Shown here piece by piece: positions 1-61,122 of a stretch of DNA of 61,122 bases. A program made the position numbers and the translations under genes. Source of the DNA: Bacteroidaceae bacterium (GTDB taxonomy: Bacteria; Bacteroidota; Bacteroidia; Bacteroidales; Bacteroidaceae); NCBI GenBank assembly GCA_017398805.1, contig JAFQEZ010000011.1, positions 1 through 61,122 on the forward strand, written 5' to 3'. Numbering within the stretch: the first letter of the stretch is position 1; the number at the start of each line of letters is the position of its first letter. The notes beneath the pieces are model-generated. The model did no database searches. It had not been told where the DNA came from and saw only the letters and a program-made list of their open reading frames with translations.

Positions 1-160
1 ACTAAGCGTAAATGAGGATTTTGAAGGCAAACGTAACACAGAAAATTTGTGCAAACGAGTTAAATGCAAAGTTTACTTTGCTATTTTACAACGAGTGTTG
101 CCAAATTTCGGGTACCAAATTTACTTTTTAGTCACCCCCATTCAATTATATAGGTTTCAA
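1..160. other. Intergenic, downstream of tsf
   Basis: No gene is supported here. The only structure seen is a short palindrome at 66-81 (GCAAAGT, two bases, ACTTTGC) inside an AT-rich stretch. On the minus strand it lies about 80 bases after the tsf stop, but no run of T follows it, so a terminator role is weak. Confidence 0.4.
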
Positions 161-982
161 TTACTCAGCACGGAGTGTGAAACGCTGGAAGCCTGTAGCT
201 GTAAGCTCCTTGTCGAAGCCCTTCAAGAAGTCAGCAACAGAAATCTTCTCGTTCTGGCAGTAGCCCTGCTGGAGCAAGCAAACCTCCTTGTAGTACTTCT
301 GGATACGACCGTCGGCGATGCGAGCGATCATATTCTCAGGCTTACCCTCCTCACGAGCCTTCTCCTCAGCTACAACGCGCTCCTTAGCAACCAAAGCAGG
401 ATCAAGATCCTCGCTTGTGAGTGCAAGAGGTGCAGAAGCAGCAATCTGCATAGCGATCTCGTGACCGGCATCCTCGTTAGCCTGTGACAATGCAACCATT
501 GTACAGAGCATGTTCTTCTTCTGGTGGTTGTATGTGTATACATTCTCTGCAACGAGAGTCTTGTAACCGTCGAGTTCCATCTTCTCGCCAGTGATACCTG
601 AACGAGCTACGATAGCATCCTGAACAGTACCCTCACCCATTGGGAGAGCCTTAACATCCTCGATTGTAGCGCACTTAGCAGCTACAGCAGCATCAAGGAT
701 ATCCTGTGTCAACTTAACGAAGTCAGCACCCTGAGCAACGAAGTCTGTCTCGCACTTGAGAGCGATGATTGCAGCGAAGCCATTCTCTGCCTTTACAAGT
801 ACACAACCCTCAGAAGCCTCGCGGTCGCTACGCTTAGCAGCTACCAACTGACCCTTCTTACGGATAATCTCGATAGCCTTATCAAAATCGCCCTCACCCT
901 CAGTCAAAGCGTTCTTGCAGTCCATCATACCAGCACCTGTCATCTGACGGAGCTTGGCAATATCAGCCATTGTTACAGCCAT
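161..982 (-). CDS. tsf: Elongation factor Ts
   Basis: EF-Ts is the cytoplasmic guanine-nucleotide exchange factor that recycles EF-Tu from its GDP to its GTP form. The 273-residue product begins with the N-terminal UBA-like helix region, carries the family signature LRQMTGAGMMDCKNAL near residue 11 and the CETDFVAQ signature of the core domain near residue 77, and has the conserved PENMIARIADGRIQKYY region near the C-terminus. Length is close to the shorter Bacteroidales versions. It is the last gene of rplM-rpsI-rpsB-tsf and starts 38 bases after rpsB. Pairing with rpsB is near universal in bacteria. No anomaly seen. Confidence 0.97.
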   Translation of the reverse strand: MAVTMADIAKLRQMTGAGMMDCKNALTEGEGDFDKAIEIIRKKGQLVAAKRSDREASEGCVLVKAENGFAAIIALKCETDFVAQGADFVKLTQDILDAAVAAKCATIEDVKALPMGEGTVQDAIVARSGITGEKMELDGYKTLVAENVYTYNHQKKNMLCTMVALSQANEDAGHEIAMQIAASAPLALTSEDLDPALVAKERVVAEEKAREEGKPENMIARIADGRIQKYYKEVCLLQQGYCQNEKISVADFLKGFDKELTATGFQRFTLRAE

Positions 983-1020
983 AGTATTTTCTATTTTTAA
1001 TGGTTAATAATTATAGAGGA

Positions 1021-1848
1021 TTACTCAGCAGCAGCCTCTGTAGCCTCCTCAGCAGCATCGGCAACCTTAGCTGCGCGAGCCTTTGTTGTGCGGCGGCGTG
1101 GAGCTCTCTTCTCTGCATTCTCCTCAGCACCCTCAGCCTCAGGTGCATCTACCTTCTCTACCTTGCGCTCCTCGAGACCCTCAGCGATTGCAGCGCAACA
1201 AGCATCGAGGATAACCTCTACTGACTTTGTTGCATCGTCGTTTGCAGGGATAACGAAATCAACGTTGTTAGGATTAGAGTTTGTATCGACAATTGCGAAT
1301 ACGGGGATACCAAGACGGTTAGCCTCGTGAACAGCAATATGCTCCTTCATTACGTCAACCACGAAGATTGCTGAAGGAAGACGTGTAAGGTCAGCGATAG
1401 AACCGAGGTTCTTGTCGAGCTTAGCACGCTGACGAGAGATCTGGAGGATCTCACGCTTTGAAAGGTTAGAATATGTACCGTCCTGTGTGAGCTTGTCGAT
1501 AGTTGCCATCTTCTTTACAGCCTTACGGATTGTAGGGAAGTTTGTCAACATACCGCCCGGCCAGCGCTCGATAACGTAGGGCATGCCTACTGACTGAGCC
1601 TTCTCAGCAACGATATCTTTCAACTGTTTCTTTGTAGAAACGAAAAGTACCTTCTTGCCGCTCTTTGCAATCTGCTTCAAAGCCTCGGCAGCTGTCTCTG
1701 TCATAGCAGCTGTCTTGTGCAGATCGATAATGTGGATACCATTGCGCTCCATAAAGATATAAGGAGCCATAGCGGGATTCCATTTACGCTTCAAGTGACC
1801 GAAATGTGCACCGGCCTCAAGCAATGTGTCAAATGTAATTCTAGACAT
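1021..1848 (-). CDS. rpsB: 30S ribosomal protein uS2
   Basis: Small-subunit ribosomal protein S2, which sits at the head-body junction of the 30S particle and helps bind S1. The 275 residues include GAHFGHLKRKWNPAM at the start, IDLHKT near residue 40, and RWPGGMLTNF near residue 93, all S2 hallmarks. After about residue 228 there is an Ala/Glu/Arg-rich low-complexity tail (PRRRTTKARAAK and an acidic end) beyond the conserved fold; such tails vary between Bacteroidota species. It lies between rpsI (131-base gap) and tsf (38-base gap) on the same strand. Confidence 0.97.
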   Translation of the reverse strand: MSRITFDTLLEAGAHFGHLKRKWNPAMAPYIFMERNGIHIIDLHKTAAMTETAAEALKQIAKSGKKVLFVSTKKQLKDIVAEKAQSVGMPYVIERWPGGMLTNFPTIRKAVKKMATIDKLTQDGTYSNLSKREILQISRQRAKLDKNLGSIADLTRLPSAIFVVDVMKEHIAVHEANRLGIPVFAIVDTNSNPNNVDFVIPANDDATKSVEVILDACCAAIAEGLEERKVEKVDAPEAEGAEENAEKRAPRRRTTKARAAKVADAAEEATEAAAE

Positions 1849-1979
1849 TTTGTTTAAATTTTAATTCGTTTACCTTCTTTTTTAATTAAATCCTTTAACC
1901 AACCTCCCGGGTAGCCCACCAAACGAAAAGCGGAGTCCCGAGTGGTTTAGATACTAAACGTATATTTCGAGACCGAATA
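1849..1979 (-). promoter_or_regulatory. rpsI-rpsB intergenic leader
   Basis: This 131-base gap is long for an operon of this kind. It contains a palindrome at 1944-1959 (GTTTAG, three bases, CTAAAC on either strand) and GC-rich segments that could pair around 1905-1945. No TAnnTTTG promoter or T-rich terminator is evident. A regulatory leader for rpsB is possible but is an inference only. Confidence 0.25.
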
Positions 1980-2366
1980 TTAACGTTTACTGAACTGGAA
2001 TCTGCGACGTGCCTTTGGCTGGCCCGGTTTCTTACGCTCAACCTCACGAGCATCGCGAGTCATGAAGCCCTCTGCACGCAAAGCCTTCTTGTCCTCAGGG
2101 TTGATCTTAACCAATGCACGAGCGATTGCAAGACGCAATGCCTGTGACTGGCCAGTGTAACCGCCACCGTCCAAGTTTACCTTGATGTCATACTTCTCAG
2201 CAACATTCAAAGTTGTAAGTGGCTGCTTTACCACGTACTGGAGAATGCTTGATGGGAAATAATCCTGCAGATCCTTCTTGTTGATAGTAATTTTACCTGT
2301 ACCCTCAGTTACGAAAATACGGGCAACAGCGCTCTTGCGTCTGCCTAATGCGTTTACCATTTCCAT
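1980..2366 (-). CDS. rpsI: 30S ribosomal protein uS9
   Basis: Small-subunit ribosomal protein S9, whose C-terminal tail reaches the P-site tRNA. The 128-residue protein starts MEMVNALGRRKSAVARI, carries GGGYTGQSQALRLAIARAL in the middle and ends RRRFQFSKR; these are the standard S9 motifs, and the C-terminal SKR is the conserved tRNA-contacting end. It starts 8 bases after the rplM stop codon, the usual L13-S9 pairing. Start codon: the first Met (2366) or the Met three codons later are both compatible. Confidence 0.97.
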   Translation of the reverse strand: MEMVNALGRRKSAVARIFVTEGTGKITINKKDLQDYFPSSILQYVVKQPLTTLNVAEKYDIKVNLDGGGYTGQSQALRLAIARALVKINPEDKKALRAEGFMTRDAREVERKKPGQPKARRRFQFSKR

Positions 2367-2374
2367 CTGCTTCC

Positions 2375-2836
2375 TTATTTATAAGAGTTAATATCAATTA
2401 CCTTTGGAGTCTGAGCTGCATGATTGTGCTCAGGACCGTCATAAACATAGAGGTTGTTCAGCAAGTGATTGCCAAGACGGTTCTTGGGAAGCATACCTCT
2501 TACAACGTGCTTTACAAGACGCTCGTAGCCCTTGTAACCAGCAGCAACTGTAGCTGGAGAGAACTGCTTCTGACCACCGGGATAACCTGAGAATGTCAAG
2601 TATACACGGTCGTTCCACTTGTTACCGGTCATTCTTACCTTGCTTGCGTTGATTATGATAACATTGTCACCACAGTCAGCGTTAGGTGTGAAGCTTGGTT
2701 TGTACTTACCTCTCAAAAGCTTGGCAACCTTTGTGCCAAGACGACCAAGTACCTGGTCTGTAGCATCAACAACGACCCACTCCTTGTTTGCGTTAGCCTT
2801 GTTGACAGAAATTGTTTTGTAGCTTAAAGTATCCAC
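2375..2836 (-). CDS. rplM: 50S ribosomal protein uL13
   Basis: Large-subunit ribosomal protein L13, an early assembly protein of the 50S particle. The 153 residues contain WVVVDATDQVLGRLGT near residue 20, LLRGKYKPSFTPNADCGD near residue 40 and GMLPKNRLG near residue 115, diagnostic of L13. It is the first gene of the rplM-rpsI-rpsB-tsf unit. Upstream are a clear Bacteroidota-type promoter (3025-3056) and a leader of about 180 bases with several hairpins, suggesting feedback control of the operon at RNA level. Confidence 0.97.
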   Translation of the reverse strand: MDTLSYKTISVNKANANKEWVVVDATDQVLGRLGTKVAKLLRGKYKPSFTPNADCGDNVIIINASKVRMTGNKWNDRVYLTFSGYPGGQKQFSPATVAAGYKGYERLVKHVVRGMLPKNRLGNHLLNNLYVYDGPEHNHAAQTPKVIDINSYK

Positions 2837-3018
2837 TTTAATTCGTTTAAAAAGTTAATAATTCCATCATTCTGCGACACTTCTCCCACTGTTCTTACGG
2901 AATCAGAACCGGCAGGAAACCCTCTTCGCGCATGCCCGACCAATTGGCTAGATTGTGTCATTGGACACACTCAGAGACCTGAAGTACCGTATACCCATAG
3001 CATGGGTTGATAATAATC
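2837..3018 (-). promoter_or_regulatory. Structured 5' leader of rplM operon
   Basis: From the predicted start site near 3018 to the rplM start there are about 180 untranslated bases. Visible hairpins are 2993-3007 (ACCCAT, AGC, ATGGGT), 2954-2969 (TGTGTC, ATTG, GACACA) and 2891-2909 (GTTCT ... AGAAC). Long structured leaders on ribosomal protein operons commonly bind one of the encoded proteins. That this is such a leader is inferred; I cannot assign it to a named RNA family. Confidence 0.5.
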
Positions 3019-3024
3019 GGCCTG

Positions 3025-3056
3025 CAAAATTACTTCTTTTTAATGGAACAGGCAAG
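3025..3056 (-). promoter_or_regulatory. Promoter of rplM-rpsI-rpsB-tsf
   Basis: Read on the minus strand: CTTG at 3056-3053, a 20-base spacer, then TAATTTTG at 3032-3025. This fits the primary Bacteroidota sigma consensus (TTTG about -33, TAnnTTTG about -7). Predicted transcription start is near 3018, facing away from the tRNA-Leu promoter at 3093-3123. Confidence 0.7.
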
Positions 3057-3092
3057 CAAATGAAACTTTTTTTCAAAAAATACCGCATTTTC

Positions 3093-3123
3093 TTTGCCCG
3101 ATACAAAAAAAGCACTACCTTTG
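3093..3123 (+). promoter_or_regulatory. Promoter of tRNA-Leu
   Basis: TTTG at 3093-3096, a 19-base spacer, and TACCTTTG at 3116-3123, an exact match to the Bacteroidota TTTG / TAnnTTTG consensus. Predicted start is near 3130, about 12 bases before the mature 5' end of the tRNA. Confidence 0.8.
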
Positions 3124-3141
3124 CACCGCAATCAAGCAATT

Positions 3142-3223
3142 GCCCAGATGGCGGAATCGGTAGACGCGCTGGTCTCAAACACCAGTGGGGCAACCCATCC
3201 CGGTTCGATCCCGGGTCTGGGTA
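3142..3223 (+). tRNA. tRNA-Leu (anticodon CAA)
   Basis: The sequence folds as a class II tRNA. The acceptor stem GCCCAGA (3142-3148) pairs with TCTGGGT (3216-3222), with the G1-U72 pair also known from other bacterial leucine tRNAs. The anticodon stem is CTGGT/ACCAG (3169-3173, 3181-3185) around the loop CTCAAAC with anticodon CAA at 3176-3178. A long variable arm TGGG-GCAA-CCCA (3186-3197) is typical of Leu/Ser/Tyr tRNAs, and the T arm is CCCGG-TTCGATC-CCGGG (3199-3215). The discriminator base is A3223. CCA is not encoded (CTG follows). It is a single-gene unit with its own promoter and terminator. Confidence 0.97.
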
Positions 3224-3226
3224 CTG

Positions 3227-3265
3227 AAACGGAGAAAGTTTTTCAACTTTCTCCGTTTTCTTTAT
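3227..3265 (+). terminator. Rho-independent terminator of tRNA-Leu
   Basis: Perfect 14-base-pair stem AAACGGAGAAAGTT (3227-3240) with AACTTTCTCCGTTT (3245-3258), loop TTTC, followed by TCTTTATTT. It lies three bases after the mature tRNA end. Confidence 0.9.
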
Positions 3266-3327
3266 TTAATAAAGAGGTTTTTTACAAGGTTAATGTTTTA
3301 CAGCGAACGAAGCTCGCCGCAATTGAA

Positions 3328-4770
3328 TCACTTTGTTTTATCGGATTTCTTTTTCCCGTAGAGGCGCCTTATCCAGAAATAATAACCCGTTAGCGGCAGT
3401 GTCGCTCCCAAAAGTGCAGCAAGGAAATAGAGAATCTTGGAGACCACTCCACCCCATGTTCCCACATGGATTGTACGCACCCAGCCGCCGGCCTTCTTGT
3501 CAATTGTTGCCTCGGAATAGAGTTCTACCGATGTTATCTCGCCTGTAGTTTTATCGAACTTGTACTTGTCGCTTGCACGCTGGTTTCCTAATCCGTCAAG
3601 CGTCACTGTGACAACGCCGTCCGAAACGGTAACCGCTGAATAGCCATCGGTTTTTGCCAATACATTGTCAAGTGCATCCTGCCAATGAGATCGGTCGACG
3701 CTCTTTTTTCCCTTTGGCTCGGATTCGGTGCTCTTGTTATTATCGGCAATTGCAGTAGCACCTGTGGAAGCATCTGCGACAACAGTTGCGCTCGTAGAAG
3801 CATCTGCGACAACAGTTGCGCCCGTAGAAGCATCTGCGACAACAGTTGCGCCCGTAGAAGCATCTGCGACAACGGTTGCACCGGTAGAAGCGTCTGCAAT
3901 CACGTCGTTTGGGGCAGGAGGCGGAGTTTTGCCGCAAGGAACACCATCACAACGTGAACAGTCACCTATGCACTCACCCAAATAAGGTTCTGTTCTCTTT
4001 ACGCGATTCTCCTCAGATGCCGGGTTTCGTTCTCTGCCACCTTGTTTAGCATCATGTTTGCCACCTTTCTTGCCTGCATCTTTGGACATCTCAATGCCCA
4101 TCATGCCATAAAAGCCGTCACGATACCACTCGAACGACCATGTCAGGCCTGTAAGCGCCATGGCGAGCAGGAACAACACAGCATAGAAACCGCCAGCGAC
4201 ATGCAAATCGTACCAGAAACGGTTCTTGCCCTTCTTTACGGCAATCTGCAAACGGTTCTTCAGCATCTTGCGGTTACGAGGCCACCATATAACAACACCT
4301 GTTATCAGAATAGCTACAAAAGCAAGCGTACTCACTCCCACAATAAGCTTTCCCCAATATATCGCGCCATCCTCGGGACGTGTATCCATGAGCCAACGGT
4401 GCAGGCGGCGCGTAACGTTGAAGAATGCCGGGCGTTCATAGCGTCCTTTCACCTCGCCGGTATACTGGTCGACATATATCGCAGCACGGCGGGGTTTGGA
4501 AAGATTCACCTTGTAGGCCTCAGCCGGGTCATCGGAGACGGAAACGCCGGTTACCGCCACACCTTCATCGAGAGCAGGCTCCACCTTTGCCACCAGTTCG
4601 TCAACGGGTAACGGTTTACCAACAGGATTGACCGAGGTCAAATCCCTATTCAGGAATGCAGTTATATCGCTCTCGAACACGAGCAATGCACCAGTGAAAC
4701 AGGTTATTGTTATTACAATGCCGAAAGGCACGGATACCCAAAGATGCAGTTTCTTAAAAAACTTATTCAT
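3328..4770 (-). CDS. xusC: PepSY-domain membrane protein, XusC-like
   Basis: Inner-membrane PepSY-associated TM protein of 480 residues, third gene of an xusABC-type operon. In Bacteroides XusC is the inner-membrane partner of the xenosiderophore receptor XusA and lipoprotein XusB; a role in siderophore-iron handling is inferred from this synteny. TM segments are seen at about 13-35, 140-165, 190-215 and 440-465, with a periplasmic PepSY segment at about 50-110. Between TM3 and TM4 is an unusual insert: a Cys cluster (ECIGDCSRCDGVPCG, about 268-282), then five tandem copies of a ten-residue unit ADASTGATVV (about 289-339) encoded by exact 30-base repeats. Starts 98 bases after xusB. A general iron-regulated PepSY reductase is the alternative reading. 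Confidence 0.82.
   Translation of the reverse strand: MNKFFKKLHLWVSVPFGIVITITCFTGALLVFESDITAFLNRDLTSVNPVGKPLPVDELVAKVEPALDEGVAVTGVSVSDDPAEAYKVNLSKPRRAAIYVDQYTGEVKGRYERPAFFNVTRRLHRWLMDTRPEDGAIYWGKLIVGVSTLAFVAILITGVVIWWPRNRKMLKNRLQIAVKKGKNRFWYDLHVAGGFYAVLFLLAMALTGLTWSFEWYRDGFYGMMGIEMSKDAGKKGGKHDAKQGGRERNPASEENRVKRTEPYLGECIGDCSRCDGVPCGKTPPPAPNDVIADASTGATVVADASTGATVVADASTGATVVADASTSATVVADASTGATAIADNNKSTESEPKGKKSVDRSHWQDALDNVLAKTDGYSAVTVSDGVVTVTLDGLGNQRASDKYKFDKTTGEITSVELYSEATIDKKAGGWVRTIHVGTWGGVVSKILYFLAALLGATLPLTGYYFWIRRLYGKKKSDKTK
3755..3904 (-). repeat. Five tandem 30-base repeats in xusC
   Basis: Five consecutive units start at 3755, 3785, 3815, 3845 and 3875. The central three are nearly identical (GTTGCGCCCGTAGAAGCATC is the shared core) and the two edge copies have drifted. 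They are in frame and encode the Ala/Asp/Ser/Thr-rich ten-residue repeat of the periplasmic loop. A multiple of three keeps the frame open for any copy number, so this site can vary in length. Confidence 0.95.
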
Positions 4771-4868
4771 AAAACATTATTTTACAGCAACGGAATCATA
4801 TCGGCTATCTGCAACAGCTACAGATGCACGAACTACGCAAAGTTATATATTTTCCGACAAACCTCCAA

Positions 4869-6257
4869 TCAAGGCAACAACTTACCTACGCCATCAAGCG
4901 ATGTAACTTCTATTACAGCACCCTTTGAAGCTGTGGCTGTCGTGGGGTCTATCTTGTATATCGAAGGATAACCATCAGTTGTGGTTACAGGCATATAAGC
5001 AAATCCGTTCTCCATAAACGGAGCCTTGCCGAATGCCGACAAGGTCCCGGGCAACCCGTCAACAAACTTCAACGTACCATTGTTCACGTCAAGAACAGCC
5101 AGGCTAAGGGCTGAAGGAGCCTTGCCGCCGGGAGTAAGCGGAGCATCGTACATCTGCAACAGCATATGGCCGTTACCGATATACCATGAGCGCAAGAAAG
5201 AACGTCCGCCCGACAAAGCCTCGATATTCACATAGTAACTGCTGTCAAAATCATCCTCGCCCGCCTTTATACGTACCATTCCCGCAGGCAGGGTCGTCTG
5301 CTGGCGACTGTCGGCCATGGTCTTTGCATACGACGGTGAGAGCACATAAATATCGCCGTTCTCCGCAGCCCATATCATCTGGTAATATTGCGACTTGTTG
5401 CGTCCACAGGCATAGCTTATCCTATCAGTGCTGATTATCTTCTTGGCAGTAAGCGTCTCATCTTCGAATATCGCTACATGGCACTCATCGGGATACTGCG
5501 TCCACTGCAACTCGCCTTTCTTGTAGGAACTGCTGTTGCTGCCACCATCCTCACTCTTCACAAGGTCGGGATATTTTACCCATTTGCCGCCATCGGCAGC
5601 TGCACCGTACTGACTCAATCCCATTGGCACAGCAGCTGCAAACAGTTGCTTTCCGCGTTGCTGGAAGCCCGCCAGGGTAACATACTCGCCATTGCCAAGG
5701 AAGTTCTCGGAAAGATATTTCTTGTCTGCCACGTTCGAACGGTAGCTCTCTTTCTCAGTATCGAGATAAGAGAAGAGGAACATTTTGGGAATGTAACCGT
5801 TGGCATCGGCCCACTCGGCAGAGCCGTTACCCGTAGATGCCGTAAGTATATACTTGCCATAGATTCCGTATGTGGTAAAACGGTTCACGGCATACTCTTT
5901 GCCGCGTGCGATGATGCTGTAGTCATCGCCCATCACGAAAGAGCGTGTAAGGCCGGCATTGCCCTGATTGTATGCCAAGCCATAGAGATAGTCTGTACCA
6001 TGAAACACCCAATAAGAGGCTGCGTCGGTAACCACTCCCTGATTGACCGGGGATACGGTACCCTCTTCAAGGGATTCGGCCGTCAGCAGTACAGGAGTAC
6101 TGTTGTTGGACATTGTAACTGTTGCCGCAATAACATACGGCTTCACATCATTTGCAGGTGGAGTAACCGCACCACCGTCATCATCACTTGAACACGAAAC
6201 AAGCGACACCACCGAAACCGCAGCAAGCAGCAGGTTCCCGATAAATTTTCTTTTCAT
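4869..6257 (-). CDS. xusB: DUF4374 surface lipoprotein, XusB-like
   Basis: A 462-residue predicted lipoprotein: signal peptide with lipobox LVSC (Cys about residue 22) followed by SSDDDGG, an acidic stretch like the Bacteroidota signal for export to the cell surface. The rest is a beta-rich domain matching the DUF4374 family (beta-propeller type). In Bacteroides thetaiotaomicron the family member XusB binds enterobactin outside the cell and supplies it to the receptor XusA. The assignment rests on family features and on its place between a TonB receptor (58-base gap upstream) and a PepSY membrane protein. Ligand specificity cannot be read from sequence. Confidence 0.82.
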
Positions 6258-6315
6258 AAGTCTTACTATTTATTATTTATACATTATTGGATATACATCA
6301 GAAAAACAGATTACA

Positions 6316-8709
6316 TCATTTACCCAACCTCACACGCACTTTCGCATAAAAGGCACGCCCTGCCTTCTGCAGGCTGAAGTTATCGTACAAGCGTTCATCG
6401 GTAATATTACGGCACTCAAGAGAGACGTTGTAACGCCCGTCGCCGATAGCGTAAGAGAGAGTCACATTATGCGACAGCTGCGACGGTACCATATAATCGT
6501 CTTTATTGGCACCAATCTTGGCAGAATAGTAACTGAACTCCTTGACATAACGGCCGTCATAGGTAAGCGTAAGCAGATTATCCTTTCCCCAAAGCCCATG
6601 CCAATAGAGCGACACATCAAAATCGGCGAACAACGATGGAAGATTAGGCATCTCCTCGCCGTACCCGAGATTAGGCACCGAACTTCCTATGGCACTTTTC
6701 ATATTGTCAAGGACCTTCATGTCGGTAAAATTACCTCCGAGTGACAGAAAGCGGTCCAGTGTATACCGTAGCGTTATGTTATAACCTTTTGTGAGCACCT
6801 TGCCATAGTTTATATATGTCGCGGCAGCCTTGCCGCCGCTCAGGTCGACAATGTTACGCTGTATATAATCACGTGTATCGCGGTACACCACACCACCCTC
6901 GACGTACAACCCATGGCCACCGAATTTTCCGCTGTAGCTGATATTGAGGTTCACATTATGGCTCTTCTCCGGGTCTATGCCGACATCGCCCATCTCAAGG
7001 TCCTCATCACCGAACATCTCATCAATAGTAGGCAAACGGTAAGCCTTTTCATACGAAACCTTTGCCTGTAAGCCCGGCAGTATGTGACATGTTCCTGCCG
7101 CGCCATAGCCAAACATCCCCAGATTGCGTCTCTCACGCACATAGCTATCGGCATTTCCGGTGGTTGCCATGGGGCCGCTCACATAAAGGCTGTAATGTTT
7201 CGCAAAGACAGTCATGTTCCATCTGTCCGACGGCATAAGGCGATAGGATATTCCCGCTACCCCTTTGCGGGTAACCTTTGCGATAGGGTCCTCTGCCCTC
7301 TGCGGCAGGAGCAATGAACTGTTTGTACGCCTGAAAGCATTGAACAGATAATGCACTGTAAAGAGATGGGTATGTGTTCTTCCAGGGCGGTAGTCAATGG
7401 TTGCCGTGGCATTCCAGTTATCATTGTCGGAACGCATATGCTGAAGCGACTGCTCGCCTGGTGTATTGAGGCGGTTCATCTCGCCACGCCAGTTGTATTT
7501 GCAAGAGGCCGTATCGACGTTTGTCGTAGAGTTACGGTTATAGTTGGCAGTCAAAGAGAGGTCGAGTCCGTCAGCAAACAGATTACGCTTGAGGTATTCA
7601 AATGAAGGCATAAGAGAAAAGCCCTTACGGTGTTTCTTGCCATACACAATCTCCTGCCTCACGCCGGTCTGTATTTCCTTATACATCTGCGAATATACCA
7701 GCCCCAACATCATGCGGTCGGCCCAAGGCTTGTCTACTACACCCGCCTTGAGAACTGCGGCCTCATTGTGATAGGTATCGTTGAAACGCTCCACGCGGTG
7801 CAGTTTCTTCTTCTCGATACTGCCTGTAACAAAATCCTCGACAGGAGCATCTACCATGTAATCATTGTCGGAATAGTTCTGAAAGAAGTTCAGTTCATAC
7901 GAAAAGCCACTCTTCAACACTTTGCAGAAATTCAAGAAAGAGCTGTGGGTATTGAATGAGCCATAGGAATACGATGCATCAAGCCTCCACCCCTGACGCG
8001 CCTTGTCCGTAACAATGTTCACGACACCACCCATGGCATCAGTTCCGAACTGCACAGGAACCACACCACGATAGACCTCGATGCGCTTTGCATAATTGAC
8101 GGGGATATTGTTCAGTCCGAAAGAAGGGCCCACGCCATCCTGGGGCACACCGTCAACAAAGACCTTGACATGCTTTCCGCTGAAACCATCGAGCATAATA
8201 TTCATATCGGACCCCACACCACCCGATTCACGCAATTTCACACCAGGCGATTTCGCAAGTATATCGCCAAGATTCTTTGAGGCATTGAGAAACTCTTCGG
8301 TATCGAGTGCAACGACATTGTAGGCTGAGCGTCTCAAGCGCGAGACACCGTCAGCAGACTCGACTATGACGACATCATCAAGCTGAATCCCGCTCTGCAC
8401 CAGTTCCACATTATATATCACAGGATGATTGTCACCAACGACAATCTCCCTCCTGTAAGTCTCGAAACCCACAGCCGTAACCACCAGGCAGTACCTACCC
8501 TCGGGCAACTCCAGTTCATAGCACCCGTCATCCCCTGCATATGTACCGAGAGTGCCACCCTCAACGGCCACCGTCGCATAAGGTACAGCGCCCTCGCCCC
8601 TTGCGGTCACAGAACCGCGCAGTTTCACATTTCCCGCTGCCAAAGGCAACGAGAGCAGGAAGATTGAAAGAAACAACAAAGAACGTAAAAATGTAACCAT
8701 AAAATCCAT
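6316..8709 (-). CDS. xusA: TonB-dependent siderophore receptor, XusA-like
   Basis: Outer-membrane TonB-dependent receptor of 797 residues. After a signal peptide (about 1-26) comes a carboxypeptidase-regulatory-like domain (about 28-110), then the plug (about 120-235, with NIMLDGFSGKHVKVFVDG and QFGTDAMGGVVNIVTDK), then the 22-strand barrel ending in a C-terminal aromatic-rich strand (FYAKVRVRLG). It is shorter than SusC-type receptors and is followed by DUF4374 and PepSY genes, the arrangement of the Bacteroides xenosiderophore system XusABC. A second start at 8700 gives a better signal peptide; the promoter at 8722-8753 leaves a very short leader for either choice. Confidence 0.85.
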   Translation of the reverse strand: MDFMVTFLRSLLFLSIFLLSLPLAAGNVKLRGSVTARGEGAVPYATVAVEGGTLGTYAGDDGCYELELPEGRYCLVVTAVGFETYRREIVVGDNHPVIYNVELVQSGIQLDDVVIVESADGVSRLRRSAYNVVALDTEEFLNASKNLGDILAKSPGVKLRESGGVGSDMNIMLDGFSGKHVKVFVDGVPQDGVGPSFGLNNIPVNYAKRIEVYRGVVPVQFGTDAMGGVVNIVTDKARQGWRLDASYSYGSFNTHSSFLNFCKVLKSGFSYELNFFQNYSDNDYMVDAPVEDFVTGSIEKKKLHRVERFNDTYHNEAAVLKAGVVDKPWADRMMLGLVYSQMYKEIQTGVRQEIVYGKKHRKGFSLMPSFEYLKRNLFADGLDLSLTANYNRNSTTNVDTASCKYNWRGEMNRLNTPGEQSLQHMRSDNDNWNATATIDYRPGRTHTHLFTVHYLFNAFRRTNSSLLLPQRAEDPIAKVTRKGVAGISYRLMPSDRWNMTVFAKHYSLYVSGPMATTGNADSYVRERRNLGMFGYGAAGTCHILPGLQAKVSYEKAYRLPTIDEMFGDEDLEMGDVGIDPEKSHNVNLNISYSGKFGGHGLYVEGGVVYRDTRDYIQRNIVDLSGGKAAATYINYGKVLTKGYNITLRYTLDRFLSLGGNFTDMKVLDNMKSAIGSSVPNLGYGEEMPNLPSLFADFDVSLYWHGLWGKDNLLTLTYDGRYVKEFSYYSAKIGANKDDYMVPSQLSHNVTLSYAIGDGRYNVSLECRNITDERLYDNFSLQKAGRAFYAKVRVRLGK

Positions 8710-8721
8710 GTTTTGCAGTTA

Positions 8722-8753
8722 CAAAATTAGATTCATTTCACAGAGGCGACAAT
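8722..8753 (-). promoter_or_regulatory. Promoter of xusABC
   Basis: On the minus strand: ATTG at 8753-8750, a 20-base spacer, TAATTTTG at 8729-8722. Start site predicted near 8715, so the mRNA leader would be only 6-15 bases long. I see no clear Fur-type palindrome next to it. Confidence 0.6.
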
Positions 8754-8891
8754 TGCAATATTTTGCGATAAAGAGTAAAAACCCTACCTATATGCGTTAA
8801 CAACATATTGCGATGTCAGCAGTAGAAAGAATAGCAACAAATGACCACTTACCAAAAGAAGAAAAACGGTGTAATGCGTTAATACACAAAC

Positions 8892-8923
8892 AAAAAAACG
8901 GCTCCGGGAACACCGGAGCCGCC
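8892..8923 (-). terminator. Terminator after TraB/GumN gene
   Basis: Nine-base-pair GC-rich stem (8899-8907 with 8913-8921, arms CGGCTCCGG and CCGGAGCCG) followed on the minus strand by seven T residues (8898-8892). It lies about 20 bases beyond the stop codon of the gene at 8943-9854. Confidence 0.9.
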
Positions 8924-8942
8924 ATATAGGAATATCAAGAGG

Positions 8943-9854
8943 TCACTTGACGCCCTCAACTGTATAACCCTCTTTCTTAAGCAGTTCAAGTACGCCACGC
9001 TCTCCCGGGAGATGTGCTGCACCTACAACAAATAGAGTTGACTTATCACCGATGATTGCAGGAATCTTCTCTACCCAATCGGCATTGCGGCCATAGATAA
9101 GCGCCTCCTCTTCTTCAGGTGTGCTGTCGCAACTTGTACCGAGTTTCTCCTCGGTCACAGCAAGTACCGCATCGATATCCTGAGAAAAATATGCCTTCGT
9201 AAGCTGCTCCATAACCATCTGGTTGTACTCCTGATTGTCAATCATACAGATGAGTTGCTCCTTCTGTCGCTCGATAGTGCTTCCCGTATAAAGGACTGAA
9301 ATCTGGAAATCAAGTGTCTCGAAACCGATGACCGGCTTATCGGCCTTCTTAGCTTCGGTCTGGAAATAACTATCTATCAATGCATTCGGATTAAAACCCG
9401 GAGTCATCTTCATATACTGCACCAGTTGCAACTGATTGGCAATTGCAGCAGGAGTCATCTTCCCAAGCTGAGCCGCGATCAAAGGATTGTTAAGATCCGC
9501 GCCCATAACTTCATTCATAAAAGCATTCAACTTGCCCATCTCCTCATCAGAAAGAATATCAGACAAAGACTTACCATCGGGCAACATCATGGCAGCCATA
9601 AGTTTCTGCATCCCTGCCATAGACTCCATTTCAGCCATATCCACTTCACCGCAAACCTGCTCTACACTTGCAAGCGCCTCGTTTGCTCCAGGTATTGAAT
9701 CTACATATGAAGCAGGCGCCAAATGATATGTACCTACTATATAAGATGGTTTTTCAACTCCTTTTCCCGAAACCTTATAGAGCAACTGGGCATTCACGCC
9801 CACAATGGCAACTATTGCCAACACTGATGTAAGAAATATTCTTTTCATTTTCAT
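8943..9854 (-). CDS. TraB/GumN family secreted protein
   Basis: A 303-residue protein of the TraB/GumN family (erythromycin-esterase/TIKI-like fold). A signal peptide (MKMKRIFLTSVLAIVAIVG) is followed by the family motif VGTYHLAPASYVD near residue 38 and by VVGAAHLPGERGVLELL near the C-terminus. The two GxxH motifs are the family hallmark; TIKI relatives are metal-dependent peptidases, but the bacterial substrate is unknown. The open frame runs further upstream to 10046, but the signal peptide fixes the start at 9854 (or 9848). A TAATTTTG element lies at 9877-9870. Monocistronic, with a strong terminator. Confidence 0.85.
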   Translation of the reverse strand: MKMKRIFLTSVLAIVAIVGVNAQLLYKVSGKGVEKPSYIVGTYHLAPASYVDSIPGANEALASVEQVCGEVDMAEMESMAGMQKLMAAMMLPDGKSLSDILSDEEMGKLNAFMNEVMGADLNNPLIAAQLGKMTPAAIANQLQLVQYMKMTPGFNPNALIDSYFQTEAKKADKPVIGFETLDFQISVLYTGSTIERQKEQLICMIDNQEYNQMVMEQLTKAYFSQDIDAVLAVTEEKLGTSCDSTPEEEEALIYGRNADWVEKIPAIIGDKSTLFVVGAAHLPGERGVLELLKKEGYTVEGVK

Positions 9855-9990
9855 GTTATTTATTGCCGACAAAATTAGTAAAAAAGAAGTACAAAAATTT
9901 TCAAAAAACGGACATTTTTTATTAATAAAGCCTAAATAACGGAGGAGAACAATAAATTGGAGTAATTTTGCCGGCACAAACAAAACAATA

Positions 9991-10473
9991 ATGGAGATGA
10001 AGAAAATAAAGAATCCCTGGATTGACCTCACTGATAAAGGATACAACTGTTTTGCATGCGCCCCGTCAAACCCATGCGGACTGAAAATGGAATTCTACGA
10101 AGATGGCGATGATATCGTTTCATTATGGACTCCGGGTGACAACTATCAAGGTTGGCTGGATACACTGCATGGTGGAATCCAGGCTACACTGATGGATGAA
10201 ATCGGAGGCTGGATAATTGCACGCAAGTTCCAGACATCGGGAATGACTACCAACCTCAATATCAAATACAAGAAACCTATCCCAACCGGCAAGGATGTGA
10301 CAATAGAGATCCGTGGGCGCGTAAAAGAGGTAAAACGTATGTTTGTGTTCATTGAAGCCGAAATAAGATATGACGGCGAGGTACGTTCAAGTGCCGAAAT
10401 GACATACTACACATTCTCCAAGGATATTGCCGAGAAGGATTTCATGTTCACAGGGTGTGAACTTGAGGAGTAA
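9991..10473 (+). CDS. PaaI-type hotdog-fold thioesterase
   Basis: A 160-residue protein with the hotdog thioesterase signature HGGIQATLMDEIGGW near residue 60 (His-Gly-Gly and the downstream Asp typical of PaaI/acyl-CoA thioesterases) and the strand segment NLNIKYKKPIPTGKDVTIE. It probably hydrolyses an acyl- or aryl-CoA thioester in the cytoplasm; the substrate is not readable. An N-terminal CFACAPSNPCGLK segment with three Cys is seen in many members. TAATTTTG at 9963-9970 is a likely -7 element, without a clear -33. Ends 10 bases from the convergent glycosyltransferase gene. Confidence 0.85.
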   Translation: MEMKKIKNPWIDLTDKGYNCFACAPSNPCGLKMEFYEDGDDIVSLWTPGDNYQGWLDTLHGGIQATLMDEIGGWIIARKFQTSGMTTNLNIKYKKPIPTGKDVTIEIRGRVKEVKRMFVFIEAEIRYDGEVRSSAEMTYYTFSKDIAEKDFMFTGCELEE

Positions 10474-10482
10474 GACGAAACA

Positions 10483-11670
10483 TCAGGCTTCAAGGAATTC
10501 AGTAAAGCGTCCGAGTTGCTTTGAGAAGGAGAATGCATCACAAGATGCCTTGATGCAGTTCCCTGAGAATGCAGTGTATTCACTTGCAGGCATCTCTTTG
10601 AATATCTTGATATTCTCCTCAAGCGCATTATAGTCACCATAGGGAGAGACAAGGCCAAAGCCCCACTCTTCGACTATGCGTGCACCCTCACCATTACCGC
10701 TGAAAAGAATAGGAACGCCGGTGGGTAGCAGATCGAAAATCTTGGAAGGGACTGCGCCATGTATTGATGCGGCAAGAGGTATTATGGAGAGATCGTACTT
10801 TTTCAGTTCCTCGTTCATCTCCTGTTTTGATACATATCCATGATACCATATATTCTTGTCACCATCCTTTATGTATTCAAGGATTTCATCGGTCTGGTTA
10901 CCGCCGCCATAGAGATGCATCTCCACACCGAGTGCAACGAAATCTATCGATTCGAGCAACGGCAACACCCCTTGGGCAACACCGAAAAGGCCTGCATACA
11001 CAATTTTCAGGCATGACGAGCGCTCTCGTGGCTGCAAACAGACATTCTCCACAGGTTGCAGATTACGATAGAGGAATGTACTCTTTCCCGGGAACATCTT
11101 CTCTACATGTTCTACAATCTCCTGGGACTGCCCCATGACTGAATGGGCATTCTTATATATATAACGTTCCAGACGGCTAAGCACCTTGAACGAAAGGCTA
11201 CCCTCGCGCACAAAGCCGAGCTCCACAGCAGAACCGGGCCACAGGTCCGACACATTAAGTACCACCTTCTTTCCATACAGTTTCTTGAAAAGCAACATCG
11301 CTGATGCTGATACCATAATTGGAGGAGACTGTACAATAATCCTGTCGTAACTCTTTATGAGTTTGCGTTTGAATGCGAAAGACCACATGGTCATTGCATA
11401 TGAAGTCATTGCAAGAACACGCTTGAAAGGATTCTTTGAAACGGTTGCATATGTCCAATATCGGTACACCTTTATGCCGTCAATGGTCTCTTTCATGGAG
11501 AAACGCCTGCGATAACCGTCGAAGACGCGCCCCTTGGGATAGTTTGGCAAGCATGTCAGGACATCGACATCGACACCCATAGCCTTCAAGCCCTTCGCAA
11601 GGTTTGTTATACGGCTTGGAGCTGCGCCCAATTCCGGTTCGTAGTAGAATGAGACTATGAGTACTTTCAT
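10483..11670 (-). CDS. Glycosyltransferase family 4 (WbuB-like)
   Basis: A 395-residue GT-B glycosyltransferase of family GT4. The N-terminal Rossmann half opens MKVLIVSFYYEPELGAAPSR with LTCLPNYPKGR soon after, as in WbuB-type enzymes. The C-terminal half has KIVYAGLFGVAQG near residue 230 and the nucleotide-sugar binding region GNGEGARIVEEWGFG near residue 345. It would add one sugar to the lipid-linked repeat unit of the polysaccharide made by the locus up to 23522. It is the last gene of that locus and has its own promoter (11709-11740), so it may be expressed partly on its own. Donor and acceptor unknown. Confidence 0.88.
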   Translation of the reverse strand: MKVLIVSFYYEPELGAAPSRITNLAKGLKAMGVDVDVLTCLPNYPKGRVFDGYRRRFSMKETIDGIKVYRYWTYATVSKNPFKRVLAMTSYAMTMWSFAFKRKLIKSYDRIIVQSPPIMVSASAMLLFKKLYGKKVVLNVSDLWPGSAVELGFVREGSLSFKVLSRLERYIYKNAHSVMGQSQEIVEHVEKMFPGKSTFLYRNLQPVENVCLQPRERSSCLKIVYAGLFGVAQGVLPLLESIDFVALGVEMHLYGGGNQTDEILEYIKDGDKNIWYHGYVSKQEMNEELKKYDLSIIPLAASIHGAVPSKIFDLLPTGVPILFSGNGEGARIVEEWGFGLVSPYGDYNALEENIKIFKEMPASEYTAFSGNCIKASCDAFSFSKQLGRFTEFLEA

Positions 11671-11708
11671 AAACTTATCAAATTGTCAGGCAATTCACCA
11701 ACAAGGCG

Positions 11709-11740
11709 CGAATTTACAAAAACGAAATACAAGCAACAAA
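11709..11740 (-). promoter_or_regulatory. Internal promoter before GT4 gene
   Basis: On the minus strand: TTTG at 11740-11737, exactly 20 bases, TAAATTCG at 11716-11709. Good match to the Bacteroidota consensus (one change in the TTTG part of the -7). Predicted start about 11702, about 30 bases before the ATG. Confidence 0.65.
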
Positions 11741-11749
11741 AAAAACGCT

Positions 11750-12319
11750 TTATATTTCGACAATATTCTCAATATACCCGTCCGTAGCGCCCTCGCGACT
11801 TATTATTTTGGCAGGATTGCCGACAACTATAGAATGCGGCGGCACGTCAATGTTGACGAATGCGTTCGGAGCTATCATGACGTCAGTCCCTATATTGACA
11901 TTTCCGACAACAACCGCATTGGTTCCTATCCACACATTGTCGGCAATCACCGGCGCGCCTTTCTTCTTGCCCCGATTGGTTTGGCCTACAGTCACCCCCG
12001 TACCTATTGTAATGTTATTGCCCAGAACTGCAGCTGAATTTATAATTACACGTCCGAAGTGATTTATATACAAACCCTTCCCCACCTTGGCCACTGTCGG
12101 AATCTGGATGTGTGTTTTGGAAGAGAGACGTCTCTTCTTGAGTTCCCAATACCAAAACAACGGCTGGCACCATTTTTTCCCGCGGTAATACTGCGCTTTG
12201 CGAAACGCGCGCAAGAACTGCAACTCGACCGGGAGCGGTAGCAGCAACTTTTTCAACAGACTACGTTCAGCACCCCCATAATATCTATAATAATCGTAAC
12301 AGAACAAAGATTCTTCCAT
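11750..12319 (-). CDS. Serine-acetyltransferase-like hexapeptide acyltransferase
   Basis: A 189-residue left-handed beta-helix acyltransferase. About ten residues into the helix domain it has INHFGRVIINSAAVLGNNI and then GTGVTVGQT, AGAPVIADNVWIGTNAVVVG and PHSIVVGNPAKII, the pattern of SAT-like enzymes that O-acetylate sugars in polysaccharide loci. The N-terminal about 75 residues are alpha-helical and basic. Its position between two GT4 genes suggests acetylation of the exopolysaccharide repeat unit, although a stand-alone serine acetyltransferase cannot be excluded. I chose the Met at 12319; the frame is open to 12364. Confidence 0.8.
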   Translation of the reverse strand: MEESLFCYDYYRYYGGAERSLLKKLLLPLPVELQFLRAFRKAQYYRGKKWCQPLFWYWELKKRRLSSKTHIQIPTVAKVGKGLYINHFGRVIINSAAVLGNNITIGTGVTVGQTNRGKKKGAPVIADNVWIGTNAVVVGNVNIGTDVMIAPNAFVNIDVPPHSIVVGNPAKIISREGATDGYIENIVEI

Positions 12320-12385
12320 AACATTAATTAATCGGTTCTTTCCGAGGCTTCCATGCAACCGCAAACCGGAAAGGCCCAGAACCTG

Positions 12386-13420
12386 TCAACTTATTATTCT
12401 ATTCAACAACTCTCTCGCCTCATCTACTGAGAAGAAGCGGCTTTTGACGTATGATTCCCTTGCCATAGCCCTTCTCATGTCCGGATTTTCAGCCAATGTA
12501 ATTATGGCTTCCGCATAAGCGGACGCATCAAAAGTTCCGCACAAGAAGCCATTGACCCCATCTTCAACGAACTCCGAATTGTATTTCCAATCGGACGCTA
12601 TGACCGGCAACCCCACAGACAATGCCTCCACAAGTATTCCGGGACAACCTTCCCCGTCGTAGTGGGTCGGGAATATCAGGGCATCATAACTCTTCAACAC
12701 GTCCAAAACCTCGCCGGGCTGAAGAACACCACGATACCTGAACATGCTTTTATCGGCCATGTGGCCATCAAAGAAGCCGTCTCTCTTCTGCCCATAAAAA
12801 TCAAAGTCGATTTTACCGGAATAACCCCTGGATGAAAGAATCCCGGACACTTCGACAAGCGTATCCAGTCCCTTGCTCTGCTCCACACGCGAGACGAAAG
12901 CAACTCTAAGGGTTCCCGCTTCGGCATCCGGGATATTTTTCCCCGAATCGTAATTGTCGATATCATAATTGAAAAAACGGAAATTAGGGAACACGTCCAC
13001 ATTCCCGAAAGCGTACAATTCTTTCAGGCTTGATTCCAATTTACGGGTTTCCACATGTATGCCTTCAATGCGCGCCAACATTCTGCGATGACGCGGAAGA
13101 TTCTTCAGATATCCGTCAAGCCACCCCCCAACCACGAAGTAATGTATTTTCACACGGAACAGTACCGAAATACAATAGATCAAGGGGAACACCCGTTTAA
13201 GATTGCCGTGCGCAGGAAGATAATATAGAGTCTTGCAACGCATTACCTTCCAGAACATCTTCAGCAAAGAGAGCTTGTTATACTTGAACTCCTCCGTGTC
13301 GTAATAATCGACACTGTCACCGGCACACTCTCCCAACAATCTGTACAGGTCACGCGTTTTGACAGTCTGCCCGTCAAGTTTACCCGTCCTATAACCGAAA
13401 TAGCCTAATACAAGAAGCAT
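12386..13420 (-). CDS. Glycosyltransferase family 4
   Basis: A GT-B enzyme of about 344 residues. The N-terminus MLLVLGYFGYRTGKLDGQT is the usual nucleotide-fold opening; the C-terminal half has RVAFVSRVEQSKGLDTLVE near residue 180 and the signature region FPTHYDGEGCPGILVEALSVGLPVIAS (E-x7-E motif) near residue 265. It is expected to act at the cytoplasmic face on the undecaprenyl-linked repeat unit. The frame extends to 13462, but the extra N-terminal residues are hydrophilic and unlike the family, so the internal Met is preferred. Gap of 81 bases after the GT2 gene. Confidence 0.87.
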   Translation of the reverse strand: MLLVLGYFGYRTGKLDGQTVKTRDLYRLLGECAGDSVDYYDTEEFKYNKLSLLKMFWKVMRCKTLYYLPAHGNLKRVFPLIYCISVLFRVKIHYFVVGGWLDGYLKNLPRHRRMLARIEGIHVETRKLESSLKELYAFGNVDVFPNFRFFNYDIDNYDSGKNIPDAEAGTLRVAFVSRVEQSKGLDTLVEVSGILSSRGYSGKIDFDFYGQKRDGFFDGHMADKSMFRYRGVLQPGEVLDVLKSYDALIFPTHYDGEGCPGILVEALSVGLPVIASDWKYNSEFVEDGVNGFLCGTFDASAYAEAIITLAENPDMRRAMARESYVKSRFFSVDEARELLNRIIS

Positions 13421-13501
13421 AACTTTTACAATCCTTATATTTGAAGAATGGATATGATTCACTCATGGAACAAGAGAGCGCAGGTACACCCTCTGCGTGA
13501 T

Positions 13502-14476
13502 TCACTTCCGCATGACATCAAAATCAAAATATTCATGTTCAAACATCAACGCCTGAAAATCATTATAATTGAATCCCTTCTTCACATGGACATCTTTCAT
13601 CAGTCTTCTCAAAATCTTTACAGCCGTTATGAAAGACCCCGTACATCTATGGAAGTATTTCAGACAGGTCACGCTGTTCAGCAAGCATATTGTGTAAAAC
13701 TTCACCCGGTTTTCATACAGCCGGTTACATACAAGCCGGTTATGATAGTACATATATATACGTCCTACCCCTTGCGTATCTTTTGTCTTTTTCTGCGATG
13801 AAGAGACCTTGTGATACACTACGGAAGCCGGTACGCAAGCCATTTTTACCGACTCGTTCCTCATTCTCAAAGAGAACTCATAGTCCTCTTCCCCGAAAAA
13901 GAAATCATTGCTCAACAGTTCGTTCTTTTCGTTCAGAAGCGAGGTCCTGAAAAACAATGCACATCCCGATAAGAAGTTTATTGCAAAAGGAACTGTACCC
14001 ACCGAATCGCGCGACTGTTCTGCAAAGAGATTCTTGCGGGTTCCGAACGTCAGTTTTCCGCCGCTGAACCAGACCTTGTTCTTATCGTAATGATAGCATA
14101 TGCATGGAGAGAGCACCTTAACGTCCTCATTCGCACTTGCATAATCAAGCAATTTCGACAACATGTCCGGTTCAACCTCCGTATCGTTGTTCAGCAGCAT
14201 GCAATAGTCGGGATTATCCTGCATGGCCACAGCCAAAGCCTTGTTGTTACCCACCGCAAACCCATAGTTCCTGCCGAGTTCAACCAGTTTATAACCTTTG
14301 ACATTGGGAAGAGACGCATTCTCGTCCAGCCATTGTCCTATGCGACGGACAGAATCGTCGGTAGAACCATTGTCCCCGACAATAACCGTATGATGCGCAT
14401 CCATCCGGCTCAACGACTCGAGACACGCGATAGTATCATCGGCTCCGTTCCAATTTATTATTATTATAGCAACCAT
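13502..14476 (-). CDS. Glycosyltransferase family 2
   Basis: A 324-residue GT-A glycosyltransferase, rhamnosyltransferase-like. It starts MVAIIIINWNGADDTIACL, has the DxD-like metal and nucleotide-sugar site MLLNNDTEVEPDM near residue 95 and the GEEDYEFSLRMR acceptor-side motif near residue 190. Likely adds a sugar in the exopolysaccharide repeat unit. A promoter with near-perfect consensus lies in the 207-base gap upstream (14563-14594), so GT2-GT4-acetyltransferase may form a sub-operon apart from the assembly genes. Confidence 0.88.
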   Translation of the reverse strand: MVAIIIINWNGADDTIACLESLSRMDAHHTVIVGDNGSTDDSVRRIGQWLDENASLPNVKGYKLVELGRNYGFAVGNNKALAVAMQDNPDYCMLLNNDTEVEPDMLSKLLDYASANEDVKVLSPCICYHYDKNKVWFSGGKLTFGTRKNLFAEQSRDSVGTVPFAINFLSGCALFFRTSLLNEKNELLSNDFFFGEEDYEFSLRMRNESVKMACVPASVVYHKVSSSQKKTKDTQGVGRIYMYYHNRLVCNRLYENRVKFYTICLLNSVTCLKYFHRCTGSFITAVKILRRLMKDVHVKKGFNYNDFQALMFEHEYFDFDVMRK

Positions 14477-14562
14477 ACAAATCCCTTTTTCAAATAGATA
14501 CCATGACCGTCAATCGCCCGTGCAAACGTCATCGGGGATTTCCGCAGCCGTTCTTTTCTTTA

Positions 14563-14594
14563 CAAATTTAGTGCAAACCGCACGAGAAAGCAAA
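14563..14594 (-). promoter_or_regulatory. Promoter before GT2 gene
   Basis: On the minus strand: TTTG at 14594-14591, exactly 20 bases, TAAATTTG at 14570-14563, an exact TTTG/TAnnTTTG match. Predicted start near 14556, giving an 80-base leader to the gene that begins at 14476. It splits the polysaccharide locus into an assembly block and a glycosyltransferase block. Confidence 0.75.
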
Positions 14595-14683
14595 CATCTC
14601 AGTGAAATAGTTGCATTATACGGAAACGGTAAGCTCAAGATTCCGGCAAAATTCAATTACAGTCAGAGGACAGGCGGTTCCCG

Positions 14684-15919
14684 TCACACCGGCTTGCCGC
14701 TCTCCTTAAGGGACATTCTCCTGTAATACATATACAAGGCAAGACAATAGACGCATGAACTTACGACGTTTGTCAGCAATGCGCCTTCAATATCCCACAG
14801 CCATACCAGAAAGACGAATCCTGAAATTTTGAACGCGCCGCATGCATAACTGCTGTTCTTTATGGCCCTGCCTTCGCCGTGGGAACCAAGGAAACGGTTT
14901 ATCATGTCACCCAGGCCATGAACGGAAAAGCCCAACGCCATCCACGAAGCATACTCGCCTACCACGAAGTACTGGGCCGGATAGAACCATGTGACGAAGA
15001 CGCGTATGAACAGGACAAACACAATGCAGGAAAGTAGCGTAATCAGAAGAGTTCCCAAGAAGACTTTTCTCGGTATGCGCGGTTCGCTCACGAATTTCTT
15101 GAAATATGCAGTACCGATGATACTCGGCAAGTATGCCAACGGGGCCGTCAGTGTAAGAGCCAGGGTATAATAACCGACATTGACATTGTCGTCATTGAAA
15201 ATGCCCAGTGTGACACCGGCCAGATAATTCGTCGCCACCATTGCCAGGGAACCATAATAGAGATGTTTTCCGTACCTGTCGTTCTCGTCCTTCAACTCCT
15301 TGAACACGGGTTTCATATTGGAAAACGAAGGGCGTGTCGAGACAACCAAAAGCACTAGCACCGAAGTATATATGCCCCATTGCAGCAAAGTCATCATTGC
15401 TGATGTTGCTCCGAATTCAGAATAGACAAGATATGCGACAGGTATATACAGTAGTGCAGGCAGCACGCGCGAAAGCGCAAGACGGCCTATGTGATTGTCA
15501 CCCTGTGCGGTCGTATTCATATAGTATGTAAGCAATGGATAGAAACAGACGGGCACGGAAACCATAAACAGCGTGCCGACACCGGCAGATTCCAAATGGA
15601 ACAGGCCTGCGACAAAAGTCGCCGCAGCAAGCAGGACCGAACAGACAACCAGTACAACCACCATTGCACCGCGTATCCTGCGGTTGTTCTCCTTCTCCTC
15701 GGAAAGCGCAAGCAAACGGCTTCCGCTGAGGAAATAGCCGAAAAGCAGCAATGAGGCGAACAAGGTTATCATATTCTGTACATACCTGACATCCCCGTAC
15801 TCCGACGCGTCAAGAAAATTCGTATTCACGATGGAGGTGACAAAGCCCAGCAACGACCCGGAAAGGGTTGCCGCGTAAAGATACAGGACCTGAACGTTAT
15901 GTTTAGACAATGAGACCAT
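14684..15919 (-). CDS. Polysaccharide flippase (Wzx-like)
   Basis: A 411-residue polytopic membrane protein with about 12 hydrophobic segments, opening LSKHNVQVLYLYAATLSGSL. It resembles MOP-superfamily oligosaccharide flippases that move undecaprenyl-linked repeat units across the inner membrane. The family is poorly conserved, so the call uses topology, N-terminal pattern (TSIVNTNFLDASEYGDVRYV) and neighbours: directly after the candidate polymerase (27-base gap) and before the glycosyltransferases. Confidence 0.83.
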   Translation of the reverse strand: MVSLSKHNVQVLYLYAATLSGSLLGFVTSIVNTNFLDASEYGDVRYVQNMITLFASLLLFGYFLSGSRLLALSEEKENNRRIRGAMVVVLVVCSVLLAAATFVAGLFHLESAGVGTLFMVSVPVCFYPLLTYYMNTTAQGDNHIGRLALSRVLPALLYIPVAYLVYSEFGATSAMMTLLQWGIYTSVLVLLVVSTRPSFSNMKPVFKELKDENDRYGKHLYYGSLAMVATNYLAGVTLGIFNDDNVNVGYYTLALTLTAPLAYLPSIIGTAYFKKFVSEPRIPRKVFLGTLLITLLSCIVFVLFIRVFVTWFYPAQYFVVGEYASWMALGFSVHGLGDMINRFLGSHGEGRAIKNSSYACGAFKISGFVFLVWLWDIEGALLTNVVSSCVYCLALYMYYRRMSLKESGKPV

Positions 15920-15946
15920 ACAAGGAACTTTTCAAGATTGTAACCG

Positions 15947-17209
15947 TTAGTTCGTATCCCCGCAAAATTCATCCGCTGCCCTCTTTTTCTTGCACACGAT
16001 TTTTTCCAAGACCCAGAAAGCCGTGACTATCACGGGGAATTCAAGGACTATTATGCCCGAAAAGTAGAAGTCGAACCACCCCATGAACAGCATGGCGCAG
16101 AAAAAGAAATATATCGTACTCAGATATATATTGTTGCGGCGCGTCATGAGCACCTTCATGAGATACATGCAGGTGCTGAGGAACAGAGTGTATATTGCGA
16201 AGACGATCCAGCTGCTGTTTATATACAAAGTACCGAATATAGTCCTTACATTCGTAAGCGTAGTTCCGGTATTGTAGTACAGAGGATTAATCGGATAGAC
16301 AAGTTCCTTGTCGCCCGTAAACGACTTGCACAAGTTCACGACCTGCGCTATTATATTGTCGAAACTTCCTCCGTCGTCGGGGATTCCGAGCTGCACATCC
16401 ATACTCCAGCCGAGCGTACCGCTTGTAAGATAATGGAAGAAGTGTTTGAAGATGAATTCCATGAACTCGTCACTGACCCCTCGCTCCTGCACGACCAGGA
16501 TGGAGAGAGCGTATGAAGCGAAAAACACCACGAATGCTCCCAGAACCACATACGAAAGGAGTTTCATCGACAAACGCGTCTTGCCGAAATAAATACGCAT
16601 AGACATAGCGGCAAGAACCGGTATTATGACCCATCCTTTCACCTGATTGAGCGCACTTACAAGAAGAAAGACGATTATCACTGGCCAGAGCCACCAGTTC
16701 TTTTTTGACACATAATAGATACACATCATCATAAGCGGCAGCGTCATAAGCCTCAGATGACCCCACAGACCGCCTCCGCTGAACTCTTCTCCGAATTCCT
16801 CGGAACCGAGCGACTCGGCAGAACTGTTTATAATGCTTTTCAGATGCCAGATGAAAAGTATGGATAATACAACGAGAAGCGGAACAAGCACGGAAGGGAA
16901 TTTCCCGTCCACGCCTTTGCTCCTGAACGGCAGTTCCTTACATTGCAGCAATGTGCCTATCAGCAGGCTCGGCAGAGCGAACAGCAACAGGCCGACATTC
17001 CATATAAAGATGCTCGGATAATAGAACCCGACAAAATCCAGAGCATTGCCCGCCAACATTACTGTTATGAGCAACACGACCACATACGGAAGCATGAGGA
17101 AATTCAATGGAGTGTAGTATGTCCCCCATGTCTTATACTCCAGATAGAAGAGCACCGCCACTTCCACCAGCAGAGATACAAGATACAAAGCATCCAGCCA
17201 TGCACCCAT
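15947..17209 (-). CDS. O-antigen/EPS polymerase candidate (Wzy-like)
   Basis: A 420-residue integral membrane protein with about 11-12 TM segments and a large loop at about 290-345 (including the stretch NPLYYNTGTTLTNVRTIFG), the topology of Wzy-type repeat-unit polymerases. Sequence conservation in this group is very low, so the call depends on topology and on the position between the Wzz-like gene (12-base gap) and the flippase. It would polymerise repeat units at the periplasmic face of the inner membrane. Confidence 0.72.
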   Translation of the reverse strand: MGAWLDALYLVSLLVEVAVLFYLEYKTWGTYYTPLNFLMLPYVVVLLITVMLAGNALDFVGFYYPSIFIWNVGLLLFALPSLLIGTLLQCKELPFRSKGVDGKFPSVLVPLLVVLSILFIWHLKSIINSSAESLGSEEFGEEFSGGGLWGHLRLMTLPLMMMCIYYVSKKNWWLWPVIIVFLLVSALNQVKGWVIIPVLAAMSMRIYFGKTRLSMKLLSYVVLGAFVVFFASYALSILVVQERGVSDEFMEFIFKHFFHYLTSGTLGWSMDVQLGIPDDGGSFDNIIAQVVNLCKSFTGDKELVYPINPLYYNTGTTLTNVRTIFGTLYINSSWIVFAIYTLFLSTCMYLMKVLMTRRNNIYLSTIYFFFCAMLFMGWFDFYFSGIIVLEFPVIVTAFWVLEKIVCKKKRAADEFCGDTN

Positions 17210-17221
17210 ACGGTTCCCTAT

Positions 17222-18283
17222 TTATCTGTTTACAATCTTGTCTTTCAATATTATATACACCGATGTCCCGAAGAAAGCCATGAAGACGAAAAGGAATCCC
17301 ATCATGATCTTTTTAGGAGACGAAGCCTTTATCGGAGCATACGCGGGCTGCATGACCACACATACCGGAGTATTTTCCTGGACTCTGGCACGGGCTATAT
17401 CAAGATTCTGCGACATCTGCGTGTACATGCTGAGCGCCAGATCCTTTTCGTTGGCCAGGCGGTCAAACTCCACCTGGAATTTCGCATTCACGACATTCTG
17501 GTGCTGGCTCGCATATTCCGCATACGCCTGCTGGGCCTCATGATATTTGGCCTCGGCATCCTTATAGAGTTTTTCGGTATATTCAAGGTCCTTGCGTGCC
17601 TTTGCCGAACGGTACTTTTCGACATACGCCTGAAGTTTACCCGACACGGCATTCGCCACATCCGCAGCTATTTTCGCGTCCTGCATAGTCACATCTATGG
17701 TGATGACATTGTTACCCTTGTCGACTGCGACATTAATACGGTTGTCCAGAGCCGTCAAGACCTTGAACTGCTGCTTGGAGAGCCTTTTTGCATCGGACTT
17801 TCCCAAATTGGTAGTATCAACAGCATGCACTTCGTCTCCTTTTATATAATTCATTGGAACAGAATATATTTTCGTCCACCATGCACTTTTCTGATGACGC
17901 AGGAGATATTCATACAATGATGTCTTTATCTCTCCGTCGGCCGACTCGACAGGCATTGCAAGGATTTCCCAGAGGAACGGTGTAGAAGAGACTATCTGCG
18001 GATAAAGTTCCGGATACAGCGCATCATTTCCATTGCCCATTCCGTCAAGGTTCACGCCGGCCATAGAAGCTATAGCGCCAAGACCGCCCGACAAGCCGCC
18101 GCCCGACGTCATCTCAGGAGCAAGGACCGCCGACGACGTATACTGCTTGGGCATGCTGAAAGCTATTACAATAGCCAGCACTCCACCTATGACACAATTT
18201 ATGGTCAGGAGTTTCCTTCTTGACCAAAGCAACATAAGCACTCCTATTATGCCATCATTACGTCCTTTACTTTTTTCTTCCAT
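17222..18283 (-). CDS. Chain-length determinant protein (Wzz-like)
   Basis: A 353-residue polysaccharide co-polymerase. TM1 at about 25-47 and TM2 at about 325-346 flank a periplasmic domain that contains GGGLSGGLGAIASMAG near residue 65 and a long coiled coil at about 225-300 (VEKYRSAKARKDLEYTEKLY). The segment before TM2 (VVMQPAYAPIKASSPKK) is the conserved Pro-rich motif of the family. No tyrosine-kinase domain is fused and none is nearby, so this is a Wzz-type rather than a Wzc-type protein. It sets polymer length together with the adjacent polymerase. Confidence 0.88.
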   Translation of the reverse strand: MEEKSKGRNDGIIGVLMLLWSRRKLLTINCVIGGVLAIVIAFSMPKQYTSSAVLAPEMTSGGGLSGGLGAIASMAGVNLDGMGNGNDALYPELYPQIVSSTPFLWEILAMPVESADGEIKTSLYEYLLRHQKSAWWTKIYSVPMNYIKGDEVHAVDTTNLGKSDAKRLSKQQFKVLTALDNRINVAVDKGNNVITIDVTMQDAKIAADVANAVSGKLQAYVEKYRSAKARKDLEYTEKLYKDAEAKYHEAQQAYAEYASQHQNVVNAKFQVEFDRLANEKDLALSMYTQMSQNLDIARARVQENTPVCVVMQPAYAPIKASSPKKIMMGFLFVFMAFFGTSVYIILKDKIVNR

Positions 18284-18363
18284 ATGAATTGTCCTTTTAC
18301 ATTAATTTTCACCATTGCAATATTCACACCGGCATGCAGCCGTTCAGCGGGAACATTCCGCTT

Positions 18364-18786
18364 TCACCACTTGCTGAAGCAGTACCGCATTCCGCCGGAA
18401 CTCATCACGAGCAGGTCATCATCGAGAGCCTCGATACTGAACCTGACCGTATCGCCGAATATGAAATATCTCTTCAATTTCTCCTTGTCGCTTATACCCT
18501 GAAGCCCGGGATATTCGTAGAAATTATACATTGTCAAGCTATTGCCCTCCTTGTCGAATTCGGCCATGTAGTAGGCAGGGAACTCCTCATCGGAATACTC
18601 TCCGAGCATGGCCAGATGGCGCTGGAACGAATAGTATATATTATCGGGGGTGTATACGGTATCGCCGCACTCCACCGATTGCAGCTTCCACATTCCGTCA
18701 AAATCTCCGTTCACGAAAATCCTCTCACACGAAGCGAGCGACAACGGTATGATGACAAACAACAATATTCTCTTTAATCCCCTCAT
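18364..18786 (-). CDS. Small lipocalin-like lipoprotein
   Basis: A 140-residue predicted lipoprotein: MRGLKRILLFVIIPLSLASC ends in the lipobox Cys at residue 20. The rest, starting with DGDFDGMWKL-like and QSVECGDTVYTPDNIYYSF segments, has the N-terminal G-x-W and strand pattern of lipocalin-like domains common in Bacteroidota lipoproteins. It sits two bases after the Wzi-like gene and 80 bases before the Wzz-like gene, so it is probably part of the export machinery. Function unknown; a chaperone for polymer or lipid intermediate is only a guess. Confidence 0.7.
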   Translation of the reverse strand: MRGLKRILLFVIIPLSLASCERIFVNGDFDGMWKLQSVECGDTVYTPDNIYYSFQRHLAMLGEYSDEEFPAYYMAEFDKEGNSLTMYNFYEYPGLQGISDKEKLKRYFIFGDTVRFSIEALDDDLLVMSSGGMRYCFSKW

Positions 18787-18788
18787 GC

Positions 18789-20390
18789 TTAAAACAGTCC
18801 TATTTTTGCAAAAGAGAGCATTGCTCCCATGTTATTCCCGATATAATTGCTCTTGTCGTACGCAAGCGACAACGTGACGGCCCACTTGCCGCTCGGCGGC
18901 AAGAAGGCGACGTCGGCTACCAGCGATGTCGTATACTTTTTCTTGCTGAACGGATTGTGGTATGTCCCCCAATTCTCGCTGTAAATATACATCAGCCTGT
19001 ACTTCAATGCATCATTCTTGCAGAATGCCCCATTGACTCCTGCACAATGTGCCTTGAAGCGGTTACCGCTGAATACCAATGAACCATTCTTGTTGTAAAG
19101 AGGAGATATTGCAAGCGGATTTCCGATACCCATGCCATAATAGTGCCAACCGGGATATATCGAGTGGTTATAGTAATTGTCGAGGCCGTCCATCTGTTCA
19201 TGATAATACTCGTTCGGGTCATTATAGCATGCCCCGCTCTGGTCGTACAACGAAGTGTACTCATATTGGAGAGCATGTACAAACTTCAGATAACCGGTCC
19301 TGTTGACAAGAGAAAGCCCTACCTGTATGTCACGCCACGGATAATACACGACCTTACGCTTGCCTTCACGGTTCGACTGGTACTCGAAAAAGAAAAGCTG
19401 CGAAAAATCCTCGAACAGATGTTCGCCGTAAAGCCTGATATCCAGCGGTTCTGTCTTAAGCGTAAACGCCAGATGCCAGTTTCCTATCTGGTTCCCGGAT
19501 ATGTTCGCCTGCTCCGGCCCCGGAGTCATTTCGTCACCGCCCAACGGTATTATCGCCTTGAAGAAATCCTTGACTCCACGTGGCATGGAGAGATAGCGGC
19601 CTTTTGCATGAGTGTAGAAATCTCCGCCGAACTGCGAATACATTTCAAGCCCGCCCTCTATTTCGAGAGGGAACTTGTCCGTATTGCCGACCTTCATGAA
19701 GAGCGCCTTGCTATGGTAAAGGATATTACGGCCATATTTTGCTTTGGGGTTGGAAGAGGTGAACTCTTCCTGGAAATTATGGTCAAGGAAAATTCCATAA
19801 GCAAAATGACCCCGAAGTTTCAGCCATGAACCCGTACCCGGAACATCCACATAATCGGGAACATCAAACCTCACCTGAGGTATCGGACGGGAATTTCCGC
19901 TGTAAAGCAGCCCTCCGGTTCCAAGTTCACTCAAAGTATTACCGTAAAGTCTTTTTAACGGTGAATTGTCCGTACCGGCAACATTCGCTGATGCATTGCC
20001 ACGCATCTCAGCAAACCTTTCCTTAAGACCAATATCAACCCGCAGCCATTTCCAAGACAAACCTGCATACAACTGCTGAAGCGCAACGCCATTATTCAGG
20101 TTGTATCCGGCAACAACATCTGCACCCGCATCATATCTCCATGCACTGTTGCCTATGCATCCGCTGATACCGATTCCGTAACGGGCATATCCGTTCATAC
20201 AATCCAAAGATGATACTCCTTGTCTGTTTGCAGTGAGCAGAAATGGCGCATAGTCACCCTTCCCGGCAATGGTATTGAATTGAACGAACTGTGATATTTC
20301 GGGATTATTCTGCGCACAGACATTGACCGCAACGACAAGTTGGGTAACAAAAAGGATATATCCTATTCTATGCCATACAGAAGAACGCAT
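18789..20390 (-). CDS. Capsule assembly Wzi family outer-membrane protein
   Basis: A 533-residue outer-membrane beta-barrel protein. A signal peptide (about 1-27, ending VNVCAQ) is followed by repeated amphipathic strands, with the family-typical opening PFLLTANRQG and SWKWLRVDIGLKERF. The Bacteroidota members of the Wzi-type family are routinely found in exopolysaccharide loci, where they help attach or assemble polymer at the cell surface. It lies 17 bases after the SLBB/Wza exporter gene and 2 bases before a small lipoprotein gene. The C-terminus is aromatic (FAKIGLF), as expected for insertion by BamA. Confidence 0.82.
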   Translation of the reverse strand: MRSSVWHRIGYILFVTQLVVAVNVCAQNNPEISQFVQFNTIAGKGDYAPFLLTANRQGVSSLDCMNGYARYGIGISGCIGNSAWRYDAGADVVAGYNLNNGVALQQLYAGLSWKWLRVDIGLKERFAEMRGNASANVAGTDNSPLKRLYGNTLSELGTGGLLYSGNSRPIPQVRFDVPDYVDVPGTGSWLKLRGHFAYGIFLDHNFQEEFTSSNPKAKYGRNILYHSKALFMKVGNTDKFPLEIEGGLEMYSQFGGDFYTHAKGRYLSMPRGVKDFFKAIIPLGGDEMTPGPEQANISGNQIGNWHLAFTLKTEPLDIRLYGEHLFEDFSQLFFFEYQSNREGKRKVVYYPWRDIQVGLSLVNRTGYLKFVHALQYEYTSLYDQSGACYNDPNEYYHEQMDGLDNYYNHSIYPGWHYYGMGIGNPLAISPLYNKNGSLVFSGNRFKAHCAGVNGAFCKNDALKYRLMYIYSENWGTYHNPFSKKKYTTSLVADVAFLPPSGKWAVTLSLAYDKSNYIGNNMGAMLSFAKIGLF

Positions 20391-20407
20391 ATCAAAAAAG
20401 AGAACTT

Positions 20408-22909
20408 TTACTTCAACAGATTAACAAGTGTCACAATCATTGTGGCAATGGAAGCGGTAGAAGTTCCAATAGTAAGTATCTCTGCTGTAGAGAGTTTTCT
20501 TGTATTGCTCTTTGTAGGAACAACAATCTCACATCCTGGTTTTATATCTTTGCTCGAGTATTTTGAGACCTCGCTGACACCACCGTTCATATATATTGCA
20601 TACACATCGCCCTTCTTTGCCCTGTCGGTATATCCACCGGCATGCTTGATATAATAGCTGAGTTTCTCACCCTTCTTGTAATTTATCGTAATAGGATAAC
20701 GTACCTCACCGCTGATTTTTACCGTACTGGTATATTGGGGAATAACAAGATAATCTCCCTCACGAAGCGATATATTCTCTGAACCCGAAGGATTTTCCAT
20801 AGCTGCCTCAAGACTGATTGCGACCGGATATACATCACCCAACTCAAGTTTAAGGTTCATCAATGAATCGGCAAGCGAAATATTGTATTCACTCTCCGAG
20901 CGTAGACTCTCCTCATATATCTGAATTTGGGTGAGCTTCATTATATTCTCTCTGTTTGCACGTTCCTCCTCTGTCATCTTACGGTACAACCGGGCGCCTT
21001 GGGGATAAGCAATATCAGATAGTCCACCGGCCTCATTCACAAGGTCACTCAATCTATAATTGTTGCTACGCATCGCATAGTCACCGGCAAAATTCACTGC
21101 ACCATCTATTGTAACACTCTTTATGTCGGCATGTACAGGACTCTTACGGACATGTACCTCATCATATGGTGCAAGCACAAAACCAGGAGTTCCGTCTATC
21201 ACAAAACCATCCTTCAAGGCAAAGCTAAATGTCTCGGTCAATGTATCCTGCTCATGCATTGCCAATGGATCATATATCTTACGGTAAACATCTACTTTTG
21301 CCATTGAAGCAGCATCGGTCAAGCCACCGGCCTGAAGAACAAGATCCTCAAGTGCAGTATTCTCTGCAAATTCATATATTCCCGGGAAACGTACCTCGCC
21401 AAGAATCTTGAAAGTCTGCTCCCCACGCATATCGCTCATTGAAGGGATGAAAAGTATATCCTCCTTACGGAGCTCGACATCAGGTACTGTACCTTCAAGA
21501 ATACCTTCGATATCTACTGCCAGAACCTCCAGACGACGGTCTGCCTTGCGGCGATGCATCACCGCACGCGCAGTAAAGGCATCTTCAAGCAAGCCGTCGG
21601 CAGCATTGATGAGGTCATAGACCGTATTGATTTCAGTACCCAATTCGTACAATCCCGGATGCATCACAGCGCCTTTTATTTCAACCATATTGGAGAAACG
21701 CGGCATAATGGAATCCACATAAACAGAGTCGCCGTCAAGCAGTTTGAATGTAGATAAGGCATCCTTTGTCACTGTATGTATCGAATACTCCCTGCCGCTC
21801 TTGCGCACTACACGCACATTCTTCGTAAAAGCATCACCGGTAAATCCTCCGGTATATGAAATCAATTTTGACAAGGTCTCGTCACCCTTCATCTCATATT
21901 TCATCGGGCGCTTGACCTTACCTTGAATATTCACAATCGCATCATAAGGACCTACGGCAACGAGATCATTGTCCTGGAGACGTATATTTCCCTTGTTGTT
22001 TCCATTGATTATATAGTCATATACATCGATCTTGGAAACCTGCTTACCGTTCCTGAATACCTTTATATCGCGCAGAGTACCCATATCGCTTATACCGCCA
22101 GCCATATAAAGTGCATTGAATAGAGTTGAAAAAGCACTGAGAGTATATGATCCCGGAGCGACCACATCACCTACAATTTCAACTTTCACACTACGTGTTG
22201 TACCCAAAGAAAGTGTTATTGATGAGCCGCTGTAATACTCACCGAGCATATTTCGTGCGTGCTCAATGGCCTCCGCCACTGTCAATCCTGAGAAGTTAAC
22301 AGGACCTACCCCCTCGACCACTATATATCCGTCGGGAGATATCACACCTTCGATATTTTGCTGTGACGCACCCCAGATATCGATTATGACCTGATCACCG
22401 GGACCAAGGACATAATCCACCGGCGTAGGTATATTCATTGCCGGTTCAAAGGTCAGCAGCTCGTTATTGAAAAGATTACGGCCATAAACTTCATCCTTAT
22501 TCAAAAGATTGCTGTAGTATGCGACAGAATCAATGTCAAGAAAGCCCATTCCTTCCTGTACCATTTCCAGTTTCTGTTTATTATCGAGTTTTCTCTCGTC
22601 ACGAAGCATAAATTCGCCACCTCTCCCCTCTTTTCCTGCTACGATATTTTTATTACGGCTACGGTCTACACCGGTAACATCAACCGCGCCCACTCCATTC
22701 TGCTCCTGTTCATACTTGGCCTTTATCCTACGGAGTTGTGCCGGAGTGACACCCTGACGCAACAGTTTCTGTGCTATTGTTTTTTCATCGCTACCCTTTT
22801 CCTTTTCGGCCAAAACAATCTTTATGACCTGCTCATCAGATACTGTTTGCGCTGCCACCCACTGAAAAGAGAGAAGCAACGCAATGAATAGAAGTATTGT
22901 TTTTTTCAT
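20408..22909 (-). CDS. SLBB-domain polysaccharide export protein (Wza-like)
   Basis: An 833-residue periplasmic/outer-membrane exporter. The signal peptide (about 1-20, SFQWVAAQ) precedes a helical segment (about 25-75), the polysaccharide export domain (about 155-250, with YVLGPGDQVIIDIWGAS), and roughly six SLBB units (each with a VxIxGxVxxPGxY pattern, for example ILGEVRFPGIYEFAENTAL). A C-terminal hydrophobic segment (TIGTSTASIATMIVTLV) probably crosses the outer membrane as in Wza. It is one base from the initiating sugar transferase, so the two are translationally linked. It carries polymer across the envelope. Length is normal for the Bacteroides type. Confidence 0.92.
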   Translation of the reverse strand: MKKTILLFIALLLSFQWVAAQTVSDEQVIKIVLAEKEKGSDEKTIAQKLLRQGVTPAQLRRIKAKYEQEQNGVGAVDVTGVDRSRNKNIVAGKEGRGGEFMLRDERKLDNKQKLEMVQEGMGFLDIDSVAYYSNLLNKDEVYGRNLFNNELLTFEPAMNIPTPVDYVLGPGDQVIIDIWGASQQNIEGVISPDGYIVVEGVGPVNFSGLTVAEAIEHARNMLGEYYSGSSITLSLGTTRSVKVEIVGDVVAPGSYTLSAFSTLFNALYMAGGISDMGTLRDIKVFRNGKQVSKIDVYDYIINGNNKGNIRLQDNDLVAVGPYDAIVNIQGKVKRPMKYEMKGDETLSKLISYTGGFTGDAFTKNVRVVRKSGREYSIHTVTKDALSTFKLLDGDSVYVDSIMPRFSNMVEIKGAVMHPGLYELGTEINTVYDLINAADGLLEDAFTARAVMHRRKADRRLEVLAVDIEGILEGTVPDVELRKEDILFIPSMSDMRGEQTFKILGEVRFPGIYEFAENTALEDLVLQAGGLTDAASMAKVDVYRKIYDPLAMHEQDTLTETFSFALKDGFVIDGTPGFVLAPYDEVHVRKSPVHADIKSVTIDGAVNFAGDYAMRSNNYRLSDLVNEAGGLSDIAYPQGARLYRKMTEEERANRENIMKLTQIQIYEESLRSESEYNISLADSLMNLKLELGDVYPVAISLEAAMENPSGSENISLREGDYLVIPQYTSTVKISGEVRYPITINYKKGEKLSYYIKHAGGYTDRAKKGDVYAIYMNGGVSEVSKYSSKDIKPGCEIVVPTKSNTRKLSTAEILTIGTSTASIATMIVTLVNLLK

Positions 22910-22910
22910 T

Positions 22911-23522
22911 TCAGAATTTTTTTCCGTTTATGATATAAAAGAATGTCGTGAATATAAGTTTGATGTCCAGCCACAAGGAGCGACTACGGAAATACTCAAG
23001 ATCCATCCTAAGACGGACCAGCATCTTTTCCATAGTATCTGTGTAGCCATTATGAATTGTTGCCATTGACGTCAGACCCGGACGCATCAGAAAGATGTAG
23101 TCGTAATCGTCAGTCTCTTTACGGATAAGATCGATGAAATACTGGCGTTCGGGACGCGGTCCCACAAAAGACATGTCGCCGATGAAGACATTCCACAACT
23201 GCGGAAGTTCGTCAAGATGATGCTCTCTCAGAAATTTCCCCACCTTAGTCAAACGTTCATCAGACTTTGACGCAAGTTTAGGTTTGCCATCATCCTCCGA
23301 ATCTACGCGCATTGTTCGAAACTTGTATATATTGAACGGTTTGCCTTTATACCCGATTCTCTCTTGCTTGAATATAACGCTACCTTCGTTCTGAATGCGC
23401 AACATGATATACACAACAAGAAACACCGGCGACAGCAAAACGAGGCCAAGAAACGAGCAGATCACATCAAAAATACGTTTAATTGCACGCTCAAGGGCAT
23501 TCATTCCATCAGCCATAACCAA
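22911..23522 (-). CDS. Initiating undecaprenyl-phosphate sugar transferase
   Basis: A 203-residue monotopic phosphoglycosyl transferase of the bacterial sugar transferase family (WbaP/WcaJ/PglC type). It starts the polysaccharide by moving a sugar phosphate to undecaprenyl phosphate. One N-terminal membrane hairpin (about 14-37, KRIFDVICSFLGLVLLSPVF) precedes the signatures KQERIGYKGKPFNIYKFRTM, HHLDELPQLWNV and SFVGPRPERQ, which include the catalytic Asp-Glu pair. It is the short form without the N-terminal four-helix domain. First gene of the locus; TAATTTTG at 23592-23585 is a likely -7 element. Several Met codons lie close to the N-terminus. Confidence 0.92.
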   Translation of the reverse strand: MVMADGMNALERAIKRIFDVICSFLGLVLLSPVFLVVYIMLRIQNEGSVIFKQERIGYKGKPFNIYKFRTMRVDSEDDGKPKLASKSDERLTKVGKFLREHHLDELPQLWNVFIGDMSFVGPRPERQYFIDLIRKETDDYDYIFLMRPGLTSMATIHNGYTDTMEKMLVRLRMDLEYFRSRSLWLDIKLIFTTFFYIINGKKF

Positions 23523-23749
23523 CTTATCTCTTACTTTATCGTTATGCCAATATACTATTGGCTATAATAGTAACTACCTTTTAACAAAATTATTGCAAAG
23601 AAAACACTTTTTTTTGGGCAAAAAAAACGAAACTGCGCCAAATTGGCAATACTGTTCAGGAGAACAAGTAGGCAAGCGAGTATATCGTACTGATTATCAA
23701 TACAATATTACTTTGTACAAATATCACTAAAGAATTGGGTAAGACAATT

Positions 23750-25042
23750 TCAGATCTGTTCCAGAACAGCACCGGGATAGTAATGTTCAAGAATATGCCT
23801 GAATGAGCATCCTTTCTCACCCATGACAGCAGCACCAATCTGGCATAACCCGACGCCATGCCCCCACCCTGCGCCTTTAAGTACAAAGCACACATTGCCC
23901 TCTTCTTCCACCTTATCGACAACAAAAGCCGAACTGTAAAGATGCGATTCTGACAACCATCGTCTTATTTCCAATTCCTTACCGACTATAACCGTACGCT
24001 TTCTACCTACAATTCTAAGCCTGACAATTCTACCCGATGCTGCACGTTCCACCGGTTGCAAATCCTCGATTTCACCGAAATCTATTCCGGAACGTCTTGC
24101 TACCAGCAAAGAGAGTTCCTCCTGAGAATACTCAACACGCCAACGGTAGAAATCATTCGTCTCCTGGTCATATCCGTTAAGAATCTGCGAAAGAACCTCC
24201 TTATCCGCTGTGGAGCAATAAGAGAGGGGCACACTCTCTATCCACTCCCTCGCCCCATGCTCAGTTGTCAAATCCGGAATCTCCTCGGCACTTTCGCTGT
24301 CACGCAGCGCCTTGAGGTAACCGTAATCCTCATCTTCCCAACATGCCGAGAAGCGCTCTGTAACACCTCCGCAGCATTTGCTGAAACGTGCGTCACAAAC
24401 CTCCCCGTTATATTTCAGCACCATATTATGCGTCTCACGCACAGCGCGTTCCACATTTGGATTGATTGCACGCGTAACACCTTGATAACGTTGACAATGA
24501 TCATCGGCACACAGATCAAAAAGAGTATGATCCTCACGGGCATACCAACGCACAATCTCATCACCGTTTTCCCAACCGAGCACGCCCTGTTGATGACGTT
24601 CTTTCCTTTGCAACTGGGCATAGAGCCAACTGCGAGATATCACTGTATGGGCTTTGAGAAACTCAAGGGACGAAGTGGCTGACATCTCGCTCGAAATCAC
24701 GCTCACAAGATAATCTTCAACTGCCAATCTGTTAATGGCGCGTACCTCGCCGTCCTCTACCATAAACAACAGTTCGCCTTTGAACGTCTGCTTTTCTTTG
24801 CGTTGCCAATGGAAATTTACACCTATTACAACATCATGAAGTGTAAAAAGAGCCGTGTTATCCACAGGAGTAAAAAGCAACGTATCATAGAGTTCACCAC
24901 AATAGCACAATTTACCATCAAGAGCAACGACTTCATTTCCTTTATCGACGAACTGCGCCAAGGAACTGAAACTCCCGGTCAAATCGAACTTTATACGCGG
25001 AGCACGCAGGATACCGACATCAACACTCCTCGTCATAGCCAC
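23750..25042 (-). CDS. SpoIID/LytB domain protein
   Basis: A 430-residue protein with the SpoIID/LytB fold. It has INRLAVEDYLVSVISSEMSA near residue 130 (family V-x-x-E-x-Y-L signature), KAHTVISRSWLYAQL soon after, and the C-terminal hallmark GAGWGHGVGLCQIGA near residue 395. SpoIID is a lytic transglycosylase acting on denuded glycan strands in spore formers; Bacteroidales do not sporulate, so the role here is unknown but cell-wall glycan is the likely target. No signal peptide is visible, which is odd for a wall enzyme. Its start overlaps the end of the upstream DUF4922 fusion gene by 23 bases, so the two are co-translated. Confidence 0.88.
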   Translation of the reverse strand: MAMTRSVDVGILRAPRIKFDLTGSFSSLAQFVDKGNEVVALDGKLCYCGELYDTLLFTPVDNTALFTLHDVVIGVNFHWQRKEKQTFKGELLFMVEDGEVRAINRLAVEDYLVSVISSEMSATSSLEFLKAHTVISRSWLYAQLQRKERHQQGVLGWENGDEIVRWYAREDHTLFDLCADDHCQRYQGVTRAINPNVERAVRETHNMVLKYNGEVCDARFSKCCGGVTERFSACWEDEDYGYLKALRDSESAEEIPDLTTEHGAREWIESVPLSYCSTADKEVLSQILNGYDQETNDFYRWRVEYSQEELSLLVARRSGIDFGEIEDLQPVERAASGRIVRLRIVGRKRTVIVGKELEIRRWLSESHLYSSAFVVDKVEEEGNVCFVLKGAGWGHGVGLCQIGAAVMGEKGCSFRHILEHYYPGAVLEQI

Positions 25043-27440
25043 CTCTCAGATTTTCCAATACCACATTCAGTACATCTTCAGAAAGAGCCACTTCGCGCAT
25101 CATTCCGGCTGCCTCATCGGCTGTGATTGCATCAAAATCGGAAATACGCGGAGTTATAATCAACCCAGCCATATCAAGTGCACCCGGGCTTATCATACGT
25201 CCATTGCCGTAACCAGCACAATAACATGCAGGGCGATGCGCAGAACGGGGTAATACAACTGTTACGTATCCATCTTCCGGTGTATACAATACGAACACAT
25301 TCATACGAGGTTCATCCTCGCCTTCAATTACAGGCAATGCAGCCTTAAGTTTCCCAAAAAGTTCCACCGAAGATGACACTGTGCGCGACACAACCACAAA
25401 AAGCGGCACTATATAAGATGTTACATTATAAATACAACCATCGGCATTGACAAACAGCGGCTCTTTTCCGCATTCGATCTCCTCGCTCCAATAATCACCG
25501 AAAAGCGGCACATCACTTACATCACCTGCCTGCAGATGAGCATGGTCAGGAGCCGAAGCACCGCACTTGGCACCATTGTAGAAAAGCGCCAATCCCTTCC
25601 ACTCACGTGCAATATGAAGCATAGGTGGATACATCTTGTCCAGACACTGGGCCGAATGTTCCTTAAGCGGCAAAGTCATATGTTTTGGCAGAATAGGATA
25701 AGGGTTCACCAATACATCAAACATACCCAAAGCCTCCTCGGCAAACTGCTCAGCCGGGCGGTTGGCTGCACATAGGAAACATTTACGTTCCAAGATTGAT
25801 GCACTGTCGACTTTGGCTGCCGTGGAGACAGTTCTTGCCGGATTATGCTGCAAACAGACTCCATTGGACAAAACGCGCACTTGCACATCATCAAGCGCAG
25901 CATGCCTCTCAGCAGCATCGGTCCACACAGCCAACTGTTTAGCTAAAAATCCGTCGACATCTTCGCGCGATGGAATTCCCATAGAGTCCACAAGTTCAAT
26001 TCTTGCCTCAAGTTCTGCTGTACGAAGGGAATCCTTGTATAGATTATGCGCATTCACCTTTTCGTGTGATAATGCCGCATCGGAATTTCCGCCCCAACGT
26101 CGGCAGAGATAGAGCACGTCATAAATTCTGCCAATCCTGTAATTTCGGGAAATCTGCAAACCCACTGCATAATCCTCGCCATAGCTGACATTAGGGAAAC
26201 CAATTTCACGTATAACAGGAGTAAAGAACGCGCGTGGAGCGCCCAAACCGTTTATTCTCAGAGCATTGTTGCGTCCGTTCTCTTCGGTCCATTCACGGTG
26301 GTCGATAATGCCAGGAGGCAATGTATTCAATTCAAAATCACAGATTCTGTACGTGCCGACAATCATGGCGCATTGTTGTCTGTAGAACTCATCCACAATA
26401 CGTTGCAACGTACTCTCGTCGCTGTATATATCATCACTGTCAAGCTGTACTGCAAAACGTCCGCACATAGGGCTGTTGACAGCCTCGTTCCAACATCCGC
26501 CTATTCCGAGGTCTCTTCTCTCAGGTACTACATGTACAACCCTGCTATCGCCGAAAGAATCTATTATCTCGCCCGTACCATCTGTTGAATGATTATCCAC
26601 AACAATCAGGTTGAACGGGAAAGATGTCTTCTGTTCCAATACAGAACTGATAGCATCGGCTATTGTCATATGACGGTTAAGCACAGGGATAACCACTGAA
26701 GCCTCCACAGGAAATCCACCGATGGATAGGTCAATTTCCTTATAAACAGATGCAGGCAGGAATGCATCAATCTCTTTAAGATGATGCGTACATGCCTTTT
26801 CCATTTCAATCTGGACATCGCGCTGCGCAGGATTTACATAGTCAAACTGTTTCTCTCCGCTCTTACGAGTGTCATATTCATACACGGTAGAAAAGAACTC
26901 TTTGTAATGAAAGATTCCGCCCATGCGCTGCATAGCCAGCCTCAACTGATACGCCCCGGCATAGATATATTCATCAAGAGTCTCGTCAAGATACCTCTTC
27001 AACGCATCCGTTCTGAAAAACAATGCCGGCCCGAAGTCAAAGTCATTACGTAAAGAACCGGAAAGGCAATCTATAGTCGGGGCATCAAGAAGTTGTCCGT
27101 TTACAACCTTACGATAATCGGCATAAGCCATTGGAGCCCCGTCAGGCAAGGCATTGACAAGAGCATCCAGCAACTTCACATCAAACCTTGCAGAGGCAGA
27201 TGTCATACAAAGCACAAGATCCGCAGTTGCAAGAGTCGCCATCTCCTTGAACAATTTTGTCGAGGAGAGAGAATCGGCATGCAGCATACCCACGTTTTCA
27301 GGAAGTACATAAGGAAGTTCTCCAGAACTCCACAACCGGACACTCTTTACTGAATGGTGTTCCGCCACTTCCTTCAGCCATTCAGGATCAAGAACGTCTG
27401 CTGCCAGCGGCAAAAAAATATCTATCATATGTTTTTCCAT
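25020..27440 (-). CDS. Glycosyltransferase-DUF4922 fusion protein
   Basis: An 806-residue multidomain cytoplasmic protein. Residues 1 to about 210 resemble a degenerate GT-A fold (FDFGPALFFRTDALKRYL). About 225-480 is a family 2 glycosyltransferase (ASVVIPVLNRHMTIADAI, QLDSDDIYSDES). About 515-806 is DUF4922, a GalT/HIT-superfamily module with CFLCAANRP (about 551) and DHAHLQAG (about 631); HxHxQ is the nucleotidyl-transfer motif of that superfamily. This suggests a protein joining sugar activation or phosphorolysis to sugar transfer; substrates are unknown. It overlaps the SpoIID-domain gene by 23 bases. A TAATTTCG element lies at 27467-27460. Start 27440, or Met five at 27428. Confidence 0.82.
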   Translation of the reverse strand: MEKHMIDIFLPLAADVLDPEWLKEVAEHHSVKSVRLWSSGELPYVLPENVGMLHADSLSSTKLFKEMATLATADLVLCMTSASARFDVKLLDALVNALPDGAPMAYADYRKVVNGQLLDAPTIDCLSGSLRNDFDFGPALFFRTDALKRYLDETLDEYIYAGAYQLRLAMQRMGGIFHYKEFFSTVYEYDTRKSGEKQFDYVNPAQRDVQIEMEKACTHHLKEIDAFLPASVYKEIDLSIGGFPVEASVVIPVLNRHMTIADAISSVLEQKTSFPFNLIVVDNHSTDGTGEIIDSFGDSRVVHVVPERRDLGIGGCWNEAVNSPMCGRFAVQLDSDDIYSDESTLQRIVDEFYRQQCAMIVGTYRICDFELNTLPPGIIDHREWTEENGRNNALRINGLGAPRAFFTPVIREIGFPNVSYGEDYAVGLQISRNYRIGRIYDVLYLCRRWGGNSDAALSHEKVNAHNLYKDSLRTAELEARIELVDSMGIPSREDVDGFLAKQLAVWTDAAERHAALDDVQVRVLSNGVCLQHNPARTVSTAAKVDSASILERKCFLCAANRPAEQFAEEALGMFDVLVNPYPILPKHMTLPLKEHSAQCLDKMYPPMLHIAREWKGLALFYNGAKCGASAPDHAHLQAGDVSDVPLFGDYWSEEIECGKEPLFVNADGCIYNVTSYIVPLFVVVSRTVSSSVELFGKLKAALPVIEGEDEPRMNVFVLYTPEDGYVTVVLPRSAHRPACYCAGYGNGRMISPGALDMAGLIITPRISDFDAITADEAAGMMREVALSEDVLNVVLENLRGGYDEEC

Positions 27441-27583
27441 ATTTCAGAATGTTTGCATGCGAAATTAATAAAAAAGCAACTTAATCATAGCTTTTTGGCA
27501 CACTTTTTATTCATATTCCACCGCTATTACATGTTATTATATATTTTTATAGTAGAATAAAATAAAAATAGAGTTTTTTGCAC

Positions 27584-27591
27584 TATCTTCG
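27584..27591 (+). promoter_or_regulatory. Possible -7 element of rlmN
   Basis: TATCTTCG, a one-base variant of TAnnTTTG, lies 46 bases before the rlmN start. No TTG is seen at the -33 position, so confidence is limited. Confidence 0.4.
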
Positions 27592-27637
27592 CGTTGGATT
27601 TGTTACAATAGGCAAAGGATAGCCAAAGAGGAACAAC

Positions 27638-28672
27638 ATGGAAAACAGCAAAAGGAAACTTCTGGGAATGACACTCGATACACTCAAGGAGGCTGTCAAG
27701 GAGGCTGGAATGCCACCCTTTACTGCAAAGCAGATTGCCGACTGGGTATATCACAAAAGAGTCCGTTCCATTGATGAGATGTCAAACATATCACTCAAGA
27801 ACAGAGAGAAACTGAACGAGTTCTTTGAAGTCGGCTACAGCGCCCCGGCTGATGCAGCCCGCTCTGTAGACGGTACCGTAAAATATCTTTACGAGGTTGA
27901 CAACGGACATTTTGTAGAGGCCGTATTCATTCCGGACGGCGATCGTGCGACCCTTTGCGTCTCTTCACAGGTTGGATGCAAGATGAACTGTCTATTCTGC
28001 ATGACAGGGAAACAGAAATATACCGCAAGCCTGACAACCAACGAGATACTGAACCAGATTTTTGCATTGCCCGAATTCGATAGACTGACGAATATCGTGT
28101 TCATGGGTATGGGCGAGCCATGCGACAACCTCGACAATCTTTTGCCGGCAATAGAAGTGCTGACAAATGAATATGGTCTTGGCTGGAGTCCGCACCGTCT
28201 CACAGTGTCGACCGTGGGAGTGCGCAAAGGATTCAAACGGCTACTTGACTCAGGCGACTACCACATTGCGGTAAGCCTGCACCACCCCATTCCTGAAAAG
28301 CGTAAGGAGATAATGCCCGCCGAGAAGGGGTATTCCATCATTGAGATGCTTGACCTTCTCAAGGAGTACGATTTCAGTCATCAGCGCAGGCTCACATTCG
28401 AGTATATCGTATTCAAAGATATAAACGAGACCCAATTCTATGCTCGCAAGTTGCTCAACCTGCTTAAAGGAATCGATTGTCGCATAAACCTCATACGCTA
28501 TCATGCCATTCCTGACGTTCCGCTTGAAGGCGTAGACGAAGAGGGAATGGTACAACTGCGTGACTATCTTACCAAAAACGGCCTATTCACCACCATCAGG
28601 GCATCGCGCGGCGAGGACATCTTTGCGGCATGTGGCATGCTCTCCACGCTAAAACAGGAAAACAATAATTGA
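27638..28672 (+). CDS. rlmN: 23S rRNA/tRNA adenine-C2 methyltransferase
   Basis: A radical SAM methyltransferase of 344 residues that methylates C2 of A2503 in 23S rRNA and A37 of some tRNAs. The iron-sulfur motif C-x3-C-x2-C is at Cys114, Cys118 and Cys121 (GCKMNCLFCMTGKQ), preceded by ATLCVSSQVG; MGMGEPCDN and LTVSTVGV follow, and the methyl-carrying Cys is in the C-terminal ASRGEDIFAACGML. The N-terminal part has MPPFTAKQIADWVYHKRV, the RlmN accessory domain. First gene of a tight operon (7 bases to the DUF4837 gene, then pdxA). Confidence 0.96.
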   Translation: MENSKRKLLGMTLDTLKEAVKEAGMPPFTAKQIADWVYHKRVRSIDEMSNISLKNREKLNEFFEVGYSAPADAARSVDGTVKYLYEVDNGHFVEAVFIPDGDRATLCVSSQVGCKMNCLFCMTGKQKYTASLTTNEILNQIFALPEFDRLTNIVFMGMGEPCDNLDNLLPAIEVLTNEYGLGWSPHRLTVSTVGVRKGFKRLLDSGDYHIAVSLHHPIPEKRKEIMPAEKGYSIIEMLDLLKEYDFSHQRRLTFEYIVFKDINETQFYARKLLNLLKGIDCRINLIRYHAIPDVPLEGVDEEGMVQLRDYLTKNGLFTTIRASRGEDIFAACGMLSTLKQENNN

Positions 28673-28679
28673 AACAGAT

Positions 28680-29750
28680 ATGAAAAAACTCTTTTTCCTT
28701 ATTCTAACAACACTCATGTTCACCAGTTGCGAAGCTATATTCGAGGCTGCAACCGGTGCCGAACGCGCTTCCATCGGAAATGCATACGAGGTACTTGTTG
28801 TATGCGACGACAACATTTGGGATTCTGAACTTGGAGTAGCCTTGCAGAAAACACTCAGGAGCGGCATACCGGGACTTCCACAACACGAGGATGCCTTCAA
28901 AGTCACCAGGGTCAGCAATGATGATTTCACAGGTGTCAAACCCAGGTTCCGCAATATCATACACGTCAAAGTCGACAACAACACATATACAGCGCCGGCA
29001 TTCCGTTATAAGAAAAATGTAGATGCTACATCACAATTAGTGATGACAATCCAGGCACCGTCCATAGAAAGCGGTGCAGAATATGTCACTGAGAACATGC
29101 AGACAATTATCGATTTTCTGAATGACGGAGAAAAGGAGAGACGCCTGAAAATCATCAAGGAGAGTTACAACTCCAATGCGAACAATCTCGCCGAAGAGAT
29201 GTTCGGTTGCAGCTTTAAAATACCTATGGACATTCAAGGTTCAAAGAGAGGCAAGGATTTCGTATGGTTCTCCGACATGAACAGCACCAATCCCGATATC
29301 CTAAACTTCGCAATATACAGTTATCCCTACGAAGGCCCGGAAAGTTTTAACAAAGAGAATTTCATACATATGCGAGACTCCATGATGAGAGCAAACATAC
29401 AGGGAGGAGGCAACAATGAATATGTCGAGACTGCCCCTGGCAGTGTTACAGTAGAAGATTCGGAATATCATGAACGCTACATGCAGGTTGCCAGAGGTCT
29501 ATGGTACATGAAAAATTCCTTAGAGCCATGGGGTGGTCCGTTCGTGTCGCACTCTGTTGTAGATGAGATAAACCAACGCGTAATTGTAGTTGAAGCCTTC
29601 ATGTTCTCAAGCAAGAGAATGGGTGACACTATGCGCCAGCTCGAAGCATCGCTTTATACATTGGAACTACCGTATGACAAATATATAAAGACGGTTCCTG
29701 TTCCTGAAGCGGTAGAGATAATAGAGAAAACAGATACAACATCAAATTAG
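28680..29750 (+). CDS. DUF4837 family lipoprotein
   Basis: A 356-residue lipoprotein: MKKLFFLILTTLMFTSCEAI has its lipobox Cys at residue 17. The mature part matches the DUF4837 family by its opening AYEVLVVCDDNIWDSELG and the VVEAFMFSSKRMGDTMRQLE segment near the end. Function is unknown. The family is confined to Bacteroidota and often lies between rlmN and pdxA as here (gaps of 7 and 9 bases). It probably resides in the periplasm, anchored to the outer membrane. Confidence 0.85.
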   Translation: MKKLFFLILTTLMFTSCEAIFEAATGAERASIGNAYEVLVVCDDNIWDSELGVALQKTLRSGIPGLPQHEDAFKVTRVSNDDFTGVKPRFRNIIHVKVDNNTYTAPAFRYKKNVDATSQLVMTIQAPSIESGAEYVTENMQTIIDFLNDGEKERRLKIIKESYNSNANNLAEEMFGCSFKIPMDIQGSKRGKDFVWFSDMNSTNPDILNFAIYSYPYEGPESFNKENFIHMRDSMMRANIQGGGNNEYVETAPGSVTVEDSEYHERYMQVARGLWYMKNSLEPWGGPFVSHSVVDEINQRVIVVEAFMFSSKRMGDTMRQLEASLYTLELPYDKYIKTVPVPEAVEIIEKTDTTSN

Positions 29751-29759
29751 TATATAAAG

Positions 29760-30854
29760 ATGAGCGACAAACATAGAATTCGTGTCGGCATTACGCAAGG
29801 CGACATAAACGGTATCGGATACGAGATAATCTTCAAGGCTTTTGAAAACCCGGAGCTTTTTGATATATGTACTCCCATTGTGTACGGCTCACCCAAAGTA
29901 GCAGCATACCACCGCAAGGCATTAGAGATGGAGATACAGTACAACACTATCGGTAACGCAACGGAAGCGCAGAACGGAAAGTTGAACATCATCAACTGCA
30001 ACAGCGACGAAGTTCATATTGAACTCGGCTCAAGCACTGCCGAAGCCGGAGAGGCTGCATTCCAGGCTCTTGAAGCGGCGGTAAAGGATTACATGGAGGG
30101 AAAGATTGATGTAATAGTCACTGCACCTATCAACAAGAGTGCAATACAGAGCGACGAGTTCAACTTCCCCGGGCACACCGAGTACCTCCAGAAGAAATGC
30201 GGCGAAGAAGAGAAAGCGCTGATGATACTCTGCAGCGGAGAGTTGCGTGTAGCTGTTGCGACATCACACATGGCTTTGAAGGATATACCGGCAGCCATCA
30301 CTCCAGAACTGCTCGAAGAGAAGATTGCATTGCTCGACAAAAGCCTCAAGGAGGATTTCAATATCGACGCACCTAAAATCGCAGTACTTTCGCTGAACCC
30401 CCATGCAGGGGACAACGGCCTATTGGGCAAAGAAGAGATTGAGACAATCTCGCCAACCATACGCAAGATGAACGACAGCGGCATATTCTGCTACGGTCCG
30501 TTCGCGGCAGACGGTTTCATGGGAAGCGGCAAATACGCATCATTCGACGCGATCCTTGCCATGTATCACGACCAGGGGCTCGCCCCACTCAAGACACTTG
30601 CCATGAATGACGGAGTCAACTTCACCGCCGGATTACAGATTATACGCACCTCGCCTGCACACGGTGTAGCATATGACATTGCCGGGAAGGGAGAAGCTGA
30701 CGAAAACTCTTTCCGCCAGGCAATATATGCCGCCATAGACATATTGCGTAACCGCAATATGTACTTCGGTGCACGACGCAACCCCTTGCGCAAGATGTAC
30801 TTCGAGAAGCGCGACGACAGCAACCGCCTCAACCTGCAGGCCGACAACGAGTAA
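29760..30854 (+). CDS. pdxA: 4-hydroxythreonine-4-phosphate dehydrogenase
   Basis: PdxA oxidises and decarboxylates 4-phosphohydroxy-L-threonine in pyridoxal phosphate synthesis. The 364-residue protein begins RVGITQGDINGIGYEII, has APINKSAIQ near residue 120, FPGHTEYLQKKC next, the metal-binding SLNPHAGDNGLLGKEE near residue 210 and MYHDQGLAPLKTLAMNDGVN with GLQIIRTSPAHG near residue 270. These supply the conserved His ligands. Length is normal. A stretch of 13 bases separates it from the nucleotidyltransferase gene. Confidence 0.96.
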   Translation: MSDKHRIRVGITQGDINGIGYEIIFKAFENPELFDICTPIVYGSPKVAAYHRKALEMEIQYNTIGNATEAQNGKLNIINCNSDEVHIELGSSTAEAGEAAFQALEAAVKDYMEGKIDVIVTAPINKSAIQSDEFNFPGHTEYLQKKCGEEEKALMILCSGELRVAVATSHMALKDIPAAITPELLEEKIALLDKSLKEDFNIDAPKIAVLSLNPHAGDNGLLGKEEIETISPTIRKMNDSGIFCYGPFAADGFMGSGKYASFDAILAMYHDQGLAPLKTLAMNDGVNFTAGLQIIRTSPAHGVAYDIAGKGEADENSFRQAIYAAIDILRNRNMYFGARRNPLRKMYFEKRDDSNRLNLQADNE

Positions 30855-30867
30855 CGGTACATATGCA

Positions 30868-31563
30868 ATGAAGTTTGCAATAATTGCCGCAGGGGAAGGT
30901 TCACGTCTGGCAAACGAAGGCATAACTGTTCCCAAACCACTTGTAAAGATACAAGGCATTCCTTTGATAGAACGCCTTGTAAGGATTTTCGCGCGTCATG
31001 ATGCATCATCGATATGCATAATCATCAACGGACAACAACCCGGGACATTGGAATATCTGCAAATGCTGCAGAAAGATTTCCCTATTGAAATCGTTGTAAA
31101 AGACACTCCGAGTTCAATGCACAGCCTGCATGCACTGAGTCCTTTGCTCAGAGGCGAGAAATTCTGCCTCACGACGGTGGACACCCTTTTCCACGAAGAT
31201 GAGTTTACCGGATATATCGATTCCCTCAAGAATTGCAGCGACGACGGAATAATGGCTGTAACGGATTTCATCGACGACGAGAAACCCCTTTACATAGAGA
31301 CAGACAACGACATGGAGATTACCGCATTCCGTGACACCCCCGGAGAGAATCCAAAATATATCTCGGGTGGTATATACGGGCTCACACCTAAAGCGCTTGA
31401 CATTCTTGACGAATGCATGGAAGAGGGAATAGAACGCATGCGTAACTTCCAGCGTCGCCTTGTAGAGAGCGGAATGAGGTTGAAGGCGCACCCTTTCTCA
31501 AAAATCATTGACATTGACCATGCCGAGGACATCGCCAAGGCAGAAAGTTTCCTCAACGGATGA
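30868..31563 (+). CDS. Sugar/alcohol-phosphate nucleotidyltransferase
   Basis: A 231-residue NTP transferase. The N-terminus MKFAIIAAGEGSRLANEG followed by VPKPLVKIQGIPLIERL is the nucleotide-binding signature (G-x-G-x-R-L ... P-K-P-L) of the MobA/RfbA/LicC superfamily, and TTVDTLFHEDEF supplies the metal-binding Asp. It lacks the beta-helix domain of GlmU-type enzymes. The last 4 bases overlap an ATP-grasp gene, followed by a CDP-alcohol phosphotransferase and a HAD protein, so it probably makes a CDP-activated alcohol (for example a CDP-polyol or CDP-inositol) for the phosphotransferase. Substrate is inferred. Start at 30868 is supported by the motif; an upstream open frame overlaps pdxA. 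Confidence 0.82.
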   Translation: MKFAIIAAGEGSRLANEGITVPKPLVKIQGIPLIERLVRIFARHDASSICIIINGQQPGTLEYLQMLQKDFPIEIVVKDTPSSMHSLHALSPLLRGEKFCLTTVDTLFHEDEFTGYIDSLKNCSDDGIMAVTDFIDDEKPLYIETDNDMEITAFRDTPGENPKYISGGIYGLTPKALDILDECMEEGIERMRNFQRRLVESGMRLKAHPFSKIIDIDHAEDIAKAESFLNG

Positions 31564-32384
31564 CAAAGATTGTAACCATAGCACGTGATACGGCAGACTC
31601 ACCCAACATGGTGGCGAACGATGCAGCCATTCTTGAGTGCATCACCCAAGAACTGCAGGCTTTGGGTGCTGAAGTCACTCACCCGGAAACGGAACTCTTA
31701 CCGGCAGACACAGATATCATCTGTCATATGTCGCGCACTCCCGGAATACTGCAAAGACTTTCCAAGGCCGAAGAGGACGGAGTAATTGTCATCAACAGCG
31801 CTGATGCAGTAAAGAACTGTTCACGCCTGAAGATGACGCAAGCGCTTGCTGATGCCGATGTGCCACAACCGGAATTCAGACTCATAGAATCGCAGGATGA
31901 ACTCGACGCACTCCCCTACCCGGCATGGATAAAACGCGCCGACGGTTGGAGTTGCCACAAGGAGGATGTCTGTTATGCAGCAGGCAGCAAAGAGGCAAAA
32001 GAGATATTCACGCGAATGCAGAATAGAGGCATAGATAAATGTATACACTTCAAGCACATCGAAGGCGACATTATAAAGTTCTATGCTGTAGGAGAGGACT
32101 ATTTCCACTACAGTTATCCCGACCCGGGAAAAAGCAAGTTCGGACACGAACATATAAACGGTGCTCCACACCGCTACCCGTTCGACATTGTGCAGATGAG
32201 AAACATTGTCACCTCCGCAGCCAAGGCAACAGGAGTGGAGATATTCGGCGGTGACTGCATTGTCAACGACAGAGGTGAGATTTTCTTGATTGACCTGAAC
32301 GATTTCCCAAGCTTCACCGCAGTACGCAACAAAGCCGCAAAAGAAATCGCAAAATATATAATAAACAAGAGTAAAGCAAGATGA
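31560..32384 (+). CDS. ATP-grasp family protein
   Basis: A 274-residue protein with the ATP-grasp arrangement: an N-terminal alpha/beta domain (TKIVTIARDTADSPNM), ATP-binding PYPAWIKRADGWSCHKEDVCY near residue 120, and the C-terminal Mg-binding strands GVEIFGGDCIVNDRGEIFLIDLNDFPSF, where the D and N-D residues are the metal ligands. It may be a carboxylate-amine ligase or an inositol/polyol kinase, as ATP-grasp kinases of that kind exist. Overlaps neighbouring genes by 4 bases on each side (ATGA), showing tight translational coupling. Confidence 0.8.
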   Translation: MTKIVTIARDTADSPNMVANDAAILECITQELQALGAEVTHPETELLPADTDIICHMSRTPGILQRLSKAEEDGVIVINSADAVKNCSRLKMTQALADADVPQPEFRLIESQDELDALPYPAWIKRADGWSCHKEDVCYAAGSKEAKEIFTRMQNRGIDKCIHFKHIEGDIIKFYAVGEDYFHYSYPDPGKSKFGHEHINGAPHRYPFDIVQMRNIVTSAAKATGVEIFGGDCIVNDRGEIFLIDLNDFPSFTAVRNKAAKEIAKYIINKSKAR

Positions 32385-33334
32385 AAGAAGAAGATAAAGA
32401 ACTCTACAGGGCATCGATAAAGTCGACAGACACCGAAGAGTTCCTCGACCTTTGGTTCTACCGTCCTTTAGGGTTCAGTTGTGCACTGTTCTTCCGTAAC
32501 AGAGGCATACACCCCAACGTTATAACGATAATCTCGATATTCCTCGGTATTGCCGCAGGTGTATGTTTCCTGCAGGAGAACCTCAGATGGAATGTTGTAG
32601 GAGTATTGCTGCTAATGTGGGCAAATCTCTACGACAGCACAGACGGACAGCTGGCACGCATTACCGGACAAAAGACACGTTGGGGGCGCATCCTTGACGG
32701 TTTTGCAGGCGACTGCTGGTTCTTCTGCATCTACTTTGCCATTGCAGCTAGAGAGACATTCCAACCGATACCGTTTGCTCCTGAGTACAATTGGGGGGTA
32801 CTCATTTGGATACTCGTTTCATTCTGCGGATTCTGGGTACACGGTTCACAATGCCAGCTTGCCGACTACTACCGCAACATACATCTCTACTTCACCAACG
32901 AAAAGAACGGAAACGAGTTCCACGACTCCACTGCTCAGAAGAAAGAGTATGATGCGACACCTTGGAAAGGAAACTTCTTCTGGAAAATATTCCTGAACGC
33001 ATACGTGGCATACGTGAGCAACCAGGAGCGCATGTCACCATGTTTCCAACGATTCATAAAGGCAGTGCATGCACGTTACGGGACAGAGATTCCACGAGGA
33101 TTACGCGAGGAGTTCCGCAAGGGAAGTCTTCCGCTCATGAAGTACACCAACATCCTCACCTTCAATTCACGTGCCATAATGCTATGCTTTGCCATGCTTA
33201 CAGGCGAGCTATGGATGTATCTTATATTCGAGCTTGTTGTACTGATGGCACTCTTCCTCTACATGCAGTACAGGCATGAATCATTATGCAGACGTCTTAC
33301 AAAGAAAATCGAGGAAGGTCATGAGTTCAATTAA
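32381..33334 (+). CDS. CDP-alcohol phosphatidyltransferase family protein
   Basis: A 317-residue integral membrane enzyme with about six TM segments. It has DSTDGQLARITGQKTRWG near residue 88, the CDP-alcohol phosphotransferase motif D-x2-D-G-x2-A-R-x8-G-x3-D. The motif normally ends D-x3-D; here the last part reads D-GFAG-D, one residue longer (or Gly at the expected Asp). A soluble insert of about 90 residues (about 170-260, YFTNEKNGNEFHDSTAQKKE) lies between TM segments. It would move a phospho-alcohol from a CDP carrier to an acceptor (lipid or polyol). Overlaps the HAD gene by 14 bases. Confidence 0.82.
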   Translation: MKEEDKELYRASIKSTDTEEFLDLWFYRPLGFSCALFFRNRGIHPNVITIISIFLGIAAGVCFLQENLRWNVVGVLLLMWANLYDSTDGQLARITGQKTRWGRILDGFAGDCWFFCIYFAIAARETFQPIPFAPEYNWGVLIWILVSFCGFWVHGSQCQLADYYRNIHLYFTNEKNGNEFHDSTAQKKEYDATPWKGNFFWKIFLNAYVAYVSNQERMSPCFQRFIKAVHARYGTEIPRGLREEFRKGSLPLMKYTNILTFNSRAIMLCFAMLTGELWMYLIFELVVLMALFLYMQYRHESLCRRLTKKIEEGHEFN

Positions 33335-34040
33335 AGGAATAATCTTCGATTACGGAGGCACAATCGACACCAACGGCATCCATTGGGGTGAATTGATTTG
33401 GCAGGAATACTGCGCGGCAGGAATAGTCATTGACAAAGATATATACCGCGAAGCATATGTACATGGCGAGCGCTCGCTTGCAAAAGCACCCATCATTGAA
33501 CCGACGGACACCTTCCGCATCTTGCTTGAAAAGAAGATGTCGATCCAGTTCGATTTCCTAAGGGAGAGGCTACCCGACTACGGGCTAAGCAGGGATAAAG
33601 AGCTTGAAGTTGCCGAAAGATGTTACAGCAGGGTCATTGAAACGATGAAAGTGACGCGCTCCATTGTCGGGATGCTGCACAAGGAGTTCCCAATGGTGCT
33701 TGTAACAAATTTCTACGGCAATATGCCTGTAGTGCTTGAAGAGTTCGGCTTGAACGGCTATTTCAAACATATAGTAGAATCTTCGGTCGTCGGACTCCGC
33801 AAACCCGACCCGGCACTGTTCGCCATTGGAGTGGAAGCACTCGGAATGCGCCCCGAAGAGATTATTGTAATAGGTGACTCTTACCGCAAGGACATCTACC
33901 CCTCGACACAACTCGGATGCCATACCGTCTGGCTCAAGAACATCTGCTGGGCCGAAGAACCAGTTGAGACCGGTCACCTGCCTGAAGCAGTCATCAACAC
34001 TCTTGAAATCCTGCCGGAAACCATAAAGGAACATTTCTAA
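33321..34040 (+). CDS. HAD-superfamily hydrolase, non-canonical motif I
   Basis: A 239-residue HAD-type protein. Motif I reads IIFDYGGTIDT, so the nucleophile Asp is present but the second Asp of the DxD phosphatase motif is Gly. Motif II is LVTNFYGN near residue 120, the motif III Lys is in VVGLRKPDPALF near residue 155, and motif IV is VIGDSYRKDIYP near residue 190. The missing second Asp makes a classical phosphatase less certain; related HAD proteins with this change act as dehalogenase-like or other hydrolases. Last gene of the cassette; it starts inside the end of the CDP-alcohol enzyme gene. Confidence 0.82.
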   Translation: MSSIKGIIFDYGGTIDTNGIHWGELIWQEYCAAGIVIDKDIYREAYVHGERSLAKAPIIEPTDTFRILLEKKMSIQFDFLRERLPDYGLSRDKELEVAERCYSRVIETMKVTRSIVGMLHKEFPMVLVTNFYGNMPVVLEEFGLNGYFKHIVESSVVGLRKPDPALFAIGVEALGMRPEEIIVIGDSYRKDIYPSTQLGCHTVWLKNICWAEEPVETGHLPEAVINTLEILPETIKEHF

Positions 34041-34096
34041 ACCAAAAAAGAGGATAATTGTTTTATAGGGGTAACAACCATAAAAAAATTACCTTT

Positions 34097-35395
34097 ATGA
34101 AACAGAGACTATTCATTGCACTGCTATTGGCTGTCGCATACAGTTCCGCCAACAGTCAGGTCAGCCCCAACGGCACAGCAACGGCTCACAGCGACAGCTG
34201 CTGGTACTTCACCTTCGATTATGATACACCCGATGTCAAACGCAACGAAGGGATTCTCATTGTGACCCACATCTGCACCCCTGATACATGCATCAGTTCA
34301 GCCAAACGTCATGTACAAGGCAAAAGATATGCAAAGAAGTATACGCGCAAATACGGGCACATACCGGAACTGATAGAAGAAGATACATATTGTTGTACAC
34401 TTTCAATGCCGGAAACGGCAGTCGCCGACACAGTCTGGGGAGTAACCTACAGCGAACACATCGATAAGGACGGAGTCATCTTTGAATGCGATACAGTCGC
34501 CATTTACCTGCCGCAGGCACCTCCGATGAGCAACCACAGGGTGAAACCCACACGCAGCATCGCCGACCATCTTGCAAAAGATCACCCTTATGTAAAGAGC
34601 ATCAGCAGTTATGTCCCGATAACAGAGGAGAACATCAACAGTTTCAGCCACATCCCTGCCGTTGTACGTTACACCACAAACAGCAACAAAATTGACCCCG
34701 AATACCTTAACAATGCCGAGAATGCCGAAGAGCTGATGAACATAATCAACAGTGTACTTGCCGATAGCACCACCACGCTGCAATCCGTTCAGTTGATAGG
34801 TTATACCTCACCCGAAGAGGCTGAGAGTGGAGGGTTAGGTCATTCACGTGCAGTAGCACTGCGCAACCATATACTCAGTCATCATCATGTAGGCGACTCC
34901 CTGTTTGAAATCTATGACGGCGGCAAAAACTGGAACCGTATTTATGACGACATTACAGAGCTTGACATTGAGGACGGAGACAGTATAATACATCTGCTCA
35001 GGAGCACCCCATCGGGACGCAAGCGCACAGCCCTGCTCAAGAGCATCGACAACGGCAGGCTCTACAGCGAACTGGAAGAGAATGCCTTCATGCACCACCG
35101 TGGAGCATGCTGCGGTGGCATATATTATCAGAACAGCCAAGACAGCATTGCCGTGTCTCTCAACAAGATTGTCGACGAGCTGATAAACAACCCGAATCCC
35201 GACTACGCAGCATTGCTTGCAAGGCTTAAGGAGTATAAGGACGACCCACGCGTGCTGAACCTGCAAGGAGTCATCGAATACAGGCGTCACCACCGCCATG
35301 CCGCAGAACAGGCATTCGCCAAGGCTGCAGCCATGGGCGACGAACAGGCAGCAGTGAACCTGCAGATTGTGGAAAACAACAAGAGTATGGAGTAA
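34097..35395 (+). CDS. Secreted OmpA-like domain protein
   Basis: A 432-residue secreted protein with a signal peptide (MKQRLFIALLLAVAYSSANS). In the middle (about 195-275) is an OmpA/peptidoglycan-associating-like segment: VQLIGYTSPEEAESGGLGHSR followed by RAVALRNHIL, as in OmpA-like proteins where this loop binds the wall. The N-terminal half is unrecognised; the C-terminal part (about 365-430) looks like one TPR-type unit (LARLKEYKDDPRVLNLQGVI, then HAAEQAFAKAAAMGDEQAA). Likely an outer-membrane or periplasmic structural protein. The frame is open to 34058, but the signal peptide sets the start. Confidence 0.6.
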   Translation: MKQRLFIALLLAVAYSSANSQVSPNGTATAHSDSCWYFTFDYDTPDVKRNEGILIVTHICTPDTCISSAKRHVQGKRYAKKYTRKYGHIPELIEEDTYCCTLSMPETAVADTVWGVTYSEHIDKDGVIFECDTVAIYLPQAPPMSNHRVKPTRSIADHLAKDHPYVKSISSYVPITEENINSFSHIPAVVRYTTNSNKIDPEYLNNAENAEELMNIINSVLADSTTTLQSVQLIGYTSPEEAESGGLGHSRAVALRNHILSHHHVGDSLFEIYDGGKNWNRIYDDITELDIEDGDSIIHLLRSTPSGRKRTALLKSIDNGRLYSELEENAFMHHRGACCGGIYYQNSQDSIAVSLNKIVDELINNPNPDYAALLARLKEYKDDPRVLNLQGVIEYRRHHRHAAEQAFAKAAAMGDEQAAVNLQIVENNKSME

Positions 35396-35446
35396 AACCC
35401 GTGTTTTTAGCAACAAACCATGAGAGGAGCATTCATGTAAATTTAG

Positions 35447-35474
35447 TATCTTTGCATTGTTTTACAGTGCAAAG
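35447..35474 (+). promoter_or_regulatory. Promoter element with overlapping inverted repeat
   Basis: TATCTTTG at 35447-35454 is a consensus -7 element; no good -33 is seen. Overlapping it is a ten-base inverted repeat, CTTTGCATTG (35450-35459) and CAGTGCAAAG (35465-35474), with one mismatch. It is just upstream of the metal efflux gene (start 35486), where a metal-responsive repressor or activator could bind. The operator role is inferred. Confidence 0.5.
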
Positions 35475-35485
35475 ATTTTTATATT

Positions 35486-36742
35486 ATGGAACAATATATT
35501 ACCCCACTGATAAATCTCCTTAACGAGATGACTCCTTACCTGTTGTTCGGATTCCTTATAGCAGGTATACTTCACGAATTCGTGCCACGAAGGATATATG
35601 CCAACAACCTCTCGGCCAACAATTTCCGTTCGGTTCTCTTGGCTGCATTGTTCGGCATACCTTTGCCGCTCTGTTCCTGTGGCGTAATCCCCACTGCGGC
35701 CTCACTCCGACGGGAAGGAGCATCAAAGGGAGCGACAGTTTCGTTCCTTATCTCAACTCCACAGACAGGAGTCGACTCGATTCTTGCAACAGCATCGTTG
35801 CTCGGTATTCCATTTGCAATCATTCGCCCGCTGGTAGCTTTAGTGACCGCCATTACAGGCGGATGCATCGTCAACCGGTGGTGCAACGACACCGACAAAC
35901 AGGAGGTGACAGAGAGCAGAACTCAACAAAAGAAGAGTTTTTGGGGGAAATGTATCGGCACACTCCATTACGGTTTCATCGAGATGCTTCAGGACATTGG
36001 CAAATGGATTGTCATAGGCCTTGTCATTGCAGCAATAATCACAATTGCTGTACCCGACAACTTCTTTGCACAGTTCAACGACTACCCGATTCTGAACATG
36101 TTCATAATACTCTTGCTCTCTACTCCCATGTACCTTTGCGCAACAGGTTCAATCCCCATTGCGGCAGCCCTAATGCTCAAGGGGCTCTCTCCCGGAGCTG
36201 CACTTGTGCTTCTCATGGCAGGTCCTGCCACTAACATGGCAGCAATCCTGGTGATTAACAAGATTATGGGACGCAAGACACTCATTGTATACCTGGCCAC
36301 CATAATAGCAGGAGCAATAGGATTCGGTCTTGTTGTAGACTATCTCCTGCCTGCCGAATGGTTCATAGGCAACCTGCACGCTCATGGTGCAGCATGCTGC
36401 CACAGTGGCGGAACACCATGGTGGCAGATAGCATCGAGCATCATTTTTGTGATACTGCTTGTTGTAGCCATGGCACTGCGATATATAAAGAAAGATGAGT
36501 GCAACTGCGGCGGTCATTGCAACGACGGATGCAGCTCTACAGAAAAGAGATACCGCATAGAGGGAATGATATGCAACCACTGCAAGGCGAATGTCGAGAA
36601 AAGCCTTTCTAATGTTGAAGGAGTCACCGAAGTCCGTGTTGACCTGACAGAAGGCGCAGCTTATGTCAAAGGTGAGAAGATAGACCACGGTAAAATAGTA
36701 GAAGCGATAGAATCCATCGGATATAAATATATCGATGAATAA
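35486..36742 (+). CDS. Cu/Zn efflux permease with HMA domain (SO_0444 type)
   Basis: A 418-residue metal permease of the DUF318/ArsP-related family. About eight TM segments fall in two halves, with the family motif GIPLPLCSCGVIPTAASLRR near residue 55 and STPQTGVDSI soon after, repeated in degenerate form as YLCATGSIPIAAALMLKG near residue 210. A Cys/His-rich linker (HAHGAACCHSGG, then CNCGGHCNDGCSS) leads to a C-terminal HMA-type metal-binding domain (MICNHCKANVEKSL, about 357-418). This is the architecture named SO_0444 family Cu/Zn efflux transporter. It would export copper or zinc. It ends in a 15-base-pair hairpin. Confidence 0.88.
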   Translation: MEQYITPLINLLNEMTPYLLFGFLIAGILHEFVPRRIYANNLSANNFRSVLLAALFGIPLPLCSCGVIPTAASLRREGASKGATVSFLISTPQTGVDSILATASLLGIPFAIIRPLVALVTAITGGCIVNRWCNDTDKQEVTESRTQQKKSFWGKCIGTLHYGFIEMLQDIGKWIVIGLVIAAIITIAVPDNFFAQFNDYPILNMFIILLLSTPMYLCATGSIPIAAALMLKGLSPGAALVLLMAGPATNMAAILVINKIMGRKTLIVYLATIIAGAIGFGLVVDYLLPAEWFIGNLHAHGAACCHSGGTPWWQIASSIIFVILLVVAMALRYIKKDECNCGGHCNDGCSSTEKRYRIEGMICNHCKANVEKSLSNVEGVTEVRVDLTEGAAYVKGEKIDHGKIVEAIESIGYKYIDE

Positions 36743-36779
36743 GAGAAACAGGGTGCCCCGAGGCACCCTGTTTCTCTCA
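36743..36779 (+). terminator. Hairpin terminator between convergent genes
   Basis: Perfect 15-base-pair stem GAGAAACAGGGTGCC (36743-36757) with GGCACCCTGTTTCTC (36762-36776), loop CCGA, starting right after the permease stop. The T tract is poor on both strands, so it could act bidirectionally or as a stabilising 3' end. Confidence 0.65.
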
Positions 36780-36833
36780 TTCAATGCTTCCTTAAAAAGC
36801 TTACACCCTCAACGCTGACCGCGTTTCGCTTTT

Positions 36834-37403
36834 TCAAATCTTCCTGATTACCTTGCATGGCACTCCCACAGCAACACTGTCTGCAGGGATATCCCTGTTC
36901 ACAAGACTTCCGGCACCGATTGTCACATTATCTCCGATTGTTACACCGGGCAGTACCGTAACACCTGCACCTATCCACACATTGTTGCCTACCGTAATGG
37001 GACGGGCATACTCAAGCCCTTTGTTGCGCTGCTCTACATCAAGCGGATGCCCGGCTGTAGTGAAGCAACAGTTGGGAGCAATGAAAACATTGTCGCCGAA
37101 GGTCACAGGTGCAGCATCGAGTATAACCATATTGTGGTTTGCATAGAAGTTCTCTCCCAAGGTGATATTGTAGCCATAGTCGCACCAGAATGAAGGCTCT
37201 ATGACAAAATTTCCATGGGCAGAACCTATTATGCTCCTCAAAAATTCCATGCGCCTCGCACTCTCGCCATAAGGAAGAGTATTGAACTCCTGACAAAGAA
37301 CCTTGCATCTTGAGCGCTGTTCCTGAAGCACCGGGTCATAGTTCGCATCGTAGAGTTCTCCCGATGCCATCATTTTTCTCAGACTCTCAAGATCAGTTGA
37401 CAT
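36834..37403 (-). CDS. Maltose/galactoside O-acetyltransferase-like
   Basis: A 189-residue hexapeptide-repeat acetyltransferase of the maltose/galactoside type. The N-terminal Mac domain (about 5-60, MMASGELYDANYDPVLQEQR) is followed by a left-handed beta-helix with ITLGENFYANHNMVILD, PVTFGDNVFIAPNCCFTTAG and HPLDVEQRNKGLEYARP; the His of TAGHPL is catalytic in this family. It acetylates sugars with acetyl-CoA, probably in detoxification or export of non-metabolised sugar. The start at 37403 lies inside the pflA stop region (11-base overlap), so it is translationally coupled to pflA. Confidence 0.87.
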   Translation of the reverse strand: MSTDLESLRKMMASGELYDANYDPVLQEQRSRCKVLCQEFNTLPYGESARRMEFLRSIIGSAHGNFVIEPSFWCDYGYNITLGENFYANHNMVILDAAPVTFGDNVFIAPNCCFTTAGHPLDVEQRNKGLEYARPITVGNNVWIGAGVTVLPGVTIGDNVTIGAGSLVNRDIPADSVAVGVPCKVIRKI

Positions 37404-38124
37404 AGACACAGTCGAAATACTCTTCAAACAGTTTCCTTGCCTCCTCAAGCTGCTCCGGAGTATTCTCCTTCACGCCTTTGAGTTTATACTCCATGCCCAG
37501 AGGCTCATACTTGTGCGCACCCAGAGTGTGGTATGGCAGAACCTCGACACGTTTAATCATGTCGTAATCCTTGAAATGTTCTCCAAGTGCACGTATATCC
37601 TCCTCGAATGCACTGTAGCCCTGAACAAGCACATAGCGTATCCAGAAAGGATGTCCTTGATCCTGCAACCACTTCGCTGTTGCAAGAGTCTGCTTGTTCT
37701 GGCGCTCAGTAAGTATTGTGTGGCGCTCCGGATTGAACTGCTTGATATCAAGCATCACAAGGTCTACGAGCGACAGCAGCTCCTCGACATCGCTGTTCCA
37801 TATACTGCCGTTCGTGTCAAGGCACACATGGATGCCCTGTTCCTTTAGACGCTTCACCAACGGAACAAGCGCCTTTGCCTGGAATGTAGGCTCACCTCCG
37901 CTGAAGGTAACGCCGCCACGCTTGCCGAAGAAAGGCTTCTCGTTCATAGCCATGCGCACGATATCCTCGATGTCAGTCTCCTTGCTCTCGCCCTTGGCAT
38001 CGATTGTATCAGGGTTCGCACAATAGAGGCAACGGAAGTTACACCCTTGCAGGAAAACCACAAGACGGAGTCCGGGACCGTCGAAGGTACCCAATGATTC
38101 GTATGAATGTACTCTGATAGTCAT
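37393..38124 (-). CDS. pflA: Pyruvate formate-lyase-activating enzyme
   Basis: A 243-residue radical SAM enzyme that installs the glycyl radical on pyruvate formate-lyase. The N-terminal FDGPGLRLVVFLQGCNFRC and LYCANPDT carry C-x3-C-x2-C (CNFRCLYC); VTFSGGEPTFQ is the SAM-binding GGE motif and VCLDTNGS a later conserved strand. Downstream are conserved MLDIKQFN and WIRYVLVQGY. It follows pflB with a 255-base gap holding a terminator and repeats, so separate expression is possible. Length is normal. Confidence 0.95.
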   Translation of the reverse strand: MTIRVHSYESLGTFDGPGLRLVVFLQGCNFRCLYCANPDTIDAKGESKETDIEDIVRMAMNEKPFFGKRGGVTFSGGEPTFQAKALVPLVKRLKEQGIHVCLDTNGSIWNSDVEELLSLVDLVMLDIKQFNPERHTILTERQNKQTLATAKWLQDQGHPFWIRYVLVQGYSAFEEDIRALGEHFKDYDMIKRVEVLPYHTLGAHKYEPLGMEYKLKGVKENTPEQLEEARKLFEEYFDCVYVN

Positions 38125-38135
38125 ATTGAAAAAGT

Positions 38136-38270
38136 GTAACGTTGAATGTTTAATGTGTAATGTGTAACGTTTAATGTTGTTTACAACATAGGTACTGTAG
38201 GGCGGGGTCGGCCCGCCTTGCGGGTGTTGAATGTTTAACGGTTAATGTTTAACGTTTAACGATTGACCTT
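38136..38270. repeat. Low-complexity intergenic repeat (aatgtttaacg-type)
   Basis: In the gap between pflB and pflA lie two runs of a degenerate eleven-base unit like AATGTTTAACG (38141-38180 and 38225-38265, several copies each), separated by a GC-rich hairpin at 38201-38217 (GGCGGG, GTCGG, CCCGCC). The latter resembles the GTAGGGGC-type module found in the intergenic mosaics after 48 kb. Confidence 0.75.
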
Positions 38271-38326
38271 GCGCTTTTGGGCCTTTAGAGACCTTATATT
38301 CACGCAATCTTAATGCTTTATGGGTT

Positions 38327-38361
38327 AAAAATAGGCCGACCTTGTGAGCCAGCCTATTTTT
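38327..38361 (-). terminator. Terminator after pflB
   Basis: AAAAATAGGC and GCCTATTTTT form a ten-base-pair stem (38352-38361 with 38327-38336), ending in T-rich sequence on the minus strand. It lies just beyond the pflB stop codon and should separate pflB from pflA transcription. Confidence 0.8.
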
Positions 38362-38379
38362 ATTGAACATTATCTATTA

Positions 38380-40608
38380 TTACATGCGCTCGTGGAAAGA
38401 ACGTGAGATAACCTCCAACTGATGCTCGCGGCTCAGCTTGATGAAGTTAACTGCGTAACCCGATACACGGATTGTCAACTGTGGATACTTCTCAGGGTGC
38501 TCCATTGCATCCATAAGCATCTCACGGTTCAATACGTTCACGTTCAGGTGGTGAGCACCCTTTGTGAAGTAACCGTCCATCAAAGTAACGAGGTTCTCAA
38601 TACGTGTCTCATTGTCAACACCGAGTGACTTTGGAATGATTGAGAATGTGTTGCTGATACCGTCCTGTGAATCACGATAGCGGAGCTTAGCCACAGAGCT
38701 GAGTGATGCAACAGCACCGTTCTTGTCGCGTCCGTGCATTGGGTTTGCACCCGGAGCGAAAGCAACACCCTTGGCACGACCGTCAGGTGTAGCACCGGTC
38801 TTCTTACCGTACATCACGTTAGATGTAATTGTAAGGAGTGACAATGTAGGCTTAGCGTTCTTGTAAACAGGGTGCTTCTTGAGCTCCTCACTGAAGAAGT
38901 AAACCAAGTCAACGCCAAGGTGGTCGACACGGTCATCATCGTTACCGAAGCATGGGAAGTCATTCTCGATATCGAAAGACTCTGTAAGGCCAAGCTCATT
39001 GCGCTTAACTGTTACCTTACCGTACTTGATAGCCGAGAGAGAGTCGATTGCGATTGAGAGACCTGCAACACCATAAGCAAGGTTGATTGAAGGATCTGTA
39101 TCGATGAAAGCCATCTGAGCCTTCTCATAGTAGTACTTGTCGTGCATATAGTGAATGATGTTCATTGAGTCGTTGTAAACACGTGCAATCTCAATGAGCA
39201 CCTTCTTATAGTTTGCAAGAACCTCTTCATAGTCAAGAACATCACCTGACAGAACAGGAATATCCTTAACCACTACAGTACCTGTATTCTCGCAACGTCC
39301 GCCGTTGATAGCAAGCAACAGAGCCTTTGCAAAATTACAGCGTGCACCGAAGAACTGGATCTGACGGCCAACAGCCTGGTAAGATACACAACATGCAATA
39401 CCATAGTCATCGCACTCGCGAACCTCACGCATCAATGTATCGTTCTCGTACTGGATTGAAGATGTATCGATAGAAACCTTTGCGCAATACTCCTTGAAGC
39501 CCTCAGGAAGTTCCGGACTCCACAGAACAGTCATATTAGGCTCTGGTGAGGGACCGAGGTTGTAAAGAGTCTGCAAGAAGCGGAAAGATGTCTTTGTAAC
39601 CTTTGTACGACCATCGTTGAAGCGACCGCCGATTGCCTCTGTCACCCATGTCGGGTCACCTGCAAAGAGGTCGTTGTATGACTGCATACGCAAGTGGCGA
39701 ACCATGCGGAGCTTGATTACGAACTGGTCGATGAGCTCCTGTGCAAATGTCTCGTCGATGTTGCCACGATCGAGGTCGTACTGGATATAAATGTCAAGGA
39801 ATGAAGAAACGTTACCGAGTGACATCGCAGCACCGTCCTGCTCTTTAACGGCAGCAAGATATGCCATATATGTCCACTGCACAGCCTCCTGAGCGCTTGT
39901 AGCAGGACGAGAGAGGTCAAGACCGTAATACTCACCCATAACCTTGATCTCGTTGAGAGCCTTGATCTGCTCAGCAACCTCCTCGCGGAGACGGATTGTG
40001 TGCTCGGTCATCGGGCTGAGGAGACCCTTGAGGTCAGCCTTCTTAGCCTCGATAAGACGGTCAACACCATAGAGTGCAAGACGACGGTAGTCACCGATTA
40101 TACGGCCACGCGCATAGTTATCGGGCAGACCGGTCAAGAAACCGAGTGAACGGTACATACGGATCTCCTCTGTGTAAGCATCGAACACACCGTCATTGTG
40201 AGTCTTGCGGTAGTGATAGAAGATATCCTTTACCTTATCATCAACCTCGATACCATTCTCGCGGCAAGCCTTCTCTACGACCTTGATACCGCCGAAAGGC
40301 TTGATGGCACGTCTCAGGAGTTCATCGGTCTGAAGACCTACGATAAGTTCGTTCTCCTTGTCTATGTAACCTGCCTTGTGCGATGTGATAGTAGATACCG
40401 TCACATTGTCAAGAGAGCGCACACCATTGTTGGCACGCTCCTCTTCAAGAGCCTTGAGGCATACGTTCCAAACAGCTTTTGTTCTCTCGGTAGGACCTAC
40501 AAGGAAAGAGGCATCGCCCTCATAAGGAGTGATGTTCTCGTGTACAAAGTTACCGACATTGATCTCTTTGCTCCAAAGGCCATCCTTAAAATCAAGTTTC
40601 TTTTCCAT
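38380..40608 (-). CDS. pflB: Formate C-acetyltransferase (pyruvate formate-lyase)
   Basis: A 742-residue glycyl radical enzyme that cleaves pyruvate plus CoA to acetyl-CoA and formate, central to mixed-acid fermentation. The adjacent catalytic cysteines are in [10 protein letters not shown] near residue 405. The glycyl radical Gly is in RVSGYAVNF near residue 717, and substrate-site segments such as [12 protein letters not shown] and [10 protein letters not shown] are conserved. Length equals the normal family size. Oxygen-sensitive, so an anaerobic lifestyle is implied. Its leader (40609-40695) carries hairpins and the promoter -7 TAACTTTG at 40709-40702. Confidence 0.97.
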
Positions 40609-40648
40609 AGTTATTTTACTTGTTTATTAAAAATGTTCTTTTCACTTG

Positions 40649-40709
40649 ACGGAATTGTGCAAAAAAGCATTCCGTTGGAACTCCCGTTCCATTTTCAAGC
40701 GCAAAGTTA
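40649..40709 (-). promoter_or_regulatory. pflB -7 element and hairpin leader
   Basis: TAACTTTG at 40709-40702 fits the -7 consensus; the -33 is not clear. The leader that follows has two hairpins: GGAAC/GTTCC (40677-40690) and ACGGAA...TTCCGT (40649-40675, with an inner TGC/GCA pair around a run of six T on the minus strand). The stems could control translation or mRNA stability of pflB; no named family recognised. Confidence 0.45.
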
Positions 40710-40787
40710 ATAAAAAAACAAGTACAAACATTATTATTTGCACTATATTTTTATTAATTCGTTACATTTTTAAAATCATTTCACATT

Positions 40788-41516
40788 TCACTTGAATAAA
40801 GCGACCATTCCGCTTGCCAGCATCACTGTATACACCACCTTTTTGAAGCCGTCACGGCTCAACGCATTAAAACATAAAGCACCGATATATACACCCAAAA
40901 GTATGCCGGCAACTCCCACACCCCATAACAAAGGAGTATCAGAAGTATAATATCCGCCACCGGAGCGGAAGAACAGATATATCATATTGAACACGAGCCA
41001 AAAAGCCTGCATTGTCGCCATATACTCTTTCTTATCCTCAATCTCACTGACTCCGTAAAGGACAACAGGAGGTCCCGGCATGCCGAACATCGACCCCATG
41101 ACACCGCTTACCGATCCTACCGCACCACGCGACCACCGACTACGGAAAGAAAGATGCATTCTGCTTTCAAAAAAGAGAAAGTAGAGCGCAACGGTCACCA
41201 ACAGGACACCAAGCAAACGTCGCATGAACATACTGTCGAGCGAACGCATATAGATGATTGCAACATATGATACCACCGCATTTGAAAGCACCACCAGAAG
41301 CATCTTGTCCCAACGCACGTGGCGGATATTACGTATCACGATAAAAAGCGCTGTCGTTCCCGAAAGCAGACCCGACAATGCGACAGCCTCATTATACGAT
41401 GGCATAATATATGGAAGGAACATCATGATGAATATCCCGAATCCGAAACCCGAGACACGCTGCACAAAAGCCGCGCATGCCGACAGCGAAAAAAGAAGCA
41501 GAAGAAGCCCGGTCAT
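40788..41516 (-). CDS. TauE/SafE family transporter
   Basis: A 242-residue membrane protein with about seven or eight TM segments of the TauE/SafE (sulfite exporter) family. It opens with FVQRVSGFGFGIFIMMF, the typical first repeat; the second is GSVSGVMGSMFGMPGPPVVLY near residue 135. It is thought to export small anions such as sulfite or sulfoacetate, but the substrate cannot be read. Last gene of an amidase-mlaD-glycerophosphodiesterase unit, 12 bases after the latter. Confidence 0.88.
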   Translation of the reverse strand: MTGLLLLLFSLSACAAFVQRVSGFGFGIFIMMFLPYIMPSYNEAVALSGLLSGTTALFIVIRNIRHVRWDKMLLVVLSNAVVSYVAIIYMRSLDSMFMRRLLGVLLVTVALYFLFFESRMHLSFRSRWSRGAVGSVSGVMGSMFGMPGPPVVLYGVSEIEDKKEYMATMQAFWLVFNMIYLFFRSGGGYYTSDTPLLWGVGVAGILLGVYIGALCFNALSRDGFKKVVYTVMLASGMVALFK

Positions 41517-41528
41517 AGTATTACGGAT

Positions 41529-42341
41529 TTACGGTTTGAACAGTTGAGGATAGTCCGTGATGACACCATTGATACCGCCGGGAGCAGCACTCTCTCCCTC
41601 TTTCAACGTCCAAACCTTTACCTTTTTGCACGCACCTTGTATCTTCTTCACAAGACCTTTTCGCGCAAACTCCTTTTTCACATTGAACGATGCGATATAA
41701 GAATATTTTTTAAAAGAAAAGCGGCTGAAACCTTTATCATAAATATAAGGCAAGAAGGGGAGTTTGAAGACGAAAAGTTTTTCCAAGGGGAAAGAGACGC
41801 CTATTTCGGCAAGACGTTCAAGAACATCATCACTGAATGCCTGCACTGCCACCCAATCCTCGGCATTGCGACGTGCTACCACATCTGCCACTGCCTGCTC
41901 TATTCCACGGCAATCGTCCTCCTTAATCTCTATCAGCACTTTGCAACGGCCGGCTACGCATGCCAGCACCTCGTCAAGAGTCGGTATATTTTCATCGGAT
42001 ATCTCTTTTGCAAGAGTCAACAGACGCAAGGATTTCAACTCATCCAAAGAGAGCCTTTTCACCAGTCCGTGTCCATTACTTGTCCTGTCAACCCTCTTGT
42101 CATGCATCACTATCACATAACCATCGGCCGACATCCTTACATCCACCTCCACTGCATCTACACCAAGATCAATGGATTTCTCAATCGCAGCAATACTGTT
42201 TTCCGGGGCCAAAGAGGATCCGCCCCTATGCGCGATAATCTCGCATTCCTGCCCAACACGGACAGATGAAGAGCATGCGGCAAGCACAAAAACCAATGCC
42301 GCAATCAATGAGAGACGGAAACCTTTACAAGAATCAAGCAT
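41529..42341 (-). CDS. Glycerophosphodiester phosphodiesterase lipoprotein
   Basis: A 270-residue GDPD-family hydrolase on a lipoprotein. The signal ends in VLAACSSS (Cys about residue 22). The catalytic entrance IIAHRGGSSLAPENSIAAIE is followed by VDAVEVDVRMSADGYVIVMHD with the conserved HD, and the later segment KVLIEIKEDDCRG. It releases glycerol-3-phosphate from glycerophosphodiesters formed in phospholipid breakdown. Anchored to the envelope, it complements the neighbouring MlaD-type lipid-transport gene (35-base gap). Confidence 0.9.
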   Translation of the reverse strand: MLDSCKGFRLSLIAALVFVLAACSSSVRVGQECEIIAHRGGSSLAPENSIAAIEKSIDLGVDAVEVDVRMSADGYVIVMHDKRVDRTSNGHGLVKRLSLDELKSLRLLTLAKEISDENIPTLDEVLACVAGRCKVLIEIKEDDCRGIEQAVADVVARRNAEDWVAVQAFSDDVLERLAEIGVSFPLEKLFVFKLPFLPYIYDKGFSRFSFKKYSYIASFNVKKEFARKGLVKKIQGACKKVKVWTLKEGESAAPGGINGVITDYPQLFKP

Positions 42342-42376
42342 AGCTTGCCGTTATGAGGTCAAAGAATTAACACCTT

Positions 42377-43273
42377 CTATTTCTCCTTATTCCCGAACAC
42401 AGAGAAATGCACATACCTCTTCGGATTCTGCTTCAAATCTTCGAGCAAAGCCTTTGCCGCATCGCACGTCTCGTTCAGTTTTATATAAAGAGTATCATCC
42501 TTGAGCAGCTTGCCTGCCGTGCCCTCGCCGTTATTCAACGAAGCCGTTACCTCCTCAATATTCTTGAGTGAAGCCTCAAGAGAAGCCACAAGCTCCTTAT
42601 ACTCAATCTCATTCAGTTTCGACGAGAGTTCCAGCATCTCATCCTCCAGAGCCACCAGTTTACCTGCAGCCTTCTTCACGTCACCCTTTATAAGCTTATC
42701 GAGTTCCGCAACCGTTCCGTTCAGTTGTGCTGTCAACAGTTCTACATTCGTAAGCGAATTCTTTATTGCAGGGTCGGTAAGCAGGTTATTCAGAGAGACG
42801 AGCACCGAATCGACTTTGGGAATGACATCGGCAACGGTCGGTAACATCTTCGACGCCTCTGCCATCGCGCCACCGTTAAGGAAACCCGATATTGTATCAC
42901 CCGGTGAAAGGAAAGCGTTATGCTTGCCTGTTACAATATTGATAGTGCTGCTTCCAAGAAGAGCCGTATTAACCTCGGCATGACTGTCCTTAGGGATTTT
43001 CAAACGCCTATCAACGCTCATGGCAACAATAACCCCGTTACCATTTTCAAAATCGTAGACAATATCCCTTACATTGCCCACCTTGTATCCGTTGACATAT
43101 ACAGGACTTGTCTGCACTATACCCTCAATATTATCAAACTTTGCATAAAACACATTCTCTTCATCCATGAGGCTCACACCCTTGAAGAAGTTTATCAGGA
43201 CATAGAGAATCAGCAATGCCAGGATTCCCAAGAAGCCGACCCACAATTCACGCGTCAATTTTCCTTTTGCCAT
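42377..43273 (-). CDS. MlaD/MCE-family lipid transport protein
   Basis: A 298-residue MCE protein. One N-terminal TM (about 10-30, LWVGFLGILALLILYVLI) is followed by an MCE domain (about 38-115) starting YAKFDNIEGIVQTSPVYVNG, with VGNVRDIVY and LLGSSTINIVTG. After that a long helical/coiled region (about 150-280) carries TSKLNEIEYKELVASLEASL-like heptads. MlaD hexamers bind phospholipid in the periplasm for transport between membranes. No MlaE/F genes are in the window; they may lie elsewhere. Starts 18 bases after the amidase gene. Confidence 0.9.
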   Translation of the reverse strand: MAKGKLTRELWVGFLGILALLILYVLINFFKGVSLMDEENVFYAKFDNIEGIVQTSPVYVNGYKVGNVRDIVYDFENGNGVIVAMSVDRRLKIPKDSHAEVNTALLGSSTINIVTGKHNAFLSPGDTISGFLNGGAMAEASKMLPTVADVIPKVDSVLVSLNNLLTDPAIKNSLTNVELLTAQLNGTVAELDKLIKGDVKKAAGKLVALEDEMLELSSKLNEIEYKELVASLEASLKNIEEVTASLNNGEGTAGKLLKDDTLYIKLNETCDAAKALLEDLKQNPKRYVHFSVFGNKEK

Positions 43274-43291
43274 ATCCCAAACAGATTCCTA

Positions 43292-44422
43292 TTATTTCTT
43301 TTTCTTATTCTTTTTATAAATCTCGACAGCCTTGCTCGTCTCAACCCTTTTGCCGTCGATGAAAGCAATCACGAATGCATCCTTGAACTTGGCCGACACC
43401 TCTTTCTTCATCTTCACAGCCTTGTCATAATCCTCGGTCGACCCATATGTGTACTTATACCATTTTCCCTCCTTGAAACTATCGGTCTTGAGCCCCTTGA
43501 AACGTTTGTCATTGCTCTTGAGTTTCGTGTCCGCCGCAAAAAGTTGCACCTTGAACAGCGGCACACCGCTCTTGACGTTTTCCTCGTCCACCTCTACAGA
43601 ATCATCGACAGATGCACCCCCTGCATTATCGTCATTATTTTTTCCGTAAAGCTCATAATATTTCGAAAAGCCCTCGAATATACCCTCCACGATCTTCTTC
43701 TGACCGGCAGCCGAAGTCAGAAACTGCCTGTCACCTGCATTACTCAAGAAAGGCATCTCGATAAGGATTCTCGGCATTGCACTGTTTCTCAGCACATAAA
43801 GGTCGCCCGACTTGACTCCTCTATCAGTTCTCTTGGTACTCTTCACCAATGCCTTCTGCACCAATTGCGCAATCTCCGCACTCAGAGTCACATCCTGGTC
43901 GAACATCAACTGTTTCAGGATAAAATCCTCATCGCTATCAAATTTCTTATATTTCGCACCCTTATCCTTCTCAAGTTCCACAACCTGGTTCTCGTACATC
44001 GCAAGACGTTTCTCATCCTCGGTACTCGGGATACCCCACATGAAGGTCTCCACACCATCAGCACTCCTTTTCTTTGCAGAATTCACATGAATCGAGATGA
44101 AAAGGTCGGCTTTCTCCTTGTTTGCCTTGTTCGAACGCCCCTCCAGGGTTACGAAAACATCCGTCGACCGCGTAAAGACCACCTTGACCTCAGGATACTT
44201 CTTTTTAATCTTTTCGGCCAGCATCTTTGTCACGGTCAGGTTTATATCCTTCTCCTTCACTTTACCATGTACCGCACCCGGGTCATTGCCTCCGTGCCCT
44301 GCGTCAAGAACAACGGTAAACTGTTTCTTTTTCTGCGCATAAAGAGACCCGGCCGGCAGCATAAGCAACACCAGCAGAAACAGTGCAACACGCAAAAAAG
44401 ATGCAGTACGGATCATAAGCAT
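43292..44422 (-). CDS. N-acetylmuramoyl-L-alanine amidase (Amidase_3) with SPOR-like tail
   Basis: A 376-residue cell-wall hydrolase. A signal peptide (about 1-30) is followed by the Amidase_3 domain with VVLDAGHGGNDPGAVHG (Zn His near residue 43), LFISIHVNSAKK (second His near residue 108) and MPRILIEMPFLSNAGD (catalytic Glu). The C-terminal part (about 290-376) resembles a SPOR-like domain (GVPLFKVQLFAADTKL, GKWYKYTYGSTEDYDKA), which would bind denuded glycan at the division site. It cleaves between MurNAc and L-Ala to separate daughter cells. Promoter at 44437-44468; first gene of a four-gene operon. Confidence 0.94.
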   Translation of the reverse strand: MLMIRTASFLRVALFLLVLLMLPAGSLYAQKKKQFTVVLDAGHGGNDPGAVHGKVKEKDINLTVTKMLAEKIKKKYPEVKVVFTRSTDVFVTLEGRSNKANKEKADLFISIHVNSAKKRSADGVETFMWGIPSTEDEKRLAMYENQVVELEKDKGAKYKKFDSDEDFILKQLMFDQDVTLSAEIAQLVQKALVKSTKRTDRGVKSGDLYVLRNSAMPRILIEMPFLSNAGDRQFLTSAAGQKKIVEGIFEGFSKYYELYGKNNDDNAGGASVDDSVEVDEENVKSGVPLFKVQLFAADTKLKSNDKRFKGLKTDSFKEGKWYKYTYGSTEDYDKAVKMKKEVSAKFKDAFVIAFIDGKRVETSKAVEIYKKNKKKK

Positions 44423-44436
44423 TATAAATTACTTGA

Positions 44437-44468
44437 CAAAAATAGTTCAATTTATTATATTAATCAAG
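44437..44468 (-). promoter_or_regulatory. Promoter of amidase operon
   Basis: On the minus strand: CTTG at 44468-44465, a 20-base spacer and TATTTTTG at 44444-44437. Start near 44430, giving a leader under ten bases to the annotated ATG at 44422. Confidence 0.6.
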
Positions 44469-44507
44469 AAAAAAGCACCGCTTTGCCCCATTTTAAGGTA
44501 TAATGGT

Positions 44508-44538
44508 ATTGCACAACCTGCATTTTTTTGTATTTTCG
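44508..44538 (+). promoter_or_regulatory. Promoter of malQ
   Basis: ATTG at 44508-44511, a 19-base spacer and TATTTTCG at 44531-44538 (one change in the TTTG). Divergent from the amidase promoter, about 40 bases away. Start near 44545. Confidence 0.55.
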
Positions 44539-44564
44539 CACGGTTAAAGAACAGAGTGCACAAA

Positions 44565-47252
44565 ATGAAATATCTTGAATACAACATAAAATACGATGCA
44601 CCCGAGAACGGGGTACTCTATCTGCGATACAAACTCGAAGACAACGGTGACATTACCGAAGGAGTGCTGTCACTACACGAAATACGCAAAGGGTGGTGGC
44701 ACGGTACAATGGAGGTTAGTGAGGATTACGACCATATACTCTACGGTTACGAACTCATCTGCAACGGCAAGAGCACCTGCAACGAGTGGGCAGTGACACC
44801 GCACAGGCTCCGTTTCAACTGCGTGAACCGCAACTACATCGTTTATGACATGTGGCTCGACTCGCCCATAGGATATTACGGACAGACAAATCTTTTCCGT
44901 TTCTTCGACAAGCGCGGTCTCGACCTCGACCAGCCCAGCATCAACTGGTACAACCGCAGTGTCACCTTCTCGCTCTACGTGACAGGGCTCCGCAAAGGAG
45001 AGAAGCTCCACCTTACAGGTGATGCCGAGGTTCTCGGCAACTGGAATCCCCAAAAGGCACTGCGCATGCAACAGCGCGTTCCCAACCGTTGGAGTGTAAC
45101 CTTTGATGTCGAGAGCATACTCCGCGGCGGTCTCTACTACAAGTTCATCGCAATAGACGAAGAGGGCAACGTCCGTTGGGAAGAGGGCGACAACCGCCAC
45201 ATACTCCTCCCCGATTTCGAGGCAGCCACAAACTACTTCTACCAGCTCGACGAGCTCCATTTCGATGCGCCACAGCTGCGCATTGCCGGAACAGTCATCC
45301 CACTCTTTTCACTCCGTTCCCAGCACGGTTGGGGCATCGGCGACTTCGGCGACATCAAGCTAATGGCCGACTGGTTGGCAGCCACAGGCCAGAATGTTCT
45401 CCAATTGCTCCCCGTCAACGACACCACCGTGTGCGGCGGCAACGAGGATTCATACCCCTATAACTGCGTATCGGTCTTCGCGCTCAATCCGATATATGCC
45501 GACATTTCCCTGCTTCCGTCCCTTAACAGCGAGAAGCGGAATGCCTACTACAGCAAGGAGCGCGAAAAGCTCAATGCCATGGAGAGCGTCAAATATGCCA
45601 TGGTCTACCGCCTCAAGTTAAACTACCTGCGCGAACTGTTCGACGAAGCCGGGTCAGAAGTCACCTCAAGCGACGGTTACAAGGAGTTCTGCAAGGAACA
45701 GGCCGGGTGGCTCGATCCATATACCCTTTTCCGTTTCCTCTCGACACGTCTCCACAGCAACATCTGGGACTGGAAAGATTATCCATACTACAACAACACG
45801 ACAAAGGAACGCGTTTTCGCCGAATATTCCGAAGCGGCACGCGAGACAGAGTTCTACAAATACGTACAGTACCTGCTCTTTACACAGTTGAGCGAGGCCC
45901 ACATATATGCCAACAGCAAGGGCGTTGCCCTCAAGGGCGACATCCCAATCGGTGTAGCCCCCAACGGAGTCGACGTATGGTGCGACCACGATCAGTTCAA
46001 CCTGCAGGTATCGGCAGGAGCGCCCCCCGACATGTTCTCCGCCGACGGCCAGAACTGGGGTTTCCCCACATACAACTGGCAAGCAATGGCAGCCGACGGC
46101 TATGCATGGTGGCGCCGGCGTCTAAGGTACATGTCAAAGTTCTTCGATGCCTACCGCATCGACCACATACTCGGTTTCTTCCGTATTTGGGAGATTCCAC
46201 GCACAGCCAAGAGCGGTCTTTCGGGCAGTTTCTCACCCAACATTCCACTCACAAAGGAGGAGATTGAAGCAACCGGCTTCGGGTTCGACGAGACACTGCA
46301 CACAAGACCATATATCGATGACGAGGTTCTCAAGAGACTCTTCCCACGCAAGGCACGCATCATTGCCGAGGCATTCCTCGACAAGCACCCCGACGGGACA
46401 TACACCTTCAAGCCAGAGATGGAGAATGCCAACACCTTGGCATACTACATATATGAACGCACCGAAAAGCTCTCTGCACCGCTCAAGGCAGCCCTCATGC
46501 GCCTTTACGGCAACGTACTTTTCCTGCGCGACCTGAACGAACCCGACAAGTTCGTGCCCCGTATACTCGGCAGCGAGACCGAAGCCTACGAACAGCTCGA
46601 TTTCGGTGACCGCATAGCATATGACCACCTCTACGAGGAGTATTTCTACAACCGCCACACCATGTTCTGGTATCACGAAGGCATGCGCAAGCTTGCCCCG
46701 TTGCTCGAGTCAACAAGCATGACCGCCTGCGGCGAAGACCTTGGAATGATTCCGGCATGCGTCCCATGGGTCATGAAGAACCTGCAGGTTGCATCACTTG
46801 AGATACAGCGCATGCCCAAACTCTACGGCGAGACATTCGCACGTCCCGAGGCATACCCCTACCTCTCGGTTGCAACACCGTCGACACACGACATGAGCAC
46901 CCTGCGCGGTTGGTGGAAGGAGGACGAAGAACTGTCGCAGCAATTCTACAACAACGTCCTTCACTACGACGGCAAAGCCCCCGAGGAGATGGACGGACGC
47001 ATAGCCCGTGACATATTGCTGCAACACCTGCACTCACCTTCGGCATTTGCCTTGATAGCATGGCAGGACTGGATGGCTATGGACGAGCGTCTGCGCCGTG
47101 CCAACCCCGATGACGAGCGCATAAACGTACCGTCGAACCGCGACCACCAATGGTGCTACCGCATGCACATCCCGTTGGAGCAGCTGCTGAAAGAGCGCGC
47201 ATTCAACGATACGCTCCGCACCATGATAGCCGATGCCGGACGACTGGCGTAA
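44565..47252 (+). CDS. malQ: 4-alpha-glucanotransferase with CBM20 domains
   Basis: An 895-residue GH77 disproportionating enzyme of the DPE2 type that transfers alpha-1,4-glucan segments or maltose units onto glucan. Two N-terminal starch-binding domains (about 1-115 and 125-215, the second with LTGDAEVLGNWNPQKALRM) precede the catalytic barrel. The nucleophile Asp is in DAYRIDHILGFFRIW near residue 533; AEAFLDKHPDG follows and the transition-state-stabilising Asp is in CGEDLGMIPACVPWVMK. The protein fits Bacteroides members in length. Start at 44565 is supported by the promoter at 44508-44538. Confidence 0.94.
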   Translation: MKYLEYNIKYDAPENGVLYLRYKLEDNGDITEGVLSLHEIRKGWWHGTMEVSEDYDHILYGYELICNGKSTCNEWAVTPHRLRFNCVNRNYIVYDMWLDSPIGYYGQTNLFRFFDKRGLDLDQPSINWYNRSVTFSLYVTGLRKGEKLHLTGDAEVLGNWNPQKALRMQQRVPNRWSVTFDVESILRGGLYYKFIAIDEEGNVRWEEGDNRHILLPDFEAATNYFYQLDELHFDAPQLRIAGTVIPLFSLRSQHGWGIGDFGDIKLMADWLAATGQNVLQLLPVNDTTVCGGNEDSYPYNCVSVFALNPIYADISLLPSLNSEKRNAYYSKEREKLNAMESVKYAMVYRLKLNYLRELFDEAGSEVTSSDGYKEFCKEQAGWLDPYTLFRFLSTRLHSNIWDWKDYPYYNNTTKERVFAEYSEAARETEFYKYVQYLLFTQLSEAHIYANSKGVALKGDIPIGVAPNGVDVWCDHDQFNLQVSAGAPPDMFSADGQNWGFPTYNWQAMAADGYAWWRRRLRYMSKFFDAYRIDHILGFFRIWEIPRTAKSGLSGSFSPNIPLTKEEIEATGFGFDETLHTRPYIDDEVLKRLFPRKARIIAEAFLDKHPDGTYTFKPEMENANTLAYYIYERTEKLSAPLKAALMRLYGNVLFLRDLNEPDKFVPRILGSETEAYEQLDFGDRIAYDHLYEEYFYNRHTMFWYHEGMRKLAPLLESTSMTACGEDLGMIPACVPWVMKNLQVASLEIQRMPKLYGETFARPEAYPYLSVATPSTHDMSTLRGWWKEDEELSQQFYNNVLHYDGKAPEEMDGRIARDILLQHLHSPSAFALIAWQDWMAMDERLRRANPDDERINVPSNRDHQWCYRMHIPLEQLLKERAFNDTLRTMIADAGRLA

Positions 47253-47256
47253 GAAA

Positions 47257-47321
47257 AGTTGAAAGTTGAAAAAGCAAAGATCAAAGATACACTTTTCACT
47301 TTGCACTTTCATCTTTCAACT
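47257..47321 (+). repeat. Hairpin made of repeat module E, after malQ
   Basis: AGTTGAAAG...GCAAAG (47257-47279) pairs with CTTTGC...CTTTCAACT (47299-47321) as a stem of about 23 base pairs with small mismatches; the loop is about 19 bases. It is followed by a copy of the CTTAGTAG-type module. It can serve as the malQ terminator, and its arms belong to the CTTTCAACTTT family found in the other intergenic mosaics. Confidence 0.7.
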
Positions 47322-47374
47322 ATAATCGTTCTTAGTAGTCCTTTTAGCCCTTCTTAAAATCAAAAACCAAAAAT

Positions 47375-47998
47375 ATGATAAACACTTTCCGTTCCTCAGT
47401 TCTCTCCGGCGTGGCTGTAGCCATTGCCGGTTGGGGTTTTCTGGCATACCCCAACATCATTGGAGCAGTAATCTTCTCGTTCGGACTGCTTACCGTCGTG
47501 AACTACAAGCTCAAACTCTACACCGGAACTGCCGGATTCGTGCCATTGCGTTACGAGGACGGGCGTTCACGATGGCTCAAGGCCATTGGCGAACTCCTCT
47601 TCATCCTTGCCGGAAACATCACCGGTTGCCTGTTGGTTTCACTCCTTACACGCATGTCGCCGCTCGACCTCGGCGATGCGGCACAGAACATCCTTGCATC
47701 ACGCCTTGCCATAGGGCCTCTCAAAGCAGGACTATTGGCAATAGGTTGCGGATTCATAATGACGACCGTCGTTACATTCGCCCGTGAAGGTAAACCGTTG
47801 GCACTGCTCTTCGGTGTGCCGCTCTTCATCAACTGCGGATTCCCCCACTGCCTTGCCGATGCATTTTACTACATGACAGTCCCAACATCATACACAGGCG
47901 AGCACCTTTCCGAGATTGCCATCCTCTACCCCTGCCTGGTAGCCGGCAATTTCATTGGCTGCAACCTCTACCGTTTCATTACACCAAAAAATCCCTAA
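47375..47998 (+). CDS. Formate/nitrite transporter family protein
   Basis: A 207-residue channel of the FNT family (FocA/NirC). Six TM segments are visible; the third region has the conserved segment INCGFPHCLADAFYYM near residue 150, equivalent to the GFEHxxANMF segment of FocA that includes the pore histidine, and the first helix contains VAIAGWGFLAYPNIIG. It would pass formate or a similar small anion. Shorter than FocA (about 280 residues), owing to missing N- and C-terminal tails. With pflB in the window, formate release is a reasonable role; nitrite or hydrosulfide transport remains possible. Confidence 0.8.
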   Translation: MINTFRSSVLSGVAVAIAGWGFLAYPNIIGAVIFSFGLLTVVNYKLKLYTGTAGFVPLRYEDGRSRWLKAIGELLFILAGNITGCLLVSLLTRMSPLDLGDAAQNILASRLAIGPLKAGLLAIGCGFIMTTVVTFAREGKPLALLFGVPLFINCGFPHCLADAFYYMTVPTSYTGEHLSEIAILYPCLVAGNFIGCNLYRFITPKNP

Positions 47999-48223
47999 GA
48001 TGCTATGAACTACTCCACTGCCCTTAGTAGCCCTTAGAGCCCTTTTTATACCGCGGAAAAAGGGCAGGCACAAGACCTGCCCCTACAGTGCACAAACACC
48101 GCGAGGCTGTCATTTTGAGCAAAGCGAAAAATCTAAAACTTTCAACTTTCCACTTTCATCTTTCCACTTTAATAGCCCTTAAAGGTTACACCTTCAACTT
48201 TCCACTTATCAACATTACCGATT
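47999..48223. repeat. Intergenic repeat mosaic 1
   Basis: Made of adjoining modules also present elsewhere: CCCTTAGTAGCCCTTAGAGC (48022-48042), GCAGGCACAAGACCTGCCCC (48064-48083, palindromic), TGTCATTTTGAGCAAAGCG (48108-48126) and the pyrimidine-rich CTTTCAACTTTCCACTTTC (48138-48156). No open reading frame is credible. The same modules recur in the same order at 51468-51560 and 56068-56143. Confidence 0.85.
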
Positions 48224-50974
48224 ATGAAAATAAAAACTTTACTACTATCAGTTATTGCTTTTGCAATGATCATCAACATCAACGCACAAAGCACTATTAC
48301 TCCCGAAAATGCCCAGGGACGCTACGCGGAATTCAAAAGGTACTTTACCGATGGCAGCTGCAGCGAGCTTGCACTGCCCTATTCTGCAATGACCGATGAG
48401 CAACTGCTCGAAGTTCTTGGAGATACGCCAAAGGAACTTGTCGAGATAGCCCTAAAGGTAAAAAACAACAGTTGGGCAAAACGTGAAAAAGAATTCCGCG
48501 TTGCAGATTACAAGCCACACAACAACGTATACAGTTGGGGAAACTCCCTGAAGACATACCAATATTCAGCGCTGCAACACCCTACCGGCATAAGCGCCCG
48601 GAAGGGAGATACATTATTAATATTCATAGACAACGTAAAACCAGGAACATTCCTGAAACTGAATGAAGTAGCAAAAAACGATCCATTTGCCGACTGGGGT
48701 GTAATGAATTCCGAGAAGACACTTGTCAAGGGTCTGAACATGGTTACCGTTGCACAGGATAATGCTATACTTTTCATAAGCTACGCTGTAACAACGGATA
48801 CCACGGATGACAGTCCCAGACTTGCCGACTACCCAACAGCAAGGATACACATTGAAGGCGGTAATGTAAACGGTTACTTCGACAAGAGCAGACACACCGA
48901 TGAAGACTGGCGCGATATGCTTGCCAACCACTTCAAGCACTACAGTGTGCAGGTTAAAGGCGACAGAGTACTCTTTCACATGGAACTTGAAAACATAAGG
49001 AAAGTATGCCCCAACACAATCACCGATGCCATTGGTTGGTGGGACCAGTGCCTTACATGGCAACATGAGCTTATGGGTGTCAACAACTATTACGACCGTT
49101 TCAACAGCCTGCTCATGGCACGCGACGGATACGAAGACATGTACATGTATGCCACAAGTAACTACACCTACTATGAGCACAGCACAATAAAGGACATTCT
49201 GCCATGGGCCACAGTATATGCAAACCCCGGACAGATGTGGGGACCGGCTCATGAAATCGGTCACATAAACCAAGGAGCAATCAACATTGTATCGTGTACC
49301 GAAGCGAGCAACAACTTATTCTCCAATGCCCACCTGTTCCGTGTAGGAAAGACCACCACACGCGGTACAGGCGTAAAAGGATGCAAGGAGGATTTTGAGA
49401 ACAAGGTAGCCTTTCCTTTGAGAGGCGATGTGATTGGCAAGTCGCGCATGTACTACCAGCTGTATCTTTATTTCCATGCAGCAAAAAAAGATACAACATT
49501 CTATCCAAGGCTATTTGAAGTCCTGCGTAGGAATCCACTCGAGAAAGGAGCACAGACAAGCGCTGTCAATGACCAGCTCAAGTTCGCAGAGAAGTGTTGC
49601 GAGATTGCGCAGATGGACCTCAGCGAGTTCTTCGATGCATGGGGATTCTTCGAGCCCATGAACAAAGCCGAAGTGGGTGATTACGGTACATATTTTGTAT
49701 CACTAACAGAGGAGGAGGCCGAGGCAAGCCGCACACGCATGCAGCAATATGAAAAGAAAGGCGGGCATCTAATGTTCATAGAGGACCGCATAAAGCCCTC
49801 TAAGAGGACAGACGGCGTAGACGGTTACCGCCTGGACTTCAGTGAAGAGTACGCTATCGGTACAATGGGAAGCACCGGCCAGTGGGAGGATTATATCGAC
49901 GAGAGCATAAAGGCTCAGGGATACTATTATAAAACAGGTACAAACTATGTAACCATTGTAGCCGAGGAGAATGCAAAGGGCGCAGTCGGCTTCAAGCTCT
50001 ACAATGTCGACAACGGCGAGCTTCTCTCTTTCAACAACGACCATTCATTGAAGATACCGGTTAGCGCACAAGGAGCAAACCTGAGAGTCGTTGCGGCACA
50101 GGCCGACGGTACAGACGTCGAACTGCAGAATGTTGCAGAGAGCGACAACGAGGAGATGCAGATTGAAGCACTGAATGCAGTACTTGCCACAGCAAAGTCT
50201 ATCATGGGCAAACAGACAACGACAGGACGCGAGATTGGATACTATTATACCGATGCGCTTGCCACACTCACTGAGATCTACAACAGCGCCAAGGCGGCTG
50301 CCGACAACCAGGATACAAGCGTGCACTCATACAAGGAGTGGGCAGCTCTGTTGCAGGCCGAAATTAAAAAGATTTCGAACGACCTCAATGCACGCGCATA
50401 CCTCAAGAACCTTGATGCTTACCGCATTATCAATGCCAATGAAAAGGCATACCAACTCTGCTACGACAAGTACGGGCTCAAGGCAAACAAGCAGACCCAG
50501 ACAGCAATCTCTTCGGACGACAAGAAATGGATGTTCGAGAGCACCGGAGAACTGCACCACTACTATATAAAGAACAAGAACGGGCTCTACATAAACGCTT
50601 ATGAAGTTGGCGTAGGTACCTCATGCAGCGGAACAGAGCAGAGCACAGCCAAAGTATTCAAGGCAAACTACACAAACGACGGCAAGATATACTTCAGTTC
50701 AAAGGAAGACGGCACATACCTCACGCTCAACAGCGAATACAACGTTGTTTGCACCACCGAACTTATCGACAACTCAATGTGGACCATAGTACGTGTAGAA
50801 GCGAACAATACAGGCATTGAGGAGGTGAAAGGTGAAAACGGAACCGAAGGTCGACGCCCAGAGGGGCTAAAGTCAAATGTGAAAACTGTTTATGACCTGC
50901 AAGGTAGAAGAATCCAAGAGATTACCAAGCCCGGCATATACATTGTAAACGGTAAAAAAGTGCTGGTTAAGTGA
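48224..50974 (+). CDS. M60 family metallopeptidase, secreted
   Basis: A 916-residue secreted zinc peptidase of the M60/enhancin-like type, associated with mucin degradation by gut Bacteroides. A signal peptide (MKIKTLLLSVIAFAMIININ) precedes an accessory region (about 85-230) and the catalytic core; the gluzincin motif HEIGH is at residues 343-347 and the third ligand Glu360 lies 12 residues later. Residues about 645-735 are helical (FIVAR-like), then a beta-trefoil lectin-like part (about 740-855). Next is a linker (GTEGRRPEGLKSN) resembling an intergenic repeat, then the C-terminal tail YDLQGRRIQ...IVNGKKVLVK. The last codons are part of a 102-base repeat block. Confidence 0.92.
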   Translation: MKIKTLLLSVIAFAMIININAQSTITPENAQGRYAEFKRYFTDGSCSELALPYSAMTDEQLLEVLGDTPKELVEIALKVKNNSWAKREKEFRVADYKPHNNVYSWGNSLKTYQYSALQHPTGISARKGDTLLIFIDNVKPGTFLKLNEVAKNDPFADWGVMNSEKTLVKGLNMVTVAQDNAILFISYAVTTDTTDDSPRLADYPTARIHIEGGNVNGYFDKSRHTDEDWRDMLANHFKHYSVQVKGDRVLFHMELENIRKVCPNTITDAIGWWDQCLTWQHELMGVNNYYDRFNSLLMARDGYEDMYMYATSNYTYYEHSTIKDILPWATVYANPGQMWGPAHEIGHINQGAINIVSCTEASNNLFSNAHLFRVGKTTTRGTGVKGCKEDFENKVAFPLRGDVIGKSRMYYQLYLYFHAAKKDTTFYPRLFEVLRRNPLEKGAQTSAVNDQLKFAEKCCEIAQMDLSEFFDAWGFFEPMNKAEVGDYGTYFVSLTEEEAEASRTRMQQYEKKGGHLMFIEDRIKPSKRTDGVDGYRLDFSEEYAIGTMGSTGQWEDYIDESIKAQGYYYKTGTNYVTIVAEENAKGAVGFKLYNVDNGELLSFNNDHSLKIPVSAQGANLRVVAAQADGTDVELQNVAESDNEEMQIEALNAVLATAKSIMGKQTTTGREIGYYYTDALATLTEIYNSAKAAADNQDTSVHSYKEWAALLQAEIKKISNDLNARAYLKNLDAYRIINANEKAYQLCYDKYGLKANKQTQTAISSDDKKWMFESTGELHHYYIKNKNGLYINAYEVGVGTSCSGTEQSTAKVFKANYTNDGKIYFSSKEDGTYLTLNSEYNVVCTTELIDNSMWTIVRVEANNTGIEEVKGENGTEGRRPEGLKSNVKTVYDLQGRRIQEITKPGIYIVNGKKVLVK
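50821..50880 (+). repeat. Repeat-like linker inside the M60 gene
   Basis: Within the coding sequence, just before the C-terminal tail, AGGTGAAAGGTGAAAACGG (50823-50841) and GGTCGACGCCCAGAGGGGCT (50850-50869, continuing AAAGTCAA) resemble the intergenic modules at 60888-60915 and 60990-61027 (GGTCGACGCCCGAGG ... GAGGGGTTAAAGTCAA). This suggests the linker arose from repeat sequence. Similarity is by eye and has not been scored. Confidence 0.5.
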
Positions 50975-51055
50975 GAGCAATGATTGATAAGCTTGCTTAA
51001 TCAAGCATTGCCGAACGCAAAGCTGTTGCGCGAAGCGAAGGTGCTGGTTAAGTGA
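50954..51055 (+). repeat. 102-base 3'-tail block, direct copy
   Basis: The block starts in the last codons of the M60 gene (AAAAAAGTGCTGGTTAAGTGA, Lys-Lys-Val-Leu-Val-Lys-stop), includes an imperfect palindrome (50977-51012, GCAATG...CATTGC) and ends in a second copy of the tail GGTGCTGGTTAAGTGA at 51040-51055. An inverted copy of the same length at 51784-51885 ends the converging 1258-residue gene; I count about 6 differences in 102 positions. Confidence 0.92.
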
Positions 51056-51783
51056 TTTTATAGAAAGCAGTCATTATAATTATAAGTTTTGACAATGCGC
51101 GAGTGTATTCTCCCGGAATACACTCGCGCAGCATTAGTGGCCCTTAGAGCCCTTACAAACACCGCGCACTGGGGATTGCTCCCCTGTACCCCTCAGTCAC
51201 TTCGTGACTGCTCCCCTAAAACAGGGGAGCAGTTGCAAGAATACACTCGCGCGAACATAAAACACCACCGCAACAAACAGCGCCTGTAGGGGCATCCCTT
51301 GTGGGTGCCCAAAACAAACACCGCGCTCTGGGAACTGCTCCCCTGTTTTAGGGGAGCTCCGCGCAGCGGTGAGGGGTACAAGAAGTTAGGGCTTATAGCC
51401 CTTATAAATACCGCAACAGTAGGGGCATCCCTTGTGGGTGCCCAAAACAAAACACCGCGCGAACAAAGGGCTGGCACAAGACCTGCCCCTACAGTGCACA
51501 AACACAGCGAGGCTGTCATTCTGAGCAAAGCGAAAAATCTCAAACTTTCCACTTTGCACTTTCCTCTTTCCACTTTTAACCCCTCAGTCACTTCGTGACA
51601 GCTCCCCTAAAACAGGGGCGCAGTTTGAATACTCTCGCGCGCACATAAAACACCACCGCAACAAACCGCACTTGTAGGGGCGCCCCTTGTGGGTGCCCAA
51701 AACAAGACACCGCGCAAACAAAGGGCTGGCACAAAAAAATGGCGGTCTTGCGACCGCCATTCTCATTTATAAGATTTAGTCAA
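51056..51783. repeat. Intergenic repeat mosaic 2
   Basis: A 728-base spacer between convergent genes, built almost wholly of repeat modules: a 15-base-pair palindrome at 51096-51130 (TGCGCGAGTGTATTC and its complement); CCCTTAGAGCCCTTA; the TAGGGGCATCCCTTGTGGGT module at 51287, 51424 and a variant at 51676; the GCTCCCCTGTTTTAGGGGAG module at 51337 and related inverted forms at 51177-51231 and 51580-51617; GGCACAAGACCTGCCCCTAC at 51474; TGTCATTCTGAGCAAAGCG at 51514; CTTTCC/CTTTGC-type stretch at 51542-51577. Short open frames are repeat translations, not genes. Confidence 0.85.
51733..51761 (-). terminator. Terminator after the 1258-residue gene
   Basis: On the minus strand AATGGCGGTC (51761-51752), loop GCAA, GACCGCCATT (51747-51738), then a run of seven T (51739-51733, partly in the stem). 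It lies about 104 bases beyond the stop codon, so the mRNA would include the duplicated tail block. Confidence 0.85.
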
Positions 51784-51885
51784 TTACTTAACCAATACTT
51801 TCGCTTCGCGCAACTGCTTTGCGCTCGGCAATGCTTGATTAAGCAAGCTTATCAATCATTGCTCTCACTTAACCAGCACTTTTTT
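51784..51885 (-). repeat. 102-base 3'-tail block, inverted copy
   Basis: Reverse-complement partner of 50954-51055, same length. Read on the minus strand it starts AAAAAAGTGCTGGTTAAGTGA, the last codons and stop of the 1258-residue gene (51885-51865), passes through the same imperfect palindrome, and ends with a second tail AAAGTATTGGTTAAGTAA (51801-51784), which still encodes Lys-Val-Leu-Val-Lys-stop despite base changes. Confidence 0.92.
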
Positions 51886-54800
51886 AGTCTCAACAGCGCC
51901 GTTAGCATAAACTGTTACAACGATGTTGATACCCTGTGTTGGAGCCGGGATAGCAGCACCTGCAGGTGTGAAGTAAGCTACAGAAACAACATCGTCACCT
52001 ACTACAACAAGGTCAGAGATTGATGTCTCATAGTCAACCTTTCTCAAGTACCACTGTGAAGCGCCTGCACCACCGTCCCAGTAAACGATGTTACCGTTCT
52101 GGCCGGCACCGCCACCATGCTGGTTAGCGTGGATGCAGAATCCTGCGCCCTTACCTGCAAGACGGAATGTAAATGCAGAACCTGTAGCATTGAGTACCAG
52201 GTAATCAGACCATGCATCTGCGTACAACTCAACAGGTGTTGACTGTGCATCAATTTCACCAATGTAGTAAGGAGTTGCACCCTCATATGTAGCGATGGCA
52301 CGGATATTGTAAACCAAATCTCCCTGGCCTTCTTCTATAGTTCCGCCAGCTTCGAGGTCTGCACCATTTTCAGACTTAGTGAAGTGGAAGTAGAAGTCAA
52401 TGTTGTCCTGCTCGATAGTCTTCCAACCGAATGTAGCAGTACCATCCTCTGTTACATGAGCATAGAGTGCCTTCTCTACATTCTGCTTAGCCTTGAAGTC
52501 TGCATTTGCAGAAACTACCTGATATACACCCTCAGCCATTGGGTTCTTCTCGAGGTTGTTAACAGCAGCAATCTCTTTCGCAAGAGCAGCAGCTGCAGCA
52601 GGAGCGTCAGCATATGCAGAGTCTGCAACTACTCTCTGACCCTCGGCAAGAACAGTCTCAAGGGCACCAAGGTTAGATACACAACCCGGGTCGGTACCAA
52701 CAACAAGACCAAGTTTGTCGAATGCTGCGGTCAAGTTAGTCAACCAGTAGAAGTCTGGGTTAACCATTGTTACCTTGTAGATTTCCCACTCAGTCTCACC
52801 GTTCTCCTTAGCGAAGCACTGAGCATCACCCCAGTTGTCAGCAAGTTCTGCGCTTGTTTCAACAGGCTGTGGGTCTGTTACAGGACGTGTTGCAAGACGG
52901 TTAGCCCAGTCCATGAACATAACGTATGGAGTCTGGTAAATCTTACCTGCTTCATCAACAGTACCATCCTCGTCAGTGTCAATGCTGTCTGCCTGAGTTG
53001 TAAGACCGTCAATCTTCTCGTACATTACGAATGCACCCTCAACGTTTGTTGAAGCAACAATATTAAGGTTAGCAGCCTTCTCTGCCTCATATGTTGTCTT
53101 GTCATCTACATAACCGGTCTCAGTTGTTGAAGGCCAGTACTTAGCCAAGCCAAGGTTGAGAGCCTTGAATGTACCATCGTCGTTCTTAACAAAACGGTAA
53201 ACACCGGGAGCACGTACAGCAGCATCTGCAGCGTGGAAGCGGTCGGTACCATGATAGAACATTGCTGTACCCTCCGGCTCAACAAGCTTAATTGATGTCA
53301 CAGCCTCTTCGCCCTCACCTTCAGTTACCTCCTTGTAAACAGGTACTGTATTGAGCAAGCCCTTGATAACATAGAGACCGTCAGCTGTAATCTGGTCAAC
53401 AGAAGTAACCTTCTCACCTACATATACATTGTATGGGTTCTCTGTGAAGAGAAGTGGGTCGTAACCCTCACCTACAGCTGTAATGGCAACCTTCTTGGGG
53501 AAGAGAGATACCTTACCGTTTGATGTAGTCTTGTCACGGCTGTAAACCTCGAATGAGAATGCATCCATTGCCTCGGGGAATGTGATATCGATGTAGATAT
53601 ACTCCTGTGGCTCATTGCCGCTCCATGGAGAGTGGTAGTAGCCATTAGCAGCGAAGTTGCCGTCGCAAAGACGTGCAACTGTTGACTCGAAGCCCTCCAT
53701 TGTTTCAGTATAGTTTGCCTCGAAGTTCTCTGCAGCCATAGTAACCTCGTTACCATCGGCGTCATAAATCTTGAGCTCACCGATTGCAATCATCGGGAAG
53801 TTACCGGCGTCAGCGGCAGAACCGATGTGACGGTCGAGGAATGTAAGGCGGATACCCTTCGCAGGCTGAGTAAGAACAAGGTTCTTGCTCCATACAGCAT
53901 TGTTAGGCAGGTCGGCATATGGGAAATTGTCGGCAGGGATATCCTCAACAATTGCAGGGAACTCTGTGAATGCAAGTTTTGTACCCTCAATCTGCTCAAG
54001 CAAAGACTCGATTTCAGCATACAAAGCCTCAATCTGAGAATATGAAAGTGAATATGTTCCATCAGCAGAATTATAGCTGTTGATTACCTGATTTGTTTTG
54101 CCAAGGATATCGTCAAGAAGTTTCTGAGTTGCACTTGTGTACATACCGGTCATATCCTGTGTATAAGGAGGTGTAGCCATATTTTCTCCTACCTCTGTAG
54201 AGAGCTCACCATGGAGTTCTTCGTAGTAGTTTGCCAAGATTGCAACATATCCTGCAAGAGCATTCTCAAGGTCGGCCTTAGCTGCGAATGAAGCAGCCAA
54301 ATCACCTGTTGCTACAGCAGCCTGCGCATCAGCAATTGCTTTGTCCAGGGCCTCATCTTCGCCAGCCCAAGCATATTCTTCTACATACTCAAGATACTCT
54401 TCCTTCTTTTCAGCAGCCACCTTGAGGATATTCTCAAGAACCTCGCTACACATCTCTGCAGCAGTCAAGTTAGGAACCATTTCCTTGCTTACGCTTGCAT
54501 TGTAAATTGTGAAACCGAAGTCAACCGGGAGACCGAAGCCCTGTGTGTAGTCTTCCTGCTCAAGGGCATTTTTGTGTTCCTCATCGAATGTCTTAAGGTT
54601 ACCGCGCATGTCGTAACCTACCCAAAGCTTGAGAGGCTCATCATAATCCGTCCATGCACCGTCGGCATACTGGCGTGTAGCATAAGTTGTGATTTCAAAG
54701 TCACCGTCGCCACGCTTTGTAATCTCGAACTCACCAAGACGAGTAGCGTCATCTGTAGCACGCTGCCAACCGTTCTTGCCATTGTAAGCATCGGTCCACT

Positions 54801-55641
54801 TGTCTGCACTGCCATAGTATGTGGCTGATACCGGCTGATAAAGCACGAACTTGCCATTGCTTGCAGGAATGAACTGAACAAGGTTTGTCACAGTCGGCTC
54901 TGCGTAAGAACCTGTTGTGTAACCGCTCAAAGCAATGTATGTGTCACCGTTGCCCTCTGTGTCATTGTATTCTACAGGACCATTAGCGAACAATGTAAAA
55001 GTACCACCGTTAGCAAACTCAGAAGCATCTGTTACCTGCTCGCCTGCCTCGAACTCATACTCGGCAAAGAGCATATCCTCGGTAAAATCAACACCTGGGT
55101 TGGTGAGACCTACAACTGTAGGACGGTTAACATGCTGGTTAGGACGTGTGTACCAAACAAGCTGGAAAGCGTCAACAGGAGCCTCGAAAGTCAACTCAAG
55201 ATAGTGCAAGCCACCAGGCTCTGTACCACCCCAAGAAGAGTGGAAGAAGTTGTTCAGGTTGCCGTCGTTCAAAGCAGGAAGACCTGCACCGTCGGTACCT
55301 GCACCACCGCTATTGTGGTCGGCATTTGATGTAACGGTGTAATTGATTGTGTCACCGGCAGCGTCGAGAACAATCATCTCACCCAAGCAGAAGAACGGAC
55401 CACCACCATATGCCTTATTGGTGTTGTTCGTATTAACAACAGTGTAACGGACACCGGTAGCGCCAGCTTTCTGCAGAAGTGCTGTTTCAGCACGATACTG
55501 AGTCACTTGTGTACCGTTCACGTCGTGAGTAATCTCCTTACCGGGAAGACCTGTAGCCAATGTGCGGCTCCAGTTCTGGGCAGAAACACCTACGACTGCG
55601 AAGAGTGCCAAAGCACCAGCTAGAAATAAATTTTTCTTCAT
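51865..55641 (-). CDS. Large secreted protein with galactose-binding-like domains
   Basis: A 1258-residue secreted protein. A signal peptide (MKKNLFLAGALALFAVVGVSAQ) is followed by two similar discoidin/galactose-binding-like regions (about 55-190 and 595-735; both have a FHSSWGGTEP / YHSPWSGNEPQ loop and FQLVWYTR / FSFEVYSR strands). Helical FIVAR-like stretches lie between (about 395-470 and 500-560), with further beta domains from 750. The end is ETKKVLVK, but the usual YDLQGR tail motif is replaced by SVAYFTPAGAAI. No enzyme motif seen; it probably binds host or dietary glycans. Convergent with one M60 gene and divergent from the other. Promoter at 55742-55772. Confidence 0.75.
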   Translation of the reverse strand: MKKNLFLAGALALFAVVGVSAQNWSRTLATGLPGKEITHDVNGTQVTQYRAETALLQKAGATGVRYTVVNTNNTNKAYGGGPFFCLGEMIVLDAAGDTINYTVTSNADHNSGGAGTDGAGLPALNDGNLNNFFHSSWGGTEPGGLHYLELTFEAPVDAFQLVWYTRPNQHVNRPTVVGLTNPGVDFTEDMLFAEYEFEAGEQVTDASEFANGGTFTLFANGPVEYNDTEGNGDTYIALSGYTTGSYAEPTVTNLVQFIPASNGKFVLYQPVSATYYGSADKWTDAYNGKNGWQRATDDATRLGEFEITKRGDGDFEITTYATRQYADGAWTDYDEPLKLWVGYDMRGNLKTFDEEHKNALEQEDYTQGFGLPVDFGFTIYNASVSKEMVPNLTAAEMCSEVLENILKVAAEKKEEYLEYVEEYAWAGEDEALDKAIADAQAAVATGDLAASFAAKADLENALAGYVAILANYYEELHGELSTEVGENMATPPYTQDMTGMYTSATQKLLDDILGKTNQVINSYNSADGTYSLSYSQIEALYAEIESLLEQIEGTKLAFTEFPAIVEDIPADNFPYADLPNNAVWSKNLVLTQPAKGIRLTFLDRHIGSAADAGNFPMIAIGELKIYDADGNEVTMAAENFEANYTETMEGFESTVARLCDGNFAANGYYHSPWSGNEPQEYIYIDITFPEAMDAFSFEVYSRDKTTSNGKVSLFPKKVAITAVGEGYDPLLFTENPYNVYVGEKVTSVDQITADGLYVIKGLLNTVPVYKEVTEGEGEEAVTSIKLVEPEGTAMFYHGTDRFHAADAAVRAPGVYRFVKNDDGTFKALNLGLAKYWPSTTETGYVDDKTTYEAEKAANLNIVASTNVEGAFVMYEKIDGLTTQADSIDTDEDGTVDEAGKIYQTPYVMFMDWANRLATRPVTDPQPVETSAELADNWGDAQCFAKENGETEWEIYKVTMVNPDFYWLTNLTAAFDKLGLVVGTDPGCVSNLGALETVLAEGQRVVADSAYADAPAAAAALAKEIAAVNNLEKNPMAEGVYQVVSANADFKAKQNVEKALYAHVTEDGTATFGWKTIEQDNIDFYFHFTKSENGADLEAGGTIEEGQGDLVYNIRAIATYEGATPYYIGEIDAQSTPVELYADAWSDYLVLNATGSAFTFRLAGKGAGFCIHANQHGGGAGQNGNIVYWDGGAGASQWYLRKVDYETSISDLVVVGDDVVSVAYFTPAGAAIPAPTQGINIVVTVYANGAVETKKVLVK

Positions 55642-55741
55642 AACGTAGAAATTTGGTTAATAAATAAAGTAAACTAAAGTTCAAATCAAGTGCGGAACAC
55701 CGCTACGCGTGGGCATAATTCACCCAAAGTATTCCTTTCGG

Positions 55742-55772
55742 CAAAGATGACAACATTTTTTCTAATTACAAA
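55742..55772 (-). promoter_or_regulatory. Promoter of the 1258-residue gene
   Basis: On the minus strand: TTTG at 55772-55769, a 19-base spacer and CATCTTTG at 55749-55742 (first T of the consensus replaced by C). Start near 55735; leader about 94 bases. Confidence 0.55.
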
Positions 55773-55849
55773 CAAAAATAAGTAAAAAAAGTGCAAAAGG
55801 AGGGAAAAAGGTAAAAGAGAAATAATTTTAACACTCTGTTGTTATCCTA

Positions 55850-56225
55850 ATTAAATAATTATATTTACATTTGCACGAAGTATGTTATTGTGGGCAGTGT
55901 GTTTTGCTCGAAAGGAATTAAGGCCAAAAGAGGCTAAAAGAAGCCCAAGAAGAGTACAGAGTACAGCGCCTGTAGGGGCATCCCTCGTGGGTGCCAAAGA
56001 AGAGTACAGAGTACAGCGCCTGTAGGGGCACCCCTTGTGGGCGCCCAAAACAAAACACCGCGCGAGCAAAGGGCAGGCACAAGACCTGCCCCTACAGTGC
56101 ACAAACACCGCGAGGCTGTCATTTTGAGCAAAGCGAAAAATCTAATAACACTGCGCACTGGGAACTGCTCCCCTGTTTTAGGGGAGCTCCGCGCAGCGGT
56201 GAGGGGTACAAGAAGTTAGCCTTTA
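55850..56225. repeat. Intergenic repeat mosaic 3
   Basis: Two tandem copies of AGAGTACAGCGCCTGTAGGG (from 55963 and 56011) each followed by CATCCCTCGTGGGTGCC or CACCCCTTGTGGGCGCC, then GCAGGCACAAGACCTGCCCC (56071), TGTCATTTTGAGCAAAGCG (56116), and CTGCTCCCCTGTTTTAGGGG (56164) with CTCCGCGCAGCGGTGAGGGG (56185). Frames here translate to peptides such as CHFEQSEKS, a mark of repeat sequence. The start of the M60 gene at 56274 lies 50 bases further; I see no clear promoter for it. Confidence 0.85.
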
Positions 56226-56273
56226 AACAGTTTAGACACAAAAAATTTAATAATTAACCTAAATAAATCAATC

Positions 56274-59200
56274 ATGAAATTCAAAAAGCTACTTTTGACT
56301 TTGATCGTTGCATTTACTGCACTGCCTTTGGCTGCGCAGTTGCAGGACGGCAAAATCTACCGCTTTGTCAACAAGGCGAACACAAACATCGCCATGGAAG
56401 CGGCATCTACCACCGACATCTACGGTTCGGCAATGGGTGACAGGTATTCACAGTATTGGCTTGCCGAAAAGCATCCAAACAACAGCGAAGCATGGTCTTT
56501 GCGCAGTTTGGGCAATGGCCTCTATGTGGTGCCACGCGGCACAAGTACAGGCTGGACATTCAGCGCTTCAAACAACAGCAGCACAATACTCTACTGCGTG
56601 AACACAAACGGCAACTACTACACTTTCAACTCAAAGAACCATGCCGATGACAGTAACTGCATGCACTATGCCACATCACAAGGCGGCAGAGTCGTAGGCT
56701 GGAACACAGGTGCCGATGCTACACACTGGACCATAGAAGAGATTTCTATCAGCGCAGCCGACCTTGAGGCGAACTGGGCCGAGCTTGACAAGTTCAACAG
56801 TTCACTCAAAGAGGAGAATATTGTAAAGTATGAGGCAGCTCTTGCAAATCTCTTCAACGACAAGGCATGTACACAACTCAAGAAGAACTTTGCGAGCGTT
56901 GATGCATTGAAGGCCGATGCCGACTATCAGGTATTGCCCGAGGCATTACAGGAGATGGCTGTAAAAGTTTACACCGACAACTGGCAGGAGGACAACTTCG
57001 ACAGCAGCAAGCCATACTGGGACAGCGAGCATGCAAAGCGCTTCCGCATACAGAGCATAGAGCCATATAGTATTGCCGGTGAAATCACTGCATGGTTAGG
57101 AATGAATGCCCACATAAACATGGACAACCCATTGGGTATCACAGGTAACTACCGCCAACACGTATTTGTTATGGTTGAAGGCGAAATCAAGGATGGCGCA
57201 GAACTCACACTGGGCACACTCCAGGGGCATGGCTTGCTCGCAACATATGAGAACGGTATACAGTTGAAGGAGGGCTTGAACGTTATTCCTTTCCATGGCA
57301 ACGGTAATACTTTATATATTAATTATGTTGTACACACATACCAGAACGGCAAGTTTGTGAATCCTCTCAGCGGTTACAAAGACATTAAGGTACACGTTGC
57401 CGGCGGTAACGTGAACGGTTACTACAACGGAGTGGGCGACTACCTTTGGGGCGAGCCCGATGATGATGACGACTGGCAGTACTATGAGGACCGCACAAAC
57501 ACCGAGAGTGCGACAATCCTTGGCAAACGTCAGATTCTCCACTTCACAATGTGGCCCACACAGGTTACCGACGACAAAACCGGTAGCACATACATTGAGG
57601 AAAACTGCATGTCAAAGTTCTTCCCCAACAATGTAAATGTTCCAGCCGGCACACCAGCAAAGCAAAAGGTAAACAAGGTTCTTGAGGCATGGGATAGAAT
57701 CCACATGTCGGAACTTGCAACCATGGGTCTCTTGAGCAAGGCTGAGATGGACTCGCTCAACGCTCTTTACCCACGTTGGAACAAGGACTGGAGTGCAAAA
57801 GACGGTAATATCTACGACTACACCGAGGCCATGTACGCAACACGCGGTGGCGTTGACTACAGCGAGCATTTCAACCACCATGGTATTGCACTTGGTAACT
57901 TCAGCGGTTACATGAGTGGCGGTTGGAGAAACTGCAACTACAACCAGAACACAATGGGCGACATTATCGCCAATATCGCTACAAGTGCCGGCCAGGCATG
58001 GGGCCCCGCGCATGAGATTGGACACCAGCACCAAAGCGTGTTTACTGTAAACGGACTTACCGAGGTTACCAACAACTTCCACTCCAACGTGGCTGTATGG
58101 TACATGGGTATGGGTACATCACGCGTAAACGGTTGGTCGGGCAACCTTGAGAATGTTTACAATAACTACAAGAACAACAAGCATTTCCTGTTCCACGCAG
58201 CCGGCGATGGCAGCCAGAACCTATGGAGCCAGACCCAGATGTACTACAGACTATGGCTGTACTATCATCGTGCAGGACACAAAACCGATTTCTACCCCAT
58301 TCTGTTCGAACTTAACCGCCGTGACAGGATGAGCAGCAACAATCTTGGCTGGATTGACGGCAAGGGTCACGCAAGCGGCACCGAGAGCATGCTTAAGTAC
58401 TACAAACAGGCTTGCCAGGCTGCAGGAGAGGACTTGACAGAATTCTTCCGCGCATACGGTTTCTTCGCACTCATGGAGCAACAAGAGCGTGGTGACTACT
58501 CAACAAGTTTCTACACTCAGACACAGAAGGAGGTTGACGATGCAATAGCATGGGTAAAGGCACAGGGATACAAGGAGAACCTTGCTCCGCTTTTCACCAA
58601 CGACTGCGTTGCAACGCCATCATACGGTCATGACGGAAAGACACAGCGTAGCTACTGGGACGGTGAGGCGACAACAAACGGCGAGAACGCAAAACTTGGT
58701 ATGTACACCGACTGTATTGACAAGAACGTCAAGGCCGAGGGTTACCTTTATACAATATATAAGACTACTGTTACTATCATGCATGAGGGTGCAAAAGGCG
58801 CTATAGGTTTCATCATTTACGATGAGAACGACAACCTTGTCGCATTCACAAACAACTACACAGTAGACCTGCCTGCAACAGCAACAAAGGTAAAGATTTA
58901 CGCTGTTCAGGCCGACGGTACTAAGGTTGAGGTGAAATCAGCAGCCGAAGGCGGTACAGAGGAGCAGCAGATCGAAGCTCTTACCAAAGCTATCACTGCC
59001 GCAGAATCTCTCCTTGGCAAGGCCAACAACCCTAAATACGCATCATACCTGCGCGCTTCGGCCGTAGTAGAACTTGCTGAAATGGTCGCCGAGGCACAGG
59101 CGGCTCTTGACAACAAAGACCAGAGCCAATACACATACGGAGCCTGGGCAATGGCACTTACAAACCTTACAAACGAGACAAAGTCCAATCCTAACGCTTT

Positions 59201-60449
59201 CATCGGTGTCAAGGCACTCAACCACTACGAACTTCGTTGTGCCGAGGGCAACTTCGGTCGATACCTTGCATACTACGACAACGGTGTAAAGGCTGCAACC
59301 CAGAGCCAGGTGGCCAAAGCAAATGATGACCGCCGCTGGGAGTTTGTTCCCGTTGAGGGCGAGGAGGGTGTATACTACATCAGGAACGTAGGACAGAACA
59401 AGTTTATTCTTGAGGTAGGCAACGGCTCAAATGCATTGCTTGGTACAAGTCTTGCTGCCGGTTCACAGAAGTTTACCATATTCTACAACGGTGACGGTAC
59501 TGCAAGCATTCTAAAGGCAGGTGAACCTAATGTTTCGCTCTACCGCGACTCCGACTACTCTATCGTGGGCAAGGAGCCGGGCGAAAAGAGTTCACAGTGG
59601 CGTATAGAACTCTATACAGATAATGCAACCGCTGTTGAAATTGCCGAACTCGAGGCTCTTGTAACAGAGGCGGAAAGAGTGATTGCCGAGGCTGGCAACG
59701 GTATCGACAACCTTGCAGTATATGTGAGCGACATCGAGCTCGCAGACTTTGTGAGAAGAGTTACAGAGGCCAAGGAGAATGCCGAAGCAGCATTGGCCGA
59801 CCAGGATAACGTCGAGGACTTTGTAACATATATAAAGGACCTTGAGACAGCCATTGCAAACACCGAGGCTGTATACGTACTCAAGCCACAGTCAAGCCAT
59901 GAGGAAACAATTTACTACTATTACCTCAAGGATGTCGACGCAGGTACATACGCATTTGTCAACCCGGATGCTACAGGTAGATATGTTGATGCAATGGGTA
60001 CCGCTGAACTTGACACAGAGAATGACAACTATGTTTGGGCATTCGTAAAGAACAGTAAGGGCGAGTTGCAGATATACAACAAGGGTTACGATGCTTACCT
60101 CTACACATTGAGCAGCAGCCCGAACCCACTCAAGGCCGACAAGGCTGAAGATGCAGGCAACTATGTATTCAGCGTTGATAATGACAAGAAGGCTCTCGTA
60201 ATCACAGAAGGCGCAAAGTACCTCTACAACCAGAGCGGTAAAGCCCGCATCTACAGCAGCAATAAGAGCTACTGGAAGCTTGAGCTTATCGGCACAGAGG
60301 AGGGCGCACTCACAAGCATCGTTGAGATTGAGACTGAGGCTACAGATCCTGTCCTCGAGGGCATCTTCGACCTCACCGGCCGCAAGATTGAGGAGATTAC
60401 AGCTCCGGGTATCTACATTATCAATGGCAAAAAGGTACTTGTAAAGTAA
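56274..60449 (+). CDS. Large M60 family metallopeptidase, secreted
   Basis: A 1391-residue secreted zinc peptidase of the M60 family. Signal peptide MKFKKLLLTLIVAFTALPLA is followed by a ricin-type beta-trefoil-like domain (about 22-160: GKIYRFVNKANTNIAMEA, then YSQYWLAEKHPN), the M60 N-terminal sandwich (about 260-420) and the catalytic core with HEIGH at residues 580-584 and third ligand Glu597. Later are helical FIVAR-like stretches (about 900-965 and 1120-1200), two further lectin-like parts (about 980-1110 and 1210-1345), and the tail IFDLTGRKIEEI...IINGKKVLVK. Probable target is O-glycosylated host mucin. Tail codons are the start of a tandem repeat. Confidence 0.92.
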   Translation: MKFKKLLLTLIVAFTALPLAAQLQDGKIYRFVNKANTNIAMEAASTTDIYGSAMGDRYSQYWLAEKHPNNSEAWSLRSLGNGLYVVPRGTSTGWTFSASNNSSTILYCVNTNGNYYTFNSKNHADDSNCMHYATSQGGRVVGWNTGADATHWTIEEISISAADLEANWAELDKFNSSLKEENIVKYEAALANLFNDKACTQLKKNFASVDALKADADYQVLPEALQEMAVKVYTDNWQEDNFDSSKPYWDSEHAKRFRIQSIEPYSIAGEITAWLGMNAHINMDNPLGITGNYRQHVFVMVEGEIKDGAELTLGTLQGHGLLATYENGIQLKEGLNVIPFHGNGNTLYINYVVHTYQNGKFVNPLSGYKDIKVHVAGGNVNGYYNGVGDYLWGEPDDDDDWQYYEDRTNTESATILGKRQILHFTMWPTQVTDDKTGSTYIEENCMSKFFPNNVNVPAGTPAKQKVNKVLEAWDRIHMSELATMGLLSKAEMDSLNALYPRWNKDWSAKDGNIYDYTEAMYATRGGVDYSEHFNHHGIALGNFSGYMSGGWRNCNYNQNTMGDIIANIATSAGQAWGPAHEIGHQHQSVFTVNGLTEVTNNFHSNVAVWYMGMGTSRVNGWSGNLENVYNNYKNNKHFLFHAAGDGSQNLWSQTQMYYRLWLYYHRAGHKTDFYPILFELNRRDRMSSNNLGWIDGKGHASGTESMLKYYKQACQAAGEDLTEFFRAYGFFALMEQQERGDYSTSFYTQTQKEVDDAIAWVKAQGYKENLAPLFTNDCVATPSYGHDGKTQRSYWDGEATTNGENAKLGMYTDCIDKNVKAEGYLYTIYKTTVTIMHEGAKGAIGFIIYDENDNLVAFTNNYTVDLPATATKVKIYAVQADGTKVEVKSAAEGGTEEQQIEALTKAITAAESLLGKANNPKYASYLRASAVVELAEMVAEAQAALDNKDQSQYTYGAWAMALTNLTNETKSNPNAFIGVKALNHYELRCAEGNFGRYLAYYDNGVKAATQSQVAKANDDRRWEFVPVEGEEGVYYIRNVGQNKFILEVGNGSNALLGTSLAAGSQKFTIFYNGDGTASILKAGEPNVSLYRDSDYSIVGKEPGEKSSQWRIELYTDNATAVEIAELEALVTEAERVIAEAGNGIDNLAVYVSDIELADFVRRVTEAKENAEAALADQDNVEDFVTYIKDLETAIANTEAVYVLKPQSSHEETIYYYYLKDVDAGTYAFVNPDATGRYVDAMGTAELDTENDNYVWAFVKNSKGELQIYNKGYDAYLYTLSSSPNPLKADKAEDAGNYVFSVDNDKKALVITEGAKYLYNQSGKARIYSSNKSYWKLELIGTEEGALTSIVEIETEATDPVLEGIFDLTGRKIEEITAPGIYIINGKKVLVK

Positions 60450-60860
60450 CTTTTTGCTATCGGCGAGCCTTTTAGCAATTAGTCACGCGAAGCACCGCGA
60501 CAGTGGTGCCGCGTGGGTTGCTGAAAAAAAAGGCGAGCCAATGGCAAGATAATAACGAAAAGGGAATTGCAACGCAGTTCCCTTTTCTCATATATAAAAA
60601 GGTACTTGTAAAGTAACTTTTTGCTATCGGCGAGCCTTTTAGCGATTGGTCGCAGGCTGCGTGGCGAAGTCACGCCCTGCGGGTTGCGAAAAGAAAGGCG
60701 AGCCAATGGCAAGGAAATAACAGAAAAGGGAATTGCAACGCAGTTCCCTTTTCTCATATATAAAAAGGTACTTGTAAAGTAACTTTTTGCTATCGGCGAG
60801 CCTTTTAGCGATTGGTCACGCGAAGCACGGAATGGTCGCGTCGCGTGGGTTAAACGTAGG
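60429..60860. repeat. Tandem 166-167-base repeat with tail copies
   Basis: Three copies start at 60429, 60596 and 60762, each beginning AAAAAGGTACTTGTAAAGTA (Lys-Val-Leu-Val-Lys and stop; only the first is in the gene). Units 1 and 2 are complete. Each has (a) a long imperfect hairpin with outer arms GGCGAGCCTTTT / AAAAGGCGAGCC and an inner stem that differs between copies yet still pairs (ACGCG/CGCGT; GCAGG/CCTGC), and (b) a 14-base-pair hairpin GAAAAGGGAATTGC/GCAGTTCCCTTTTC (60557-60587, 60723-60753). The third copy is cut after the inner stem near 60850. Confidence 0.9.
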
Positions 60861-61122
60861 GGCAGACCGATGTGTCTGCCCTAAAAGTTGAAAGTTGAAA
60901 GATGAAAGTGGAAAGTTAATTGAGATTTTTCGCTTTGCTCAAAATGACAGCCTCGCGGTATTTGGTGTGCTGGAGCGCAGCGAACCAACGGTCGACGCCC
61001 GAGGCGTTAGCCGAGGGGTTAAAGTCAAGGATCTCTTTCCTTTGGCGCTTTTTAAAGGGCTATAAGGGCTAACTTCTTGTACCCCTCACCGCTGCGCGGA
61101 GCTCCCCTAAAACAGGGGAGCA
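60861..61122. repeat. Intergenic repeat mosaic 4 (window edge)
   Basis: Modules in mostly inverted orientation relative to the earlier mosaics: GTAGGGGCAGACCGATGTGT with CTGCCC (60866-60891), AAAGTTGAAAGTTGAAAGAT (60892), GAGATTTTTCGCTTTGCTCA with AAATGACAGCCTCGCGG (60922-60958), GGTCGACGCCCGAGGCGTTA (60992), AAAGGGCTATAAGGGCTAAC (61054), CCCCTCACCGCTGCGCGGAG with CTCCCCTAAAACAGGGGAGC (61081-61121). The sequence ends within the last module; no gene is visible. Confidence 0.85.

Follow-up and report, generated by a model that had tools for sequence, protein, structure and literature searches.

REPINs are bacterial hairpins whose arms show compensatory changes and which form tandem clusters that take in their flanks, according to the available parts of PMC3116915. 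The family described here resembles the REPIN/REP and RAYT system in its high-copy intergenic hairpins, compensatory arm changes and flank-including tandem clusters, but it differs in build. In the available portions of PMC3116915 and PMC3733652, REPINs are paired REPs of 20-40 bp, whereas here a single asymmetric hairpin of about 80 nt is dispersed. CGTC-tagged REPs, which include Rickettsia RPE-4 and RPE-6 and are reported from Bacteroidetes among other phyla, are likewise dispersed and have no associated transposase; the 8-9 bp stem, 4-5 nt loop, CGTC end and CCA tail given for them in the accessible text of PMC3733652 were not found in the present family. ICEs occupy the 3' ends of guaA and tRNA genes, where flanking direct repeats measure 12-54 bp, and in guaA these repeats contain just the 3' end of the gene (PMC4701971, in the sections available). 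The present family shares with ICEs and IMEs the duplication of a gene 3' end as a direct repeat, an intact gene, and guaA and tRNA sites. Unlike in those elements, the units are too small for an integrase or cargo, one hairpin family occurs at many genes, and tail alleles are stacked in tandem.

No description of gene-tail-duplicating hairpins was found in the literature searched, which left out subscription journals and preprints. Diversity-generating retroelements are marked by a copy of a gene 3' end beside a hairpin, adenine-directed differences and a reverse transcriptase, and the hallmarks of integron attC sites are R'/R'' core sites and IntI. We interpret the present family as a genus-level, non-autonomous, REPIN-like DNA hairpin, often located just behind genes, whose duplicated gene tails would serve as homology arms through which 3' ends are stacked or swapped. 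We assign this interpretation a probability of about 0.5.

The window is the whole stretch of DNA analyzed, 61,122 nt long, and its source genome (G000) is 87% complete. Near the end of the window, an M60-type peptidase gene runs into a tandem array of period 166 that begins at 60429 (TRF 60429-60828, 2.4 copies). The features of this region are as follows.

56274..60449, + strand: M60-type peptidase gene (ORF of 1391 aa), whose 3' end opens the array
56274..60449, + strand: Pfam domains of the M60 gene, Peptidase_M60 (2.9e-13), Peptidase_M60_C and RicinB_lectin_2
60429..60449, + strand: gene tail of unit 1, KKVLVK and stop, with exact repeats at 60596 and 60762
60450..60460, + strand: X' of unit 1 (CTTTTTGCTAT), an inverted tail copy, from the fold
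60461..60539, + strand: family hairpin, copy 1 (covariance model R1, 60460-60541, E 1.0e-25)
60540..60555, + strand: degenerate tail copy joined straight onto the hairpin 3' edge (AATGGCAAGATAATAA against AATGGCAAAAAGGTACTTGTAAAGTAA in the gene), from the sequence
60557..60587, + strand: 14-bp terminator-like hairpin (fold z -5.4), not constant in the dispersed family
60596..60616, + strand: tail copy of unit 2, KKVLVK and stop, an exact repeat
60627..60704, + strand: family hairpin, copy 2 (covariance model R1, 60627-60707, E 5.4e-24)
60762..60782, + strand: tail copy of unit 3, KKVLVK and stop, an exact repeat
60793..60855, + strand: family hairpin, copy 3, truncated and with its second stem broken (covariance model R1, 60793-60871, 46.1 bits; fold z -0.8)

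The original prediction of three copies of 166-167 bases held for two complete units (167 and 166 bases) but not for the third, which ends after about 90 bases. Its proposal that each unit opens with the last codons and stop of the gene was correct: AAAAAGGTACTTGTAAAGTAA, the KKVLVK-stop end of the M60 gene, is repeated exactly at 60429, 60596 and 60762. X' of unit 1 pairs with AATGGCAA directly after the hairpin, and the identical X' of unit 2 pairs over 10 positions. The predicted compensatory change in the inner stem was also seen, from ACGCG/CGCGT in unit 1 to GCAGG/CCTGC in unit 2. The neighboring second stem likewise changed on both arms (GCACC/GGTGC versus GCGTG/CACGC), and alignment A2, described below, shows both inner stems of hairpin copy 2 altered on both arms. 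Units 1 and 2 folded far better than shuffled sequences (z -7.4 and -5.0; 0/200 shuffles as good for each), while unit 3 did not (z -0.8; 35/200 as good). Unit 3 carries no 14-bp hairpin and passes after its 90 or so bases into another dispersed repeat. Further dispersed repeats (GTAGGGGCAGACCGATGTGTCTGCCC, AAAGTTGAAAGATGAAAG and GAGATTTTTCGCTTTGCTCAAAATGACA) lie 3' of unit 3, in window positions 60856-61122, and recur beside many hairpins of G000. Upstream of the array gene are a second M60 peptidase gene (window 48224-50974, Pfam 1.5e-25) and an ORF of 1258 aa with no Pfam match (window 51865-55641). An NCBIfam search of the M60 protein found nothing.

The hairpin of the array belongs to a large family. 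A blastn search with unit 1 found 25 places in the same genome, and a covariance model built from 21 copies matched at least 97 places in G000 at E <= 0.01, with 150 of the 550 candidates scored. The REP-like covarying element that had been proposed thus has many further copies, both in G000 and in every sampled congener. The hairpin spans about 80 nt and consists of two stacked, covarying stems (6 and 5 pairs scored), invariant GTC and GGG, and long outer arms. To alignment A2 belong all 23 blastn places that cover the core, chosen by sequence similarity alone and with no pairing rule; the remaining two places, C99 and C59, are without the core. Of the cells in A2, 96.5% pair, and 11 of the 15 pairs show two-sided change. 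Two-sided cells numbered 50, compared with 12.9 in shuffles (0/500); the number of pair types, 18, was not above shuffles (133/500). Invariant columns are G23 T24 C25, G30, G33, G38, T45, C51 and G56-G58. Beyond the core, left flanks tend to pair with right flanks locus by locus (mean of 4.05 pairs versus 2.54, 0/2000 permutations, for 66 non-redundant flanks of 141).

Two structural variants were seen. In one subfamily (window 60461-60539 and L010:2757-2838), both outer arms read GGCGAGCC, which gives a stem with tandem G-A/A-G mismatches. As direct repeats, these arms could permit excision that leaves behind the GGCGAGCC pieces read in murF of genomes G030 and G004. At 18 of the covariance-model places in G000 the copy measures 130 nt (e.g., L105:1561-1690, L106:1558-1687 and L119:1573-1702), and those inspected contain a second dispersed repeat (CACTCCCACCCCTCCGCC...GAGGAG...TTTA) at a constant place in the apical loop.

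Neither the KVLVK tail nor the 14-bp hairpin is a family-wide feature; both are local. KVLVK-tailed genes, four in number, account for 10 of the 97 copies in G000, and of 18 tail-motif sites, 8 have a family match directly after them and 10 do not. The check that had been suggested returned covarying copies, most of them away from KKVLVK-tailed genes, which goes halfway toward refuting the original proposal. Tails of this type would be part of type IX secretion domains. The 14-bp hairpin of unit 1, which folds better than shuffles (z -5.4), looks like a gene terminator. It had been described as fixed in all units, a description that fails: it is missing in unit 3 and in the C16 array, where no second hairpin was found, and is variable in the C32 array, where one unit has a different second hairpin and another a nearly identical one. 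At each tail-copy site, the copied tail is that of the adjoining gene (galE, gdhA, murF, mltG and others). The idea that the element carries and spreads a C-terminal tail accordingly holds in so far as hairpins and copied C-terminal codons are linked, but it does not extend to the spread of any single tail.

Hairpins tend to lie behind genes and to point in the direction of transcription. Among the clusters of G000, a gene 3' end was present on the 5' side of the hairpin only in 27, on the 3' side only in 8, on both sides in 6 and on neither in 13 (p 0.0019, with 19 of 73 clusters near contig edges dropped). For all 163 unique contexts the corresponding counts were 67, 11, 10 and 75, where "neither" means no gene end (ORF of at least 100 codons) within 160 nt on either side. 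The 75 contexts without a nearby gene end count against the reading that we favor. Genes for tRNA-Pro and tRNA-Leu also adjoin hairpins (L384:5914-5990, L386:147-223; L131, L137, L277), and at tRNA-Pro in G014 a hairpin interrupts displaced tRNA fragments while the intact tRNA persists.

The family is largely confined to one genus. All 37 sampled same-genus genomes, G000 included, had matches, with 1 to 75 scored copies each when 75 candidates were scored per genome; in the same survey, 0 of 24 genomes of other families had any. An order-wide draw of 295 genomes, with 15 candidates scored per genome, returned matches only in G000 and in G182, a member of another family (1/294 apart from G000). 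G182 carries two tandem copies behind a GMP synthase-like gene (guaA, a name assigned from reading the gene's sequence) that ends in PSATIEWE, and the same gene end precedes an array in G000. Hairpins recur at the 3' end of guaA, as seen at L422 (G182, C52), L023 (G000, C67), L153, L306, L310 and L364. The guaA tail codons begin with AATGGGA, and this sequence is located at the hairpin edge or close to it in G182 and in four of the five other loci (not L153). In the GTDB collection, an exact core pattern matched 64 stretches, of which 60 bear the title Bacteroidaceae bacterium RGIG and 4 are from Bacteroidales MAGs; the RGIG isolate names point to ruminant gut samples. The pattern had no match in viral contigs and unit 1 had no blastn match in phages or plasmids, and carriage by phages or plasmids was rejected on these grounds.

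These data bear on the possibility that the hairpin is a structured 3'UTR RNA, acting as terminator or stabilizer under RNA-level selection and duplicated passively with gene ends. Its strong folds, compensatory changes and orientation with the gene are what such an RNA should show, and terminator-like palindromes often adjoin the hairpins. The inner helix points the other way. In 130 distinct cores from the 150 model matches, aligned by fitting to the covariance model, 1,270 of 1,323 cells were Watson-Crick, 23 G-T, 10 A-C and 20 other; G-T pairs are thus few, and A-C not much rarer. DNA, whether single-stranded or cruciform, accounts for these counts no less well than RNA, and three copies folded as DNA lay far below shuffles. 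Taken together, the few G-T cells and the DNA folds indicate that compensatory change in the family is evidence of structure, not of RNA. The structured-RNA element originally predicted is therefore upheld as to structure, while compensation does not establish RNA. Copies also lie inside displaced tRNA pieces and repeat-rich intergenic DNA, and a range of 1 to 75 scored copies among congeners is odd for a regulator. No match to Rfam 15 at gathering score was found in the six loci searched, and window 60300-61122 gave one match of 23.1 bits, below the cutoff of 48; a known RNA family was rejected on this basis. We consider a 3'UTR RNA improbable.

The 3' edge of the hairpin is precise. In 151 of 177 copies with a recognizable edge (201 scanned), the hairpin ends in G[TC]C, with AA directly beyond the edge, exactly 21 nt after GGG. 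A direct repeat anchored at this edge and matching the left flank (score of at least 10) was found in 75 of 169 copies, compared with 46 of 842 swapped flanks. When the right flank was shifted by 30 nt, 39 of the 169 copies still reached the anchored score; this counts against the favored reading and arises from long repeats and dispersed flanks that continue past the shift. At the protein level, the final codons and stop of the gene were found again behind the hairpin in 21 of 77 gene contexts, compared with 6 of 1,125 mismatched controls (controls sharing the same last residues were skipped); the 56 contexts with no tail copy at the amino-acid level also count against that reading. The layout at many sites is tail, hairpin and tail copy, or a longer tandem array. 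Tail copies in G000 comprise 26 codons for galE, 12 for gdhA, 8 for murF, 16 for mltG and 34 for a gene ending in GKKTFIK. Overall, the shortest measure about 10 nt and the longest at least 113 nt, and many are short for RecA exchange, a further point against the favored reading.

Differences between tail and copy fell mainly in third codon positions: 15, 3 and 45 at positions 1, 2 and 3, over 228, 232 and 231 sites in 21 contexts. These contexts share genes (gdhA, murF and KVLVK genes) and so are not fully independent; the alignments were made on DNA alone, and the score was attained by 6 of 77 mismatched pairs as well. An amino-acid-anchored count of synonymous change (47 to 9 codons) is biased by its scoring, and the DNA-only count was used instead. 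Simple decay of the copy should have produced many more second-position changes, and duplication followed by decay is disfavored by the third-position excess. Most simply, one of the two tails would have evolved as coding sequence in another lineage. The excess of third-position changes also differs from the pattern of diversity-generating retroelements, and RVT_1 was unmatched in 24 of the 41 genus genomes.

Comparison of loci across species showed how the tails are arranged. Four genes selected because G000 showed a tail copy (murF, gdhA, galE and mltG; names from NCBIfam, with the MurF score below the curated cutoff) were followed in 30 loci each. Full cores at most 420 nt from the stop were present at 3/30 murF, 5/30 gdhA, 1/30 galE and 2/30 mltG loci, and in all 11 of these full-core loci a tail copy was found by reading. 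At galE, G000 alone among the 30 loci has the hairpin. The galE copy behind the hairpin retains the terminator of G004, G020 and G031 (scores of 54.0, 49.5 and 42.5), while the gene-proximal UTR and terminator of G000 have no good match in the sampled relatives (best, 10.5). At murF, two tail alleles, one gene-proximal and the other second, change places between G000 and G004. Over its last 45 nt, murF of G000 is 93.3% identical to that of G030, G005 and G031, and over the next 105 nt the identity is 79-84%; the end of murF is conserved anyway (77.8-88.9% in 12 other genomes compared), so the 93.3% identity adds little. At gdhA, G000 carries the tail ending in ATCGTCTGA next to the gene, and G004 has it in second position. 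The gene-proximal gdhA tail of G004 matches its sister G020 (97.8% over 45 nt), with the other allele in the tails farther downstream. Since tail alleles stand in different orders in different species, simple duplication and decay is insufficient. Which copy is the newcomer varies between loci, and this counts against the favored reading.

The two genomes G010 and G014, which are 93.2% identical (median of long matches, in the stretches compared), differ in their arrays. At one site, G010 has a single hairpin and G014 has three full ones. At gdhA, G014 has one more tail-UTR-hairpin than G010, where a hairpin remnant was read. At tRNA-Pro, G014 has two hairpins and G010 none, yet G010 also has the copied tRNA fragment, so that gain and loss are indistinguishable at this site, another point against the favored reading. 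Arrays therefore grow and shrink, with gain and loss not always separable. Pair E (poor alignment) and pair D (other insertions) were left out of the locus comparisons.

Rapid change in copy number, as in the three full hairpins of G014 and the one of G010 at the same site, is also what would be expected of a MITE/REPIN-type element moved by a transposase. Tail copies would then be by-products of unequal crossing-over or slippage, and later recombination between species would make the mosaics. Hairpins with compensatory changes and flank-including tandem clusters have precedent in the available parts of PMC3116915. Joining at one fixed edge, starting at an AA in the gene, is however more specific than random unequal exchange would produce, and most genus genomes gave no match to the transposase sought. 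A Y1 transposase (PF01797) was found in 5 of 41 genus genomes; among genomes with copies scored, G030 (74) and G004 (75) have one. No match was found in the other 36, including G000, G031 (67 copies) and G020 (72), although the incompleteness of the genomes weakens this absence, and a RAYT/IS200 origin was rejected only weakly for the same reason. The family may differ from REPINs in this respect. It does differ from them in GTAG, which is absent from the invariant columns and is not conserved at either end of the hairpin in A2, and in a 3' edge that is fused to copies of gene tails and accompanied by mosaics between species. We regard a transposase-moved element as possible but rather unlikely. 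Reverse transcriptase (RVT_1) was found in 17 of 41 genus genomes and did not track copy number: it is present in G000, G004 and G033 and was not found in the other 24, including G030, G031 and G020 (many genomes are incomplete). An origin by reverse transcription (DGR, retron or group II) was rejected because RVT_1 is patchy among genomes with 67-75 scored copies. That neither Y1 transposases nor reverse transcriptases yielded an enzyme that follows the family counts against the reading that we favor as well.

The sites themselves recall integrase-type elements. The direct repeat of the target gene's 3' end that characterizes such elements is present in the 21 of 77 contexts described above, galE, gdhA, murF and mltG among them, and guaA, tRNA-Leu and tRNA-Pro are among the hairpin sites. 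Hairpins might thus be att relics or miniature derivatives, and the arrays scars, of ICEs or IMEs that enter gene and tRNA 3' ends by recombination and restore the tail, for which guaA and tRNA 3' ends with direct repeats of 12-54 bp offer a parallel in the available sections of PMC4701971. But a site-specific integrase has one target, and here a single hairpin family occurs at many unrelated genes; moreover, repeat units of about 90-220 bp are too short for an integrase. Such scars are improbable as an explanation.

The stacking of tails could also reflect a new class of miniature mobile element. Its unit would combine the hairpin with the end of a host gene, comprising the last codons, the stop and the UTR or terminator; it would home into the same gene in other species, join its hairpin edge to the resident coding tail, become the end of that gene, and push older tails downstream as a record of earlier alleles. 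We consider this proposal unlikely, and slightly more so in view of the murF tail, whose identity only modestly exceeds that of other genomes. A stricter rule, that the newcomer is always gene-proximal, was dropped, as gdhA of G004 contradicts it.

According to the reading that we favor, of a non-autonomous DNA hairpin with homology arms, the hairpin, in cruciform or single-stranded form, would cause its own 3' edge to be joined to the adjacent upstream gene at an AA[AT]G site, and the tail and UTR would be duplicated. These steps, up to the first join, are our inference. The duplicated tails would then be portable homology arms on both sides of the hairpin, by which tail-UTR-hairpin pieces could enter the corresponding gene of a related species through recombination of the Campbell-like or unequal kind. 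The outcome would be 3' ends and terminators that are stacked or swapped while the protein remains intact.

Dispersed bacterial hairpins are usually seen as intergenic decoration. Here, the hairpin edge is a fixed breakpoint beside duplicated and exchanged gene 3' ends and terminators, and exchange of 3' ends between species leaves the protein nearly the same. Earlier recombination at individual genes stays recorded in the stacked tails. Turnover of 3' UTRs and terminators, and the spread of a hairpin without a known transposase, become directly testable in one genus, in which the hairpins are markers, and perhaps contributing causes, of gene-end duplication and of the exchange of such ends between species.
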